A stretch of 64,000 nucleotides of DNA from Hyphomicrobiales bacterium (GTDB taxonomy: Bacteria; Pseudomonadota; Alphaproteobacteria; SPJN01), in NCBI GenBank assembly GCA_006844605.1, contig SPJN01000003.1, forward strand, positions 124,001 through 188,000, written 5' to 3'. The translations under genes and the position numbers were made by a program. Of this stretch, positions 1-64,000 are shown piece by piece (the stretch's first letter is position 1; each line of letters begins with the position of its first letter). Below the pieces are notes generated by a model. That model did no database searches, was not told where the DNA came from, and saw nothing but the letters and a program-made list of their open reading frames with translations.

Positions 1-1280
1 ACAAAGACAGTGCCGTCAGGGCCATACCAAGCCGGAATTTGATGCCCCCACCACAGTTGGCGTGACACACACCATGGCTGGATATTACGCATCCATTCAA
101 AATAGGTCTTTTCCCAGTTTTTGGGGACAAAGCGTGTGCGCTCTTGTTCAACCGATTCAAGGGCAGGCTTGGCCAGCGTCGGCGCGTCTACATACCATTG
201 GTCGGTCAAGTATGGTTCAATCACAACATCAGACCGGTCGCCATAGGGCACCATCAAGGTGTGATCCTCAACCTTCTCAAGAAGGCCCAAGGCGTCGATA
301 TCCTCGATGATTTTTTTACGCGCCGCAAACCGTTCCATACCACGATAGGCCTCTGGAACCTCGTCGTTCAGATTGGCGTGCTCATCCAGAATATTAATCT
401 GTGCCAGCCCGCAGCGTTTGCCAACTTCAAAGTCATTAAAGTCATGCGCAGGCGTGATCTTCACCGCGCCAGAACCCTGTTCAGGGTCAGCATAGCTGTC
501 GGCAACAATCGGAATTTCACGGCCAACCAATGGCAGCGTAACAGTTTTACCAATCAATGCCTTGTACCGTTCATCATCAGGATGAACCGCAACACCGCTA
601 TCACCCAACATGGTTTCCGGGCGCGTTGTGGCAACAGTGATGTGACCGGACCCATCCGTCAGCGGATAGCGGAAGTGCCACATGCTGCCCTGCACTTCCT
701 TGTTTACCACTTCCAAATCGGAAATCGCTGTCAGGAATTTGGGGTCCCAGTTCACCAGACGCTTATCGCGGTAGATCAAATCCTTTTTGTGAAGGGCAAC
801 AAACACCTTACGGACGGCGGCAGACAACCCGTCATCCATGGTAAAGCGTTCACGGCTCCAGTCACATGATGCCCCAAGGCGGCGTAGTTGACGGGTGATC
901 GTGCCGCCGGATTCTTCTTTCCAGTCCCAGACAAGCTCGACAAACTTATCACGGCCCATCTCACGACGGGTCGGCCCACCCTGTTGGGCGATATTCCGTT
1001 CCACAACCATTTGCGTGGCGATACCCGCATGGTCTGTGCCCGGCTGCCACAACACATCCTTGCCGCGCAGACGTTCAAAACGGGTCAGAACATCCTGCAA
1101 CGTATTGTTCAACGCATGGCCCATATGGAGCGAGCCGGTGACATTCGGCGGCGGTATCACGATCGAAAAGCTGTCAGCGCCGGGTTTTGCGCCCGCGCCG
1201 GCCTTAAACGCACCGGATTCTTCCCACGACTTGTACAGCCGCTCTTCAACCTCTTGAGGATTAAAACTTTTGTCGATCAT
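1..1280 (-). CDS. valS: Valine--tRNA ligase, N-terminal part (cut by window edge)
   Basis: Class I aminoacyl-tRNA synthetase that charges tRNA-Val in the cytosol. About 426 N-terminal residues are in the window. The reading frame is open to base 1 and the C-terminal half, including the KMSKS loop, lies outside. The N-terminus has [14 protein letters not shown] near residues 44-57, which is the HIGH ATP-binding motif in its usual ValS form. [24 protein letters not shown] and the editing-domain sequence follow. The ATG at 1280 begins [16 protein letters not shown], the normal ValS opening. It lies downstream of the PopZ-like, TolC and Pcm-like genes on the same strand, a gene order common in alphaproteobacteria. 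The identification is secure. Confidence 0.97.
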
Positions 1281-1350
1281 AACATATCCATCGTGTCCGC
1301 TTCGCCCGGTTTGGCTATCGGATCACTTCATTCCACATTGATTGAGGGTT

Positions 1351-1824
1351 CTACCGATCCAAAGGCCGTTGCGCAATCTCTTCACGCACCACACGGACCA
1401 CAATATCAGCCAGATTGGCATCCAGCCAGTCACGGACAAGTGGTGAGAGAATGGCGTCCAAACGCGATTCGATTGCATCAGGAATAGCATCGGGATCGGC
1501 CATAAGCGCAGCCTGCAACCCTTCGGTCAGGGCTGCTGCAATAGATTGTTCAAGCCCGGCCGCCGGGATCGTATCTTGAGGGGCTGCAGCTGTTGCCTTG
1601 TTCGTTGGCGCAACAGAGGCAACGTCAATATCGCCATCCTGTACAATTTCTGTCAGGTCAAGCACGCCGCGCGCCTTGATAGAGGCCGCAACAGTTTCGT
1701 CCTGACGCCGTTCTTCGGCGGCAAAGCGGCCGCGAATGGCATCAAGAACCGCATCAACCGAATTGTCGGCTGCGTTATCGGCACTTTCCTGTCTGTCGCT
1801 GCTCATGCTGGTACGAGCCACCAA
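1351..1824 (-). CDS. PopZ-like polar organising protein (DUF2497 family)
   Basis: Small acidic protein of 157 residues. The C-terminal helix (about 125-152, SPLVRDWLDANLADIV then VRVVREEI) matches the conserved PopZ/DUF2497 C-terminal oligomerisation segment. A short N-terminal helix (about 22-34, SVDAVLDAIRGRF) resembles the N-terminal partner-binding helix. In Caulobacter, PopZ forms a polar matrix that anchors the ParB-origin complex. The middle here is an Ala/Gln/Asp-rich linker rather than a strongly proline-rich one. The first start at 1824 gives MVARTSMSSDRQ; the internal ATG at 1806 (MSSDRQ) is an equally plausible start. It sits between tolC and valS, the usual place for this gene in alphaproteobacteria, which supports the call. 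Confidence 0.82.
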   Translation of the reverse strand: MVARTSMSSDRQESADNAADNSVDAVLDAIRGRFAAEERRQDETVAASIKARGVLDLTEIVQDGDIDVASVAPTNKATAAAPQDTIPAAGLEQSIAAALTEGLQAALMADPDAIPDAIESRLDAILSPLVRDWLDANLADIVVRVVREEIAQRPLDR

Positions 1825-1839
1825 AGTTAAAGAACTGGG

Positions 1840-3222
1840 TCAGTCACCCAAGAAATAGTCAACGGCGCGATCAACCACGCCATCTGCTGCTGCCGGGTCG
1901 ATAATCGCTACACTAAGCCCAAGCCCGCGCGCATTCAACAAGCCTGTTGCTGCCAGTAATTGATAGGCTGCCACCGCTTCGTTCTGTACGGCGCGCGCCA
2001 ACGTCACCTGCGAATCCAGCAATTCCTGCTGGGCATTCAAGACGTCAAGAGTTGTCCGGACGCCTACCTCAGCCTCCTGCTGCACACCATCAAGAGCTAC
2101 CTCATTGGCGGACACTTGACTTTGTGAGGAGCGAATGGCGGAGCGTGTAGCCATCAAATTATTCCACGCGTTGGTTACGCCTTCCTCAACACCGGCGCGT
2201 GCCTCAACAAGCTGATGATGTGAACGCATGGCATCATAGGACGCCTGACGGTTTTTGGAATATGTCGTCCCGCCGCTAAAAATCGGCCAGGTTGCGATTG
2301 CACGCAACGACTTTTCGCCGCTTTCCGATCCTTGCAGGGCAGACCCTGACCTTGATTTCTCATATTGCGCTTGCACTACAACTGTAGGCAAATATTCACC
2401 AAATGCGACATCTCTAGCAGCATCAGCAGCACGTAGCGCGGCCTGCGCCTGCGCAACCGATGGATTGTTGGACAAAGCCAAGCCGACAGATTCTTCAAAA
2501 TCGTTCGGTAATTCCGGCAACTGGTTAGGAACAACCAAATCAACCGCATTCAAGCCGGTCAACCGAGTGAGCGCAGCTTCACTTGCATTCAAATCGGCAC
2601 GCGCGGAAATCAGCGCCGTTTCGACACCTGCCAAACGGGCCTCAGCCTGCGCGACATCAGTTCGTGTAATTTCACCCACATCGAACCGGTCCTGCGCAGC
2701 CTCCAACTGGCGGCGAAGAACATTCACATTAGCTTCATTCAAAGAAACAACCTGCCGGTTCGTCAACACCTGCATAAATGCAGACACTGTTTCCAACAGA
2801 ACATTTTGTTCAACATTGGCAAGGCCAGCCGAACCGACATCGACTAACGCATTAACCTGCTTAATCGCATTAATCGTTCGACCACCTGTAAACAACGACT
2901 GCTCCGCTTTTGCAGTGTAAGTTCTAGGCTTTGTGGTCCCCGCTAGAAATCCGTTCGACTTGTTCTTACTGTAGGAATAAGTTGACTGTAAAGTTACCGT
3001 CGGCAGCGCATTGCCATAGGCTTCTGACAATTGTTCATCCGTTTTGGCAAGGTTGGCACGTTCCGCCGCAAGCGTCGGGTTTTTGCCATAGGCCATTTCA
3101 AGCGCCTGATTAAGCGTCACCGCGTTATTGTCCTGTGCCAGAACAGGCGCAGATGCAACCAAACCGGACACGCCAAGCAGCATAGCCGCAATCAGATGAT
3201 GTGTTTTGTTACGCTTTGTCAT
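1840..3222 (-). CDS. tolC: TolC family outer-membrane efflux channel
   Basis: Protein of 460 residues with an Sec signal peptide (about residues 1-29, cleavage after SAPVLA). It then shows the two-fold repeated TolC/OEP architecture: NQALEMAYGKNPTL near 37 and VGLALSNNPSVAQAQAALRAAD near 247 are the two repeat openings. FTGGRT (about 110) and FSGGTTYS (about 315) are the matching beta-strand entry turns. The family forms trimeric outer-membrane ducts that dock to inner-membrane exporters through periplasmic adaptors. The gene lies between the Pcm-like methyltransferase and popZ-like genes, as in many alphaproteobacteria. Possible partners include the HlyD/FtsX/ABC exporter at 27-32 kb, but that pairing is only inferred. 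Confidence 0.93.
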   Translation of the reverse strand: MTKRNKTHHLIAAMLLGVSGLVASAPVLAQDNNAVTLNQALEMAYGKNPTLAAERANLAKTDEQLSEAYGNALPTVTLQSTYSYSKNKSNGFLAGTTKPRTYTAKAEQSLFTGGRTINAIKQVNALVDVGSAGLANVEQNVLLETVSAFMQVLTNRQVVSLNEANVNVLRRQLEAAQDRFDVGEITRTDVAQAEARLAGVETALISARADLNASEAALTRLTGLNAVDLVVPNQLPELPNDFEESVGLALSNNPSVAQAQAALRAADAARDVAFGEYLPTVVVQAQYEKSRSGSALQGSESGEKSLRAIATWPIFSGGTTYSKNRQASYDAMRSHHQLVEARAGVEEGVTNAWNNLMATRSAIRSSQSQVSANEVALDGVQQEAEVGVRTTLDVLNAQQELLDSQVTLARAVQNEAVAAYQLLAATGLLNARGLGLSVAIIDPAAADGVVDRAVDYFLGD

Positions 3223-3301
3223 TCCAAGCCATCCCCCAAACGGATAGTACGGGCCCTGCCCCGCATGATCCCAAATTCAGACGGGATCGATTCTGTTCTG
3301 T

Positions 3302-3955
3302 CTATAGTGCAAATTCCGGCGCTTTTTCAAAGCCCGGCAGTGGCGGAACAACAGCATCAAAGTCCTGACGCATTCCCACATGGCCATCGGTTTTGGTATA
3401 GATAACCGCCTTGCCGAATGTGCCATTTGCCAGAAACGCCACTAAACGGCCACCATCGGCCAACTGATCCAACAGGTTTTGCGGCACTTCAGAAACGGCA
3501 CCTTCAACAAAGATCACGTCGTAGGGGCCTTGTTTTGCCATGCCCTCAGACAACACACCTTCAACGACTGCGGCATTATCAATGCCCAAATCAGCCAGCG
3601 TGTCATTGGCCGCGGTGACCAATGCCTCGTCCTCATCAACCGCGATCACACTTTCGGCAAGACCCGCAGCAATGGCGGCGCCATACCCCAACCCGCAACC
3701 GACAACTAAAACGGAATCATCCGCCTCGATACCGGCAAGCTGTAGCAATTTTGAAAATTGCATCGCAGGAATAAGATAGCGGCCATCTGTGATCAACACA
3801 GGCTCGTCCACATAGGCAAGAGCGCGGCGCGGCTTAGGCACGAATTGTTCCCGTGGAATATCATGCATCCGTGCCGCAATACGCGGATCGGTTACATTGT
3901 TTGGCCGTACTTGGCTTTCGACCATGTTGAAACGCTGTTGGGCAAAATCAGTCAT
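3302..3955 (-). CDS. Protein-L-isoaspartate O-methyltransferase-like protein
   Basis: Cytosolic SAM-dependent methyltransferase of 217 residues. Its N-terminal part reads MVESQVRPNNVTDPRI and then DIPREQFVP, the standard opening of the alphaproteobacterial Pcm-like family found next to tolC. The SAM-binding glycine loop is VLVVGCGLGYGAA (about 93-105), followed by the acidic VIAVDEDEAL. True Pcm repairs isoaspartyl residues in damaged proteins. This shorter tolC-linked branch is usually annotated as the same activity, but I know of no direct proof. It is probably co-transcribed with tolC, 79 bases downstream. Confidence 0.85.
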   Translation of the reverse strand: MTDFAQQRFNMVESQVRPNNVTDPRIAARMHDIPREQFVPKPRRALAYVDEPVLITDGRYLIPAMQFSKLLQLAGIEADDSVLVVGCGLGYGAAIAAGLAESVIAVDEDEALVTAANDTLADLGIDNAAVVEGVLSEGMAKQGPYDVIFVEGAVSEVPQNLLDQLADGGRLVAFLANGTFGKAVIYTKTDGHVGMRQDFDAVVPPLPGFEKAPEFAL

Positions 3956-4217
3956 GTCTAGTCCCGTCTGATCCCGTAAGTTCTTGTCTGAATATGGGAA
4001 TCCCCATCATTGGCCTTACATATAGAGGGGAAACCCCTTTTGGGCCAAGCCAAAAACCCGTGATCCCTACCAAATTACCCGCGACCTTGCCCCGCACCGC
4101 CCGTTCCAGCCATCACCCCACACCCACAGGTAAGCAGGCCATTATACTTGACCTTTCTTGCCCCCTGCCACACTGTTCGGCATCAAAATTACTATGTAGA
4201 CAATATTGGGGGCAATC

Positions 4218-5990
4218 ATGTCTGAGAATTATGATCTGTTAATCCGTAATGGCCGCATCGTTGATGGCAGCGGCGCACCCGGCTTTAATGGCGATATCGC
4301 CGTAAAAGACGGCAAAATCGCTGCAATCTCAAACGGTGAAGCACTGCAAGGTGACGCCACTGAGGTCATTGACGCCGCTGGCAAGGTTATTGCCCCCGGC
4401 TGGGTCGATATTCACACCCATTATGATGGTCAGGTGACGTGGGACCCCTATTTGTCCCCGTCAAGTTGGCATGGTGTGACAACCGTCGTTATGGGCAATT
4501 GCGGAGTGGGCTTTGCCCCCGTGCGCCCAGATGCCCATGATTTCCTGATTGAATTGATGGAGTCGGTTGAGGACATTCCCGGCACCGCCCTTCATGAAGG
4601 GATCGACTGGCAGTGGGAAACCTTCCCCGAATATCTGGATTTTCTCGACAAAATGCCCCGGGTTTTGGACGTTGCCGCCCAAATGCCCCACTGCGCCCTA
4701 CGCGCCTATGTGCTTGGCGACCGCGCCCATGATTTGGAGCTGTCACCTGACGAAATCACAAAAATGGCAGAACTGACGAAAGAAGCGCTGGATGCGGGGG
4801 CCGTCGGCTTCTCAACCTCGCGGACGATTCTGCACAGCTCCTCCCACGGTTATGTGCCGGGCACCTATTCCCATCCTGAAGAGCTAGAGACAATTGGTGA
4901 TGCGATGGGTGCTGCCGGGCATGGCGTGTTCCAACTGGTTTCAGACAATGTGGGCAAGGCGGATGAAATGGACTGGATTGGCCGTTTCTGCGAAACAACT
5001 GGCCGCCCCCTCACCTACCTAATGGCACAAAGCCGGGACAATCCAACAGGTTATCTCGATATGCTAGATGACGCCCTGAAGATGCAACAAGACGGGATTA
5101 AGATTGTACCGCAGGTGCCCGCGCGCCCCACCGGGATGTTGTATGGCCTGCAAAGCTCCCTCCATCCTTTTATGTCCCATCCAAGTTACAAGTCCATTGC
5201 GGACAAGTCCCATGATGAGATTGTAGCCGCCATGAAAGATCCAGCATTCAGGGAACAATTGCTTTCCGAAAAGCCAGAGACAACCAATCCGGTTGCCCTG
5301 CACCTGTTGACCAACTTTGCGCAAATGTTCCCGCTGGGTGATCCGCCGGATTATGAACCTGCGCCCGAAACCTCAGTCGCAGCAGTGGCGGACCGCGAGG
5401 GCCGCAGCCCCGAAGAGGTTGCCTATGAATGGATGATGGAACGTGACGGCAAGCAGATGATGTTCTCTCCCCTTGCCAGCTATGTGGATTACAATCTCGA
5501 TGCCATTGGCAAGATGATGGATCATCCGGCCTCAGTCCTTGGGCTGTCTGATGGCGGTGCCCATTGCGGGTTGATTTGCGATGTATCCATGCCGACCTAT
5601 TTGCTGACCCATTGGGTCAATGGTCGTGAGCGCGGCGACCGACGCCCGCTGGAGCAGATGGTTCATCTGCAAACCCGCTCGACTGCCCTAGCCTATGGGT
5701 TGGATGATCGCGGCTTGCTGGCCGAAGGGATGAAGGCTGATATCAATATCATTGACCTTGACAATATGCGCCTACACGCCCCTGAAATGGTCAATGACCT
5801 GCCATCAGGCGCACGCCGCCTTGTCCAACGGGCAGATGGCTATCACGTTACCATTTGCAGCGGCGTCGTGACCTATCGCGATGGTGAGGCAACACAGGCT
5901 ATGCCGGGTAAATTGGTACGCGGCACAAAGGACGGCCCTGTAATGGGCGTCAGCTCCGCGGCACTTACCGGCACCATTGCTGCAGAATAA
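4218..5990 (+). CDS. Amidohydrolase family 3 protein (N-acyl-D-amino-acid deacylase-like)
   Basis: Metal-dependent hydrolase of 590 residues, cytosolic. The composite beta-sandwich/TIM-barrel layout of amidohydrolases is clear: [13 protein letters not shown] at 11-23, [15 protein letters not shown] at 57-71 with the metal pair H66/H68, and GNCGVGFAP with C95. LSDGGAHCG near 440 carries the catalytic aspartate. The histidine motifs that bind zinc in studied D-aminoacylases (SHxR and SHHK types) are not obvious; the equivalent stretches read FQLVSDN and LTYLMAQS. The substrate may therefore differ from N-acyl-D-amino acids. I chose the ATG at 4218, preceded by a GGGGG Shine-Dalgarno-like run, over the in-frame TTG at 4206. 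It is the first plus-strand gene, 27 bases before rsmI. Confidence 0.85.
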
Positions 5991-6017
5991 CCCAGAAACG
6001 AAAGAACCAAGGCCGCC

Positions 6018-6782
6018 ATGCTCTATCTCGTCCCGACGCCGATCGGCAATCTTGACGACATAACCCTGCGCGGCCTTGATGTCCTGAAACGGGCAGACTT
6101 GATCGCGGCAGAGGACACGCGCCATACGGCCAAGCTGTTGAACCATTATGCGATTAAGACCCCGCAACAATCCTATCACGAACATAATGAGCAGGCCGTC
6201 ACACCTAAGTTGATCGAAAGGTTACAGGCTGGTGAGACGATTGCCGTCGTCACCGATGCGGGCACACCCGGTATTTCAGACCCCGGATACCGCATCATGC
6301 GGGCAGCCATTGATGCGGGCGTTGAAGCAACGGTCTTGCCCGGTGCCAGCGCTGTTGTCCCGGCCATTGTGCTGTCAGGCCTGCAAGTCAGCAGCTTTAC
6401 CTTTCGGGGGTTTTTGGCCCGCAAGTCCGGGCGTCGTAAGAACGAGATGCTGGCAGACCAGGACAGCCCACATACGCTTGTGTTCTACGAAGCCCCTTCC
6501 CGTGTCCATGAATTTCTACGCGATGCGCTGACGGTATATGGCGACCGCGATGTCGCTGTCGTCAACGATATTTCAAAAATGTATGAGGCCGCGTGGCGCG
6601 GCCCGATCAGCAAGGTTCTTGAAGACTTGCCGTCTGAAGATCAACGACTGAAAGGCGAATTTGCCATTGTACTGGCAGGATCAGGGGAAAAGGCGCGCGT
6701 TCGCGGTCAACAGGACGTGAACACCAAACCCAAACGGGTTCGCCGCCATTTGCGCGATAAGCAGGATCAAGAGGCCGATTGA
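6018..6782 (+). CDS. rsmI: 16S rRNA 2'-O-ribose C1402 methyltransferase
   Basis: Tetrapyrrole-methylase-fold enzyme of 254 residues that 2'-O-methylates C1402 of 16S rRNA in the P-site region. Signatures in order are LVPTPIGNLDDIT at the N-terminus, AEDTRHTAKLL (about 34-44), VTDAGTPGISDPG (about 78-90), PGASAVVPAI (about 108-117) and FYEAPSRV (about 157-164). The C-terminal end is a basic tail of about 25 residues. The length is slightly shorter than common RsmI proteins, mainly because the start lies directly at the first strand. It follows the amidohydrolase gene and overlaps the 3' end of the convergent KpsS-like gene by 16 bases. Confidence 0.95.
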   Translation: MLYLVPTPIGNLDDITLRGLDVLKRADLIAAEDTRHTAKLLNHYAIKTPQQSYHEHNEQAVTPKLIERLQAGETIAVVTDAGTPGISDPGYRIMRAAIDAGVEATVLPGASAVVPAIVLSGLQVSSFTFRGFLARKSGRRKNEMLADQDSPHTLVFYEAPSRVHEFLRDALTVYGDRDVAVVNDISKMYEAAWRGPISKVLEDLPSEDQRLKGEFAIVLAGSGEKARVRGQQDVNTKPKRVRRHLRDKQDQEAD

Positions 6783-8125
6783 TAGATTGCGGCAATACTT
6801 GTTGCGACCTGATCTTCATTGGCTTTCGCATCAAACCCTTCGATCAACACGCCATAAAGTGGATCGAGTACGCCGGGCCACAACAGGCATTCCCTTTCGG
6901 CAACCGCAGCGGTTAATAAATTTGCATCAAATTTGAAACTATCCAACTGCGCGACACAGGCCGCAGGGTCATCCTGCCATTCTTTGACACCAGGTAATCC
7001 ACGAAACCACGCGGCCCCGAACACGATGACAGGCTTTGCCATTTGCAACGCTTCCCATCCGGCTTTGCCCGTAATTGTCGCCACCCCCACTGACCTTTCA
7101 ATCAACTCAAAGCTAGGCGTATCACGGGGAAGATAAGCGACCCGTGGGATGGCTTTCAGGCGCGTGAAAAAGCTATCCTCACGCAAATAGCTTGCCTGTT
7201 TGGGGTTTTCTTTGACATAGACCCAAACATCATCAGGCAGTTGGCGCACCAATTCCTCGATTGCAAGTAGCTGATCACAATACACCCCGCCCAACACATC
7301 TGTCGTCATTTCCGGCTGCAAATGAAGGGGGAAGTAAACGAACTTGCGGTCAGGCACATAGACGTCAAACATATCAGCCAATTGACTATGCAGCCGATAT
7401 TCCTGACGCAGCCGCTCAAACTTAATCCATGATTTGTCAAAGCTTTTGCGGTTCCACAGAAACGATAAAGTCAGTGCCTTGAATCCTGTGTTCAACGCCC
7501 TGCTGCTATAGGCCATCAAAAAACGCGATAACGTCATGCGCGCCGCGCCTTTCATATAAAAGGGTGGCGATGGATTTAGGTTCAATGAAATGGCACCTGA
7601 TGGTGTTGTTTTGGGGCCGCTGACACCGATGGATTCAATCGCTTCTGACGCCCAAAACCGATTGGAAAACAGTGATTGCATCAACACAATCGTACGAATG
7701 CCCAACGCCTGACACAGATGATAGAGAACAATTGTGGTTCCGCCGTGGGGGACATTGCGAAAGATCACTGTCTCGATTTTCTGATCTTTCAACAAGTTCC
7801 AATAAAATTGGATGGCATTCTCAAACAAATTGTCGACGTCGAGCCAACTGTCTGAGTTTTTGGCCCGTTTAAAAAACTGTCTAAAATGCGTGCGTCGATA
7901 GGTTGTGAAGCTTGCCTCGCGAACCTGCTTCGTGATCGTCGGATCAAGGTCGGCAGCAAACGCATGAGGTACGGCCATATGCGCCAAATCATGGGAAATC
8001 AGCCTGACGCTTGGGTCGAGGTCTCGCGGCAAGCGATGAATATATATCAGCGAGTTGATCGGGATTCCGGCGGCACGGAACCGCGCCACGTGGTGATATT
8101 CAAAGGCAACTGCAAGAACGGACAT
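6767..8125 (-). CDS. KpsS/LipB-like capsule polysaccharide biosynthesis protein
   Basis: Cytosolic protein of 452 residues. The C-terminal half resembles capsule-synthesis proteins of the KpsS/LipB kind: VYFPLHLQPEMTTDVLGG (about 275-292), DVWVYVKENPKQ (about 316-327), then VATITGKAGWEALQM and KPVIVFGAAWFRGLPGV (about 369-401). These match the UDP-sugar-transferase-like core with its conserved ENP and GTAGWEA segments. KpsS-type enzymes are reported to add Kdo to a lipid anchor for capsule. The substrate here is unknown. It is the second gene of an apparent pair with the glycosyltransferase upstream (17-base gap). The 3' ends of this gene and rsmI overlap by 16 bases. Confidence 0.62.
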   Translation of the reverse strand: MSVLAVAFEYHHVARFRAAGIPINSLIYIHRLPRDLDPSVRLISHDLAHMAVPHAFAADLDPTITKQVREASFTTYRRTHFRQFFKRAKNSDSWLDVDNLFENAIQFYWNLLKDQKIETVIFRNVPHGGTTIVLYHLCQALGIRTIVLMQSLFSNRFWASEAIESIGVSGPKTTPSGAISLNLNPSPPFYMKGAARMTLSRFLMAYSSRALNTGFKALTLSFLWNRKSFDKSWIKFERLRQEYRLHSQLADMFDVYVPDRKFVYFPLHLQPEMTTDVLGGVYCDQLLAIEELVRQLPDDVWVYVKENPKQASYLREDSFFTRLKAIPRVAYLPRDTPSFELIERSVGVATITGKAGWEALQMAKPVIVFGAAWFRGLPGVKEWQDDPAACVAQLDSFKFDANLLTAAVAERECLLWPGVLDPLYGVLIEGFDAKANEDQVATSIAAIYQSAS

Positions 8126-8142
8126 AAGGTTCTATTACTCCG

Positions 8143-8916
8143 CTATTGCCAATGCTCATCAATCCAAGGGGTGGGCAGCACCTTCTTGTAAATGCGCTTC
8201 CATTTCTTGTCTTCTGGCCACTTGCCGATCACGGCATCATCGGGATCAGGCTTACCTGTAAAGCCTATCAGCTTGGCATCCGCAGGCAATGGCGGCACCT
8301 TGAACCAGTTCATCGGAAAACTGGGTATCAAATCGTGCTTGAAACTTAGGCACCAGCCCTTTGGCCAAAACAGAATTTCGTCCAATTCACGCGACAAATA
8401 TTGCTGCTCTATCCGATAGCGCGACAGTACGTCATCGGGATTTTTTTGCACATCGTCATAGATGAAGCTGTTTTCACCAACCCGCCAGCGGTAGCAAGTT
8501 GTATTGCCGATGCCCTGCCCAACTTGGGTCCAGTTTTCAATGGCAACGACCTTGCCCGGCGCGAAGGTATAGAAATCATCCATTGGCCCCGTAATCACCA
8601 AATCCAAATCAAGGAACAGGACGTCATCACCGTGGTTGAAGCCGGCAAGCTCACTTTGCCATAGAGATATCTTGCGCCAAGGCGTCCAGCGCACATCTTC
8701 CGGCAAATTGATTTCGGGTAAGGGGTGGCATTCAATCTCGTCTGGAATGCCGGTCGGGTCGTCGGTGTAGCAAACCAAATGCAGCGGCATGGTCAGGTTT
8801 CGCTTTAATGCTGAATGAAGCCGCGTGACATAATCGGCACCGTATCGCGTGCCCCACTTTATGCAGGCTGCATGAGCAACATTGCCCTGCCCGTCAGTAA
8901 GCCCTTGATCCGTCAT
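8143..8916 (-). CDS. Putative DxD-type glycosyltransferase
   Basis: Protein of 257 residues without signal or membrane segments. DDVLFLDLDLVITGPMDDFY (about 97-116) contains the DxD metal/nucleotide-sugar motif D103-L-D105, placed after a Rossmann-like half (IKWGTRYGADYVTRLHSALK, then LHLVCYTDD). This is the arrangement of GT8-like and related GT-A enzymes. WPKGWCLSFKHD near 190 and the late LIGFTGKPDPDD resemble alphaproteobacterial 'glycosyltransferase' proteins of unknown acceptor. The ATG at 8916 is the only good start. It is co-directional with the KpsS-like gene 17 bases downstream, so it likely belongs to surface polysaccharide assembly. The exact sugar is unknown. Confidence 0.62.
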   Translation of the reverse strand: MTDQGLTDGQGNVAHAACIKWGTRYGADYVTRLHSALKRNLTMPLHLVCYTDDPTGIPDEIECHPLPEINLPEDVRWTPWRKISLWQSELAGFNHGDDVLFLDLDLVITGPMDDFYTFAPGKVVAIENWTQVGQGIGNTTCYRWRVGENSFIYDDVQKNPDDVLSRYRIEQQYLSRELDEILFWPKGWCLSFKHDLIPSFPMNWFKVPPLPADAKLIGFTGKPDPDDAVIGKWPEDKKWKRIYKKVLPTPWIDEHWQ

Positions 8917-9006
8917 ACGCCATCCGCTCCATTAGCTATATGCATGATCTATGCGCAGATTCTAAGGTAGCGTCAAGCCTGTGGGAAATAGCAAATAGTG
9001 CGGGTA

Positions 9007-9369
9007 CTAGGCCCGGCGATAATCATCGGCAAGGCGGATGATATCTTCTTCATCAAGCAGGCTGCCCTGCTGCACTTCAATAATCACCAACGGCTCGTGC
9101 CCGGCATTGTGAAGCCGGTGGCGTGCCTGCGCGGGAATGGTGACGACATCGCCGCTTTCGATCTTGTGGCGCTCCGCATCGACGTCTGCAATGCCAATGC
9201 CGGACACCACAGTCCAAATTTCGGCCCTATGTTCGTGATATTGCAGGGAAAGACGTTGGCCGGGTTTCACTTCAATACGTTTGACGACAAAGCCAGGGCC
9301 CGTATCAATAACGTGCCACGTGCCCCACGGACGCGTTGCCTCTGCCCCAATCGTATATCGCACTGCCAT
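9007..9369 (-). CDS. Cupin, mannose-6-phosphate isomerase type II C-terminal-like
   Basis: Stand-alone cupin of 120 residues. RPWGTWHVID (13-22), VKRIEVKPGQRLSLQYHEHRAE (about 29-50) and GDVVTIPAQARHRLHN (about 73-88) are the two cupin motifs as they occur in the isomerase domain of bifunctional mannose-1-phosphate guanylyltransferase/mannose-6-phosphate isomerase. The metal ligands would be H45, H47, E50 and the later H84. Its likely role is interconversion of mannose-6-phosphate and fructose-6-phosphate for GDP-mannose supply. A separate sugar-binding cupin function cannot be excluded. The two upstream polysaccharide genes on the same strand fit this role. Confidence 0.8.
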   Translation of the reverse strand: MAVRYTIGAEATRPWGTWHVIDTGPGFVVKRIEVKPGQRLSLQYHEHRAEIWTVVSGIGIADVDAERHKIESGDVVTIPAQARHRLHNAGHEPLVIIEVQQGSLLDEEDIIRLADDYRRA

Positions 9370-9437
9370 TTGTGTGCCCCAAGCCCATTAAATCCGCACA
9401 AGAACGCGCATTAATGCAGGCCCTACACAAAGCTGCA

Positions 9438-9466
9438 AGAAAAAAAGGCAGATTCACTGCCATTTT
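9438..9466 (-). terminator. Rho-independent terminator
   Basis: Read on the minus strand, GGCAG and CTGCC pair around a five-base loop and are followed by seven T residues. It lies just downstream of the secreted-protein gene at 9491 and before the cupin gene. It probably ends transcription of the secreted-protein gene. Confidence 0.7.
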
Positions 9467-9490
9467 CTACCGGAATTGTTGACCGGTTTC

Positions 9491-10138
9491 TCACTGAAAG
9501 CGATTTAGCGGTGAAATACCCTTGTTACGGCCAAGGCCAAGCGGATTGTTGCCACCCCGCAATTCGTCAGCCGCATTATCAATGCCCCGATCTGCGCCAC
9601 CGGGACCGCCACCTGCCATTGTAGACTGACCGCCACTGAATGCACCGCGCACCTTGCGATAAGCTGCCCGATTTCCGCTGGCATGCGCGCCCAGCAATAT
9701 CTGCCGTTTCCGCGCGCCACGAACATAACGCAGGGCATTTGCAGCATTTACACCCGCCTTTTCATCGGCACGGATCGCAGCGGCGGCAACCAACGCTGTG
9801 CGATCGGGGTCCTGCGTTGCAGCGACAATGGCAATGGCGGGAATATTTGCGACCCCGTATTTCTGCATCAGGCGCGTCAAATGTGTCTCAGCATCCGTGT
9901 CATCATCGGTCAGCATAATCTGATGAATGACACGCGCGGCCTCAGCCTCCAACGCAATGGGGCCGCCACCGGGAACCGATACAATCATATCGCCGTTTGA
10001 CTTCGTCATCACATCACCGGGCGCGGCAAATGCAGCCCCTGTCATGCCAACAGCCAACATGAAAAGGACAACCATGACCATAGGCAGCCCCCGAACAGTC
10101 CGAATATTTTGTATGCTTGGTGTCAAACCTGTCTCCAT
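9491..10138 (-). CDS. Secreted protein of unknown function
   Basis: I do not recognise a family. The 215-residue protein has a signal peptide: a hydrophobic stretch at about 20-37 ends in GAAFAAPGD. An internal ATG at 10081 (MVMVVLF) would give a more typical signal length and has GGGG a few bases upstream. The mature part is Ala-rich and predicted helical (about 60-150). It ends in a Gly/Asn-rich, low-complexity tail (about 165-215, with runs such as GGGPGGADRG and GGNNPLGLGRNKG). The tail suggests a flexible exported or surface role. The gene stands alone, with its own terminator downstream (9438-9466). Confidence 0.7.
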   Translation of the reverse strand: METGLTPSIQNIRTVRGLPMVMVVLFMLAVGMTGAAFAAPGDVMTKSNGDMIVSVPGGGPIALEAEAARVIHQIMLTDDDTDAETHLTRLMQKYGVANIPAIAIVAATQDPDRTALVAAAAIRADEKAGVNAANALRYVRGARKRQILLGAHASGNRAAYRKVRGAFSGGQSTMAGGGPGGADRGIDNAADELRGGNNPLGLGRNKGISPLNRFQ

Positions 10139-10249
10139 CTGCGCGCATCGATATATATGCGCTCTCCCTCAACCTAGGAATGGATTGTGGCGCAATAGGG
10201 GCATCAAATGGGACAAATGATGCAGATCGGCAACATTAACGATCTACTT

Positions 10250-11998
10250 TTAGGAACGGCGCAATTCACGGATCAAAAACCGCCCCGGATGCAAGGCTGC
10301 CAGTTCATCCCGGGCAAGCGATGGCACCTGCCCGCACACCATTGCGGCAAGATTATCTGCCAATAATGGCGCTGTCATAAACCCGCGGGAGCCAAGCGCC
10401 CCCATAACGAATAGCCCCGGCGTCAACGGCCCGGTCATATCGGCGACAGCCGTCGGCCCATGTTTGATCGGGGCAAACATTGTTCGCCATTGATCAAAGT
10501 CAGGCACCGGCCCCATTAACGGCAACCGATCCGGCACCGTTAGGCGACTGCCAGACCAGTCGCTGACATGCTGCTGACCGCTGATGTTGAAACTGTCAAG
10601 CAACCCAGCCCGATCATCATCATTCGGCACTGCTGCTGACGGATCGCGAAAACTGGCACCGATGACAAGCCTGTCTGCCCCATCTGGAATCAGATAATGA
10701 TCAGCCATTTGTGGCATCGTAAATCCATGCGCCACATGATTAACCAAGGCAATTTGCCCCGCCAATGGTTTGAGCGGCAAATCTGCACCATCCAGAAAGC
10801 CTGTCAGCCCCACCCCGGGGCAAAGAATAACAGCGTGATTAGCTGAAGACACTGGCGCCCTTGTAACGCCAAATCGCACATCACCCCCCTTGGCCAATAG
10901 TGCCAAGGCCGCAGCGCCATCGACCCACCCGGTTTGCGCGATATGCAGCCCTTTGTCTGACAACTCTACACCAGTGTCATGCCAAACAGACGCACCAATG
11001 CTGGCCCAAAAATCACAAGCAAAGGAAAATGCGTTTCCCATAAAACGTGGCCCACCGCCGGCACCATGATCAAGCCACGGGGTAATCAACGCTGCAGGAA
11101 TGGCCGATACGGTTGCCGCCCAATTCCGCTGCCGTTCAATGACGGTCACGCTGATTTCAGGGGCCTTGGCCTTGATCGCCCTTGCCGTTAGCAGCCCCGC
11201 CAGCCCAGCGCCGACAATCGTGACTTTTTTTGGCGGCACAGTTGGCAATGCAGAATCAGCCCATGACAATTTATGCGGCGAATGTTTTGCATCATGACCG
11301 TCAAACCTACCGATACTCATATGACGCTTGCGGCCAAAGCCTTTTCTGCGCTCCATCTTAAAGCCAACATGCGCCAGCCTACGCCGAACATCCCCAACAG
11401 CCGTGAATGTCGCCAGACTCGCCCCATCCTTGGAAAGCCGCGCAATTTCCCGAAATAGTCGATCCGACCAAAGGTCTGGATTTAAAGCCGGTGCAAACCC
11501 ATCAAGAAACCAGCAATCAACCATCCGCCGCGGCGCAAGGGTGGCAAGCATATCTGCGCCCTCGCCCGCCAGCACGGTCAGGCGCATACGCCCGTTCTCA
11601 AAATTCAAATCATGCCGCCCCGCACTTTTCGGAAATGAGGCGCGCAATAACTGTGCCAACGGGGCAAGCTCAGGAAAGGCGTCGTGGGCTCGCGCCAGAT
11701 CATCAACACACATCAAATGCTTTTCTACGCTGATAAAATGAATGGTGCCCGGCTGCCCTGCCTTCAACCATGCCTGCCACAAGGTCAGGAAATTCAACCC
11801 CGTGCCAAAGCCCGTCTCGCCCACGACAAGCGGCACGACAGATTGTTTTGACCACCGGTGAGTGACATCACACCCGCCCAGAAAGACATAGCGACTTTCT
11901 TCAAGACCGGCATCGCCATAATACACATCGTCATATTGCGATGATCGTGGCTGCCCGTCATCCGTCCAGGCGCATGGTGTGGCTTGTATATTGGTCAC
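10250..11998 (-). CDS. mnmC: Bifunctional tRNA 5-methylaminomethyl-2-thiouridine biosynthesis protein MnmC
   Basis: Two-domain enzyme of 582 residues that finishes the mnm5 modification at the wobble uridine of certain tRNAs. The N-terminal SAM methyltransferase domain (MnmC2, DUF752) shows SSQYDDVYYGDAGLEESRYV near the start, GETGFGTGLNFLTLWQAW (about 60-77) and CWFLDGFAPALNPDLW (about 169-184). The C-terminal FAD oxidase domain (MnmC1) begins with the dinucleotide motif VTIVGAGLAGLLTARAI (about 258-274) and closes with GLFVMGALGSRGFMTAPL. The domain order matches E. coli MnmC, and the length is slightly shorter. It has no obvious operon partner. Confidence 0.94.
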   Translation of the reverse strand: MTNIQATPCAWTDDGQPRSSQYDDVYYGDAGLEESRYVFLGGCDVTHRWSKQSVVPLVVGETGFGTGLNFLTLWQAWLKAGQPGTIHFISVEKHLMCVDDLARAHDAFPELAPLAQLLRASFPKSAGRHDLNFENGRMRLTVLAGEGADMLATLAPRRMVDCWFLDGFAPALNPDLWSDRLFREIARLSKDGASLATFTAVGDVRRRLAHVGFKMERRKGFGRKRHMSIGRFDGHDAKHSPHKLSWADSALPTVPPKKVTIVGAGLAGLLTARAIKAKAPEISVTVIERQRNWAATVSAIPAALITPWLDHGAGGGPRFMGNAFSFACDFWASIGASVWHDTGVELSDKGLHIAQTGWVDGAAALALLAKGGDVRFGVTRAPVSSANHAVILCPGVGLTGFLDGADLPLKPLAGQIALVNHVAHGFTMPQMADHYLIPDGADRLVIGASFRDPSAAVPNDDDRAGLLDSFNISGQQHVSDWSGSRLTVPDRLPLMGPVPDFDQWRTMFAPIKHGPTAVADMTGPLTPGLFVMGALGSRGFMTAPLLADNLAAMVCGQVPSLARDELAALHPGRFLIRELRRS

Positions 11999-12615
11999 CG
12001 ATTAGAACGTTTCTTTATAAGGCCGCAAATCAAGTTCTAAAGTCCAAGCAGAACGGTGCTCTTGGCAAAACATTCTGAATGCACAGACAAGATCCGCAAT
12101 GAACAAATCACTTTTAGCCACTCTAGTTACCCCATTTTCAATCGCATGGGTGCCAAATTGCATTCACGCAGTCTGCCTGCCTTTACGGGGCTTTGAAATT
12201 GCCAGCGCCCCGAAATTTGACCTGATTCGTCCAATTTGCGTGGAAAGACCGGAAAATTTGCAAGACCGATGACAGAAATCAAGACAGATGCAAATATTTT
12301 TGCCGCCACACCGCTTGACACTTTAGTATCGATTTATCAACACCCATAGCGGTCAGCGCGAATTTTATAGAAATATTTACTACAGAAACAGAGCATAGCC
12401 GCATTATGGGTTTCAACAATGTATGCCAGACATCGCAATAAAACTTAGTAATTACAAAAGCTTAGGCCCCCCACCTTTCGTTTTCAACCTAAAGGTATGT
12501 TGCTGTGCGGCCCATACTACCTGAAATGGTCGTCTTTTTACGCGGCAGCACCTAGGTGTCGATTTATTAAAAAAAGTACTAGACAAAAGTCATAGGCCTA
12601 GGCAATATCAATTTT

Positions 12616-12753
12616 ACCGAAGCTGTTGCCACTCCATTTGCTTCGGTAGCCCCGGGCCTAGACGGGGTTCCACCGACGAAAAAGCGAAAGCTTTCTTGCC
12701 GGATTATTTAGGGGAACGGCCGCCAACCCACCGACCAAGCCGTTCCCCTTTTT
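12616..12753 (+). ncRNA. Candidate structured small RNA with four hairpins
   Basis: Four consecutive hairpins occur with little unpaired sequence between them. H1 is ACCGAAGC/GCTTCGGT, 8 perfect pairs, at 12616-12623 and 12640-12647. H2 is CCCCG/CGGGG, extendable to 7 pairs with a wobble, at 12648-12669. H3 is AAAGC/GCTTT closed by a GAAA tetraloop at 12681-12694. H4 is the terminator, 9 perfect pairs, at 12711-12748 followed by TTTTT. A weak promoter-like pair (TAGACA at 12580, CAATAT at 12603, 17 bases apart) would start transcription close to H1. I see no match to tmRNA, SRP, RNase P or a riboswitch class I know. It could be a trans-acting sRNA or the leader of the racemase-like gene 60 bases downstream. 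Confidence 0.5.
12711..12753 (+). terminator. Strong rho-independent terminator
   Basis: GGGGAACGG at 12711-12719 pairs perfectly with CCGTTCCCC at 12740-12748 and is followed at once by TTTTT. The T-run is only on the plus strand, so the terminated transcript runs rightward. No protein gene upstream on that strand could use it, which implies a noncoding transcript. Confidence 0.85.
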
Positions 12754-12815
12754 CTTTGCCCAAATCAGATTTCATTTTCAGTAGGCAAGTCTGCAAAGCT
12801 TTGCTAGCAAGCCCT

Positions 12816-13478
12816 ATGACTGATCAAAAAACACTGACATTCCTGCACACCGCACCAAGCCACGTCGCCCGCTTTGACCGCCTGCTTGCAGCGCATGACC
12901 TAACTGCCCTGCGGGTACAGCATCACGTCAACGAGGCGTTGTTGCCCCATGACGGCCGCCTGACAGATGATTTGAAACGCAATGCGCTTTCAATTTTCAT
13001 GCAACTTTCATCCGGTGCTGACATGGTGCTGTGCACATGCTCTACCCTTGGCCCTGTCGCTGACATAGCTGCAGAGATGGTTGATGGCCGTGTTTGGCGC
13101 ATAGACCGGCCAATGGCCCAACAGGCGCTGAAGACTGGCCAACACATTCTTGTGGCGGCATGTCTTGCCCCGTCAATCATGCCCACACAGCGCCTTTTAA
13201 TGGCTGAAGCTGACGAAGCCCAATTACTGCCGATGATCAGCCCCTTGATTATTGAAGGCGCATGGCAGCTGTTTTTGGACAATAACGAAACCGCCTATGC
13301 TGCAGCGATTGCACAGGCCATCAAAGATGCTGTGCAAACCACGAAGCCTGACGCCGTTATTCTGGCTCAAGCCTCGATGGATTGCGCAGAACCATTATTG
13401 AATGATTGCGGCGTACCGGTTTTCAGCACACCACATATTGGCGTTGCAGCCGCTCTTGATGAGCTGGGCCTGATTTAG
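12816..13478 (+). CDS. Asp/Glu racemase-like protein
   Basis: Cytosolic protein of 220 residues beginning MTDQKTLTFLHTAPSHVARFDRLL. The family resemblance is to Asp/Glu/hydantoin racemase-like proteins. LCTCSTLGPVADIA (about 73-86) supplies a first active-site-type cysteine. ILAQASMDCAEPLL (about 184-197) supplies a second one in the mirror position, as in two-base racemases. The substrate is unknown, and many homologues are annotated only as arylsulfatase or hypothetical. I use the ATG at 12816 because the longer in-frame start at 12696 would place codons inside the terminator at 12711-12753. It ends 30 bases before the convergent DUF3604 gene. Confidence 0.72.
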   Translation: MTDQKTLTFLHTAPSHVARFDRLLAAHDLTALRVQHHVNEALLPHDGRLTDDLKRNALSIFMQLSSGADMVLCTCSTLGPVADIAAEMVDGRVWRIDRPMAQQALKTGQHILVAACLAPSIMPTQRLLMAEADEAQLLPMISPLIIEGAWQLFLDNNETAYAAAIAQAIKDAVQTTKPDAVILAQASMDCAEPLLNDCGVPVFSTPHIGVAAALDELGLI

Positions 13479-13508
13479 GAAAGGCCCTGACATAGCCAAA
13501 GTTCAAGC

Positions 13509-15761
13509 TTAGTCATAATTCAGGAATATCGGTGATGACCACGCCAGCTCCTCAGCCGGTGCAAGGCAATCATCTTCCTTGTCATGACGAAAGGGATCGC
13601 CCTTACACAGGTTAACGGTGATACAACGCCCATTGGCATCGCGCGTACATCGCTCCATCCCTGCATTGACTGTAGGGCCAGCTTCTTCAATCACGCGCAC
13701 ATAATAGGTCGCGTCGCGCCCGCCGCGGACATAGTCCTCATCCGTAAAGGTGGTTTGACACCCCGCAACCCGCGATTCTTCAACGTCACATTCAAAAACT
13801 TTCCACGGATCCTCGATCAGGCCAGCAACATCTTCGCCCTGTGTAATCTGCGGGCGAATACGAATAACCTCCAACCGCTCAACGCCCTTGCGGGTATCGC
13901 CCGGATTGTAGCATTCGTTCTTACATATGCGGGCAATTTCATCAGCGCCCAACTGGTCCATTGCGTATTCAGGGCAACCGGGCCGCTGCACCTGCGCGCC
14001 AAGTGCCGTAACCTTAAATGTCGGGTTGCTGCGTTTTTTGACAACACTGCCCATCGGAACCGCAGCACCATTATCATCAATCAAGTCGAACCACAGCAAT
14101 ATCCGATCACCGGAGGTGCCATAGGTCTTCCGGGCCTGCATGGCATTCCAAATGGCATCACGATTGCGTCCTTCTGTATGGGCCGCGATCAACCCACCGG
14201 TCATAAAGAATGACCCTTGGCGTTCGGTTTCGGTGATATTGAAATCAGCGATACTTGATTTTGTGGGGTCAAACGGCTGCGGTACTGACAGCGGCTCTTT
14301 CTCAGGCATCAGGCGATTGGAAATCCCGCCAAGGGACACACCCTCTGTCATGCCATAGCGCCCAAATTCCTTATACCCAGTACCCGGACGCGCCTGATGA
14401 TTGTCAGAACTGGCCATGATACCCCATGTAAAGCGTTTGGGTTTGCCTGCTTCATCAAAATTACTGATGGCCAAAGCATATTGTACGGAGTTGCCGGGGC
14501 GATAGTTAAAGGCCGGCAAGCGACAATCCTGACATTGGCCGGCATCAAGCCAATCTTCTGATTTTGCGCCGGGCACGACGTTGAACCCGGCATTGGCGGC
14601 CTCAACATAATATTGGCGCGCATCAGCGGCACGTGAGGCGCATTCAGCCTCATCAACACCCTCCGCAAGACACCGGTCAGTGATAATTTCACCAGCTCGC
14701 CAACATGACGGCAGATACCCTTCTGTCGGTTCAGGACAGGACGGATTGCCCGCCGCGTCAAAACTGATGGCGCGCCAATCGCGATACTCGTCCGAGTTAC
14801 CGTGGCCGGAGAAAATCTCAACCAGCATTTGATAGTCAGGGCGGCTTTGACCCTTTTTCAATTGCTTATCCATTGAAACGCCGGGCGGTGTATAAAAGCC
14901 CCAGGTCGTGCCATGCGGGATCACAATCGCCTCGGTCTGCCATTCATCAAGCTTGCGGAACAGGTCCTTAGGCTCTGCAGCAAGTTCAATACAATTAGGC
15001 GGCAAATCAGGTGATGCCACCCCTTCGGGGCACATATCACGGTCAGCCAATTCCTGATTGAACAAAACCCCGCCATAATACGGCTTACGGTCGCCACCCG
15101 GTGCCCACATAGTCATCAGCACCGCCTGCCAGGCAGGCACGCCCTTCCAGCCGCCATGTGCGATCGAACCGGGCGGTGAATAGGCCCCCACGGGACGGGC
15201 GGGAACAAGATCATCCGCAGTCTGGCGCAAGATCACATTCTTATGGCCATAATGATTGTCGGGGTTGGTGCCGATTTGCGTCCATTCCCACCCCAAAAAA
15301 GAAATCATATCCGGACGGTCAGGGTCACCTGCCTGCGCATTACAATCCCGAATGACTTTCTTTGTGTCCGTCCATTTGCGTTCGTTCAATCCAATACCGT
15401 GATCGGTGATCGACCAAAAATCCAGCGCGGAACAAAAGCGTGCAAAATCACAAGCGTCAGAAACCGGGTGTGCCCCTTCGCCCTGAACAATCGGAAGACT
15501 GCCAACAAAGGCATCCACAGAAAATGTTGTGTGAACATGAAGGTCGCCGAACAAAATCTGATTATCGCTCAGACGTCCACGGCTGACCGCAGCGACCAAT
15601 GTTTGGGCGTCGCGCACAATATTCACTTCTGGCGGACGGGGGCCATCAGCAACAATACCGCCATCATGCAATTCACCGAACCAGCCTTGGAAAATGGCGA
15701 ATACCCAAACACCAAAGCCAAGCACCACCAATATTGCCAGTTTACCGATCAAACGCATCAT
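13509..15761 (-). CDS. DUF3604 protein, membrane-anchored PHP-like hydrolase candidate
   Basis: Protein of 750 residues with one N-terminal hydrophobic segment (about 5-27) that could be a signal anchor, placing the rest in the periplasm. The motif FGDLHVHTTFSVDAF (about 71-85) and then LDFWSITDHGIGLNERKW (about 113-130) are the HxH and DH metal motifs of the PHP-type fold seen in DUF3604. Further conserved pieces are SFLGWEWTQ, YGHKNVI, HGTTWGFYTPPG and SSDNHQARPGTGYKE. Many Cys residues (about 20) suggest disulfides in an oxidising compartment. No member's substrate is known to me. It has no operon partner. Confidence 0.82.
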   Translation of the reverse strand: MMRLIGKLAILVVLGFGVWVFAIFQGWFGELHDGGIVADGPRPPEVNIVRDAQTLVAAVSRGRLSDNQILFGDLHVHTTFSVDAFVGSLPIVQGEGAHPVSDACDFARFCSALDFWSITDHGIGLNERKWTDTKKVIRDCNAQAGDPDRPDMISFLGWEWTQIGTNPDNHYGHKNVILRQTADDLVPARPVGAYSPPGSIAHGGWKGVPAWQAVLMTMWAPGGDRKPYYGGVLFNQELADRDMCPEGVASPDLPPNCIELAAEPKDLFRKLDEWQTEAIVIPHGTTWGFYTPPGVSMDKQLKKGQSRPDYQMLVEIFSGHGNSDEYRDWRAISFDAAGNPSCPEPTEGYLPSCWRAGEIITDRCLAEGVDEAECASRAADARQYYVEAANAGFNVVPGAKSEDWLDAGQCQDCRLPAFNYRPGNSVQYALAISNFDEAGKPKRFTWGIMASSDNHQARPGTGYKEFGRYGMTEGVSLGGISNRLMPEKEPLSVPQPFDPTKSSIADFNITETERQGSFFMTGGLIAAHTEGRNRDAIWNAMQARKTYGTSGDRILLWFDLIDDNGAAVPMGSVVKKRSNPTFKVTALGAQVQRPGCPEYAMDQLGADEIARICKNECYNPGDTRKGVERLEVIRIRPQITQGEDVAGLIEDPWKVFECDVEESRVAGCQTTFTDEDYVRGGRDATYYVRVIEEAGPTVNAGMERCTRDANGRCITVNLCKGDPFRHDKEDDCLAPAEELAWSSPIFLNYD

Positions 15762-15778
15762 GTCCCCGCTCCCTTATG

Positions 15779-15812
15779 AAAAAGCCCGCCCCCATTATCA
15801 GGGACGGGCCAT
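15779..15812 (-). terminator. Rho-independent terminator
   Basis: On the minus strand, GGCCCGTCCC pairs with GGGGCGGGC and is followed by TTTTTC. It sits downstream of the FadB/FadJ-type gene, which ends at 15826, and ahead of the DUF3604 gene. It insulates the two. Confidence 0.8.
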
Positions 15813-15825
15813 TTTGTTTCCAGCC

Positions 15826-17907
15826 TTAACCAGCGGCAAAGTCCTTAAAACCCTGCCCCTTGGCGGCAAGGTCTTTCAGAAGATCAGCCGGTTCCCAAAC
15901 CGCGCCTTCTTCCTTAGCAAGCACTTCAAGCTCTGCCACGATCTTGTCCACGCCGATGACATCGGCCCAGAAGCAAGGACCACCCCAATAACGTGGCCAG
16001 CCATAGCCATAGACCCAAACGACATCAACGTCGCTGGGACGGATGGCAATGCCTTCCTGCAGAATTTTTGCGGCTTCGTTCACCATCGGGTACAGCAGAC
16101 GCTTCAGAATTTCTTCTTCGGTCAATGTCACCTGCGGCAGGTTTGACTTGGCAGCGAAATCACGAATAACTTCTGCGACTTCATCGCTGGGGATCGGTTT
16201 ACGATTTTCGTCGTAATCGTAATAACCCTTGCCAGTTTTTTGACCACGGCGATCACGTTCACACAGAACATCACGTAATGTTTCGCCATTGGACTTTTCT
16301 TTGTTCCAACCGATATCAAGACCGGCAAGGTCTGACATCTGGAACGGACCCATCGGGAAACCGAAATTGGTCAGCGCCCCATCAACATCCTGCGGCAGCG
16401 GCCCCTGCATAATCATCTTCTGTGCCTGCGCCTGACGCTGGAACAAGATGCGGTTGCCGATAAAGCCGGGGCAAACCCCTGACAGAACCGGTGCCTTGCC
16501 GATTTTCTTGCCCAATGCCATTGACGTTGCAATCACATCCTTGCCCGTCTTGTCGCCGCGCACCACTTCAAGCAGGCGCATGACGTTTGCGGGGCTAAAG
16601 AAATGCAGACCAATTACATCTTCAGGACGGCTTGTAACCGAAGCAATTTCATTCAGATCAAGCGCTGAGGTATTGGACGCCAAAATGGCACCCGGCTTCA
16701 GTGTGTCATCAAGGCGTTTGAAGATGTCTTTCTTCAGGTCCATGCTTTCAAACACAGCCTCGATCACCAAATCCTTGTCGGCAAGATCACTGAATTCAAG
16801 CGTGCCAGAGATGAGCGCCATACGCTCCTCAACTTGCGCTTCTGTGATACGGCCCTTTTTGGCGGTGTTTTCATAGTTTTTGCGGATGATGCCCAAGCCA
16901 CGCTCAAGCGCATCGGCCTTCACCTCAACCAAGGTCACGGGAATGCCGACATTGGCGAAATTCATGGCGATGCCGCCGCCCATGGTGCCGCCACCGATGA
17001 TACCAACAGATTTGATATCACGCTTGGGTGTGTCTTTCGGCACATCAGGAATTTTCTGGGCCTGACGTTCAGCAAAGAAGAAGTAACGCTGCGCCGCGGA
17101 CTGAACGCCCGTCATCAGCTTACCGAATTCTTCACGCTCCACCTTAATGCCTTCATCAAACGGCAGGTTTACAGCCGCTTCAATACATTTGATGTTTGCT
17201 TCAGGTGCATCAAAGCCGCGGAACTTGCGCGCGTTCTTGGCACGAAAATCTGAGAACAAGCTGGCGTTTTCGCGCGCTGACTTCAACTTTTCATCATTGT
17301 CGCGAATACGGGTCAGGGCACGGCCTTCTGCAACAACCTTCTGGGCAAAGGCAATGGCCCCGGCCCGCAGGTCATCAACCACCTCTTCAATCAAACCGCT
17401 TGCCAAGGCCTCTTTGGTGCCAATCTGCGCCCCAGAAGTCATCATGTGCAGGGCTTGTTCAGCGCCAACAACGCGCGGCAAACGCTGCGTGCCACCGGCA
17501 CCGGGCAGCAGGCCCAAATTCACTTCCGGCAAACCAAAACGTGCTGAGGCGATGGCAACACGGAAGTGCGCTGTAAGGGCGACTTCCAATCCGCCACCAA
17601 GGGCGGTGCCGTGAATAGCGGCAACAACAGGCTTGGTGCTGTTTTCAATGGCTTCTTGCGCATCGAACAGGCTGGCACCTTTTTGTGCGCCACCAAATTC
17701 TGAAATATCAGCGCCGGCAATAAAGGTACGGCCTGCGCAGATGATCACAACGGACTTAACCGCATCATCTGCAATCGCAGCCTTCATGCCTTCAAACAAG
17801 CCATCACGCACGTGTGAGCTCAACGCATTCACGGGCGGGCTATCAATGGTGATGACGCCAACACCATCTTCTACGGAAAAATCAACAGTCTGTGAAACAG
17901 CGGTCAT
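15826..17907 (-). CDS. Bifunctional enoyl-CoA hydratase / 3-hydroxyacyl-CoA dehydrogenase
   Basis: Multifunctional beta-oxidation enzyme of 693 residues (FadB/FadJ type) that hydrates trans-2-enoyl-CoA and oxidises the 3-hydroxyacyl-CoA with NAD. The N-terminal crotonase domain shows CAGRTFIAGADISEFG (about 57-72), HGTALGGGLEVAL and LGLLPGAGGTQRLPRVVG. The dehydrogenase domain starts with VGIIGGGTMGGGIAMNFA (about 303-320). SNTSALDLNEIASVTSRPED and GLHFFSPANVM, carrying the catalytic His, follow. The two C-terminal 3HCDH domains fill about 480-690 and include KTGKGYYDYD. No thiolase or acyl-CoA dehydrogenase gene is adjacent. A terminator follows at 15779-15812. Confidence 0.94.
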   Translation of the reverse strand: MTAVSQTVDFSVEDGVGVITIDSPPVNALSSHVRDGLFEGMKAAIADDAVKSVVIICAGRTFIAGADISEFGGAQKGASLFDAQEAIENSTKPVVAAIHGTALGGGLEVALTAHFRVAIASARFGLPEVNLGLLPGAGGTQRLPRVVGAEQALHMMTSGAQIGTKEALASGLIEEVVDDLRAGAIAFAQKVVAEGRALTRIRDNDEKLKSARENASLFSDFRAKNARKFRGFDAPEANIKCIEAAVNLPFDEGIKVEREEFGKLMTGVQSAAQRYFFFAERQAQKIPDVPKDTPKRDIKSVGIIGGGTMGGGIAMNFANVGIPVTLVEVKADALERGLGIIRKNYENTAKKGRITEAQVEERMALISGTLEFSDLADKDLVIEAVFESMDLKKDIFKRLDDTLKPGAILASNTSALDLNEIASVTSRPEDVIGLHFFSPANVMRLLEVVRGDKTGKDVIATSMALGKKIGKAPVLSGVCPGFIGNRILFQRQAQAQKMIMQGPLPQDVDGALTNFGFPMGPFQMSDLAGLDIGWNKEKSNGETLRDVLCERDRRGQKTGKGYYDYDENRKPIPSDEVAEVIRDFAAKSNLPQVTLTEEEILKRLLYPMVNEAAKILQEGIAIRPSDVDVVWVYGYGWPRYWGGPCFWADVIGVDKIVAELEVLAKEEGAVWEPADLLKDLAAKGQGFKDFAAG

Positions 17908-17999
17908 ATTCTGCCCTCATTTATATCTGTATTTAGGATTGAACTGAAATTTTGTGGGGCCATAGTAACGGGTTCGCAAGCGAATAAAAGGCAAGAAAT

Positions 18000-18473
18000 T
18001 TGACTTTTTCAGCGAAAGATTGGTTGCGCGTGTCCTGTGCGGGCATATTGGCTGTTTTATTGTGGCAGGCAATCACCCAGCCCCTGCTTGACGTCACGCA
18101 ACTTTATATTTTCAGTGACGAAATTAGCCTTGTCGGAATTATCAAGGGGCTGTGGAATAGTGAAGAACGCCCGCTGGCGTCTTTGATCTTTGCCATCGGG
18201 ATTGCGGCCCCCTTTGGCAAATGTCTGATGTTGGCGATTTCACGCCTGCCCGCAGCCAAATTTGAAACGCACTTGTTTGGCGTCCTCAATATATTTTCCA
18301 GCCTAGATGCCTTCATCGTTGCCCTGACAATTTTCTACGTCAAGATGTCTGGCTTATCGAGCGCGCAAACCCGTGCCGGGGTTTTGTGGCTGATCGGATT
18401 TATCATCCTGTCAAAACTGGCTGAGTTTGCCTTTGTCGGGCGATCACACACACAGGAACGGGGCCACCCCTAA
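18000..18473 (+). CDS. PqiA-like integral membrane protein
   Basis: Protein of 157 residues with four hydrophobic segments (about 13-31, 61-80, 95-117 and 127-145). The pattern W-x-P near the first segment (LWQAITQPLLDVTQLYIFSDEISLVGIIKGLW), followed by IAAPFGKCL, resembles one half of paraquat-inducible protein A. PqiA proteins take part in membrane-lipid handling together with PqiB MCE proteins, but no PqiB is nearby. The start is a TTG at 18000 with a weak GGCAAG upstream; an internal GTG is possible. Its 3' end faces the diiron protein gene, with a weak hairpin between. Confidence 0.6.
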   Translation: MTFSAKDWLRVSCAGILAVLLWQAITQPLLDVTQLYIFSDEISLVGIIKGLWNSEERPLASLIFAIGIAAPFGKCLMLAISRLPAAKFETHLFGVLNIFSSLDAFIVALTIFYVKMSGLSSAQTRAGVLWLIGFIILSKLAEFAFVGRSHTQERGHP

Positions 18474-18484
18474 AGGCGACCCCG
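18459..18484. terminator. Weak hairpin between convergent genes
   Basis: CGGGG and CCCCG arms with an interrupted inner CC/GG stem span the stop codon of the PqiA-like gene. The nearest T-rich run on the plus strand is about 8 bases further on, so termination is possible but not strong. Confidence 0.35.
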
Positions 18485-18520
18485 CTTCGTGTTTTGTTCA
18501 ATCATGCAAGTCAGGACTGC

Positions 18521-19618
18521 TTATTCTGCCGCTTCGGCCTGACCGCGCAAATTTACCCGCTCAAGGAACTTGATGCCGTCAGCCGCGATGGCGTCACCGA
18601 CCATCTCGTCACCTTCGTTCTTCAACTCATCCATATCGACATAGGTCGCATAAAGCGCCTTGGTCCGGTCTGTAATGATGCCCGCATTCAACAATGTCTT
18701 GATCAACACACGGAAGATTGAAGACTGACGGCCCATCACTTCACGGCGTTTTTCAACCGTGATGACCTTGGCAATTTCAGCGGTTGCCTCTTCCCAATCA
18801 ATGCCAAACTTTTCATAGACTACCCGTTTTTCAAACGGCGCGCCCAGATTGAACAGCAGGGTCTGGAAACATTCTGCGGCCCAGTCTTCGATGATGTGAC
18901 GCTCTTCCTCAGACACGTGGGGCATGGTCTTGTCTGCCCAGATTTTGCCGAACTTGTGGTGGAAGGCTTCATCCGTCATGACCAGCTGCGTCAGGTGACG
19001 GGCCAGCGGATCATTCGTAAATTCGAAGATTGAGGCAAACGCCCCCATAGCCAATCCTTCGACCAGCATCTGCATACCCACCAGTTTCTTGTAAACCTCA
19101 GGCGCGTTGACCATTTCTTCCAGCAGATTGGCCAGCGTGTTGCCGCAGGGCAGCGGCTCACCCCAGCGGGTTTGGATATAGCGGGAGAAGCCCAATACAT
19201 GGCGCGCTTCTTCGCGGGCCTGATTGGATGCATATTCCTGTGCGCCCGGATCCTTCAACACATGACAAAGCGAGGCAGACAGGCTTAACGCGCCCTGCTC
19301 ACCATGCAGAATGGCAGAAAGCATCCAGCGGAAGTTTTCATTCACGAAGGCAACTTTTTCTGCATCAGACATGCGCTGCCCGATGGGGGTTGCCATCTCT
19401 GCCACAAAATCAAGCGGCAACATCGGCGTATTCATATCGAAGGGGGTGTCGTAATCGATATATTTCTTATCAAGCGGATCCCAAAAATGTGTATGGGTTG
19501 CGGTAATAATTTTATCAAAATGGGGTGTCCGCGCGTTATAGCGGTCCACTTCAATCATTGATTTGAAATCATCAGGGGCAACTGCGTTATACGCAGCATC
19601 TTTTGTAATATCAGCCAT
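18521..19618 (-). CDS. Ferritin-like diiron protein, probable oxygenase
   Basis: Protein of 365 residues with a complete carboxylate-bridged diiron ligand set at family-like spacing: E107 (HGEQGAL), E137 and H140 (EEARH), E187 (LVEGLA), E217 and H220 (DEAFH). This E...ExxH...E...ExxH pattern is that of the ferritin-like/R2-like superfamily, and the spacing fits oxygen-activating enzymes better than storage ferritins. The substrate cannot be read from sequence. It is encoded 40 bases downstream of a TetR regulator on the same strand, which suggests induction by a hydrophobic or aldehyde-like effector. The C-terminal third (about 240-365) is helical without recognised motifs. Confidence 0.75.
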   Translation of the reverse strand: MADITKDAAYNAVAPDDFKSMIEVDRYNARTPHFDKIITATHTHFWDPLDKKYIDYDTPFDMNTPMLPLDFVAEMATPIGQRMSDAEKVAFVNENFRWMLSAILHGEQGALSLSASLCHVLKDPGAQEYASNQAREEARHVLGFSRYIQTRWGEPLPCGNTLANLLEEMVNAPEVYKKLVGMQMLVEGLAMGAFASIFEFTNDPLARHLTQLVMTDEAFHHKFGKIWADKTMPHVSEEERHIIEDWAAECFQTLLFNLGAPFEKRVVYEKFGIDWEEATAEIAKVITVEKRREVMGRQSSIFRVLIKTLLNAGIITDRTKALYATYVDMDELKNEGDEMVGDAIAADGIKFLERVNLRGQAEAAE

Positions 19619-19658
19619 TTGCTTTCTCCATCTCCCGGTTTGGTTGGTTTGTTAGTAA

Positions 19659-20354
19659 TCAGGCAACCGCATCATCACGTGTCGTGGCTGTAGCCCCAGC
19701 CAGACTATGTGATTGCAGCACCTGGGTTCCCAATTCATCTGCCCGCAGCTCAAGGCGCGGGCGCGTTTCATCTGTCGCGACAGACAGTAACGACATCACA
19801 AGCCCCAAGCGGACCTGTGCCATAAATGTTTCATTATCAATGCGCCCAATAACCCAGTTGCGCATAGCGCCTGAGTATGACGCCAAGATCATTTGCGCGA
19901 TCAGGCGCGGCGGCAGCGAATTGCGCAACAGCCCGTCTGACATGCCGTCAGCCACCACGCGCTCAGCCAATGCCCAAATTTTCAATATGGATTTTGAGGC
20001 ACGCTCACCCGATTCAATACCCTGAATACCGCGTAATAGGCGTTTGTAGAAATCAGCGTCTGACAGGAATTGTTTCGCCGCCACGCTGACGATCAATTCT
20101 GCGCGGGCTATGGAATCGCCCTCTGTCACCGCAGCGGCAGACATATCCAGCGTGTCATAGGATTGGTCAAGCAACGCGTAGAGGATCTCTTCCTTTGAGC
20201 CCAACAGATTATAAAGTGTTGCGACAGACACTTCTGCGCCATCGGCAAGCGCACGCATGGACAGGCCCGCAACCCCCTCATCCACGATCAGGCCGCGCGC
20301 GGTGATCAGGATGCGATTGCGGCGCTTTTGTTTGCTGCGCTCACGAATGCCCAT
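19659..20354 (-). CDS. TetR/AcrR family transcriptional regulator
   Basis: Dimeric one-component repressor-type protein of 231 residues. The N-terminal helix-turn-helix is typical of TetR: ARGLIVDEGVAGLSMRALADGAEVSVATLYNLLGSKEEIL (about 19-58). The C-terminal ligand domain is helical and diverged, so the effector is unknown. The gene precedes the diiron protein gene in the same direction and is probably co-transcribed and autoregulated. Two copies of GAACATGT lie 55-80 bases upstream of the start (20409-20434) and are candidate operators. Confidence 0.9.
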   Translation of the reverse strand: MGIRERSKQKRRNRILITARGLIVDEGVAGLSMRALADGAEVSVATLYNLLGSKEEILYALLDQSYDTLDMSAAAVTEGDSIARAELIVSVAAKQFLSDADFYKRLLRGIQGIESGERASKSILKIWALAERVVADGMSDGLLRNSLPPRLIAQMILASYSGAMRNWVIGRIDNETFMAQVRLGLVMSLLSVATDETRPRLELRADELGTQVLQSHSLAGATATTRDDAVA

Positions 20355-20408
20355 GAAGTGTGTCTCTTATCTATTGATGCCCTACAGCCGATTTTGCCCC
20401 AAAAACCA

Positions 20409-20434
20409 GAACATGTTCCAAAAATAGAACATGT
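20409..20434. promoter_or_regulatory. Candidate TetR operator, repeated GAACATGT
   Basis: The 10-base palindrome GAACATGTTC (20409-20418) is followed 18 bases later by a half-like copy GAACATGT (20427-20434). The pair is in the upstream region of the TetR/diiron operon and is the only such repeat seen there. The role is inferred from position. Confidence 0.5.
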
Positions 20435-20460
20435 AATGGTTTTACTGACAAGGGCCGAAA

Positions 20461-20493
20461 TGAAAAAGGGGCCGGAATTAACCGACCCCTTGT
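20461..20493 (-). terminator. Rho-independent terminator after thiC
   Basis: On the minus strand, AAGGGGTCGG and CCGGCCCCTT pair around a six-base loop and run into TTTTT. It lies about 33 bases past the thiC stop codon. Confidence 0.85.
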
Positions 20494-20525
20494 CCGGGAA
20501 CTACTGATTGTAAATGATGAAACGC

Positions 20526-22567
<2,042 letters not shown>

Positions 22568-22698
22568 AGCCGCAGTTTGCGCGGATCGCAGCCGGGGGTC
22601 AAGCCCACTTACCCCCATGAAATGACCTAAATCACGTCCCGTTTCAGCCATGTGTAGACGCGAAACTGACACTGCAAACTTGAAAAGGAGGTTTCATA

Positions 22699-23115
22699 AT
22701 GAAAACCGGTTTACTTGCAGCTGCCGCAATCGGCACAACACTCGCCTTCGCCGCGCCCGCCATTGCGCATGACGCTGACAATCATCGCGACAACAAGCGG
22801 TATGAACGGGTCCATGATGATCATAAAGGCACTCAAAAATACGCCAAAAAGCGGGATCATAGCGAATCGCGCAGTCACAAACGGGAACAAAGCCGCCATA
22901 GCGACCGTGAGCGTCGATACAAGAATGAAGAACGGCGCAAGGCACAACAACGCGACTACCGATACGAGCATTACCACAACCACAATTATCGGTCGTCGGG
23001 CTACCATCATCACAATCATGGGTATTATGACCGACACCGCACCCACTACCATTACTATCAGCCAGCCCCACGGCGCAGCCTGTTGCGGTCAAACATCCGT
23101 GTTGGCCTGCACTAA
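22699..23115 (+). CDS. Secreted His/Arg/Tyr-rich protein of unknown function
   Basis: No family is recognised. A clean signal peptide (about 1-23, ending APAIAH) has AAGGAGG 8 bases ahead of the ATG. The mature region, about 115 residues, is extremely polar: it is dominated by Arg, Lys, His, Asp and Glu in the first half, then by His/Tyr/Asn clusters (such as YEHYHNHNYR and GYHHHNHGYYDRHR). It ends in a basic PAPRRSLLRSNIRVGLH. Such composition suggests metal or polyanion binding at the envelope, which is inference only. Its own terminator follows at 23135-23162, so it forms a single-gene unit. Confidence 0.78.
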   Translation: MKTGLLAAAAIGTTLAFAAPAIAHDADNHRDNKRYERVHDDHKGTQKYAKKRDHSESRSHKREQSRHSDRERRYKNEERRKAQQRDYRYEHYHNHNYRSSGYHHHNHGYYDRHRTHYHYYQPAPRRSLLRSNIRVGLH

Positions 23116-23134
23116 ACTGGTGAAAATTGCCTGT

Positions 23135-23162
23135 GCCCTCCCCCTTGGGAGGGCATTTTTTT
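23135..23162 (+). terminator. Strong rho-independent terminator
   Basis: GCCCTCCC and GGGAGGGC pair around a four-base CCTT loop and are followed by ATTTTTTT. It ends the transcript of the His-rich protein gene and separates it from the autotransporter. Confidence 0.93.
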
Positions 23163-23273
23163 GCCTGTCCGGACGAAATCGACCCGCAACCCCATAATTG
23201 CCCAGATTCAGCGCTTTGCAGAACGTCTGAACTTCTCTACAAAGAGGAAAATCAGTTCGTTTCGGAGACTCAT

Positions 23274-26200
23274 ATGCGTTCGTCTACCTCGCGCCGCTCA
23301 ATCGCTGTTGTTACGGCATTGGGCTTGGCAGGCCCCTTGGTTGCTTTTGGATTTCCCGCTGCGGCGCGGACTGTCAGTTCGACAGAAACCGACCAGATCA
23401 AAACAAATGATCAGGATGCCACAGTCATTGTAACCGGCACTGGCGATTTACAGGCAAACTGCCTAAACACCGTTGGTGTCCCCGATGCCGCGATTGAGGC
23501 CCTGACGGCCAACTACAACATCCGCATCGACGAAAACGGCCAAGTGACATTGGTCGATACGGGCCCCGGTTGCACCGCCCCCTCTAGCGCATTGCGCCTG
23601 AACAGCGGCTTTAACGGCAACGTCACAATCAACGGCCTACTTTCTGCCGGTGACACGGACGGTGACGGTGACGCGGACACCGCGATCCACATCGGTGATT
23701 TCCTCGGCAACAATAATGACAGCACCGCAAATATAACAATTGGCGCAAACGGCAGCGTAAATGGCGACCTGATCCTTGGCGGCAATGACAGCATTAACCT
23801 GACCAATAATGGCGCCATCAACGGCTCATTCCTAATTGAACATACAGCGGGCACCCCGGCGGTCACCCTGATCAATAACGGTGTGATGGATTCTGGCGCC
23901 AACCCCATCCTGATCAGTGACACCTCAACCGGGGCTGCGGGTACAACAATTATCAACAATGTCGGCACGTTTGACGCCAATGGTAATCTGGACCCTGCAT
24001 TCGGTGTCATGACCGGCGATTTGGTTTTGGATGGCAATGATCGGGCCTATTCCATCACAAACTCAGGGATATTCACCGGGGAAATCAGCTTTGGCGCGCC
24101 CACCACATTCGGTGGCGCGGCAGTCAACAATAGCGGCACCATGACGGCCGGTGCCAGCGGCAACATATTGCTGGTTAATGACCTTGGCGATGACACAACA
24201 GTCCTGTCATTCACGAATAGTTTTCTGGGCACCATCACTGGTGACCTTGTCTTTGGCAATAATGGCGATCACAGCCTGACAAACAGTGGCGACATGACTG
24301 GCACGATTTCATTCGGTGACGGTGATAACAGCGCAACGCTTGCATCTGGGTTTGTGCAAGCCACTGACAGCGTGACACTGCCCACACTTCCCCTGCTAAG
24401 CATGGGCGCAGGTGCAGACAGCCTGTCCCTTAGCGGCAGTCGCGTGCAGGCACAGGAAGGCTTTATCACCGAAACCACAGACGCAAACGGCGCTGTCGAT
24501 GGTTTCACCTTTGGTGATGTCGCTGACATTCAGGCAGGCACCTTGATCGACATGGGTGATGATGATGATGAGGTCACAATCGCTGGCGGGGCCATCGGGG
24601 GCGCAGATACGCTGCTTGATTTGGGCACCGGCGCGGATACCCTGACACTAACGCTGAACCCCTTGGCGGCAGTAGACATAGACGAACGCAGCGTCATTTC
24701 AGGTGGGGCCGATGAAGACACGCTTGCCTTCAATGTTGCCGCCCATGAAGACGGGTTTGAGTTTACCGACTTTGGCCAGTTCGCTGATTTTGAATCACTG
24801 CAAGTGACAGCAGGCGCGTTGATCCTGAACCCTGATGCGAACCTGTTCGGCGTCAGCGGTGGCACGTTGACAATCAATAGCGGCGCAACATTGCAAGTTC
24901 TGGACAATGCCAATGTCACCAGTGAATTTGCAACAGGCGTCATTGATGGCACGCTGCGGGTTGACGGCAACCTGCCGCTTGTTGCTGCAAACGGCACATT
25001 CACTGTCAACGGCACCGGTCTTTTGCAGTTTGGCATCACGGACGTCACAGACCCGACACTAAACGGTATCCTGCAAAGCGGCGGCGGCAGCACAACGGTT
25101 ACATTGGCAGATGGCAGCGCGGTTGAGCTTATTCTTGCGGATCAACTCAGCACCGGATTTACAACTATCGGCCAGACCGCAACGGTAACACTTGTCGAAG
25201 CGGATACGATTACCATCGCTGATCAGACCACAATTCTGGCAGACAATGATCCGTTCCATGAATTTACGCTGATCGACCCCACGACGACACCCGGCTTGCT
25301 ACAAGTTGAGATCGGCCGCACACCCGGCTTCCAACAACTGGCTATTAATGCTGGCCTTGCCGGTCATGTTGGCACCATTGGCGCGGCGCTGGACGCAGAA
25401 TATGCCGCCTGTAGCGACACGGAGCGTGATGGCAGCGATGCGGCCAGCAGCTTTACAGCTTTTTGTAATGCCGTATCAATCTTGGGCGTAACCTCAAACA
25501 GCGCAAACGACAATCTAGGCATTGTCGGATTACTGGCCGTTGCCGCCCCTGATCGCACAAGCGGTGAGCACACAATGCGTGTGGATACGCAAAAAATGCT
25601 GCATTCAATCGTTGAAAAACGTGCAGACATTTTGCGGTCGCGCAGCCGTGCCCTTCCCGCCGGCGTCGGCACAGGTCAAATCGACAAGCCGCAACAGCAA
25701 AGCCGCCTAACAGGTAGCGACCGCCAGATTGCTGGCCTGACGGACAATCTGACCAATGAGATTGATGGCACAGGTGCCGGTGATCTGGTTGATTTTGGCA
25801 CGGGCCTTGGTGCCGGGTCGGTTTGGAGCGCCCATCACCTGTGGATGCAAATCTACACAGCCTTTTCTGAGCGTGATGACAGTCGGTTGGTCGGCGGATA
25901 TGACGGCGAACAATATGGCATCGCTTTCGGCTATGACTGGCGCGCCAGCCGCACATGGTTGTTCGGCGTCTATGGCGGTTATGGCCTGTCAGAGGTTGAC
26001 GGCAATGATTCATCTAATGAGCAAGTCGAGATCGACACCATTTCCGGTGGTGCCTATATGAGCTGGTTTGACCGCTATACAAGCTGGTCATCAACCCTGT
26101 CATTCGGCATCAGTGATTTTGAAGGCGAGCGCATCGGCCTTGCCGGCACAAAGGTCACGCGTAGCCACGATGGTTTTGAAGTTGGCCTTTCATCGACAGT

Positions 26201-26657
26201 TGACCAGAATATCACGGTTGCCAAACATTTGATCCTAACGCCCGCATTCGACCTGAACTTCGGTCTATATAACCGTGATGGCTACACAGAAACGGGCACG
26301 TTTGGCCTGACGGTGAAGAGCAAGACCTCCTATTCGCTCAACACCGGCCTGTCGGCAAAGCTGGCCGCACCCGGCCAAATCGGACGCACTGGTGTATTGC
26401 CCTATATCCGCACCGGGGTTTGGCATGACTTCTTTGATGACAGCGCCGACACCAAGGCAAAGTTCACAGGGTCAAAAGCAGGCTCTACCTTCAAGGTTGA
26501 TGGCATCGATACCGCCAGCACGCAGTATCTTGCGGGGCTGGGGCTTGATCTGGTGTCCGCACGCGGACGTGTCAATTTCTCGTTCGGTTACAATTTCATC
26601 GGTGGCGACGACACACTTAGCCACAATCTGAACAGCAATCTGCGCTTCCGTTTCTAA
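23274..26657 (+). CDS. Autotransporter (type Va) with beta-helix-like passenger
   Basis: Outer-membrane/surface protein of 1127 residues. The signal peptide is at about 1-30 (MRSSTSRRSIAVV to PAAART). The passenger (about 30-840) is Gly/Asn/Asp/Thr-rich and low in Cys. It has repeated N-N-G-x-I/M-x-G turns such as LTNNGAINGSFL, LINNGVMDSG and LTNSGDMTGTISFG, which suggests a right-handed beta-helix. The C-terminal about 279 residues (VWSAHHLWMQIYTAFSER onward) form the autotransporter barrel and end in LRFRF with the required terminal Phe. I use the ATG at 23274, preceded by CGGAGA, rather than the earlier in-frame start at 23127, which would run through the terminator. A lipoprotein hydrolase gene starts 9 bases after its stop. 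Confidence 0.92.
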   Translation: MRSSTSRRSIAVVTALGLAGPLVAFGFPAAARTVSSTETDQIKTNDQDATVIVTGTGDLQANCLNTVGVPDAAIEALTANYNIRIDENGQVTLVDTGPGCTAPSSALRLNSGFNGNVTINGLLSAGDTDGDGDADTAIHIGDFLGNNNDSTANITIGANGSVNGDLILGGNDSINLTNNGAINGSFLIEHTAGTPAVTLINNGVMDSGANPILISDTSTGAAGTTIINNVGTFDANGNLDPAFGVMTGDLVLDGNDRAYSITNSGIFTGEISFGAPTTFGGAAVNNSGTMTAGASGNILLVNDLGDDTTVLSFTNSFLGTITGDLVFGNNGDHSLTNSGDMTGTISFGDGDNSATLASGFVQATDSVTLPTLPLLSMGAGADSLSLSGSRVQAQEGFITETTDANGAVDGFTFGDVADIQAGTLIDMGDDDDEVTIAGGAIGGADTLLDLGTGADTLTLTLNPLAAVDIDERSVISGGADEDTLAFNVAAHEDGFEFTDFGQFADFESLQVTAGALILNPDANLFGVSGGTLTINSGATLQVLDNANVTSEFATGVIDGTLRVDGNLPLVAANGTFTVNGTGLLQFGITDVTDPTLNGILQSGGGSTTVTLADGSAVELILADQLSTGFTTIGQTATVTLVEADTITIADQTTILADNDPFHEFTLIDPTTTPGLLQVEIGRTPGFQQLAINAGLAGHVGTIGAALDAEYAACSDTERDGSDAASSFTAFCNAVSILGVTSNSANDNLGIVGLLAVAAPDRTSGEHTMRVDTQKMLHSIVEKRADILRSRSRALPAGVGTGQIDKPQQQSRLTGSDRQIAGLTDNLTNEIDGTGAGDLVDFGTGLGAGSVWSAHHLWMQIYTAFSERDDSRLVGGYDGEQYGIAFGYDWRASRTWLFGVYGGYGLSEVDGNDSSNEQVEIDTISGGAYMSWFDRYTSWSSTLSFGISDFEGERIGLAGTKVTRSHDGFEVGLSSTVDQNITVAKHLILTPAFDLNFGLYNRDGYTETGTFGLTVKSKTSYSLNTGLSAKLAAPGQIGRTGVLPYIRTGVWHDFFDDSADTKAKFTGSKAGSTFKVDGIDTASTQYLAGLGLDLVSARGRVNFSFGYNFIGGDDTLSHNLNSNLRFRF

Positions 26658-26666
26658 GCGGCAGCG

Positions 26667-27488
26667 ATGGGGCGCAACACACTGATCATCGCCCTGTGCA
26701 GCCTGTTATTGGCAGCATGTGGCGGGATCAGCGCAGACATCAACCGCCTGTCAAATCGGTTTGAGCCGCTTGGCTTTGCCGTCGATCAAAAACAATATGG
26801 CCGCTTCAAACTACGCGAAGCGGCAAGGCAAGGCGCGCCAAACGGCCCGGTTTGGATAGTCTATGCTGGCGATGGCGTTGCATGGCTGGACACGTGGACC
26901 CCTTCGCCGGACCCCACGCCATCCCCCAAAAACATGCCATCAATTTCTGTAGCGCAGGCAATCGCAAAGCAATTTGCGACCGACACGGTCATTCATCTTT
27001 CCCGGCCTTGCCAATTCTTAACCTCAAATGCGCAGGACTGCGGCACCCGTTATTGGACCCGCGACAGGTTTGGTGACGATGTACGCAACGCCTATCATGC
27101 ACACGCCACACAGTTCGATGGCCGCCCGGTCATATTCGTTGGTTGGTCAGGCGGCGGGGTGCTGGCGGCCCATATGGCCCATATCCGCGCGATGCACAAT
27201 CGACAGACAGGGGCCTTAACACTGGCAAGTCCGCTTGACCTTACTGCTTGGGCACAATGGCATAGGGTGTCCGCCCTGCCGCAGGCCGACAATCCTGCCC
27301 AATTTTTGCCGCTCGTCATACATCATAGCCATGCAGTTGGATCAAATGACAAAATCGTTCCCCCCGAAACGGTGTCACATCTGCCAAACCAGTTCATAGT
27401 ACCGATAGACCATCATGGGCCGTGGCATGAGATTGCGATTCAGGCAGCCCCATCGTTGCGCGCGGCGGTTATCGCGGCCCAACCCTGA
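26667..27488 (+). CDS. Lipoprotein with alpha/beta-hydrolase-like active site
   Basis: Protein of 273 residues with a lipobox: LLLAACGG puts the lipidated Cys at about residue 18. I do not recognise a named family, but a serine-hydrolase triad can be proposed. The nucleophile elbow is VGWSGGGVL (about 152-160), an Asp is in VGSNDKIVPPE (about 230-240), and a His is in DHHGPWHE (about 251-258). The cell location would be the periplasmic face of a membrane. It starts 9 bases after the autotransporter stop and so is probably co-transcribed with it. The 3' end overlaps that of the convergent HlyD gene by 20 bases. Confidence 0.68.
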   Translation: MGRNTLIIALCSLLLAACGGISADINRLSNRFEPLGFAVDQKQYGRFKLREAARQGAPNGPVWIVYAGDGVAWLDTWTPSPDPTPSPKNMPSISVAQAIAKQFATDTVIHLSRPCQFLTSNAQDCGTRYWTRDRFGDDVRNAYHAHATQFDGRPVIFVGWSGGGVLAAHMAHIRAMHNRQTGALTLASPLDLTAWAQWHRVSALPQADNPAQFLPLVIHHSHAVGSNDKIVPPETVSHLPNQFIVPIDHHGPWHEIAIQAAPSLRAAVIAAQP

Positions 27489-28677
27489 CGCCATCTGACA
27501 CTTGTGGTCCTGGATGCAGCACCACCTGATCGCCAGCCTCAAGCCCAGACAGCACTTCTCCAACTTCACGATTCAATTGTCCAATCGACAATTTGGTCAA
27601 ACGCGCCTTGCCTTTGCGAACGGCCATAACAGCCCATTCATTGTGGTCTCGAAACAGCGCCCCAAGGGGCACCTGTAGCGCGTCATCACGCTGCCAGATC
27701 ACGACATTCACCGTCACACGAAATCCATGCCCCAGCCGTTCCCACTGCGTAAAATCACCATTGAGGGCGATCACAATATTGACCCGCTGTTCTTCAATCC
27801 CCAAAGCCGACACTTTGGTGACCCCAAACGGCTCGACCCGCGTCACCCGGCCTTCTAAAGAGGCATCGCCGCCCCAGTCAGTAATGATGACCGGCGCGCC
27901 TTCTCGTATACGCACAGCATCGGCAGACAGAACATCGACAACAATCTCCAGATCACGGGGGTCGCCAAACGCGGCTATTGGTGTTCCGGCGGCCAGCACC
28001 GTTTCACTTTCCTGCAGCACATGCAGAACGGCACCACTAACGGGGGCCTTGATAGGATAATTCCCCTGCGCCCCACCTTCGCCTTCGGGGCCAATCAAGG
28101 CAGCCTTCGCTGTGGCCAGTTCATAATCGCGCATATCCAAAACAGCCAATGCGGTTCTAAGGGCCGCCCTGCGGGCATCAAGCTCCAACTCAGCCTGATC
28201 AAGTGTACGCTGACTGACCGTCCCCTTGTGCCGCAATGTTTTAATACGCGCATGGTCGCGCGTGGCGAACTTGACTTCGGCCCTCAAACGCTCCACCTCT
28301 TCAGCCGCAGAAGCCTTCGCCGCGGTTGCGGCCTTCACCTGCGCCTCAGCCTGGGCGCGTGTGCGTTCGTCCAGGATTGTTGGGTCACCCGGCTCCATCA
28401 CGGCGACGATGGTTTCGCCCGCGATAACCTGATCGCCCGGCTCAACCTCGACACGCAACAATCGACCAGCCACGGGCGCTGACACCTGATACACATCGCG
28501 AATACGGGTTTCCCCTTCCTCAGCGATTGTCACCGCCATCGGGCCAACAACTGCCGTTGCCATGTCAACCTGAACTGTCTTAGGCCACGCCAAAGCAATC
28601 AACACAATCACCACAGCGGCACCGCCACCCACCCAAAGGCGATGTTGCTTTACCCAGTTCAATAATCCGTCCTGCAT
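27469..28677 (-). CDS. HlyD/RND-type periplasmic adaptor protein
   Basis: Membrane-fusion protein of 402 residues anchored by one N-terminal segment (LWVGGGAAVVIVLIALAWP, about 14-32). The lipoyl half (VYQVSAPVAGRLLRVEVEPGDQV, about 62-84) is followed by a long coiled-coil hairpin (about 115-195, Ala/Glu/Arg-rich). The second lipoyl half is NYPIKAPVSGAVLHV, and beta-barrel and membrane-proximal domains end the protein. It links an inner-membrane exporter to an outer-membrane channel such as TolC. It follows the FtsX-type permease by 15 bases on the same strand, so it most likely serves that ABC system. Its 3' end overlaps the lipoprotein gene. Confidence 0.88.
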   Translation of the reverse strand: MQDGLLNWVKQHRLWVGGGAAVVIVLIALAWPKTVQVDMATAVVGPMAVTIAEEGETRIRDVYQVSAPVAGRLLRVEVEPGDQVIAGETIVAVMEPGDPTILDERTRAQAEAQVKAATAAKASAAEEVERLRAEVKFATRDHARIKTLRHKGTVSQRTLDQAELELDARRAALRTALAVLDMRDYELATAKAALIGPEGEGGAQGNYPIKAPVSGAVLHVLQESETVLAAGTPIAAFGDPRDLEIVVDVLSADAVRIREGAPVIITDWGGDASLEGRVTRVEPFGVTKVSALGIEEQRVNIVIALNGDFTQWERLGHGFRVTVNVVIWQRDDALQVPLGALFRDHNEWAVMAVRKGKARLTKLSIGQLNREVGEVLSGLEAGDQVVLHPGPQVSDGVRVGPR

Positions 28678-28692
28678 TCGGTTGCTCCCAAA

Positions 28693-31062
28693 CTATTCTC
28701 GTGACTTCAGAACTGCGACCAGATCAAGATTGGCCACCCTGCGACCCACCAGCCATGCCGACCCGACGGCGGCAGCACTGACAACCAGCACGGCCAATAT
28801 GACCGAACTTGTTTGAAAGACGAATGGCATCCGCATCAGGTCATTCTGCATCGATTGTGACATGCCATAACTGAAATAATATCCCAGCACCGCCCCGGGC
28901 AAAAAGGACAGCGCGGTCAGCATCAACAACTGTCCGATCAGGATGAAGCCAACTTCCCGCACGGTAAAGCCCAACACGCGTAGGCTGGCAAGTTCCCTTG
29001 CCTGTTCGCTCAACGCGATGCGGGCACTGTTATATACGACCCCGCCTGCAATCAGCATGGCAAACATACTGAACATACCGGCCATAATCAGCATCGACCG
29101 GTCCATCATCTCACCAAAACTATCAAACGCTGACAGCCGCGTTGCCACTGATTGCACCATCGGCATATCAAGTAGGTCGCGTACAAGTGGCCCCAACTCG
29201 TCGGGATCGATCTTCGCCTCGAACTGTTGCATCCGGCCCATTTCGCCGGTTAACCGCCCGAATGCCTCCATCGACATATAGGCCCCCTGCCCGACATATA
29301 GCCGGACAATCGCCGTGACAGGCACTTCGCGCGTATAGCGCCGCCCTGTCAGCAACTCTACCGTTATCAGGTCACCGACGCCCACTTGCAAATTTTCAGC
29401 AAGGGATTGGGCAAGGACAATCCCTGTTTCAGGAAGCGCAACCGGTTCACGATCATCATCCAGAAGTTGAGACAGCAACGTCCCCTGTTCGCGGGCGATG
29501 ATGCCGCTGCGCTCTTCAACAACGCCATTGCGCAGTTTAACAGGGATGGCGTGGCTGCCTTCAACCCGTAACACACCGTCTATACTTTCAAGCCCGTGGA
29601 TCGCTGAAGCGGGGCGTGCCTCAACCAATGTGATAGTCAGATCTTGCGTATGGCTGCGATAAAAATAGGTGTCAAGCAATGTCGCCGCAGCGCCTGAGAA
29701 GAAATTACCAAGCACAACAATTGCGACCGCCAGTGACATGCCAAACACGGTCACAAATGCCCGCATTGGCCGCCGCGTAATATTGCGTAAAATCATACGC
29801 GCTGGCTCCCGCCACTTACGGGTAAGCCCCATTCGTTCCAAAAAGCTGGGTCTGTAATTTGCCGGGGGCTCCGGTGACATGGCTTCCGCAGGCTGCAAGG
29901 CACTGACACGCCGCACCGTCATAAATGCACCGACGACTGCAGCGGTTGAACTGACAGCAATCGCAAGCAACAAACTTGCTGTATCGTTTTGTTGCAGCAT
30001 AAATGGGAAGCGAAAAGCGATTTTATACAATTCCCCCAACAGGCTGGAAAGCGCCGCGCCAAGCCCCGCCCCCAGTACGGCCCCGATAAATGTGATGATC
30101 AATGCGAACCCCAGATAATGCAGGGCAATTTTATGGTTCTGCTTTCCGAACGCCTTGAACAGACCGATCTGCTCACGCTCAAGCGAAATAAGCCGGCTCA
30201 TAATTACATTGATCAAAAAGGCCGCAATCGAAAGAAACAGGATAGGTACAACTGTGACCATTGTACTGAGTTGCTGAATCTCTGAATCAAGCATGGAGTC
30301 TGAAGGGTGATCTGTTCTGTCATAGGCCCCGCCACCCCCATAGGGTGCCAACATCTGGTCAAGCGTCCCAATCAGGCCGTCACTATCGGCACCCTTCTCT
30401 ACATCAATGATTAGGCTGTTAAAGGCGCCATCATAATCAAATACCGCATCCAACAAATCGCGGTTTGCCCAAAAAATGCCGAACCCCTTTTCATCGGGAA
30501 ACACACTGCCTGCAGGCATGGCGTAAACCGTATCTGCAGATGACCCGATGCCGACAATCGTCAATGTCATTTTGCGCCCACGCATGGTCGCCGTAACCTT
30601 GTCACCCAGATTTAGCCCAACAGCATTGGCAAAATTATAATGCGCAATAACCTCATGATCAGCGTGCATAAATGGCATGCGCCCCTGATCAAGAACCAAT
30701 CTGTTAAGCGTGCTGCCCTGCGCAATATGGGGCGTTAGGGAAATCAATTGCCCCCGCGCCGGCACATCAAGAACCGGCACATCAATCAGGGCGATGCCCA
30801 CCACCTTATCATCAACGCGCCGCACGCCCGGCAGCTTTTCAATCTCCCGTCGCACAAAGCGCGGCGCACGATGAACGCTTGCGAAAACATCACCAAACCC
30901 GGTTTGGTCATAATAGACCTGCCGTGTCGTCTCCAGCGTCTTAATGGTGTTAAGGGCCGCAACCATCAGTGCAATACCCGATGCGATGATCAGCGACACA
31001 GCAATTACCGACCCCCGCAATCGCCACAGGTCACGCAACAGCTTTTTGTTCAGTGCGCTCAT
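28693..31062 (-). CDS. ABC transporter permease, double FtsX domain
   Basis: Inner-membrane protein of 789 residues with the COG0577 architecture. It has an N-terminal membrane segment (SVIAVSLIIASGIALMVAAL), a large periplasmic MacB-type domain, three segments with the first FtsX core (about 265-390), a second N-terminal-like segment (MRAFVTVFGMSLAVAIVVLG), a second periplasmic domain, and three C-terminal segments ending near 775. I choose the ATG at 31062 (MSALNKKLL). A GTG 12 bases upstream would overlap the ATPase stop. Together with the ATPase before it and the HlyD adaptor after it, it should form a MacAB/DevABC-like exporter. The substrate is unknown. Confidence 0.88.
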   Translation of the reverse strand: MSALNKKLLRDLWRLRGSVIAVSLIIASGIALMVAALNTIKTLETTRQVYYDQTGFGDVFASVHRAPRFVRREIEKLPGVRRVDDKVVGIALIDVPVLDVPARGQLISLTPHIAQGSTLNRLVLDQGRMPFMHADHEVIAHYNFANAVGLNLGDKVTATMRGRKMTLTIVGIGSSADTVYAMPAGSVFPDEKGFGIFWANRDLLDAVFDYDGAFNSLIIDVEKGADSDGLIGTLDQMLAPYGGGGAYDRTDHPSDSMLDSEIQQLSTMVTVVPILFLSIAAFLINVIMSRLISLEREQIGLFKAFGKQNHKIALHYLGFALIITFIGAVLGAGLGAALSSLLGELYKIAFRFPFMLQQNDTASLLLAIAVSSTAAVVGAFMTVRRVSALQPAEAMSPEPPANYRPSFLERMGLTRKWREPARMILRNITRRPMRAFVTVFGMSLAVAIVVLGNFFSGAAATLLDTYFYRSHTQDLTITLVEARPASAIHGLESIDGVLRVEGSHAIPVKLRNGVVEERSGIIAREQGTLLSQLLDDDREPVALPETGIVLAQSLAENLQVGVGDLITVELLTGRRYTREVPVTAIVRLYVGQGAYMSMEAFGRLTGEMGRMQQFEAKIDPDELGPLVRDLLDMPMVQSVATRLSAFDSFGEMMDRSMLIMAGMFSMFAMLIAGGVVYNSARIALSEQARELASLRVLGFTVREVGFILIGQLLMLTALSFLPGAVLGYYFSYGMSQSMQNDLMRMPFVFQTSSVILAVLVVSAAAVGSAWLVGRRVANLDLVAVLKSRE

Positions 31063-31067
31063 GCTGC

Positions 31068-31811
31068 CTACCACTCAAGCTCATCAGGCAGGGTTTTTTC
31101 CGTATTGCGTATATCAGACACAATCTTGCCGTCAGCCATCCGCAACACGCGATCAGCCATCGCAGCCATGCCGGCATTGTGGGTAATAATAATTGTTGTT
31201 GTGCCCAGTGTTTTGTTTACGTGATCAAGTGCAATCAGAACTGACTTGCCCGTTGTGCTGTCCAATGCGCCGGTGGGCTCATCCGCGAAAAGCAAACTTG
31301 GCCGCTTGGCGATAGCACGGGCAACAGCCACACGCTGTTGTTCACCACCGGACATTTCAGCCGGGAAATGGTTCAGCCGTTCAGACAGGCCAACCAAGCC
31401 CAACGCTTCGGCCGGGGGTAAAGGATCATCAGACATTTCGCTAACCAGCCCGACATTTTCCCGCGCAGTAAGACTTGCCACCAAATTATAGAACTGGAAG
31501 ATAAAGCCAATATAATGACGCCGAAAGGCAGTGCGCTCATTCTCGGTGGCTTTCGCAATATCCTTGTCGTGGAACATGACGGAACCATTGGTGGGCGCAT
31601 CAAGCCCGCCAAGAATGTTCAACAATGTCGACTTGCCGGATCCTGAAGCCCCCAACAAAACCACAAGGTCCGACGGATAAAGATCAAGGCTGACATCATC
31701 AAGGGCAGTAATCATTGCCTGCCCTTCCCCATAGGTTTTGGAAAGGTGCCTTGCAGACAAGATCGGCGCGTGATCCTGTGCGGTTTGTGATGCGATAGTG
31801 GTGTCGCTCAT
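31068..31811 (-). CDS. ABC transporter ATP-binding protein (LolD/MacB type)
   Basis: Cytosolic ATPase of 247 residues in the subfamily that pairs with FtsX-like permeases. Walker A is GASGSGKST (about 52-60), the Q-loop is FIFQFYNL (about 100-107), the signature is [13 protein letters not shown] (about 150-162), Walker B is [12 protein letters not shown], and the H-loop is IITHN. I use the ATG at 31811 (MSDTTIASQ) because residues of the longer frame are not family-like. The stop lies 5 bases before the permease ATG, so coupling is tight. The periplasmic GH2 gene ends 72 bases upstream and may share the transcript. Confidence 0.93.
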
Positions 31812-31883
31812 ACACTCATTGTGGGCGCACCCAGACGGGAATAGCAAGACTTATATCGATGGATCGGGCCCGGCAAAGGCCGC

Positions 31884-33920
31884 CTATTCCCGGTTCTGAT
31901 AATATTGCTGCAAGATAAAGAACGCCTTCTTTTTCTGCCCGGTTTCAGACACCAACCCCTTGCGATTATAATAGTCCTGAATAGAGTTCAGGGGCCGCAT
32001 ATAGGATCGGAAGTCGCGCAACACCCATGGCGATATCCCGGCCAGCTGGTCACTGCGTTCCAGCATCTGCAGCTGCATGTCATAAACCTTGGCCTGATAG
32101 TCTTCTGACCAAATCGGCGCTGTGGGATCGGTGTAACCGGCCTTTGCCCCTGCGCCAAATTCAGAAATGATCAGTGGCTTATCAAACTTGGTGCCAATCA
32201 CGACCTCATCCATCATATCAAATATGATACGGCGGGCATCAGCCTCTGGCAGGGGGACGATCAACGGAATAAACGCAGCATAGTACCAGCCAAAATATTC
32301 ATTGATGGCCACGACATCCACAAATTCGCCCAACGGGTCTTCCGACCGCATATCAGGTGCCGCAGCCGGCCCCACATTGCCCAACCACGCGGCGGCGCGG
32401 GCAATCGCACTTGGGAAAAAGCCAATTTCATCTGCCAATGCCTGCTTTGTTTTATCACTGACCTGTGGGTCGTTCAAGGCGCGCGACACAACAGCATAGC
32501 CAATCGCCTCCAACTCCTTTCGGCCCGTCAACAATGCCGCTGAAACCAATCTTGTATTGTCCAGCCGCCGCACCTCATCCGCCAATGCTTCCAAAAACGC
32601 AAGACGCTCGTCTGATTCCGGTGTTTCGTTGGCGATCGACCAAATCACCACGCTGGCCCGGTTGGCATCACGGCGGATCATTTCCCCGATCATCGTTTTG
32701 GCCTTTGCCAGAACCGCTTCATCTTCAAAAGCGATTTGCCAGTAAACCGGCACTTCTGACCAGATCAGCAAGCCAAGTTCATCGGCAAGGCGCGTTGTCG
32801 CCGCATCATGCGGGTAATGGGCCAACCGAATAAAATTCGCCCCCAACTCCTTGGCAAGCATCAACATCGCCTTTGCGTCAGCGGGGCCATGGCTGCGTCC
32901 TTCATGAAGAATCGATTCTTCATGCATCGCAACACCCTTCAAAAAGATCGGTTCCCCATTCAGCAATATGTCTGTGCCTCGCGTTTCCACGGTGCGGAAG
33001 CCAACCCTGTCTGACACTTCATCATCACCCAAGGTGACAATCACGTCATATAGTTGTGGGTTTTGTGGCGACCACAATGTTGCATCGCTTAAATCAAGCT
33101 GTAGATAAAGCGCACCGGAACTGTCTGTTTGCACTTGCCGTTGAATGTTCAATGCGGGAATGGCAACCGTGATGTCTGTTCGTGAAGTCACGCCCGTCAC
33201 ATCAATTTTGATCACGCCCTGCTTTGTTTGATGGTCCTTCAACGAAACTGTGAAGTCTTCAATATGGGCGGCTGGCACGCTGACCAGCGACACTGATCGT
33301 GTTATGCCGCCAAAGTGCAGCCAATCTGCCCAGCGTGTCGGAATGGTGTGGGTGCCATGAAGATTATCAACCTTCACAACCAGACTATGATCACCGGGAG
33401 CCGACAGCGCGTCTGTTACGTCAAAGGCAAAGGGGGTGAAGCCGCCCTCATGCGCGCCCACAAACGCGCCATCAATCCAAACCTTGGCCCGGTAATTGAC
33501 GGCGCCGAAATGCAGGAATTTGCGCCCGTCGCCCGTACCATCGCCCATACCATCGCCCGTACCGGCACTTGTAATCATGCGGTGATACCAAACCGTGCGG
33601 TCGTAAAAGAAAAGTTCAGCCTTTTGGCTGTTCCAATCCCCCGGCACGGTCAGGGTTTGGCTATTGTCGAATGAAAATTCCACCAAGTTTTGCGGCCCGC
33701 GAGGCGGGTTCAAGAAATAGCCACGTTCGGGAATATCGCCACCAAACGGGCTGGAATCACCCAACCCTAAAGGGTCAACAATGATTTGCCATTCACCATC
33801 CAGCGACACGCGCTGACGTTGCTCCACCAAGTTTGGCGCGGCCATTGCCGTACCGACAATTGAAAGCATTAGCGTCGCGCCCATCAGCGCTACAACACGT
33901 TGTAAAAGCTTCTTGATCAT
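31884..33920 (-). CDS. Exported glycoside hydrolase family 2 (beta-glucuronidase-like)
   Basis: Protein of 678 residues with a signal peptide (about 1-28, MIKKLLQRVVALMG to GTAMAA). GH2 domains follow in order. The sugar-binding jelly roll is at about 30-230, including SLDGEWQIIVDP, WYHRMI, FLHFGAVNYRAKVWIDG and HEGGFTPFAFDVT. An Ig-like domain spans about 230-330. The catalytic barrel carries the general acid/base in WSIANETPE (near 432) and the nucleophile in IISEFGAGA (near 586). The arrangement is like beta-glucuronidase, but exact specificity is unproven. I chose the ATG at 33920 because it opens the signal peptide. A 12-base tandem repeat encodes an odd GTGDG loop at about 119-131. Confidence 0.87.
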   Translation of the reverse strand: MIKKLLQRVVALMGATLMLSIVGTAMAAPNLVEQRQRVSLDGEWQIIVDPLGLGDSSPFGGDIPERGYFLNPPRGPQNLVEFSFDNSQTLTVPGDWNSQKAELFFYDRTVWYHRMITSAGTGDGMGDGTGDGRKFLHFGAVNYRAKVWIDGAFVGAHEGGFTPFAFDVTDALSAPGDHSLVVKVDNLHGTHTIPTRWADWLHFGGITRSVSLVSVPAAHIEDFTVSLKDHQTKQGVIKIDVTGVTSRTDITVAIPALNIQRQVQTDSSGALYLQLDLSDATLWSPQNPQLYDVIVTLGDDEVSDRVGFRTVETRGTDILLNGEPIFLKGVAMHEESILHEGRSHGPADAKAMLMLAKELGANFIRLAHYPHDAATTRLADELGLLIWSEVPVYWQIAFEDEAVLAKAKTMIGEMIRRDANRASVVIWSIANETPESDERLAFLEALADEVRRLDNTRLVSAALLTGRKELEAIGYAVVSRALNDPQVSDKTKQALADEIGFFPSAIARAAAWLGNVGPAAAPDMRSEDPLGEFVDVVAINEYFGWYYAAFIPLIVPLPEADARRIIFDMMDEVVIGTKFDKPLIISEFGAGAKAGYTDPTAPIWSEDYQAKVYDMQLQMLERSDQLAGISPWVLRDFRSYMRPLNSIQDYYNRKGLVSETGQKKKAFFILQQYYQNRE
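33529..33564. repeat. Three 12-base tandem units inside the GH2 gene
   Basis: The unit TCGCCCGTACCA is present three times in a row with one or two changes. It encodes a G-T/M-G-D repeat in a surface loop of the N-terminal domain. In-frame copy-number change by slippage would keep the protein intact. Confidence 0.85.
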
Positions 33921-34018
33921 CAGTGAAAAGTCCCCATCAACCAATTTCACACACAATGAAAAGACGCACAGGTTCCGTCAAGGAAATTGCGGTTTTGCTG
34001 CGAATTTTGGGGAAAGAG

Positions 34019-34094
34019 TGGTGCCCGGGGGCGGGATCGAACCACCGACACTACGATTTTCAGTCGTATGCTCTACCAACTGAGCTACCCGGGC
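34019..34094 (-). tRNA. tRNA-Phe (GAA)
   Basis: 76 nt including an encoded CCA. The acceptor pairs GCCCGGG/CCCGGGC, the D-arm is TAGCTCAGTTGGTAGAGC, the anticodon loop CTGAAAA gives GAA, and the T-arm contains GGTTCGATCCC. All stems close well. Confidence 0.96.
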
Positions 34095-34204
34095 ACTCTC
34101 AACCCTCATCAACGACTGAATCAGCCGCCGCGAGTGGCGTGGCGCATCTTGTAGACCATGCGCCTATCAGGAACAAGCAAAAATCAGGCTCACATTTGGT
34201 CGCA

Positions 34205-34756
34205 CTAAAGATGTCGCTGATTTGCCTGTGCGGACTGCCATGCCAAACACGATAATCGCAAAAATACGTGAGGGAACCCGGCATAAACGCCCTGATGGCT
34301 ATAGGTGAAGCCATTCTTCTCCATCACCCGGCGGGAGGCGACATTGGTCACAAGGGTAAAGCTCAACACTTCATCAACACGAAGGGTCTCAAACGCCTGC
34401 TTGATCAACAACCCGGCAACCGCACTGCCATGCCCCTGCCCCCAAAATTCGGGCATATAGGCATAGCCAAGCTCTATCGCTGATTCGCCATCAATCATCT
34501 TGTGACGCAAAAAGGCACGCCCCGCGAAATGCGTGGGGTCAAGCTTGCTGAAAAACACATACTCACCAAAGCCATGTGCCATCCAATGGCCGACGGCACT
34601 GTTCAGGCGTTGCTTGATTGTGGCTTCGTCCGCGATTCCCCCCAATGTCTTTGTGACATCAGGGTCGGTTTGCAGCCGGATATAGTGTGGCAGGTCTTCT
34701 ACTCTTACCGGGCGACCGATCAGATGCCCCGTTTCAATTTCGGCGGGGACAAGCAC
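34205..34756 (-). CDS. GNAT family N-acetyltransferase (RimJ/RimL-like)
   Basis: Cytosolic protein of 183 residues. TGHLIGRPVRVEDLPHYIRL opens the fold, ELGYAYMPEFWGQGHGSAVAGLL (about 95-117) is the acetyl-CoA binding motif A, and VASRRVMEKNGF (about 139-150) is the C-terminal motif seen in RimJ/RimL-type acetyltransferases. The substrate is unknown. The start is a GTG only 3 bases after the yacG stop, which points to translational coupling, so this gene is the last of the long murA-to-yacG transcript. Confidence 0.85.
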   Translation of the reverse strand: MLVPAEIETGHLIGRPVRVEDLPHYIRLQTDPDVTKTLGGIADEATIKQRLNSAVGHWMAHGFGEYVFFSKLDPTHFAGRAFLRHKMIDGESAIELGYAYMPEFWGQGHGSAVAGLLIKQAFETLRVDEVLSFTLVTNVASRRVMEKNGFTYSHQGVYAGFPHVFLRLSCLAWQSAQANQRHL

Positions 34757-34759
34757 GCC

Positions 34760-34951
34760 CTAGCCTTCATCATCGCGCATATCCCGTGCGGCACGGGCAG
34801 AATCCAGATCAATCACATCTGGATTAACAGGTTCCCCTGCAACGCGATACTTATCGCCTAGCCAGTTGCCTAAATCCAAATCCGCGCAGCGACGCGAACA
34901 GAACGGCTTAAACGCCTTATCAGTCGGTTTTTGACATAAGGGACAGGCCAT
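34760..34951 (-). CDS. yacG: DNA gyrase inhibitor YacG-like zinc protein
   Basis: Protein of 63 residues with four zinc cysteines in the family pattern CPLC (3-6) and FCSRRC (about 17-22), followed by ADLDLGNWLGDKYRVAGEP. In E. coli YacG binds GyrB and inhibits gyrase. The C-terminal acidic tail (about 45-63) is variable in the family. The ATG shares one base with the RNase G stop (TAATG), and the gene is followed directly by the GNAT gene. Confidence 0.93.
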   Translation of the reverse strand: MACPLCQKPTDKAFKPFCSRRCADLDLGNWLGDKYRVAGEPVNPDVIDLDSARAARDMRDDEG

Positions 34952-36507
34952 TATTGCGGTGACACCACAAAATAGTCACGCCCGTGACGGGTTTCGGGAC
35001 GCAGAATAAGCGAGCTGCCGATGCGGCCCCGAATATCCCCCATGATGGTGCCGTTGCGGGCCTCCAGCCATGAAATCACATCAGGGTGGGCCTGAAGCAC
35101 CAAAGGTTTGCCGGGCATTGCACGGGCTTCGGATTCTGCACGGCGGATGGCGTCATTGGCAATCGTTGACACGGTTCTGATGCGGCCATGCCCGTGGCAG
35201 GGCCGGCAAGGCTCTGTCATCAACCGGGCCAATGGTTCGCGCACACGCTTGCGCGTCATCTCTACCAGACCGAATTCTGACATGCCTGAAATTTGAGTTG
35301 GGGCGCGGCTACGCTCCGCCCCTTTTTCCAACGCCTCTATCACGCTGGCAATGTTTGCGGGATCGTCCATGTGAATGAAATCAATAACGATCAACCCACC
35401 AATGCCGCGCAGCCGGACCTGACGCATAATCTCGCGCGCCGCATCCACGTTTGTGCGCACGGATGTTTCCTCCAGGCCCGCCCCACCGACATAGGAGCCT
35501 GAATTGACATCAACCGCCGTCAATGCCTCTGTCGTTTCGACCGTGATCCAGCCGCCATGTGGCAGGGCCACACGCTCCGACAGGGCGGTTTCGATTTCAT
35601 ACTCGATGTCATAAAGCTCAAAAATCGGGAAATCGCTTTTGTGCATCAAAATGCGATCATGGGCCTCGGGCATATGCACTTTCGCATAACGGCGGGCTTC
35701 ATTGAACGCTTCAAAATCGTCAACCAATACGCGGCTGGTTTCTTCATCCACATGGTCACGCAGGGTTTGTGCCACCGGGTCAAGATCAAGGAACAAGGCG
35801 CTTGGCACTTTCGCCGATTGCAATTTGACCTGAATTTCGCGCCATGCATCACGCAGGTAGCGCGCGTCTTCATAAATTTCTTCAGCCGATGCTGACAGCG
35901 CGGCGGTACGCACGATGTAACCGCCACCGCGCCCATCAACACCAAATCCATTGGCATTCTTTGGCGCGGTCTTGTCTGTGTGGTTGTCACCAGATTCATA
36001 ATCGGCATTGATCATGTCTTCGAGCATATTGGTCAAACGCTCGCGATCTTCTTCCTTATCAATGCGGCGTGACAGGGCGACACCGGACTGATTGGGCACA
36101 TGCACCAGCATACGGCCTGGAATGGTGACATTGGCTGATAGGCGCGCACCCTTGTCCCCGATGGGGTCTTTAACGGCCTGCACCAGAATGATCTCACCCT
36201 CATGCACGCAGCGCGCAATGGGGGGCAGGCCATCTTCGTCATAGCCGGCAAGTTCGGCCAGGCACTGCGCCTCACGCGCACCAAGGAACCCGGCCCGCTC
36301 CAAACCAATCTCGACAAAGGCTGCCTGCATCCCGGGCAACACACGTTGCACACGCCCCAGATAAATATTGCCAATGACGGAATGGCCAGCGCGGCCTGCA
36401 CTGTCCTCGTCCTTCCGCTCAAGAATTAAATCCTGCAAGCGGGCATCTTCGATCAGGGCAACACGGGTTTCCCCCGCCCCTACATTAATCAGGACTTCTT
36501 TTTGCAT
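34951..36507 (-). CDS. rng: Ribonuclease E/G family protein, RNase G-like
   Basis: Endoribonuclease of 518 residues for 5'-end-dependent cleavage in rRNA maturation and mRNA decay. The S1 domain lies at about 37-125 (GNIYLGRVQRVLPGMQAAFVEIG). The DNase I-like catalytic domain carries the magnesium aspartates in AVDVNSGSYVG (D333) and VIDFIHMDDP (D376). The zinc link is CRPC (C434/C437). The long C-terminal degradosome scaffold of RNase E is absent, so this is the RNase G-size form. It is preceded by maf and infA and overlaps yacG by one base, an arrangement usual in alphaproteobacteria. Confidence 0.93.
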   Translation of the reverse strand: MQKEVLINVGAGETRVALIEDARLQDLILERKDEDSAGRAGHSVIGNIYLGRVQRVLPGMQAAFVEIGLERAGFLGAREAQCLAELAGYDEDGLPPIARCVHEGEIILVQAVKDPIGDKGARLSANVTIPGRMLVHVPNQSGVALSRRIDKEEDRERLTNMLEDMINADYESGDNHTDKTAPKNANGFGVDGRGGGYIVRTAALSASAEEIYEDARYLRDAWREIQVKLQSAKVPSALFLDLDPVAQTLRDHVDEETSRVLVDDFEAFNEARRYAKVHMPEAHDRILMHKSDFPIFELYDIEYEIETALSERVALPHGGWITVETTEALTAVDVNSGSYVGGAGLEETSVRTNVDAAREIMRQVRLRGIGGLIVIDFIHMDDPANIASVIEALEKGAERSRAPTQISGMSEFGLVEMTRKRVREPLARLMTEPCRPCHGHGRIRTVSTIANDAIRRAESEARAMPGKPLVLQAHPDVISWLEARNGTIMGDIRGRIGSSLILRPETRHGRDYFVVSPQ

Positions 36508-36580
36508 GAGCCAGTCTAAGGTTCGTTATGATTCTGAATAGTAACATTGGACACTATTGGGCCTTAACCCATACCCAACG

Positions 36581-37165
36581 TCAAGGGAGGATATAGCCAT
36601 TTCCGCGCAAAAGCGCGGCAGTCTCGTATAATGGTAGACCGACTACATTTGTGTAGCTGCCTTGAATATCAATGACGAAGCCGCCGGCCCGCCCTTGAAT
36701 TGCATACCCGCCGGCAAGGCCCTGCCACTCACCACTGGCAAGATAGGCTGCCTTTTCCTCGGCACTGATCCGCTTCATACGCACCCGTGTTTCGATGGTG
36801 CGTGTACGGCACGTGCCGTCAGGACAGATCAACGAAATTGCGGAATAAACCCGATGCCGCCGCCCCGACAACAAAGTCAGAAAACGGCCCGCCTCTTCTT
36901 CGGTGGCAGGCTTGCCCAAATTGCGGCGACCGACACAAACCGTTGTGTCAGCCCCCAAAACAAAACTGTCAGGATACTGGGCTGCAACATGTGCAGCTTT
37001 CGCTGCTGCAAGGCGCGCGACCAGATTACGGGGCTGCTCACCGGCAAGCGGGGCTTCATCAATATCAGCAGGAACAATCGCCTGCGGCGCAATACCGATC
37101 TGGGCAAGAAGATCGCGCCGCCGCGGGCTGGCGCTGGCCAGTATCAGCGGGGCATTGTCAGGCAC
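36581..37165 (-). CDS. maf: Maf family nucleoside triphosphate pyrophosphatase
   Basis: House-cleaning enzyme of 194 residues that hydrolyses dTTP/UTP or modified NTPs to NMP and PPi. Family motifs: LILASASPRRRDLLAQIGI at the N-terminus, DIDEAPLAGEQPRNLVARLAA, VLGADTTVCVGRRNLGKP (about 69-86), and GLAGGYAIQGRAGGFVIDIQGSYTNVVGLPL near the C-terminus. Which Maf subfamily (YhdE- or YceF-like) is not certain. It starts 10 bases after the infA stop and is clearly part of the same transcript. Confidence 0.94.
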   Translation of the reverse strand: MPDNAPLILASASPRRRDLLAQIGIAPQAIVPADIDEAPLAGEQPRNLVARLAAAKAAHVAAQYPDSFVLGADTTVCVGRRNLGKPATEEEAGRFLTLLSGRRHRVYSAISLICPDGTCRTRTIETRVRMKRISAEEKAAYLASGEWQGLAGGYAIQGRAGGFVIDIQGSYTNVVGLPLYETAALLRGNGYILP

Positions 37166-37175
37166 GCAGAGAGAC

Positions 37176-37394
37176 CTATTTATAACGGTAGGTGATGCGA
37201 CCTTTGGTCAGGTCATAGGGTGTCATTTCTACCAACACCTTGTCACCGGCCAGAACACGAATGCGGTTTTTGCGCATTTTGCCTGCCGTGTGACACAGCA
37301 CTTCATGTTCATTTTCAAGCTTCACGCGGAAAGTTGCGTTCGGCAATACTTCGGAGACTACGCCACCGATTTCTAGCAGTTCTTCTTTGGCCAT
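37176..37394 (-). CDS. infA: Translation initiation factor IF-1
   Basis: 72-residue OB-fold protein that binds the ribosomal A site during initiation. The sequence [53 protein letters not shown] is a full-length canonical IF-1 ending in RITYRYK. It lies between the LMW phosphatase-like gene and maf, its conserved alphaproteobacterial location. Confidence 0.98.
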
Positions 37395-37514
37395 ATAACC
37401 GTGTCCAAATCCTGTTCAATCGGGCCAAACAGTTCGACCCTGCAAATTGGTGCGGAATGTGGCCAAAAACCCGGGGAAAATCAAGCCTTTCGGCATCGTC
37501 TTTACGTCGCGGGC

Positions 37515-38030
37515 CTATTCAGCGCCCAACCGTTCCTTGATCCGTGCCTCCAGCGCGTCACGCAGCGCGCGAAAAATGTCCAGCTTTTGGGCCCTACTGC
37601 CCCCTTCAAGGGCCGCTGTAGGGTCAATCGTGGGCCAATATTCAACGTCACAGGCCATTGTGTCCGTCAAAGCCACTGCATGATGCTGCGCATGGGGTGA
37701 CAAGGTGACGATCAGGTCAAAGCTGGTATCTTCAAGGTCTTCAAAGGTTTTGGGGTAATGCGCCCCCATATCGATCCCCCGCTCCTTCATCACTTCGACA
37801 ATGAACGGGTTGATGGGTTCAGCCTTTACCCCCACCGAATCAACATAAATCCGCCCCCCGGTCACATCCCTGGCAAGGGCGGCAGCCATTGGGCTACGGA
37901 TAGAATTGAACGTACAGGCAAACAAAACAGCGTCAGGATTACGAACCGGCTCTACCGCACCGGGCAAAACCTGTTTGTGCGCCTTACCCAAAACCGGTGG
38001 GGCAAACCCCATGCGAGAGCGCCCGGTCAC
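37515..38030 (-). CDS. Low-molecular-weight phosphatase / arsenate reductase-like protein
   Basis: Cytosolic protein of 171 residues. The phosphate-binding loop is VLFACTFNSIRSPMA, giving C39-x5-R45-S, and the general acid lies in WPTIDPTA (about 133-140), both as in LMW tyrosine phosphatases. The second Cys of the classical CxGNxCRS loop is Ile here, which argues against a redox arsenate reductase. The N-terminal about 30 residues precede the fold and could be partly non-native. The gene is separated by 3 bases from UPF0262 upstream and is followed by infA, a conserved order. Its substrate in this operon is unknown. Confidence 0.85.
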   Translation of the reverse strand: MTGRSRMGFAPPVLGKAHKQVLPGAVEPVRNPDAVLFACTFNSIRSPMAAALARDVTGGRIYVDSVGVKAEPINPFIVEVMKERGIDMGAHYPKTFEDLEDTSFDLIVTLSPHAQHHAVALTDTMACDVEYWPTIDPTAALEGGSRAQKLDIFRALRDALEARIKERLGAE

Positions 38031-38033
38031 AGT

Positions 38034-38522
38034 CTAGCCCCTTAGGTGCAAAACGCAAATCAGCGTGAACAGCCGCCGCGCGGTGCCGTGATCGACCTCA
38101 ATCTTGCCGGCAAGCCGTTCCTGCAACAGGGTCGATCCTTCATTGTGCAGGCCGCGCCGGCCCATATCAATCGCCTCGATCTGTGCGGGGCTGGCGGTCT
38201 TGATCGCCTGATAATAGGATTCGCAAATATCCCAGTAATCACGAACGATCCGGCGAAACGGTGACAGCGCCAGCAAAACATGCCCCGCCTGCGTGCCATC
38301 GGCCCCCTTGATGTCAAAGACAAGACGGCGTTCCACAATCGACAATGTCAGGTCATAGGGGCCGGGCGCCCCCTGCAATTTTTCTGAAACGGGGGAAAAG
38401 CTGTTTTCTTCCAACAGATCAAAGATCGCGACCTTACGCTCATGATCAATGTCGGGGTTCAACGGCACCCCGGTGCTTTCATCAAGCGTAATATTCGAGA
38501 TTGATTGTGGGCCTTCAGGCAT
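38034..38522 (-). CDS. UPF0262 family protein
   Basis: Protein of 162 residues matching the alphaproteobacterial UPF0262 family. Recognisable pieces: [35 protein letters not shown] (about 8-42), [66 protein letters not shown] and the final [12 protein letters not shown]. The function is unknown. It always travels with hisD and the LMW phosphatase-like gene, as here. No signal or membrane segment is seen. Confidence 0.92.
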
Positions 38523-38583
38523 AGTCAGCTTTGTCAGTGCAGGTCAGAGTGGCGAAGCAAATCAGTCCCCACCTTGCCACCTC

Positions 38584-39891
38584 TTAGTCGCGCTGCCAAG
38601 GCATGTTGAGCCTGATTGCAACAGAAAGCGCATGGGCGTCCAAACCTTCTTCCTGTGCAAGGCGCACGGCGGCGCTGCCGACCTGCTGCAACCCCTGCGG
38701 CCCACAGTTCAGGATGGAGCTACGCTTGAGGAAATCAAGCACGTTCAATCCCGATGCGAAACGCGCGGTTCGTGATGTCGGCAGTACGTGATTAGGGCCT
38801 GCAAGGTAATCCCCCACAGCCTCTGGCGTGTGACGCCCCATAAAGATGGAGCCTGCATGTTTGAACTTCGGCAACAGGGCCTCAGGCTCATCTACGGCCA
38901 ACTCAATATGTTCAGGTGCCAACGGGTCGATAAGCGCACATGCCTCGTCCAGATCCTGCGCAATAATCACAGCGCCGAATTGATCCCAGCTTTTGCGGGC
39001 GATGTCCGCGCGCGGCAAGACGGCCAAATGCGCCGCAACAGCCTGAACAACCTGATCGGCAAATGCGGCATCGGTTGTGATCAGGATTGATTGCGCAATC
39101 TCGTCATGCTCTGCCTGACTAAGCAGATCGGCGGCAATCCAGCTAGGGTCGGATTTGTCGTCACTGACCACCAGAATTTCCGATGGTCCGGCAATCATAT
39201 CAATACCGACCTGTCCGAACACCTGACGCTTGGCTTCTGCCACAAAGGCGTTACCCGGACCGGTGATCTGGTCAACCCGCGCAATTGTTTCGGTGCCATA
39301 GGCCAGCGCCGCAATCGCCTGCGCCCCGCCAACACGGTAAATTTCGTCAATGCCCGCAACATGCGCTGCGGCCAGAATAACAGGATTGATCACCCCATCA
39401 GGCGTCGGCACAACCATCGCGATACGCGGCACACCAGCAACCTTGGCCGGGACAGCATTCATCAACAATGAACTGGGATAGGCTGCCAACCCGCCAGGCA
39501 CGTAAAGCCCCACCGCATCCACAGGCGTCCAACGGTGACCAAGGGTGATCCCGGCATCATCCGTAAACAGGCCATCATCAGGCATTTGCTTTTCGTGATA
39601 GGCACGAATGCGGGCCGCGGCCAATTCCAATGCGTCACGCAATGTCGGCTCACACGCGTCACAGGCGGCCTTGATATCATCAACCGGCACCGCCATTCCG
39701 GTGCTGCGCACGTCAAAGCGATCAAACTTCTGCGTCAGCGCAAACAAGGCCTCGTCACCGCAAGCGCGCACATCGGCAATGATACCGCGCACGGCATCAC
39801 CCACGTCGCTTTCCCCTTCGCGGCGCAGGGCGACCAGCACCTGATAGCGCGTGGTGAAGTCAGCATCTGTTGTGGTCAATATCTGTGGCAT
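38584..39891 (-). CDS. hisD: Histidinol dehydrogenase
   Basis: Zinc enzyme of 435 residues that performs the last two oxidations of histidine synthesis, histidinol to histidine with two NAD. Markers: LGHRWTPVDAVGLYVPGGLAAYPSSLLMNAVPAKVAGV (about 112-149), QAIAALAYGTETIARVDQITGPGN, AGPSEILVVSD (about 240-250), LLSQAEHDE, LAPEHIELAV, and GDYLAGPNHVLPTSRTARFASGL. The length is normal for the family. No other his genes are in the window; this solitary position between UPF0262 and DUF2948 is typical of alphaproteobacteria. Confidence 0.97.
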   Translation of the reverse strand: MPQILTTTDADFTTRYQVLVALRREGESDVGDAVRGIIADVRACGDEALFALTQKFDRFDVRSTGMAVPVDDIKAACDACEPTLRDALELAAARIRAYHEKQMPDDGLFTDDAGITLGHRWTPVDAVGLYVPGGLAAYPSSLLMNAVPAKVAGVPRIAMVVPTPDGVINPVILAAAHVAGIDEIYRVGGAQAIAALAYGTETIARVDQITGPGNAFVAEAKRQVFGQVGIDMIAGPSEILVVSDDKSDPSWIAADLLSQAEHDEIAQSILITTDAAFADQVVQAVAAHLAVLPRADIARKSWDQFGAVIIAQDLDEACALIDPLAPEHIELAVDEPEALLPKFKHAGSIFMGRHTPEAVGDYLAGPNHVLPTSRTARFASGLNVLDFLKRSSILNCGPQGLQQVGSAAVRLAQEEGLDAHALSVAIRLNMPWQRD

Positions 39892-39909
39892 CGGCCTAGC
39901 TTGGTTTCG

Positions 39910-40407
39910 TCAATCGTCAAGTTTGTGATCAGGGCGCACCGGGGTTTTCCACGGCTCCCCCTTATCGGTCAGGTAAATATCCAGCGCCTCAACATCAAGG
40001 CGCACTGCTGCATTGTCTGCACACTCAAGCTGTAGCGCAAACGGGCCGGACGGGTCGTCCCCCAATGGTGTCACAGTCAGGGCCAGCAGGTCCAGCACCT
40101 TGGCCTTTTCTTCAAGTCCAAAGCCGCGCACTTTAACATCGCTGACATTATCGATATGCAAAAGCGCCCGTGTCCGCGCAAACGGTTCAGGGTCGGCACG
40201 ATTAAACACGCGGGAGAGGAAGCCGCGCTTCTTCTCAACCACGTCGTCCAGTTCCTCCCATGCAAAGCGGGCAAGGGCGGCAACAAAGCGTTTTTGGGAG
40301 GGCAGATAGGCCATCTCCCCCACAAACAGCGCCGCATCCTGCACCAGGGCGGAAATCACAGCCAGATCATCAATATCCTGTGCGTGAAGCCTGACCGCCC
40401 CCGTCAT
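39910..40407 (-). CDS. DUF2948 family protein
   Basis: Protein of 165 residues. LHAQDIDDLAVISALVQDAALFVGEMAYLPSQKRFVAALARFAWEE (about 7-52) is the family's N-terminal signature. RTRALLHIDNVSDVKVRGF and LLALTVTPLGDDPSGPFALQLECADNAAVRLDVEALD follow. The function is unknown. The ATG shares one base with the murA stop (TGATG), and hisD starts 18 bases later, so it is translated from the murA-hisD transcript. Conserved linkage is the only clue to its role. Confidence 0.92.
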   Translation of the reverse strand: MTGAVRLHAQDIDDLAVISALVQDAALFVGEMAYLPSQKRFVAALARFAWEELDDVVEKKRGFLSRVFNRADPEPFARTRALLHIDNVSDVKVRGFGLEEKAKVLDLLALTVTPLGDDPSGPFALQLECADNAAVRLDVEALDIYLTDKGEPWKTPVRPDHKLDD

Positions 40408-41696
40408 CAGAACGTCCTTTCGTCACTGACGCGTTCGACCAAGGCCCCAACGGCGGTCAGCTTTTCTTCCAGCCGCTCATACCCACGGTCCAAATGATAG
40501 ACCCGGTTTACTTCGGTCACGCCTTCTGCGCCCAACCCGGCAATAATCAGCGAGGATGAGGCACGCAAATCTGTGGCCATCACCGGCGCACCAACCAAAC
40601 GATCCACACCACGCACCAATGACGATGCCCCATGCACCGTGATATCTGCGCCCATGCGCACCAATTCAGGCACATGCATGAAACGGTTTTCAAAAATCGT
40701 TTCGGTGATCATCGCGGCACCTTGCGCACGCGCCATCAATGCCATCAATTGCGCCTGCATATCGGTGGGGAAGCCGGGATAGGGTTGCGTTTCCACATCC
40801 ACACCTGTCACACGCCCGTCCATTGCCACGCGGAGGGTACGGTCCCCCTCCTCTACAATAACGCCGGCACTGCGCAATAATGCTGTCACCGCCTCAAGCG
40901 CGCCGGGGTCCACATGACTTAAGGTGACATCGCCTTCGGTAATGGCCGCAGCCATCATATAGGTGCCTGCCTCAATCCGGTCGGGGATCACACGTTCATC
41001 AGCACCGTGTAGCTCGTCAACACCATCAACCGTCAACGTATCGGTGCCCTGACCGCTGATCTTGGCACCCATACTGTTCAGGCAATGAACAAGGTCTCCG
41101 ATTTCAGGTTCGCGCGCGGCGTTTTCAATAATCGTTTGCCCTTTGGCAAGGGCAGCGGCCATCAACAGATTTTCGGTCGCGCCAACAGACACTTTCGGGA
41201 ACGTCACCCGATTGCCAATCAACCCATTAGGGGCCGAGACCATGACATAGCCGCCCTCAAGCTCAACCTCGGCGCCCAATCGTTCCATCGCATTCAGGTG
41301 CAAATCAACCGGACGCGTGCCGATGGCACAGCCGCCGGGCAAGCTGACCTTGGCCCGCCCAAATCGTGCCAGTAGCGGCCCCATCACCAGAATGGAGGCG
41401 CGCATGGTACGCACCAAATCATAGGGTGCGGTTGTTTCGGTGATATTCGCTGCGGTCAGCGTCAAACGACGACCGCCATTCGCCTCGGTCACGTCACCGC
41501 CTGTTGCCTCAACCCCCAGGGTTTCAACAAGGCGGGTCATGGTTTTGATATCCGCCAGATCAGGCAGATTATTCAGGGTCAGCGGCTTGTCCGTCAGCAA
41601 ACAGGCTGCAATCAACGGCAGCGCCGCGTTCTTTGCGCCGCTGATCGGGATAGTGCCTGACAGTCGTTGACCGCCGGTGATGCGAATACGATCCAT
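40407..41696 (-). CDS. murA: UDP-N-acetylglucosamine 1-carboxyvinyltransferase
   Basis: Cytosolic enzyme of 429 residues for the first committed step of peptidoglycan synthesis: it transfers enolpyruvate from PEP to UDP-GlcNAc. [21 protein letters not shown] carries K22. [16 protein letters not shown] carries the catalytic, fosfomycin-reactive C123. [24 protein letters not shown] and the final [20 protein letters not shown] are also diagnostic. dcd lies 9 bases upstream and DUF2948 overlaps its stop by one base. Confidence 0.98.
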
Positions 41697-41705
41697 TGCC
41701 GTTCC

Positions 41706-42260
41706 TTAAAGACGCGGTGCCGTCACGCCCGTCTGCCCCTGATATTTGCCCGCCCGATCCCGGTATGACACATCGCATTCCCCTTCCCCTTTCAGGAACA
41801 GGAATTGGCAGGCCCCTTCATTGGCGTAAATCTTGGCAGGCAAAGGGGTTGTGTTGGAAAACTCAAGCGTAACGTGGCCTTCCCACTCAGGCTCCAGCGG
41901 GGTCACATTGACGATAATCCCGCAACGGGCATAGGTGGATTTGCCAAGGCAGATCACCAGCGTATCGCGAGGAATGCGGAAATATTCCACCGTACGCGCC
42001 AGCACAAATGAATTGGGCGGGATCACGCAAACATCGGTTTTGCGATCAACAAAGCCGTCAGCCGAGAAGTTCTTGGGATCAACCACGGCAGAATCAACAT
42101 TCGTGAAAATCTTAAACTCATCTGCCACACGGGCGTCATATCCATAGGAGCTAACCCCATAGGAAATCACGCCGTCACGCTTCTGCGCCTCGACAAAAGG
42201 TTCAATCATGCCCTGTTTTTGGGCCTGCTCTCTGATCCAGTGATCCGGTTGAATTCCCAT
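41706..42260 (-). CDS. dcd: dCTP deaminase
   Basis: Trimeric enzyme of 184 residues that deaminates dCTP to dUTP for dTMP supply. The N-terminal [17 protein letters not shown], then [73 protein letters not shown], and the late [27 protein letters not shown] are all standard. SSYGYD and the glutamate within [11 protein letters not shown] are the active-site parts. It starts the murA transcript. Confidence 0.97.
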
Positions 42261-42374
42261 CTGGTCCTCATGTGATTGTTTGGGCGTCTAATCTACGATG
42301 CTTATACCAGCCAAATCGCCTGTTTCGTAGCCGTGAGTCGTAGGATGCAATAATGGCGGGCTTGTGTCCGCTTG

Positions 42375-42566
42375 TCAGTCCTTATCATGCGTTTGTGAGC
42401 CTGATTCAGTCGATGTGGCCTGCGAATCAGCCTTGCGCCCCCTGCTCTGCGCTTTTCGGCGTCGCAAATTGACCCGCAGCGCCTCCTCAAGCCGTGCCTG
42501 ACGGGCAGCCTGCTGGGGGGTCATATCGGCGGCAGAAGTGCCTTTATCCTGTCCTGATTTGCTCAT
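42375..42566 (-). CDS. Small conserved basic protein of unknown function
   Basis: Short frame of 63 residues starting MSKSGQDKGTSAADMTPQQAARQARLEEALRVNLRRRKAQSRGRK and ending in a Ser/Thr/Asp-rich tail. The helix with LREALRANLxRRKAQxR character resembles small proteins often found beside murA/dcd in alphaproteobacteria. No function is known to me. The longer upstream frame to 42689 would run through the tRNA-Thr gene, so the ATG at 42566 is the sensible start. Confidence 0.6.
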   Translation of the reverse strand: MSKSGQDKGTSAADMTPQQAARQARLEEALRVNLRRRKAQSRGRKADSQATSTESGSQTHDKD

Positions 42567-42644
42567 ACTGGTGACATGCCGCGAAATGACGGACAAAGCA
42601 AGGGTGTGTCTTGTCCCGCCTGCATTTTTCAAACTGTAAGGAAA

Positions 42645-42719
42645 TGGTGCCCCCGGGGTGAATTGAACACCCGACCTCACCCTTACCAAGGGTGCGCTCT
42701 ACCACTGAGCTACGAGGGC
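42645..42719 (-). tRNA. tRNA-Thr (GGT)
   Basis: 75 nt including an encoded CCA. The acceptor pairs GCCCTCG/CGGGGGC (one T-G wobble), the D-arm is TAGCTCAGTGGTAGAGC, the anticodon arm ACCCTTGGTAAGGGT presents GGT, and the T-arm contains GTTCAATTC. Confidence 0.95.
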
Positions 42720-42817
42720 CAAAAGCGGGCGGACACTGCCATGCGATTCAGCCGCTTGCAAGGCACAAAAATCAAGAATTGCGCCAATGGGACATTTTGC
42801 GCCCCAATGGCCCAAAA

Positions 42818-43552
42818 TCAGGCTGTTTGGGCACCTGTTTCGTCGTCCACTTCTTCAACCTCAACCATCAATATCGTGTCTTCAAGATAGGCCGCGTAAC
42901 GGATGGCCTGATCATGGGTCAATTTGGGGAACATATCGCTGATCAAACGATCAAGCGCCTTTACCACGGTTTGTTCGGTATTTTTGGCAAGTTTCGCCGT
43001 CAGCCCGGTAAATTGCATCTGTTTAACCGGGTCACGCAAATAGATATCAACGCCTGCTTCCATCAACTGGATCATCACGCCGGTCAGCTGTGCCTTTTCG
43101 GTACGGCCATAATGACCATCCTTGATGCGAGCAATCACAGTACGCAGCTCTTCGGCGGTGCGGTCCAGAATGGGAAAGGCGATGTAGGAAATTTCCTTGC
43201 CGTTTTCATCCTCGCTTAACACCCGCGTGTTTTCGATATAGTCGGCACCGGCGATTGACTGTTCAATACTTAATCCACCGGCAACACGCTTCACAAAAAA
43301 AAGCGTTGCCTTTGTGATCATTGCCGCGCCAACCTTGATCACCCGCAACAGCCCGCCTTTGATTTCCAGAATCTCCGCAGGCTGCAAAATGTAATAATCC
43401 AACGTGTCATTCAAAATGTTCGACAATAGCGCCTTTATCATATCGGGTGCTTTGCGTGGATTTTCGCCCCGCATCTGCGCAATAAACCGATTGGACAAAT
43501 CATGCTGCGCATCGCTGGCCAGAAAGGCCATATGGGTTTGTTCAAATGACAT
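42818..43552 (-). CDS. Hypothetical cytosolic protein downstream of the cyclase
   Basis: I do not recognise this 244-residue protein. It has no signal or clear membrane segment, though one hydrophobic patch (GAAMITKATLFFVKRVAGG, about 75-93) could lie near a membrane. It is otherwise mixed helical, with the segment NDTLDYYILQPAEILEIKGGLLRVIKVG and an acidic C-terminus (VEVEEVDDETG). It starts 26 bases after the adenylate cyclase stop on the same strand, so it is probably the third gene of that operon. A role in or under cAMP signalling is only inferred from position. Confidence 0.72.
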   Translation of the reverse strand: MSFEQTHMAFLASDAQHDLSNRFIAQMRGENPRKAPDMIKALLSNILNDTLDYYILQPAEILEIKGGLLRVIKVGAAMITKATLFFVKRVAGGLSIEQSIAGADYIENTRVLSEDENGKEISYIAFPILDRTAEELRTVIARIKDGHYGRTEKAQLTGVMIQLMEAGVDIYLRDPVKQMQFTGLTAKLAKNTEQTVVKALDRLISDMFPKLTHDQAIRYAAYLEDTILMVEVEEVDDETGAQTA

Positions 43553-43578
43553 CGGCGTTTCCGATCCTGCTCGACCAA

Positions 43579-45489
43579 TTAGATATTCTTAGGTCCAACC
43601 ACTTTCCAGACTTTCACCGGCTTGGCAATACCCTTTGCCTGAATTGGGTCCAGCGCCTCCAGCGTGAAATGATCTTTCACCGCATCATACATATAGGATT
43701 CAATGACGACGCTATTGTGGGGGGCGTTACTTTCCAGGCGGGACGCAAGGTTAACCGACCGCCCGATAATGGTATAGGCCGCGTGACGATCACCACCGAA
43801 ATAACCAACATTGGCATGGCCCGCATTAATGCCAACTCGCAATTGAAGGGCGGCCCCTGCCTTTTGACGAATCGGCTCCGCAATTTCATTGAACGCCTCA
43901 AGCAATTCAAGCCCGGCGCGCACAGCCTTGATTTCCTTGTCCTCGACTTTTTCAGGCGCGCCCCAATAGGCGATGATGCCATCCCCCATCAACTTATCCA
44001 CGGTGCCGTCATGACGGAACAATATGTCGAGCGCGATGTCATAAAAATCAGCCAGAAACTCAGATACAGCCTGCGCATCATTATTGTCTGAGAACTTTGT
44101 AAACTCTGCAATATCGACAAACATGATGGCCAGATAACGCTTGCGCGATTGCAGGTTCAACCGCCCGGTGCCGGACTTTTCAAGCTCAGTAATCAGGGAC
44201 GGGGCAACAAACCGACGCAACACTGTCACCATCTTCCGTTCTGCCATATAGGATCGAACAAAATTGACCAAGGCAAACAAAAGCCCCGACACGACCGTTG
44301 CGGCCACTGCGCCGAAGGTTGGTAGAAAATAGCTTTGTGATCCGAACATATAGTCAGATAGCCCAATCAACCCGCCGGCCAACCCAATCAATGCAGGCCC
44401 CGCGATAAAGGGACGGAACAACGCAAACAGCAACGCCACTATAAACGGCATCGCCAATAAAACAGTGAGCGAAACGAAGTGTGTAGCGGGGGTAATAAAC
44501 CCGCCTGTCACAATTGTGTTCACGGCATTCACTGTCAGCAACACACCGGGGACGGACCCTTCAATCGGGGTTGCGATAAAATCACCCGAGCCAGCATAAG
44601 ACGCACCGACCAAAACGATGCAATCTTCGAATGCTTCTTCCAGATCCTCGGGAAACAGGCTGAGCGATTTGTTCAATGTGCTGTAACTCTGCACAAAGAA
44701 GGCATTACGCCAATCATCCACATAACGGATCAGCATATGCCCGCGATCATCAAGCGGCACCTTGATCGGCTTTTCCAAAGTCTTTGGCCCAATGACCAAA
44801 TAGGGCGCGTCAAAGTCAAAGTCATCACGCGGCAAATCGTAATAGACCATGATCGTCGCCAGCGTGAGCGATGGGTAAATATGATCCCCTACCCTGACAA
44901 TCAACGGCACATCACGATGAATTGAATCCACCCCAACCGACACCGCCGCATGGGCAAGCTGCGAGACGTGATTGTCAAGGATGGGCACCGGCTGCAGGCC
45001 CACATCCATATCAAGGGCGGGCCAATGGCTTGTATCATCCGGGCCGATGCGGTGTTTTTGAAAACTTGCACGCGGGGTTTTAGCCTGCCCCAATACCGGA
45101 CGCGCGCCAAAGGCGATCACACTGGCAGGGCTTTCAAATGCCTTTGCCAAAATCTCGTCATCGGCTGTTTCACGACGAAACACGATATCCCATGTGACAG
45201 ACTTGGCATTTACCTCAGTCAGGCCCTGTAACAATTGCGCATGGCGCGTTCGTTTTACCGGAAACTCGCCACCATGATCGTCGATTGTCCGATCATCCAG
45301 CGCCACAAGACGGATATTGGGCGCGACTTCAACATTCGCATAACGATCTGCCAATGTGTCGAAATGCAAGTTGCTGGCAAGGCGGACAAGGTCCGAACGC
45401 TGCTCTAAAAGCGCCAACCCAACCGAAACAAACAATGCGGTTGCAAGGCTGATGAGAATCCGCAACTGCGCTGCTGATGCAACCTTCAT
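43579..45489 (-). CDS. CHASE2-domain adenylate/guanylate cyclase
   Basis: Inner-membrane receptor cyclase of 636 residues. The N-terminal segment is RILISLATALFVSVGLALLEQ. The periplasmic CHASE2 domain is at about 35-335, with NIRLVALDDRTIDDHGGEFPVKRTRHAQLLQGL and VLVGASYAGSGDFIATPIEGSVPGVLL. Three further membrane segments lie at about 340-415. The cytosolic class III cyclase domain begins at about 445: YLAIMFVDIAEFTKFS has the first metal Asp, and KLMGDGIIAYWGAPE has the second. LRVGINAGHANVGYFGG and IGRSVNLASRLES follow. A CHASE2 ligand is not known. It is the middle gene of an operon, 31 bases after the lipoprotein gene and 26 before the unknown gene. Confidence 0.92.
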   Translation of the reverse strand: MKVASAAQLRILISLATALFVSVGLALLEQRSDLVRLASNLHFDTLADRYANVEVAPNIRLVALDDRTIDDHGGEFPVKRTRHAQLLQGLTEVNAKSVTWDIVFRRETADDEILAKAFESPASVIAFGARPVLGQAKTPRASFQKHRIGPDDTSHWPALDMDVGLQPVPILDNHVSQLAHAAVSVGVDSIHRDVPLIVRVGDHIYPSLTLATIMVYYDLPRDDFDFDAPYLVIGPKTLEKPIKVPLDDRGHMLIRYVDDWRNAFFVQSYSTLNKSLSLFPEDLEEAFEDCIVLVGASYAGSGDFIATPIEGSVPGVLLTVNAVNTIVTGGFITPATHFVSLTVLLAMPFIVALLFALFRPFIAGPALIGLAGGLIGLSDYMFGSQSYFLPTFGAVAATVVSGLLFALVNFVRSYMAERKMVTVLRRFVAPSLITELEKSGTGRLNLQSRKRYLAIMFVDIAEFTKFSDNNDAQAVSEFLADFYDIALDILFRHDGTVDKLMGDGIIAYWGAPEKVEDKEIKAVRAGLELLEAFNEIAEPIRQKAGAALQLRVGINAGHANVGYFGGDRHAAYTIIGRSVNLASRLESNAPHNSVVIESYMYDAVKDHFTLEALDPIQAKGIAKPVKVWKVVGPKNI

Positions 45490-45520
45490 AAATTATCGCT
45501 GCCCCGGCACACGATACGAT

Positions 45521-46495
45521 CTAATTGATGATCGCAGCAAGGTCCGCAGGAATGTCAGCAACAATGCGCTCAGCGATTGTGACGGCCACATTGCGCAAGG
45601 ACATGTTCAGCAACATTTCAGCATCCGCACTTGCTGGCGCCTCGACCGTTTCGTTCAACGGCTCGCGTTGCACAGTCAAGAAACGGCCACCGAATACACG
45701 GCGCAATTTGTAAACTGTTTCAAGGCTGCCTTTGGCAACGCCATCAATTGAACGGTCAATCTTAAAGGTTCGCAAATCACCATCGCAGTAATATGAGACA
45801 CCGTCAGCAGCCAATTGACGAAGCTGTTCGCGGCTGGCCTGTTCTGTCAGCCCTTCGCTATATTGCGCGCGGTTCTGCAATGCTTCAACAACCAATTCGG
45901 TCAGCACCTGCCCCCAATCCTGATCCAACCCGGCAAGTTCAGGTACATCAGCAAGGAAATCTGTTTTCGCTTCATATTTACCGACAACCCATTGCGGGGC
46001 CGTTGCCTGATCACCGGTGGATTTATTGACCGGCTCCTCATACTCGTCCTGCATGGCTTGGTCATGTGCAGCGGCCCATTCAGCCTCTGCCTCAACTTGT
46101 GCATCGGTTTCCATCGACCTGGCCTCTTCGGCCATGCGGGCCTGCAATTCAGCTTCCAGCCGGGCTTCGGCCTCAGCCTCTGCGGCGGCATCCATCATTG
46201 CAGTGCCTTCAGATGATGAGGCGACCTCCGCCCCTGCGTCAGCCTCGACCATCACCATGCCGTCAGGTTCTGCCAAATCATAATCGTTTTGGTCCGCTGT
46301 CACGGTTGCACTGTCAACATTTTGCGGGGGCGCGCGGCGTTCAGCAGCTTGCGGCGCAGGCGCTTCTGAAGCAGGCGCTTGCGCAGCAGGTGCGCGGGTC
46401 TGTTGTTGGGGTGCAGAAGCACACGCCGCCAACAGCAATCCCGTTGCTGCCATTAATATCCACTTGAGATGGGTAACAATAGTTGACCGTGCCAT
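45521..46495 (-). CDS. Ala/Glu-rich lipoprotein of unknown function
   Basis: Protein of 324 residues with a lipobox LLLAACAS (lipid Cys at about residue 25). An Ala/Pro/Gln linker (about 28-60) follows. Next comes a strongly Ala/Glu helical stretch (about 98-155, rich in EAEAE-type repeats) that may form a coiled coil. The C-terminal folded domain is at about 165-324, with QWVVGKYEAKTDFLADVPE and YYCDGDLRTFKIDRSIDG. I know no family for the C-terminal domain. It is the first gene of the operon with the CHASE2 cyclase, so it could act as its periplasmic partner. That is inference from order only. Confidence 0.75.
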   Translation of the reverse strand: MARSTIVTHLKWILMAATGLLLAACASAPQQQTRAPAAQAPASEAPAPQAAERRAPPQNVDSATVTADQNDYDLAEPDGMVMVEADAGAEVASSSEGTAMMDAAAEAEAEARLEAELQARMAEEARSMETDAQVEAEAEWAAAHDQAMQDEYEEPVNKSTGDQATAPQWVVGKYEAKTDFLADVPELAGLDQDWGQVLTELVVEALQNRAQYSEGLTEQASREQLRQLAADGVSYYCDGDLRTFKIDRSIDGVAKGSLETVYKLRRVFGGRFLTVQREPLNETVEAPASADAEMLLNMSLRNVAVTIAERIVADIPADLAAIIN

Positions 46496-46585
46496 AGCGT
46501 AATTCCCCTAAACTCTATAGCTTCTGTTTTACGACAAATGGCGGTAAAAAACTACTGACATTCATCACAGATTTCACATTAGATC

Positions 46586-46598
46586 GGTAAAATTTACC
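46586..46598. promoter_or_regulatory. Short palindrome between divergent genes
   Basis: GGTAAAATTTACC is a perfect palindrome around a central A, placed between the divergent lipoprotein gene (start 46495) and thioesterase gene (start 46718). A second, imperfect GGTAAAA lies about 40 bases left. It may be an operator, but nothing else supports it. The rest of 46496-46717 shows no gene. Confidence 0.3.
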
Positions 46599-46717
46599 AC
46601 AACAACCCAAGGGTGCGTTAGCGCCAAACTACATATATCAATAAATTTCAATGGCTTGCACAAGGAACTGATTGCGCGGCAAGCCCCTATTCCCGGCCCG
46701 GAGGCCCGCCCCCTGTC

Positions 46718-47194
46718 ATGACAAAAACCCAACGAACAGAATTAAGTGCACAGCAAAAGGACTTTTTTGATTCTCTAAAATCAGGAAAATGGGATCTGCC
46801 CAACGGCATCAAGGCAAGCGATATCAGGCCCGATGAGTGGCTGAAAGACGTGTCTTACGGGCATGTTCTATATGAATGGCCCAATGATGGCACGCATGAC
46901 ATTATGCCAAACAGGCTGTTCGGTGGGTGGGTTGCCTGCCTGTCAGATCACATTGTTTCCATGACCATGGCAAGCGCGCTTGAAGACAATGAATGGTTCA
47001 CCACCACCGAACTAACAACCCGTCTTTTCAGGCCGGTTTCAAATGGCCTGATCACGATCGAAGGCAATTTGATCAGCAGGGGCCGGACTTCCGGCTTTGT
47101 CGAGGCTGATTGGCGCGACGACAAGGGGCGGCTTTTGGTTCGTGTCAGCGCGGTAAAGGCAATTCGTGGCGCCGGTGAATTGACCGTCAAATAG
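46718..47194 (+). CDS. PaaI-like hotdog-fold thioesterase
   Basis: Protein of 158 residues with the hotdog pattern of small acyl-CoA thioesterases. MPNRLFGGWVACLSDHIVSMTMASAL (about 67-92) has the helix and the Asp that replaces the usual Glu/Asp nucleophile. TELTTRLFRPVSNGLITIEGNLISRGRTSGFVEADWRDDKGRLLVRVSA forms the sheet. It probably hydrolyses an acyl-CoA of unknown kind in the cytosol. It is a single gene that converges on chrR. Its nearness to the fatty-acid-modifying stress locus is suggestive, but no shared promoter was seen. Confidence 0.78.
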   Translation: MTKTQRTELSAQQKDFFDSLKSGKWDLPNGIKASDIRPDEWLKDVSYGHVLYEWPNDGTHDIMPNRLFGGWVACLSDHIVSMTMASALEDNEWFTTTELTTRLFRPVSNGLITIEGNLISRGRTSGFVEADWRDDKGRLLVRVSAVKAIRGAGELTVK

Positions 47195-47234
47195 GCTGTC
47201 AAATGTTGGTGCCTGTGCCACCAGCATCCAAGAC

Positions 47235-47936
47235 CTAAACCGGGAAGAACGGTCGCAACACACGATAAAGCGGATTGGTGAAGGCAAGCGGCCCTTCGGT
47301 TACCCCAATACAAATACAATCACGCTCCACCCCGGCGATGGGTTGGTGCTTGATTTCCGGTCCGTGTTCAACGAAATCACCGGGACCATACCAGCTGACC
47401 TCATCCTCATAACTGCCCTTAATCAGGGCCGTCACCTCAAGCCCATTATGGGAATGGTGCGGCACCGCCTTGCCTGCCGCTATCCGCATCAAACGCGCAA
47501 AGGTGCCATTCGCCTCTTTAGACAGCGGAATAGTACCGATGCCCGGCGCGCGCGTCACAAATGGCAACGTGCTGTTCGGGCCGGGGTCAATATTCAGATC
47601 CAAAAAACACTGGGCAAGATGTGCCGGTAAATCAGAATCAACTGTGACCAACGGCATGGTCGCAGGCTCCTGCTCTGGCAACTGATCAAGCAATGATGCT
47701 ATATCGTGACGGCCTAAATCCTGCTCTGCGGTGTCGGCCAACAACCCACCTGCCAATTCCTGCATTAAACGAAAATCGCCTTGGCATTGTTCGCAAGTGT
47801 CCAAGTGGACATCGACTGCCAAACCAAAGCCAAGCGCCAGATTACCAAGCGCGTGATCCATCAGCAGCGCTTCGCTGGGGTGGTGTTGCGGTGTGTAATC
47901 GTTCATCAAAGATATATCTGTTGAATGTTGCATCAT
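47235..47936 (-). CDS. chrR: ChrR-type zinc anti-sigma factor
   Basis: Cytosolic protein of 233 residues that holds the ECF sigma factor inactive until singlet oxygen or related stress is sensed. The N-terminal ZAS domain has H19, H44, C48 and C51. These spacings (25, 4, 3) equal those of the zinc ligands in Rhodobacter ChrR (H6, H31, C35, C38). The C-terminal cupin has HSHNGLE and a His 30 residues after the Glu, again equal to ChrR H141/H143/E147/H177. I place the start at the ATG one base after the sigma stop. A GTG at 47960, overlapping the sigma gene, is the alternative. Confidence 0.92.
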   Translation of the reverse strand: MMQHSTDISLMNDYTPQHHPSEALLMDHALGNLALGFGLAVDVHLDTCEQCQGDFRLMQELAGGLLADTAEQDLGRHDIASLLDQLPEQEPATMPLVTVDSDLPAHLAQCFLDLNIDPGPNSTLPFVTRAPGIGTIPLSKEANGTFARLMRIAAGKAVPHHSHNGLEVTALIKGSYEDEVSWYGPGDFVEHGPEIKHQPIAGVERDCICIGVTEGPLAFTNPLYRVLRPFFPV

Positions 47937-47937
47937 A

Positions 47938-48507
47938 TCAGTCTTGTAGTGCCAGTTCACTTAGATTGCCTTTCATGCGTGAAAACGCCAGCCTGATACG
48001 CGATTTGACCGTGCCAACAGGCAGGCTTAGCGCTTCGGCAATTTCACGATGGGAAAGCCCCTCAAAATAGGAAAGTCGGATAACCTCAAGCTGTTGTGGC
48101 GGCAGCTCCTTCAAACTGTCAGTCACAATATCCTTTATGCCCTTGCGCTGTACTTGTTCATCTGGCTGCTCAGGCTTGTCATGATGGGCATCAACCTCAT
48201 GGGCAAAGTTGTCAGCGGTCCGCTGGCGCACATTGCGTTGCCTGATCAGGTCGATCCGCCGGTTCCTTGCAATGGCAAATATCCACGCCTGGCTGGATGC
48301 CCGCCCCGGATCAAACTGTTTTGCCTTTTGCCAAACCTTAATCATTGTATCCTGCGCAATTTCTTCGGCTTCTTCGGGTGGTGCACCCTGCCCGATCAGC
48401 CATGCTTTCACACGGGGGGCGAACTGCTCAAACAAACGGGCAAACGCGGTCTTGTCCTGTCGCTCAGCGATTGACAAAAGATCGCCAGCCCATTCATCAG
48501 CGGTCAT
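47938..48507 (-). CDS. rpoE: ECF sigma factor, RpoE/ECF11 type
   Basis: Sigma factor of 189 residues partnered with ChrR. Region 2 is at about 20-85: FARLFEQFAPRVKAWLIGQGAPPEEAEEIAQDTMIKVWQKA, then SSQAWIFAIARNRRIDLIR. Region 4 is at about 130-180: LPPQQLEVIRLSYFEGLSHREIAEALSLPVGTVKSRIRLAFSRMK. The adjacent ChrR assigns it to the ECF11 group, whose Rhodobacter member answers singlet oxygen. I choose the ATG at 48507 (MTADEW). A GTG at 48543 overlapping the upstream gene is possible. Its own predicted promoter lies two genes upstream at 50438-50466, so it would be autoregulated. Confidence 0.93.
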   Translation of the reverse strand: MTADEWAGDLLSIAERQDKTAFARLFEQFAPRVKAWLIGQGAPPEEAEEIAQDTMIKVWQKAKQFDPGRASSQAWIFAIARNRRIDLIRQRNVRQRTADNFAHEVDAHHDKPEQPDEQVQRKGIKDIVTDSLKELPPQQLEVIRLSYFEGLSHREIAEALSLPVGTVKSRIRLAFSRMKGNLSELALQD

Positions 48508-48517
48508 ACGGTTGCTT

Positions 48518-49369
48518 TCAGTCCTGTTCGTTACCTTGTTCACCAGAATCCAAACGCCCCATTACATTAGACTGCGCGGCAACATCTGCCGTCAAAATTT
48601 CGGGTCGCTCAAATTCAATCGCTACCTTCATGGTACGGCCCTGATCATCCGTTAGATCAGAAAGGCCGCGATATCCAACCAGCGCACCGGTCTGGCGATT
48701 GTACATCACTTGTGTGTCGGGCACCACCAGCCGTGCCAATAGATTTGTCGGACGCATAGATACCAGTAGAACCGCTGGATCATCAGACTGTTTTGCGGCG
48801 GCCTCAAACTCAACTGCGCGGCAAGCCTTTGGGACCAGCAGGTCAAAACGCAGCTTATTGCCCTGTGCCAATTCTGGCAGGCTTTTCTGCAAATGCTGGT
48901 TAAACCCGGCGTCAACAATATGACCGCTTCGAGCCGAAAATGTTTCGCCGCAGCCTTGTTTTTCACCCTTTGCCCGATGAAAAAGTGTACCAATAGACCC
49001 GGCGTCATCGGCCGCAACGAACCCTTCCTGATAACCGGTTTTCATATTTTCGCGGTGAAAAAACGGTGCCGCTGTCCCATTCGAAAATGTCAGCTTCTTG
49101 GTCGCCCAAATATTGCCTGCCGGGTCATGATACATAACCTCAGCCATCTGGGGGCTGCCATCACGCTCTACATATGTATGCCGTTCTGTGTAAAGCGTTT
49201 CGCCCGTCGTCAAATCGGTCGCATGACTTTTGAAGATCACAGTACGGCTGCCACCATAATCTTGCCCATCCGCGAAAGCAGAACTAACGGATAGCAGCGC
49301 CATGCCAGCGGCGGCCCCCAACAGGGACAGGCCAAGCCGCAATTTTTTGTGTGCCAATGCAATAATCAT
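48518..49369 (-). CDS. Exported protein of unknown function in the sigma-ChrR operon
   Basis: Protein of 283 residues with a signal peptide (about 1-36, ending SSAFADG). The mature part is beta-rich, with SRTVIFKSHATDLTTGETLYTERHTYVERDG, YQEGFVAADDAGSIGTLFHRAKGEKQGC and ARLVVPDTQVMYNRQTGALVGYRGLSDL. It has only two Cys. I do not recognise a family. The ATG at 49369 overlaps the methyltransferase stop by 4 bases (ATGA). The longer frame to 49462 lies inside that gene and is rejected. Its place between the methyltransferase and the sigma gene predicts induction by the same stress and a periplasmic, possibly lipid-linked, job. Confidence 0.85.
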   Translation of the reverse strand: MIIALAHKKLRLGLSLLGAAAGMALLSVSSAFADGQDYGGSRTVIFKSHATDLTTGETLYTERHTYVERDGSPQMAEVMYHDPAGNIWATKKLTFSNGTAAPFFHRENMKTGYQEGFVAADDAGSIGTLFHRAKGEKQGCGETFSARSGHIVDAGFNQHLQKSLPELAQGNKLRFDLLVPKACRAVEFEAAAKQSDDPAVLLVSMRPTNLLARLVVPDTQVMYNRQTGALVGYRGLSDLTDDQGRTMKVAIEFERPEILTADVAAQSNVMGRLDSGEQGNEQD

Positions 49370-50391
49370 GAATTTGGTCTCAACATAAAGTGACCGACAC
49401 CCCATTCGGTGCCATCGGCATAGCCGAACAGTTCCGCACTGGACATCAGGAAAATCCGCCACCGTTGAATACGGCGCTGGGCGTCTTTCTTGCTTTCGCC
49501 ATAATGGGTCATGAACAGGTCCGTCACGACCTTGCGGCGCGCATCAAGCAGGTCGCACCAGTCTTCCAAAGTGCGCTCATAATGGGTGCCGTTAATCCAC
49601 CATTTACGCTCAACACTTAATGCCGGGGCGCTTTGTTCAAAAATGTCAAAGCTGGGCATGATACCGCCGGTAAAAAAGTTCTCTGCCATCCAGTCGGTTT
49701 CGCCTTCTACCTCAAACAGATAGGGCAAGTTGCGGTGACAGAAAATGTGAATGAAGGCGCGCCCATCATTACGCAACCACTGACGCACATTTGTCGTCAA
49801 CGCCGCGTAGTTCCGCATATGCTCAAACATCTCAACAGACACAATACGATCAAATTGCTTGTCCATCGAAAGTGTGCCGACATTGGCGGTGATAACATTG
49901 ACATTCTTCAGGCCACGCAGATCGGCACGGCGCATAATATGACACCGTTGCGAGTTCGAATTTGAAACAGCTGTAATCTTGGCGTTGGGAAACTGTTCCG
50001 CCATATACAGCGTCAATGACCCCCAGCCACAACCCAATTCAAGAACATCTTGTCCATCAGCAAGTTCCGCGCGCTGGCATGTCAGCGCCAACATGGCGTC
50101 CTCTGCCATCGCAAGTGTTTCATTTCCACTTTCATAAAGGCAGGAAGAATATTTCAGGCGCGGGCCAAGCACCTGACGGAAAAAGTCATCCGGCACTTCG
50201 TAATGCTGGTTGTTTGCATCATCTATATCTTCGGCGATCGGCCCTTTTGAAATGTAATCAAAAAAATCATCGCGACCATTACGCTTTTGTTCCTGATCCA
50301 ACCGACGCCCGATCAGGTGGCGAATACCCATCCGCGTCATACCATCTGGAACAACGCCCCGTTCACACAGATCAATCAATTTGCCTTTCAT
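49366..50391 (-). CDS. Cyclopropane-fatty-acid-synthase-like methyltransferase (UfaM-like candidate)
   Basis: SAM-dependent lipid methyltransferase of 341 residues. NQHYEVPDDFFRQVLGPRLKYSSCLYE (about 57-83) is the CFA-synthase substrate motif. VLELGCGWGSLTLYMAEQFP (about 110-129) binds SAM. IVSVEMFEHMRNY, FIHIFCHR and WCDLLDARRKVV also match. The short C-terminus ending GVGHFMLRPNS is like the paralogues found in RpoE-ChrR loci, one of which (UfaM) methylates unsaturated acyl chains in furan fatty acid synthesis. That assignment is by context. The ATG at 50391 has AAAGGA 8 bases upstream and fits the predicted promoter; the frame can be read from 50424. Confidence 0.85.
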   Translation of the reverse strand: MKGKLIDLCERGVVPDGMTRMGIRHLIGRRLDQEQKRNGRDDFFDYISKGPIAEDIDDANNQHYEVPDDFFRQVLGPRLKYSSCLYESGNETLAMAEDAMLALTCQRAELADGQDVLELGCGWGSLTLYMAEQFPNAKITAVSNSNSQRCHIMRRADLRGLKNVNVITANVGTLSMDKQFDRIVSVEMFEHMRNYAALTTNVRQWLRNDGRAFIHIFCHRNLPYLFEVEGETDWMAENFFTGGIMPSFDIFEQSAPALSVERKWWINGTHYERTLEDWCDLLDARRKVVTDLFMTHYGESKKDAQRRIQRWRIFLMSSAELFGYADGTEWGVGHFMLRPNS

Positions 50392-50437
50392 AGTGCCAAT
50401 CCTTTTGCTGCCAACACGCCTCATCCGCGATTACCAA

Positions 50438-50466
50438 GGTTACGGCGCAGCCAAAAAGTCGGATCA
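50438..50466 (-). promoter_or_regulatory. Predicted ECF-sigma promoter for the methyltransferase-rpoE-chrR operon
   Basis: On the minus strand, TGATCC (50466-50461) is followed after 17 bases by GTAACC (50443-50438). TGATCC is the known -35 hexamer type for Rhodobacter RpoE. The mirror-image element at 50479-50507 has the same 17-base spacing. The predicted start leaves about 40 bases of leader to the ATG at 50391. Confidence 0.7.
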
Positions 50467-50478
50467 CAATTTTTTAGG

Positions 50479-50507
50479 TGATCCACCAACACCCCATGAT
50501 GCGTATG
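50479..50507 (+). promoter_or_regulatory. Predicted ECF-sigma promoter for the FAD oxidoreductase operon
   Basis: TGATCC (50479-50484) and CGTATG (50502-50507) are separated by 17 bases, the same as the opposed element 13 bases away. It faces the oxidoreductase ATG at 50545, leaving a leader of about 30 bases that contains a good GGAGGA ribosome site. Confidence 0.68.
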
Positions 50508-50544
50508 CCTTTCAAACGCGATATCGAACGCGACGGAGGATTAC

Positions 50545-51951
50545 ATGCGCATTTTGACAAACCCCATTGGCCCCATTGGCCCCACTGGCCCCACCACGCA
50601 TCAAGGCACCCGGGTAGCCGTTATTGGTGCAGGCATTAGCGGGCTTAGCGCCGCCTATGGCCTTCATCAGGGCGGTGCCAATGTTACACTGTTTGAAAGT
50701 GGCGATCGTTTGGGTGGCCATGCCAATACTGTGGACGCACAATTGTCAGGCGGCCAATCAATCAGCGTTGATACCGGCTTTATCGTCTATAATGAATTGA
50801 ATTACCCCAACCTTGTTGGCCTGTTTGAAGAAATCGGTGTTGAAACCGCGCCTTCCGACATGTCCTTTGCCGCCTCTTTCAACAATGGGCAGTTCGAATA
50901 TTCAGGAAGCGGCGCTGCCGGGCTTTTGGCCCGTCGGCGAAATGTCACCTCTCCCATTTTCTGGTCCATGATGACGGATCTAATCCGCTTCTACCGAACA
51001 GCGCCCCAATTGTTTGAGCACGCCGCGGCAAAGGACATGACCTTGGGCGCGTTTATGAAGGCGCACCGGTTCGGCCCCGCCTTCACGCAATATCACTTGT
51101 TACCGATGGCGGCTGCCATTTGGTCATCCCCCATGATGGCGATGGAAGATTATCCGGTGGAAACCTTTTTGCGGTTTTTTTGTAATCATGGCCTACTGTC
51201 ATTGGGCGACAGGCCGCCTTGGCGCACAGTCAAAAATGGCTCGCGTAACTATGTCTCAAAAATCGCGCAACATATCGGTACCGACATACGCCTGAACAGC
51301 CAGATCAAAACCATCCAACGGTGTAATCGCGGCGTGAATATCGTTTACGCTGACGGCAGTAGTGAACGGTTTGACGCCTGCATTTTGGCTACCGCAGCAC
51401 CCCAGGCGCTGGATCTTATCGCCGACCCCACCGTTGCCGAACAGGCTGTATTGGGCGCGTTCAGCACGCACGCCAATGAAGTTGTGTTGCATCAGGACAG
51501 AAACTTCATGCCTCGCCGCAAGCGCGCTTGGGCCAGCTGGAACTATATCGCCCGCAACGGCGCAACAATTGCCCAACAGCCCGGTGCCATGCCCTGCCTG
51601 ACATACTGGATGAACAATTTGCAGCCGCTGCCCACCGATCAGGATGTGTTCGTGACCCTGAACCCCGATCAACCACTTGATGACAGTAAGGTGCTGGGCC
51701 GGTTCTCATACAATCACCCGGCATTCGACCGGGCGGCCATTACCGCCCAAACCCATATGCCTGCAATTCAGGGCAAGGATGGCCTGTGGTTCGCGGGCGC
51801 ATGGATGGGGTACGGCTTTCATGAAGATGGCGCTGAATCCGGCTTTGCCGTTGCCGAAGCCCTGACAAGCTGGCGTCGCCCCTGGTCATTTGACTCGGCC
51901 AAGGCACGTATTCCCGGCAATGTTTTGGCACAGGAGCCTGCAGCAGCCTGA
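50545..51951 (+). CDS. FAD-dependent oxidoreductase (flavin amine oxidase-like, UfaD-like candidate)
   Basis: Flavoprotein of 468 residues. After an unusual N-terminal GPI/GPT repeat (about 5-18) the dinucleotide motif VAVIGAGISGLSAAYGL (about 27-43) and LFESGDRLGGHANTVD begin the FAD domain. VDTGFIVYNELNYPNLVGLFEEIGV follows, and WFAGAWMGYGFHEDGAESGFAVAEAL near the C-terminus closes it. This COG2907-like family regularly sits with CFA-synthase-like and DUF1365 genes. In Rhodobacter such a protein (UfaD) acts on unsaturated fatty acids, and the same role is inferred here. GGAGGA precedes the ATG. The DUF1365 gene overlaps its stop by one base. Confidence 0.88.
   Translation: MRILTNPIGPIGPTGPTTHQGTRVAVIGAGISGLSAAYGLHQGGANVTLFESGDRLGGHANTVDAQLSGGQSISVDTGFIVYNELNYPNLVGLFEEIGVETAPSDMSFAASFNNGQFEYSGSGAAGLLARRRNVTSPIFWSMMTDLIRFYRTAPQLFEHAAAKDMTLGAFMKAHRFGPAFTQYHLLPMAAAIWSSPMMAMEDYPVETFLRFFCNHGLLSLGDRPPWRTVKNGSRNYVSKIAQHIGTDIRLNSQIKTIQRCNRGVNIVYADGSSERFDACILATAAPQALDLIADPTVAEQAVLGAFSTHANEVVLHQDRNFMPRRKRAWASWNYIARNGATIAQQPGAMPCLTYWMNNLQPLPTDQDVFVTLNPDQPLDDSKVLGRFSYNHPAFDRAAITAQTHMPAIQGKDGLWFAGAWMGYGFHEDGAESGFAVAEALTSWRRPWSFDSAKARIPGNVLAQEPAAA
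50562..50588. repeat. Three 9-base tandem units at the 5' end of the oxidoreductase gene
   Basis: CCCCATTGG occurs twice and CCCCACTGG once in direct succession. They encode a G-P-I / G-P-T tripeptide repeat ahead of the FAD-binding motif. Whole-unit slippage would stay in frame. Confidence 0.85.
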
Positions 51952-52697
51952 TGCGCGCGCGCCATTTATATCATACGCGCGTCCATCACAGACGCCTGAT
52001 CAAGCCGCTGCACAAGTTAAGCTACCGCGTGGCCTATTTGGCTTTTGACCTCAACGATCGTGTGGCGCTCAACAAGGCCCTGAAACGGACCCCTTATAGT
52101 GTGCAGGCGCAAGATTATGGTTTTGATAATTGGCAGATGGTCAGTCAAACAATACGCCAACGCGCCCTGAAAACATCACCCGAAGCGACCGGGGCCATCA
52201 CCCTGATCACCCTGCCGCGTCTTTTCGGCAGGGGATTCAATCCAATCAGCCTATTTCTGGTGCATGACAGCGACGACCAGCCGGTCAGTATTATTTATGA
52301 TGTGCGCAACACGTTCGGGCATCGGCATTATTATGCAGCCGCGCTTAATGGCGGACGTCACGACATGGCCAAACAAATGCATGTTTCACCGTTTCTGGAT
52401 AATGAGGGTCATTACCGCTTTAACTTTCAAATGACTGAGGAACGGCTTCACCTTGGCATAACCAAAATCGGCAATACAGGCGCTGAGCTTTATGCCCGTA
52501 TGGTCGGCACCCCTGCCCCCCTATCACGGACACAATTATGGCGCACGGCCCTGACCATGCCATTTCAGGGGATCGGAATACTTGTTGGCATACATTGGGA
52601 AGCCATGAAACTTTGGGCCAAGGGCGCGCATTATCACCCCTATAAACAACCTGATGATGGGCCTATGATCGACACGCCCACGCCCCAGCGGCACTAA
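51951..52697 (+). CDS. DUF1365 family protein
   Basis: Protein of 248 residues. LYHTRVHHRRLIKPLHKLSYRVAYLAFDLND (about 5-35) is the family opening. LITLPRLFGRGFNPISLFLVHDSDDQPVSIIYDVRNTFGHRHYYA and MAKQMHVSPFLDNEGHYRFNF are strongly conserved blocks, with His/Asn pairs that could bind a cofactor or metal. The function is unknown. The family is nearly always found between a COG2907 oxidoreductase and a CFA-synthase-like gene, so it is taken to act in the same lipid modification. Its ATG overlaps the oxidoreductase stop by one base. Confidence 0.92.
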   Translation: MRARHLYHTRVHHRRLIKPLHKLSYRVAYLAFDLNDRVALNKALKRTPYSVQAQDYGFDNWQMVSQTIRQRALKTSPEATGAITLITLPRLFGRGFNPISLFLVHDSDDQPVSIIYDVRNTFGHRHYYAAALNGGRHDMAKQMHVSPFLDNEGHYRFNFQMTEERLHLGITKIGNTGAELYARMVGTPAPLSRTQLWRTALTMPFQGIGILVGIHWEAMKLWAKGAHYHPYKQPDDGPMIDTPTPQRH

Positions 52698-52709
52698 AAA
52701 GGATAATCT

Positions 52710-53495
52710 ATGACCGACCTTGTTTTATTTAGCCTTCTTCTGGCCTTCATACCCTTTTTCATGCTGTGGCTGCTTTCGATCAAACTGAAAGACGCCTCTA
52801 TCGTGGATATTTATTGGGGACCCAGCTTTGGCGTCACCGCGCTGATCACACTTGGCGTGGCTCTGGCCAACGGCATCGCCCTTTCGCCCCTGTCATGGTT
52901 GGCTGTTGGCCTGACCGTTTTATGGGGCGGCCGACTGGGCATCTATCTGTGGATACGTAATGTTGGGCATGGCGAAGACTGGCGCTATCAGAACATGCGC
53001 GCCAATCGTCCCGGTAAATTCGTGGGGTGGAGCCTGTATGGCGTCTTTGGCCTGCAATGGGGCGTGATGGCAATTGTGTCATTGCCCGTTGTCGTCACGA
53101 TCATAAGCGGTGGCAATATCAATTTATTGGCCGGACTGGGCATCGTGGTATTCGCCATCGGCTTTTTGTTTGAAGCGATTGGCGACTATCAACTGACCGC
53201 GTTCAAAAATGATCCGACCAATAGCGGTAAGGTGATGAACCGTGGCCTGTGGGCATGGACCCGGCACCCCAACTATTTCGGGAATGCTGCCCTGTGGTGG
53301 GGGCTTGGGTTGATCGCGGTCACTGCAGGCCATTGGTGGACATTGGTCGGCCCGGCAGTCATGACCTATTTTCTAGTCAATATTTCTGGCAAGGCGATGT
53401 TGGAACGCAAGTTGACCAAAACACGCGAAGGGTATGAAGACTATCTAACGCAAACCAGCGGCTTCTTCCCACTGCCGCCAAAGAAAACCAGCTAA
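52710..53495 (+). CDS. DUF1295 membrane protein (steroid 5-alpha-reductase/isoprenylcysteine methyltransferase-like)
   Basis: Integral membrane protein of 261 residues with about six hydrophobic segments. KLKDASIVDIYWGPSF (about 26-41), GRLGIYLWIRNVGHGEDWRYQNMR (about 74-97) and the diagnostic NRGLWAWTRHPNYFGNAALWWGLGL (about 173-197) identify the DUF1295 family. It ends KTREGYEDYLTQTSGFFPLPP. Members are distant relatives of membrane reductases and methyltransferases and have no proven reaction to my knowledge. It follows DUF1365 by 12 bases and so completes the three-gene operon under the predicted stress promoter. Confidence 0.92.
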   Translation: MTDLVLFSLLLAFIPFFMLWLLSIKLKDASIVDIYWGPSFGVTALITLGVALANGIALSPLSWLAVGLTVLWGGRLGIYLWIRNVGHGEDWRYQNMRANRPGKFVGWSLYGVFGLQWGVMAIVSLPVVVTIISGGNINLLAGLGIVVFAIGFLFEAIGDYQLTAFKNDPTNSGKVMNRGLWAWTRHPNYFGNAALWWGLGLIAVTAGHWWTLVGPAVMTYFLVNISGKAMLERKLTKTREGYEDYLTQTSGFFPLPPKKTS

Positions 53496-53520
53496 CCGCC
53501 GCGACGTACAGTCAAACGCC

Positions 53521-54387
53521 CTAAAGCGCGTCTATAGGCAACTTCATATAGCGTACGCCATTATCTTCTGCCGGGGGTAGCTCCCCGGCACGAATATTCA
53601 CCTGAATTGATGGCAGGATCAGGTTCGGCATACCCAGCGTGGCGTCGCGCGCCTCTCGCATTTTAATATAGGCCGCCTCATCCTTCCCTGCGCCGACATG
53701 AATATTTGCCTCACGCTCTGCCTTGACCGTGGTTGTATAGGCAATCTCGCGCTTTCCATCAGCGCCATAATCATGACACAGGAAAATTCGCGTTTCATCC
53801 GGCAATGCCAAAATCTTCTGTGTGGATTGAAACAGCGTATGGGCATCCCCGCCGGGAAAATCGGCGCGCGCGGTTCCCGCATCCGGCATAAACAATGTGT
53901 CGCCAACAAAGGCCGCATCACCCGCAATATAGCTTATGCAGGCAGGCGTATGCCCCGGCGTATGCATCACCAGAACTTTCAAGCCGCCGATCATGAACGT
54001 GTCAGCATCATTGAACAAATGATCAAATTGCGACCCGTCAGGCAGGAAAGATTTTTCCAGATTAAACACATCGCGAAAGATTGTTTGCACATCCTTGATA
54101 TGCTCGCCAATCGCTGTCTTCCCGCCCAGATTTTTCTTCAAATAGGGCGCGGCGGTCAGATGGTCCGCATGAGCGTGCGTTTCCAATATCCACTCAACCT
54201 CAAGCCCATGTTTTTTTACGTGCGCAATGATCTCATCAGCACTTTCAGTATTTGTGCGTCCTGATTTGGGGTCAAAATCCAACACTGAATCGATTATGGC
54301 AGCCTTGTTACTATCCGGGTCCTGCACGATATAGCTGGCCGTAAAGGTCGCCTCGTCAAAAAAGCTGATGACTGTTGGCTGTTGCAT
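53521..54387 (-). CDS. Metallo-beta-lactamase-fold persulfide dioxygenase-like protein (Blh type)
   Basis: Protein of 288 residues. ETHAHADHLTAAPYLK has H71, H73, D75 and H76 of the metal site, HTPGHTPACISYI gives the next His, and VGDTLF the next Asp. DAGTARADFPGGDA is a hallmark of the ETHE1/Blh group that oxidises glutathione persulfide. The protein lacks a rhodanese domain. It is divergent from a BigR-like repressor gene and the shared 26-base palindrome covers its predicted promoter, which strongly supports sulfide/persulfide detoxification. No matching sulfide:quinone reductase is in the window. Confidence 0.88.
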   Translation of the reverse strand: MQQPTVISFFDEATFTASYIVQDPDSNKAAIIDSVLDFDPKSGRTNTESADEIIAHVKKHGLEVEWILETHAHADHLTAAPYLKKNLGGKTAIGEHIKDVQTIFRDVFNLEKSFLPDGSQFDHLFNDADTFMIGGLKVLVMHTPGHTPACISYIAGDAAFVGDTLFMPDAGTARADFPGGDAHTLFQSTQKILALPDETRIFLCHDYGADGKREIAYTTTVKAEREANIHVGAGKDEAAYIKMREARDATLGMPNLILPSIQVNIRAGELPPAEDNGVRYMKLPIDAL

Positions 54388-54461
54388 GGGTTACTCCCAG
54401 ATCTGGTACGCGGCACACGATTATCGCCACAAATATTGCCGCGATCAGGCTGGCCTATTGC

Positions 54462-54490
54462 TTGACAATATATACGAACTTCCGTATATA
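54462..54490 (+). promoter_or_regulatory. Promoter of the arsR-sulP operon
   Basis: TTGACA (54462-54467), 17 bases, TATATA (54485-54490): a near-consensus sigma70 promoter. The predicted start falls at about 54497-54498, on the repressor ATG itself. The palindrome at 54467-54492 lies wholly across it. Confidence 0.78.
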
Positions 54491-54492
54491 TT
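54467..54492. promoter_or_regulatory. Perfect palindromic operator for the BigR-like repressor
   Basis: AATATATACG (54467-54476) and CGTATATATT (54483-54492) are perfect inverted repeats around six bases. The AT-rich arms resemble BigR/SmtB-family operators. It sits between the divergent dioxygenase and repressor genes and covers the -10 regions of both predicted promoters. Confidence 0.85.
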
Positions 54493-54495
54493 CAA
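54467..54495 (-). promoter_or_regulatory. Promoter of the persulfide dioxygenase gene
   Basis: On the minus strand, TTGAAT (54495-54490), 17 bases, TATATT (54472-54467). It overlaps the opposite promoter almost completely, so one bound repressor dimer would block both and the two promoters should compete. Leader length to the ATG at 54387 is about 70 bases. Confidence 0.65.
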
Positions 54496-54497
54496 GT

Positions 54498-54797
54498 ATG
54501 AAGATGAATATTGATGATATGAAGCAAGCCGCCGCCGAAGCGGCGACCTTGATGCAGGCGTTAAGCAATCAAAATAGATTGCTATTATTGTGCGCCCTTG
54601 TTGACGGCGAACAATCTGTTGGCGCGCTGGCCGATCTGTTGAACTTGCGCCAAACCAGCGTGTCGCAACAACTGGCCCTGTTGCGCAAGGACGGCTTTGT
54701 CAAAACAAGGCGCGAGGGGCAAACCATTTTTTACAGCCTTGATGGGGACGAGGCATCGCAGATCATCGAAATTCTGAACAAACTTTACTGTCATTGA
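54498..54797 (+). CDS. ArsR/SmtB family repressor, BigR-like persulfide sensor
   Basis: Winged-helix repressor of 99 residues. The DNA-binding part is VGALADLLNLRQTSVSQQLALLRKDGFVKTRREGQTIFYSL (about 41-81). Two cysteines, C32 and C98, are 66 residues apart, exactly as C42 and C108 of Xylella BigR, which form a disulfide or polysulfide bridge when oxidised by persulfides. No separate metal-site motif (such as CVC) is present. I use the ATG at 54498. It would lie at or next to the predicted transcription start, so translation may be leaderless; ATGs at 54504 and 54519 are alternatives. The sulP gene starts 6 bases after its stop. Confidence 0.9.
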   Translation: MKMNIDDMKQAAAEAATLMQALSNQNRLLLLCALVDGEQSVGALADLLNLRQTSVSQQLALLRKDGFVKTRREGQTIFYSLDGDEASQIIEILNKLYCH

Positions 54798-54803
54798 TGG
54801 CCT

Positions 54804-56549
54804 ATGGCAGATCGGCTGCAAAAACTACTTCCCGCTCTTGATTGGATAAGGCCTTATGATCGCCCAACGGCAATTGCGGACCTGACAGCCGGTACAATCA
54901 CGGCCATTTTGTTGGTGCCGCAGGCAATGGCCTATGCCCAGCTTGCCGGATTGCCGCCTGAAGTTGGGCTTTATTCTTCCATACTACCTATTCTGCTTTA
55001 CGCCTTTTTCGGCACCAGCCGCACGCTTGCTGTTGGCCCGGTTGCGGTCGCAGCCCTGATGGTCGCCAGCGCGCTGGAGCCTGTCGCCATGCCCGGCAGT
55101 ATTGACTATATCGCCGGGGCCATTTTCCTTGCTGTGGCATCCGGGTTGATTTTGTTTCTGATGGGGCTGGCCCGTCTGGGGATTGTGGCGACGCTGTTAA
55201 GTCACCCCGTCATGTCTGGGTTCACCAGCGCCGCCGCCATCGTCATCGCCGCCAGCCAATTCAAGCATATTCTGGGCCTGCAACTACCATCGGGGCTGCG
55301 CCTTGATGAACTGACAATCGCCATCATCAGTCATGCAGGCGACGTCAATGTGGTCACACTACTATTTGGTTTAATGGGCATCGGGTTGCTGGTTTTCTTC
55401 CGCCAATACCTATCCAATATCCTTATCAAGCGGGGCCTATCGAAAGAAACCGCCAGCATATTATCACGGCTGGGCCCCCTATTGCTGGTGATGTCGCTAA
55501 CCGGCCTATCCGCGTTTTATCAGGTGGCAGACAGTGCCGGCGTTGCCATTGTCGGCACCATCCCAGAAGGCTTGCCCGACCTGACGATGCCAAACGTGGG
55601 CCTTGCAGCCGACCTGTTGGTGCCTGCATTGTTGATCGCACTGGTCGGGTTTGTCGAAAGTGTGGCAGTTGCAAAAGCCTTGGCAGCTAAACGGCGTGAG
55701 AAAATAGACGTCAATCAGGAATTGATCGGCCTTGGCCTTGCGAATATGGGCGCAGGTTTTACGGCGGGCGCGCCCGTGTCCGGCGGCTTCGCCCGGTCTG
55801 TCGTAAATTTTGAGGCAGGCGCGAAAACACAGGCCGCCGCAATCATAACCGCCCTGATCATCGTATTAACGGTTCTGGCCTTTACCCCCCTATTCTATCA
55901 TCTGCCCCAAGCGGTCCTGTCTGCCATCATCGTTGTATCTGTTTTGACGTTGGTGGATTTCGGCGTTCTGAAACGGTGCTGGTCCTATGACAAGGCAGAC
56001 GCCGCCGCATGGCTGATCACTTTCGCAATGGTCCTCGCCACGGGGGTTGAGCTTGGCATCCTTGCCGGTATCGCCATTTCCATCGCATTGTTTTTGTGGC
56101 GTACATCACGCCCTCATACCGCGATTGTCGGGCGCGTGCGCGACACCGAACATTTCCGAAATGTTTTACGGCACGATGTTGAAACCGCAGCGCATCTTGT
56201 TGCCATCCGCGTTGACGAAAGCCTGTATTTTGCAAACGCCGCCCATCTGGAACGTACCGTGTTGGATAAGGTTGCTGATAATCCAGCGTTAACGGATGTG
56301 CTGTTGATCTGTTCAGCGATAAACGCCATTGATGGCAGCGCGCTTGAAACATTAGAAGCACTGCATGAAGAATTACACGGCGCGGGCGTTACCCTGTCAT
56401 TGGCGGAAGTCAAAGGCCCGGTGATGGACCGGCTGGAGCGGACGGACTTTATCAACCATCTGGGGCGCATGAATATCTATCTTAGCGCCCATGATGCCTT
56501 TGCCGAAATTGTCGATGCACGCAAAACGGACCTCGATTACTACATCTAG
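54804..56549 (+). CDS. SulP family anion transporter with STAS domain
   Basis: Inner-membrane transporter of 581 residues. The conserved first block is TAGTITAILLVPQAMAYAQLAGLPPEVGLYSSILPILLYAFFGTSRTLAVGPVAVAALM (about 28-87). About ten hydrophobic segments run to residue 430, including GFTAGAPVSGGFARSVVNFEAGAKTQ. A cytosolic STAS domain lies at about 455-570 (VAIRVDESLYFANAAHLERTV, VLLICSAINAIDGSALETLEAL). Substrates of the family include sulfate, bicarbonate and dicarboxylates. Co-transcription with a BigR-like sensor favours a sulfur oxyanion, such as the sulfite or sulfate produced by persulfide oxidation, but the sequence does not prove it. Confidence 0.93.
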   Translation: MADRLQKLLPALDWIRPYDRPTAIADLTAGTITAILLVPQAMAYAQLAGLPPEVGLYSSILPILLYAFFGTSRTLAVGPVAVAALMVASALEPVAMPGSIDYIAGAIFLAVASGLILFLMGLARLGIVATLLSHPVMSGFTSAAAIVIAASQFKHILGLQLPSGLRLDELTIAIISHAGDVNVVTLLFGLMGIGLLVFFRQYLSNILIKRGLSKETASILSRLGPLLLVMSLTGLSAFYQVADSAGVAIVGTIPEGLPDLTMPNVGLAADLLVPALLIALVGFVESVAVAKALAAKRREKIDVNQELIGLGLANMGAGFTAGAPVSGGFARSVVNFEAGAKTQAAAIITALIIVLTVLAFTPLFYHLPQAVLSAIIVVSVLTLVDFGVLKRCWSYDKADAAAWLITFAMVLATGVELGILAGIAISIALFLWRTSRPHTAIVGRVRDTEHFRNVLRHDVETAAHLVAIRVDESLYFANAAHLERTVLDKVADNPALTDVLLICSAINAIDGSALETLEALHEELHGAGVTLSLAEVKGPVMDRLERTDFINHLGRMNIYLSAHDAFAEIVDARKTDLDYYI

Positions 56550-56593
56550 GCACAGTGCCGTTGCCAACGGATTATCAGAACTATCGGGAAAAA

Positions 56594-56669
<76 letters not shown>

Positions 56670-56783
56670 GCACCACCGTTTCGGGACGCTTCAACTAACA
56701 CCGATTTCAGGTCTGCGCAACGGCAATTTCTTGAATAGTGATTGACAAAGCGCCGCGTCACATTGTGGATCAAATAAGCACCG

Positions 56784-57971
56784 CTACAGGATCACGCCCT
56801 CATTACGGCTAAGTTCAACATCCCGATGCACATGGGCGTTCATCAACAGGCCCAGCCCCAACAATACGGTCAGCATGGCCGTGCCACCATAGGACACAAG
56901 GGGCAATGGCACGCCCACCACCGGCATCAACCCGATGACCATTGCGATATTGACCAATACATAAAGGAAAAACATCGTGTTCAGGCCCGCCGCCATCAAC
57001 CGGCCGAAATGATTTTTAACACTGCCTGCCATGATCCAGCCAAGGCCGATCATCACAACATAAATCATCACCAGACCGCTTGCACCGAACAGGCCAAATT
57101 CTTCGGCCAGCACGGTAAAGATAAAGTCTGTCTGACTTTCCGGCAGAAACGATAGATGGCTTTGCGTGCCTTCCATCAGGCCCCGCCCCCACGTACCGCC
57201 CGACCCCAGCGCAATCTTGGACTGGGTGATGTGGTAGCCAGCCCCCAGCGGGTCGCGCGACGGATCCAAAAAGGTCATCACCCGTGCCTTTTGATAATCA
57301 TGTAACTGCGTCCAGGCAAACGGCATGACTGCCGCCGCCCCTGCTGCCCCGAAAACGAACAGGCGTAGCGGCACCCCCGCCATAAACGCCACCGTCAACG
57401 CCCCCAGTGCAATCAACAATGCAGTGCCAAGGTCAGGCTGGTTCAACACCAACAGAACCGGCGCTGCAATCAACAAAGCGGGAATTATCAGGCTTTTTAT
57501 CGGCACCCCTTCGCGCGTGGGCAACGAATGGAAATAGCGCGCCAAGGCAAGGATGATGGCGATCTTCATCAACTCGCTGGGTTGCAGGGATACCCCCCCG
57601 ATGTCGAGCCATCTTTGCGCCCCCATGCCGACACGGCCAAAAAGCTCAACCCCGATGAGTAAGAGCAACGTCCCGACATAGGCGGGATAGGCCAGCTTCA
57701 TAATAAATCGAATGTCTATCAGCGCGACACAAATGGCGATGAACAAGCCAACCGCAAACCGCTTCATTTGCGGCACGGCATAGGCGTTCAAATCACCGTC
57801 AGCGGCAGAAAAAAGCAGCAAAAAGCCGATGGCCGCAACCGCGCATATCAAACCGATATAGACGAAGCTTAAGCGCCAAATTTTGGCGAACACACCACCT
57901 GCGCGTTGAATGGACGGTATGGTGCCATCTTCCCACGCCAGTGATGACAATCTGCGGGAGGCATTACCCAT
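56784..57971 (-). CDS. rodA: Rod-shape SEDS peptidoglycan polymerase RodA
   Basis: SEDS-family glycosyltransferase of 395 residues with about ten membrane segments. It elongates the lateral cell wall together with PBP2. Diagnostic parts: GAQRWLDIGGVSLQPSELMKIAIILALARYFH (about 118-149), LVLNQPDLGTALLIALGALTVAFMAG, the conserved Asp region DPSRDPLGAGYHITQSKIALGSGGTWGRG, and FLPESQTDFIFTVLAEEFGL. It closes with GVPLPLVSYGGTAML. It begins 2 bases after the PBP2 stop and is the last gene of the mre operon. Confidence 0.96.
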   Translation of the reverse strand: MGNASRRLSSLAWEDGTIPSIQRAGGVFAKIWRLSFVYIGLICAVAAIGFLLLFSAADGDLNAYAVPQMKRFAVGLFIAICVALIDIRFIMKLAYPAYVGTLLLLIGVELFGRVGMGAQRWLDIGGVSLQPSELMKIAIILALARYFHSLPTREGVPIKSLIIPALLIAAPVLLVLNQPDLGTALLIALGALTVAFMAGVPLRLFVFGAAGAAAVMPFAWTQLHDYQKARVMTFLDPSRDPLGAGYHITQSKIALGSGGTWGRGLMEGTQSHLSFLPESQTDFIFTVLAEEFGLFGASGLVMIYVVMIGLGWIMAGSVKNHFGRLMAAGLNTMFFLYVLVNIAMVIGLMPVVGVPLPLVSYGGTAMLTVLLGLGLLMNAHVHRDVELSRNEGVIL

Positions 57972-57973
57972 CC

Positions 57974-59833
57974 TTAAACCTCCTGCTCTCGGACCGGGGC
58001 ACCTTCACGGGTGGGCTGTGCCCCTGAATCCCGCTGCAATGCTGCAATCAATAGGTCGCGCGCGATCGGCGTCGCAACAGATGACCCCGACCCGCCATGT
58101 TCAACAATCACGCTGACACCATAGCGGGGCTTATCCACCGGCGCATAGCCGACAAATAACGCGTGGTCGCGCTGTGACCATGGCAGTTCCTTATTGGCAA
58201 GGACGCCCTGATCACGTTCAGCCTGTGTAATCCGGCGCACCTGCGCGGTCCCGGTCTTGCCCGCCATTTCTTGATGCTGCCACATCATGCGATGTTCAAA
58301 CGCCGTTCCCGCCGGATGGTTGGTCACCGCATCAAGACTGTCGCGCACCCGGTCAATGATCCACGGCTTAACCGGCAGTTCAGAAAATGTCGGCATCATA
58401 TCGTTTGGATCAACAACCAATCGAGGGGCAACAGCCTGACGTGCGGGGTTGGCAACGCGCGCCGTCATCACAGCAAGTTCCAACGCGGTTGAGGTAACAA
58501 ACCCCTGCCCGATCCCGGCAATAAAGGTTTCCCCCACCTGCCAGGGTTGACCATAAACCGCCTGTTTCCAATTGCGATCAGGGATCAACCCCTTCGCCTG
58601 TTCTGGCAGGCCAATATCATACACCTGCCCCAACCCAAGCCGGCGAGACATATCGGCAATGCGGTCGATCCCGACCTCACGCGCGATTTGATAGAAATAG
58701 ACATCACACGATTCACGCGTGGCCTGCTTGAAATTCATCATGCCATGACCAAACCGGTGCCAACAGTGAAACCGGTGGCCGCCCATTTCGATATGGCCGC
58801 CGCACATCACCTTGCGCGCATCTGTTGTGATGCCAGCCTCAAGCGCCGCTGCCAGAACAGCAATCTTGAACGTAGACCCCGGCGGATAGCGTCCCTGCAC
58901 CGCCTTGTTCAACAGGGGGGAACGTGGATCATCCACCAGCTTGCGCCAATCATGCGTGCTGATACCGGTTGCAAACTTGTTGGCGTCGAACCCGGGGGTG
59001 GACGCCATCGCAAGAACGTCACCATTGGCGACATCCAGCAAAACCGCAGCGCCGGTTTCCCCTTCGAACCGCGCGGCGGAAAAATCCTGTAAGTTTGCGT
59101 CAATCGTCAGCACAAGGTCCTTGCCTGCCTCGCCCTCCTCGCGGTCCAACTCCCGAATAACGCGGCCAAGGGCGTTTACCTCAACCTGTCGGTTTCCCGC
59201 CTTGCCCCGCAATTCAGTATCAAACTGCCGCTCCAGCCCACGTCGCCCGATTTGAAACCCCGGCATGTTCAACAAGGGATCTGGGTCCCGCTGCTGATCA
59301 TTTTCTGATGGATACCCGACATAGCCCAAAAGGTGAGACAGGCTTTCACCACCCAAATAATCACGCCGATAACCCGTCTTGCTGTGCACGCCGGGCAAAT
59401 CGGGGCTGTTTACATTCACCTTTGCGAATGCCTGCCATTCCATATCATTGATGACAGTGATGGGCGTGAACGACCGATTGCGCCCAACATCCCGAATAAC
59501 CCGTTGGCGCACATCATCACTGATGGGGACAAGGCGCGCCAATTGGTCAAGCGTCGCCTCGACCCCATTGGTTTGTTCGGGGATCAGGATCACCCCATGC
59601 GTCCGTTGGTTACGCGCCAGCTCACGCCCAAACCGATCAAGGATACGCCCGCGCACCGGGGGCAATAATTCAAGGTTGATACGATTATCTTCAGCCAGCG
59701 TGCGGTAAAGGTCGGCCTCAACCACCTGCAATTGATAAAGCCGTGCGCCGATCACCCCGAACGCCAATGCCTGCATCCCGCCAAACAGGATGGCGCGCCG
59801 TGTAAACCGTTCTGTCAGCTTTTCTTCGGACAT
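57974..59833 (-). CDS. mrdA: Penicillin-binding protein 2
   Basis: Class B transpeptidase of 619 residues that crosslinks peptidoglycan during elongation. It has one N-terminal membrane anchor (RAILFGGMQALAFGVIGARLY), then the pedestal domain (PPVRGRILDRFGRELARNQRTHGV, LSHLLGYVG). The transpeptidase domain has the active serine in PPGSTFKIAVLAA (near 319) and the KTG box in MAGKTGTAQV (near 525). The C-terminal about 15 residues are a polar tail. It lies between mreD and rodA on the same strand, the normal order for the elongasome cluster. Confidence 0.96.
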   Translation of the reverse strand: MSEEKLTERFTRRAILFGGMQALAFGVIGARLYQLQVVEADLYRTLAEDNRINLELLPPVRGRILDRFGRELARNQRTHGVILIPEQTNGVEATLDQLARLVPISDDVRQRVIRDVGRNRSFTPITVINDMEWQAFAKVNVNSPDLPGVHSKTGYRRDYLGGESLSHLLGYVGYPSENDQQRDPDPLLNMPGFQIGRRGLERQFDTELRGKAGNRQVEVNALGRVIRELDREEGEAGKDLVLTIDANLQDFSAARFEGETGAAVLLDVANGDVLAMASTPGFDANKFATGISTHDWRKLVDDPRSPLLNKAVQGRYPPGSTFKIAVLAAALEAGITTDARKVMCGGHIEMGGHRFHCWHRFGHGMMNFKQATRESCDVYFYQIAREVGIDRIADMSRRLGLGQVYDIGLPEQAKGLIPDRNWKQAVYGQPWQVGETFIAGIGQGFVTSTALELAVMTARVANPARQAVAPRLVVDPNDMMPTFSELPVKPWIIDRVRDSLDAVTNHPAGTAFEHRMMWQHQEMAGKTGTAQVRRITQAERDQGVLANKELPWSQRDHALFVGYAPVDKPRYGVSVIVEHGGSGSSVATPIARDLLIAALQRDSGAQPTREGAPVREQEV

Positions 59834-59842
59834 ACCGCCAGC

Positions 59843-60379
59843 TTACCTTGCAACCTGCGTCGGCACCAACAGACGCATCACAAGCATCAGTGCCATGCCC
59901 ATCAGAGGGTACAGCAGCACGGTCCAAATCAACGAAACAGCCAACGGCAACAGCGGTACGAAAGACAGGCTCCACAAGCTGACAACAACCCAGGACAGGA
60001 CCGTCACTGTTGCCGCAGCCAATACAAAACCGCCAAACCAGAACAGTCCCGACAATGGCACAATGACTTGCGCCAATCGCCCCACCATCAATATCGCGAT
60101 TAGATAGGCCAAACTGGACATGCCCAGAGGTGCCCCCGACAGGGCATCAAGCAAGAAACCGACCAAAAACACAGCAGAAGGACGCAGTAAATCCGGCCTG
60201 ACCATGCGCCAGAAATAAACCGCCATAAACGCCAGATCAGGCGCGGTGCCGGTCAACGTGCTGCTGCCCACCACGAATGGCCACGGCAATGTGGCCACCA
60301 GCCCGGCAAACAGAACCGTCACCAGCGGCGCTGCATTGCGCAACGTCAGCAATAACCAATCAAGCGAAAAGCCGTTCAT
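59843..60379 (-). CDS. mreD: Rod-shape-determining membrane protein MreD
   Basis: Hydrophobic protein of 178 residues with five to six membrane segments. The family is weakly conserved. The blocks ALRNAAPLVTVLFAGLVATLPWPFV-like N-terminus, PDLAFMAVYFWRMVRPDLLRPSAVFLVGFLLDALSGAPLGMSSLAYL (about 43-89) and the C-terminal WTVLLYPLMGMALMLVMRLLVP are typical of MreD. The gene overlaps mreC by 4 bases and ends 10 bases before mrdA, so context makes the assignment firm. Confidence 0.92.
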   Translation of the reverse strand: MNGFSLDWLLLTLRNAAPLVTVLFAGLVATLPWPFVVGSSTLTGTAPDLAFMAVYFWRMVRPDLLRPSAVFLVGFLLDALSGAPLGMSSLAYLIAILMVGRLAQVIVPLSGLFWFGGFVLAAATVTVLSWVVVSLWSLSFVPLLPLAVSLIWTVLLYPLMGMALMLVMRLLVPTQVAR

Positions 60380-61437
60380 TGATCTGAACCAAGTGACCTA
60401 AGCGTCGGGCGGGTTTGCGCATCCTTGTCAGTCGCGATCTGCTCTGCCTCGTCCATCAAAATGTCTACCGGGACACCATTGTGAAGTGGCACAGCACCGC
60501 CGTCCGCAGCAGCGGTTTCTGGCAAGGCCACCCCACGGGGCAGCCCTTCCTCTACACTGACAGTCAAGTTCAGCGGCAGGCTTAACACCCGGACATAATC
60601 AAGCCGTGTCGTGTCCACATGGGGGCGGATAAAGATGCTGCCATCCTTATCAATCGCCTCAACAATCCCAACAGGAAGCCCCGCAGGCATAAGACCGCCA
60701 TCGCCAGAGGTAACAACGCGTTCGCCCAGCTGAGGTTTTGCCCCTTCAGGCAGGTAGCTGATCTTCAACAAGGCCCCGTTAGACCCGGTTGCCAGCCCCT
60801 TGACCCGATCATCGGCCAGCCGCACCGGAATCCGCGAGTTGATGTCAGTCACCAGCAAGACACGCGCGCCATCAGTTGCGGTTCCATCAATTCGCCCCAC
60901 AAGACCAAGATGGTTCAAAACCGCCTGCCCTTTTTCAAGGCCATCACGATGCCCCGCATTAATCAGCACCGCACGCACAAAGGGGGTTGAGGTATCAGCG
61001 ACCACACGGGCCGACCGCACACCTGTTGGCAGATCATCCGCCATCGACAAAAGTTCGCGCATCAGGCGGTTTTCATCGGACAAGCCCGTTGCAACGCCTT
61101 CCCAACCGCGCAGGCGATCAACCTCTGCCCTCAATTGTTTGTTTTCTTCATATACATTGGTGATTGCAGAAACCGACGCGCCAATATCGTCAATAGCGGC
61201 CAGCGGTTCCTGCATGATGGACAGTATCGGGGTCGCCACCTCCGCCACTGTGCGGCGGCTCATCTCAACCAAAAAACTGTCGGCACGGCCAAATAACAAC
61301 AAGGCCGCAGACAGGGCAACGAACCCAAGCAGGGAATAACGATCATACAGGGCACGAAATGGCACAGTCCGGCTGCGCCCGACCGGCCTTAGACCGATGC
61401 GGGGTTGTTCCTTACTACTATCGTCATATCGCCCCAT
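60376..61437 (-). CDS. mreC: Rod-shape-determining protein MreC
   Basis: Bitopic periplasmic scaffold protein of 353 residues. One membrane segment (LLGFVALSAALLLFG, about 33-47) is followed by a coiled coil (about 90-115, ISAITNVYEENKQLRAEVDRL). The two beta-barrels carry NAGHRDGLEKGQAVLNHLGLVGRID (about 155-180) and VLLVTDINSRIPVRL, then GERVVTSGDGGLMPAGLPVGIVEAI. The C-terminal about 60 residues are disordered and acidic, longer than in many species. It lies between mreB and mreD, overlapping mreD by 4 bases. Confidence 0.95.
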   Translation of the reverse strand: MGRYDDSSKEQPRIGLRPVGRSRTVPFRALYDRYSLLGFVALSAALLLFGRADSFLVEMSRRTVAEVATPILSIMQEPLAAIDDIGASVSAITNVYEENKQLRAEVDRLRGWEGVATGLSDENRLMRELLSMADDLPTGVRSARVVADTSTPFVRAVLINAGHRDGLEKGQAVLNHLGLVGRIDGTATDGARVLLVTDINSRIPVRLADDRVKGLATGSNGALLKISYLPEGAKPQLGERVVTSGDGGLMPAGLPVGIVEAIDKDGSIFIRPHVDTTRLDYVRVLSLPLNLTVSVEEGLPRGVALPETAAADGGAVPLHNGVPVDILMDEAEQIATDKDAQTRPTLRSLGSDQ

Positions 61438-61475
61438 ACGTACACACCTATCTGGGCGTCAAAATTACTTATAAA

Positions 61476-62537
<1,062 letters not shown>

Positions 62538-62660
62538 CTATGGTTTGCTGCCATTGCTGCGCCGCAAACCCAACTGAATCAATTTGTTTTGTTTAAGCCG
62601 AAATCGCCCCGAAAAACAAAGAAAATCGCGACGAATTCAAAGAAAACACCAGATTCGGAC

Positions 62661-62707
62661 AAAAATAAGGAGCCGACGCCCCTCCACACCGGAAAGACAT
62701 CGGCCCC
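62661..62707 (-). terminator. Rho-independent terminator after leuA
   Basis: On the minus strand, GGGGCCGA and TCGGCTCC pair (one G-T wobble) around a loop of about 23 bases and run into TTATTTTT. It lies 20 bases past the leuA stop and separates it from mreB. Confidence 0.75.
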
Positions 62708-62726
62708 AATTCAAATCAACAGGCGG

Positions 62727-64000
62727 TCACAGCGCCAATTGAGAGCTTTCGGCCTTTTCCTTGCGATCGAACAATTTGTTCAATGCACCGACATAGGCCT
62801 TGGCGGAGGCAACCAATGTATCGGTTTCAGACCCCTGCCCCACAACCGTCATGCCCTGATTGGCCAAACGGACAGATACTGTTGCCTGTGCGTCTGTGCC
62901 CTCGGTTACGGCATGAACCTGATAAAGCTGCAATTCAGCCTCATGCGGGACCAATGCCTTGATCGCATTGAATGTGGCGTCCACCGGACCGTCACCTGTG
63001 GCCTCAGTCGTTTTATTCTCGCCATCAATGCTCACCGTCATGGTCGCCTTTTGCGGCCCTGACGTTCCGGCGATCACAGTCAGGCTTTCAACCTTGATCC
63101 GGTCATTGGCCGTCGCGACCTCATCATCGATCAGGGCAACAATATCCTCATCGAAGATTTGCTTCTTCTTGTCAGCCAATGCCTTGAAACGCACAAACGC
63201 ATCTTCGACAGCGTTCTGCCCCAACTCATACCCCAGCTCGCTCACCTTTGTTTTAAAGGCATGGCGGCCCGAATGCTTGCCCATCACCAATGAACTTTGG
63301 GTGACGCCAACACTTTCTGGGGTCATGATTTCATAGGTCTGGGTGTTCTTCAGCATCCCATCCTGATGGATGCCGCTTTCATGGGCAAAGGCATTGTCAC
63401 CGACAATCGCCTTATTGTACTGCACCGGAAACCCGGTCACCGCCGACACCAGCCGTGAGCCACGCATGATTTCCGTGGTGTCTACATTCGTCCAATAGGG
63501 CAACGCATCGCTGCGCGTGCGCAAGGCCATGACGATTTCTTCAACCGCGGCATTGCCGGCCCGTTCGCCCAAACCGTTAATGGTGCATTCGATCTGACGG
63601 GCGCCGCCACGCACACCACCCAATGAGTTGGCAACCGCCAACCCCAAATCATTATGACAATGGGTTGAGAAGATAACGTCGTCAGCACCGGGCACCTTGG
63701 TCTTCAACATATTGAACAGTGCCTCATATTCCTCAGGTACGGTGTAGCCCACCGTATCGGGAATGTTGATGGTTGTGGCACCGGCCTTGATCGCCGCTTC
63801 AACCGTGCGGCACAGGAAATCATGTTCCGTCCGTGTGGCGTCTTCGGCAGACCATTCAACATCATCAACCTTGTTACGGGCATAGGACACAGAATCGATC
63901 ACCGCCTGCAACACATCTTCGGGGTCCATTTGCAGCTTGTGCTTCATATGGACCGGGCTGGTTGAAATGAAGGTATGAATGCGGGCACGTTCAGCAAACT
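62727..64000 (-). CDS. leuA: 2-isopropylmalate synthase (5' end cut by window edge)
   Basis: First enzyme of leucine synthesis: it condenses acetyl-CoA with 2-ketoisovalerate. About 424 C-terminal residues are present and the frame stays open to base 64000. The first visible residues (RIHTFISTSPVHMKHKLQM) belong to the catalytic barrel, so the true start lies outside. IFSTHCHNDLGLAVANSL carries the metal HxH, and GLGERAGNAAVEEIVMALR follows. HESGIHQDGMLKNTQTYEIM is diagnostic. The C-terminal regulatory domain (from about 63160 downward) includes VDATFNAIKALVP and ends EKAESSQLAL; it is the leucine feedback-binding part in the family. Confidence 0.97.
   Translation of the reverse strand, partial: FAERARIHTFISTSPVHMKHKLQMDPEDVLQAVIDSVSYARNKVDDVEWSAEDATRTEHDFLCRTVEAAIKAGATTINIPDTVGYTVPEEYEALFNMLKTKVPGADDVIFSTHCHNDLGLAVANSLGGVRGGARQIECTINGLGERAGNAAVEEIVMALRTRSDALPYWTNVDTTEIMRGSRLVSAVTGFPVQYNKAIVGDNAFAHESGIHQDGMLKNTQTYEIMTPESVGVTQSSLVMGKHSGRHAFKTKVSELGYELGQNAVEDAFVRFKALADKKKQIFDEDIVALIDDEVATANDRIKVESLTVIAGTSGPQKATMTVSIDGENKTTEATGDGPVDATFNAIKALVPHEAELQLYQVHAVTEGTDAQATVSVRLANQGMTVVGQGSETDTLVASAKAYVGALNKLFDRKEKAESSQLAL

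Follow-up and report, generated by a model that had tools for sequence, protein, structure and literature searches.

A putative four-hairpin small RNA gene with a free-standing intrinsic terminator in a bacterium of the Hyphomicrobiales

AbcR1 and AbcR2 are trans-acting small RNAs (sRNAs) of the Alphaproteobacteria whose short series of three hairpins ends in a terminator, and their anti-ribosome-binding-site motifs, CUCCCA and GUUCCC, are located in the loop of the first hairpin and in a linker (PMC5461406). A similar layout is seen in trans-acting sRNA families that have been defined by their conservation in the Rhizobiales, such as RFMSmelC023 and RFMSmelC289, in which four to five hairpins follow one another and a Rho-independent terminator comes last (PMC3927594). 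The simplest module for the binding of Hfq by such molecules combines the terminator stem with a U-rich stretch on its 5' side and a U tail after it, and the genes for enterobacterial Hfq-binding sRNAs carry at least seven T residues in that tail (PMC5558911).

A candidate of comparable architecture lies within the 64,000-nucleotide window of a Hyphomicrobiales genome that was analyzed here, where the 817-base intergenic region between a minus-strand mnmC-like gene and a plus-strand gene of a racemase family carries a run of hairpins (Table 1). We put at roughly one half (0.5) the probability that the plus strand of 12614-12757 is a free-standing sRNA gene, most likely for a Hfq-dependent, trans-acting regulator. 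Like AbcR1 and AbcR2, the candidate is a short hairpin series closed by a terminator, and it displays ACUCCA in the loop of hairpin 1 and GUUCCA between hairpins 2 and 3, a partial match to the two AbcR motifs. Unlike the three-hairpin AbcR sRNAs, it has four hairpins and no match in Rfam at E values up to 10; with CUCC-A and GUUCCA only, the likeness is one of resemblance and not of membership. Consecutive hairpins with the terminator in last place are also shared with the Rhizobiales families, but those are defined by conservation, whereas the candidate matches none of them in sequence and is known from one sequence.

Table 1. Coordinates, within the window, of the proposed sRNA, its parts and the bordering genes.
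Feature	Position	Strand	Basis
mnmC-like gene with Methyltransf_30 and DAO domains	10250-11998	-	Pfam domains
Candidate weak promoter, TAGACA-17-CAATAT; RNA start would be ~12615 (within chance)	12580-12608	+	Sequence
Proposed sRNA, ~144 nt, four successive hairpins	12614-12757	+	MFE, z, energy scan, Rfam null, single copy
Hairpin 1: 9 perfect pairs, 12615-12623/12640-12648 (TACCGAAGC/GCTTCGGTA), 16-nt loop TGTTGCCACTCCATTT	12615-12648	+	Fold, z -5.5
Hairpin 2: 6 pairs, GC-rich, 8-nt loop	12649-12668	+	Fold, z -1.7
Hairpin 3: 3+3+5 pairs, GAAA tetraloop	12673-12702	+	Fold, z -2.7
Linker AUUAUUU, U-rich, single-stranded, abutting the 5' side of the terminator stem; putatively Hfq-rim-site-like	12703-12709	+	Sequence; module from PMC5558911
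Intrinsic terminator (hairpin 4): 11 perfect pairs, 12710-12720/12739-12749, 18-nt C-rich loop, tail TTTTTCTTT	12710-12757	+	-20 kcal/mol, z -4.6
Asp/Glu/hydantoin racemase family gene (context, outside the RNA)	12816-13478	+	PF01177, E 4e-10

The original prediction had described four hairpins in a row, and all four (12615-12749) are indeed present in both the minimum-energy and the centroid structure of the plus strand. The stretch folds with a minimum free energy of -58 kcal/mol (z = -4.8), and none of 200 dinucleotide shuffles was equally stable. Energies were also scanned over 1068 windows of 144 nt, placed on a 120-nt grid on both strands of the 64 kb; against a mean energy excess of -1.2 (sd 4.0), that of 12614-12757 was -17.2, the largest among the ~534 plus-strand windows, although its position was chosen off-grid, which biases the comparison slightly in its favor. 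Taken alone, hairpins 1 and 4 lie far outside chance and hairpin 3 is better than its shuffles to a moderate degree, whereas hairpin 2 is weak and could be a product of chance, being matched by 11 of 200 shuffles. The GC-rich stem and the GAAA-tetraloop stem were found as predicted, while the first stem and the terminator stem have nine and eleven pairs, respectively, rather than the eight and nine originally claimed. The minus strand opposite the hairpins also folds well, as is expected for inverted repeats; the T tract after the last stem is found on the plus strand only. Additionally, one 11-nt word occurs twice in the stretch with a single mismatch, before hairpin 3 (12670-12680, CCACCGACGAA) and inside the terminator loop (12728-12738, CCACCGACCAA).

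Judged by its sequence, 12614-12757 is non-coding. It holds no ATG, and the only frame that crosses it is a TTG frame running into the racemase-family gene, whose homologues begin, in alignments, at about residue 2-7 of the protein read from the ATG, i.e., later than the start of the TTG frame. The supported upstream genes (6767-11998) are all on the minus strand, and no convincing plus-strand gene was found between 6782 and the hairpins. This agrees with the expectation that no upstream plus-strand gene could need the terminator. Two further structures were observed on the minus strand of the window: an unusually good fold (z -6.2) at 13334-13477, inside coding sequence opposite the 3' end of the racemase-family gene, and a TPP riboswitch at 22464-22572 (68.5 bits), just 5' of a 630-codon minus-strand ORF (20526-22418).

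The terminator is strong, in line with the original prediction. A strict search of 264 kb of the genome on both strands, which called for a perfect stem of at least eight pairs followed by at least five T in six positions, returned six sites, and the site at 12710-12757 has the longest stem. Three of the five other sites lie 25-33 nt past a same-strand gene and have a similarly GC-rich stem and T-rich tails (e.g., TTTTTC); in form, therefore, the terminator resembles the gene-end terminators of this genome, to judge from sequence. It was assigned automatically to a gene end ("same strand, -767"), an artifact of an over-long TTG frame at 12696 that does not mark a real gene end, and a looser terminator scan classed the site as an orphan. 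Since supported plus-strand genes are absent upstream, the terminator, if used, would serve a transcript that starts within the intergenic region. The stretch exhibits some of the general features of an intergenic, intrinsically terminated sRNA: a GC-rich terminator with a U tract that belongs to no supported upstream gene, and no coding capacity.

An orphan terminator could have other uses. In a divergent promoter region, it might act as an insulator that stops stray plus-strand transcription before the racemase-family gene, in which case the other hairpins would be without function. Hairpins 2 and 3, weakly to moderately above chance, fit this idea, as do an undetected promoter and the failure to find conservation; hairpin 1, however, 62 nt 5' of the terminator, is also far outside chance (z -5.5), and we regard an insulating role as quite unlikely. 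It is improbable, too, that the terminator closes a short mRNA for an unrecognized small protein encoded on the plus strand in 12000-12600, with the hairpins as its 3' untranslated region. The region does contain plus-strand ORFs of 32-57 codons, such as 12423-12524 and 12497-12595, and at two related loci (L033 and L035) a ~50-codon ORF with its own terminator precedes the racemase homologue. On the other hand, a Pfam search with ten short ORFs of the intergenic region matched no family, no good ribosome-binding site was seen for these small ORFs, the last of them ends 115 nt 5' of the terminator stem, and the small ORF of L033 and L035 is absent, by eye, from the mnmC-racemase intergenic region.

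The neighboring racemase-family gene offers a further explanation. In terminator-type riboswitch and attenuator leaders, a structured RNA and a terminator likewise stand shortly before a same-strand gene, and here 67 nt separate the end of the terminator stem from the racemase ATG (12816) on the same strand. The hairpins might thus form a regulatory 5' leader, with the terminator as an attenuator unless a ligand, a protein or the ribosome opens it. Were transcription to begin upstream of 12588, a helix of 12589-12603 with 12649-12663 could replace hairpin 2, and 12588-12599 is complementary over 12 nt to the start-codon region (12810-12821). Nevertheless, the terminator still forms when that helix replaces hairpin 2, and when the 3' arm of the terminator was forbidden to pair, the best alternative fold was ~16 kcal/mol worse (-64.2 vs. 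-80.4 kcal/mol), a gap that leaves no competing antiterminator. Unlike described leaders, the candidate has no match to an aptamer or riboswitch family in Rfam, nor does a leader ORF span the hairpins. Racemase homologues are also without such a leader: the structure model of the candidate found no match in the flanks of 23 homologue loci in the class. No relatives of the racemase were found in genome_contigs and viral_contigs. A strong upstream terminator does occur at three of the 23 homologues, where it follows either the ~50-codon ORF (L033 and L035) or the upstream gene (L037). Because each of these terminators follows an upstream reading frame, a conserved leader attenuator is unsupported. 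A leader specific to the source genome is possible; overall, the leader alternative allowed for in the original prediction has lost support, and we consider it unlikely. The small ORF of L033 (1157-1323) and L035 (~2475-2323, reverse strand) lies, in two genomes that belong to one genus, between the upstream gene and the racemase homologue; it begins MNNEITFDGL and has a strong terminator of its own.

The free-standing sRNA gene was next compared with known RNA families and sampled genomes. In agreement with the original prediction, which had recognized no known class, searches of Rfam 15 at the gathering cut-off and at E values up to 10 returned no relevant family for the hairpin stretch; a minus-strand match to P31 (16.9 bits, against a gathering threshold of 40) is due to chance. 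The 6S RNA, at 140-190 nt, folds into a single extended rod that has a bubble at its center. The candidate is similar to it as a non-coding RNA in that range of lengths, but has four hairpins where 6S has a single rod. A match to 6S, named beforehand as an outcome that would speak against the prediction, did not appear: no match to RF00013 was obtained in the window at E values up to 10, and the genome's own 6S lies on contig 4 (60244-60407, 61 bits), so the hairpin stretch is not 6S.

The element is single-copy in its genome. Among 289 genomes of the class, all from other genera, families and orders, a DNA search recovered only matches of 17-38 nt, which is the level of chance. A covariance model built from the single sequence (self-match 188.9 bits) likewise revealed no convincing relative in the 289 genomes. 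Its best other match (24.2 bits, G191, L050) falls within a cobQ-like reading frame, and another of 18.8 bits, on contig 3 of the same genome (L079), within a tsaB-like frame; given these locations inside genes, both were taken as chance. A search of genome_contigs for exact copies of a 24-nt pattern from hairpin 3 returned none. Two IMG/VR contigs contain an exact 19-nt match to hairpin 1, which was also attributed to chance, as neither locus fits the hairpin structure convincingly. One such phage contig (L081) bears an apparent tRNA gene at ~8270-8345 (reverse strand), and it is the D-arm and anticodon-arm of this gene that share the 19 nt with hairpin 1.

A promoter search upstream of the hairpins recognized nothing above chance. 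A promoter motif trained on 80 upstream regions of the genome yielded no clear -35/-10 pattern and scored the regions upstream of the tRNA and 6S genes poorly. In the same intergenic region, a 22-nt direct repeat (77% identity) occupies 12319-12340 and 12549-12570, and the second copy stops ~45 nt short of the putative start of the sRNA. The only two occurrences of its core, TCGATTTATYAA, in the 2.01-Mb genome are both in this region. The repeat could be the site of a regulator; chance could also account for a repeat of this size within 841 nt.

The small-RNA reading of the original prediction therefore stands in part. The free-standing terminator, the lack of upstream plus-strand genes and of an internal ATG ORF, the absence of an Rfam family and the placement of 6S elsewhere speak for it; the chance-level promoter and the lack of a relative do not. 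Of the explanations weighed, an sRNA gene is the best supported, and the locus is probably an orphan, ordinary, lineage-specific sRNA gene with a real terminator.

From these features we infer transcription, a start site, Hfq binding and mRNA targets, as follows. RNA polymerase would initiate near 12615 and halt at the 11-bp intrinsic terminator, with the transcript ending near 12757, and the product would be a non-coding RNA of ~140 nt with four hairpins. Hfq, the gene for which is present in the genome (E 3.5e-32), would hold the RNA by its U tail and by the AUUAUUU linker 5' of the terminator, and the loop of hairpin 1 (ACUCC) or the C-rich terminator loop would pair with the G-rich ribosome-binding sites of target mRNAs. 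Hfq-assisted base pairing would be the likeliest mode of action, at about even odds. The linker corresponds to the U-rich part of the Hfq module, while the tail (T5-C-T3) is shorter than the seven or more T residues of the enterobacterial genes (PMC5558911) and is interrupted by a C. The stretches that are open and could pair with ribosome-binding sites are loop 1 (UGUUGCCACUCCAUUU) and the C-rich loop of the terminator, and their complementarity to 249 sampled translation-start regions did not exceed that of shuffled loops.

It is tempting, if rather speculative, to suggest that the candidate represents an sRNA family confined to its own lineage, within an alphaproteobacterial order that has been little sampled. 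Such a family would have no relative among those described, and would control many mRNAs by means of an anti-ribosome-binding-site loop. Orphan sRNAs with an intrinsic terminator are common among bacteria, so the general picture would be left unchanged. If transcribed, the stretch would be a new non-coding RNA gene and would enlarge the list of bacterial sRNAs that evolve fast.
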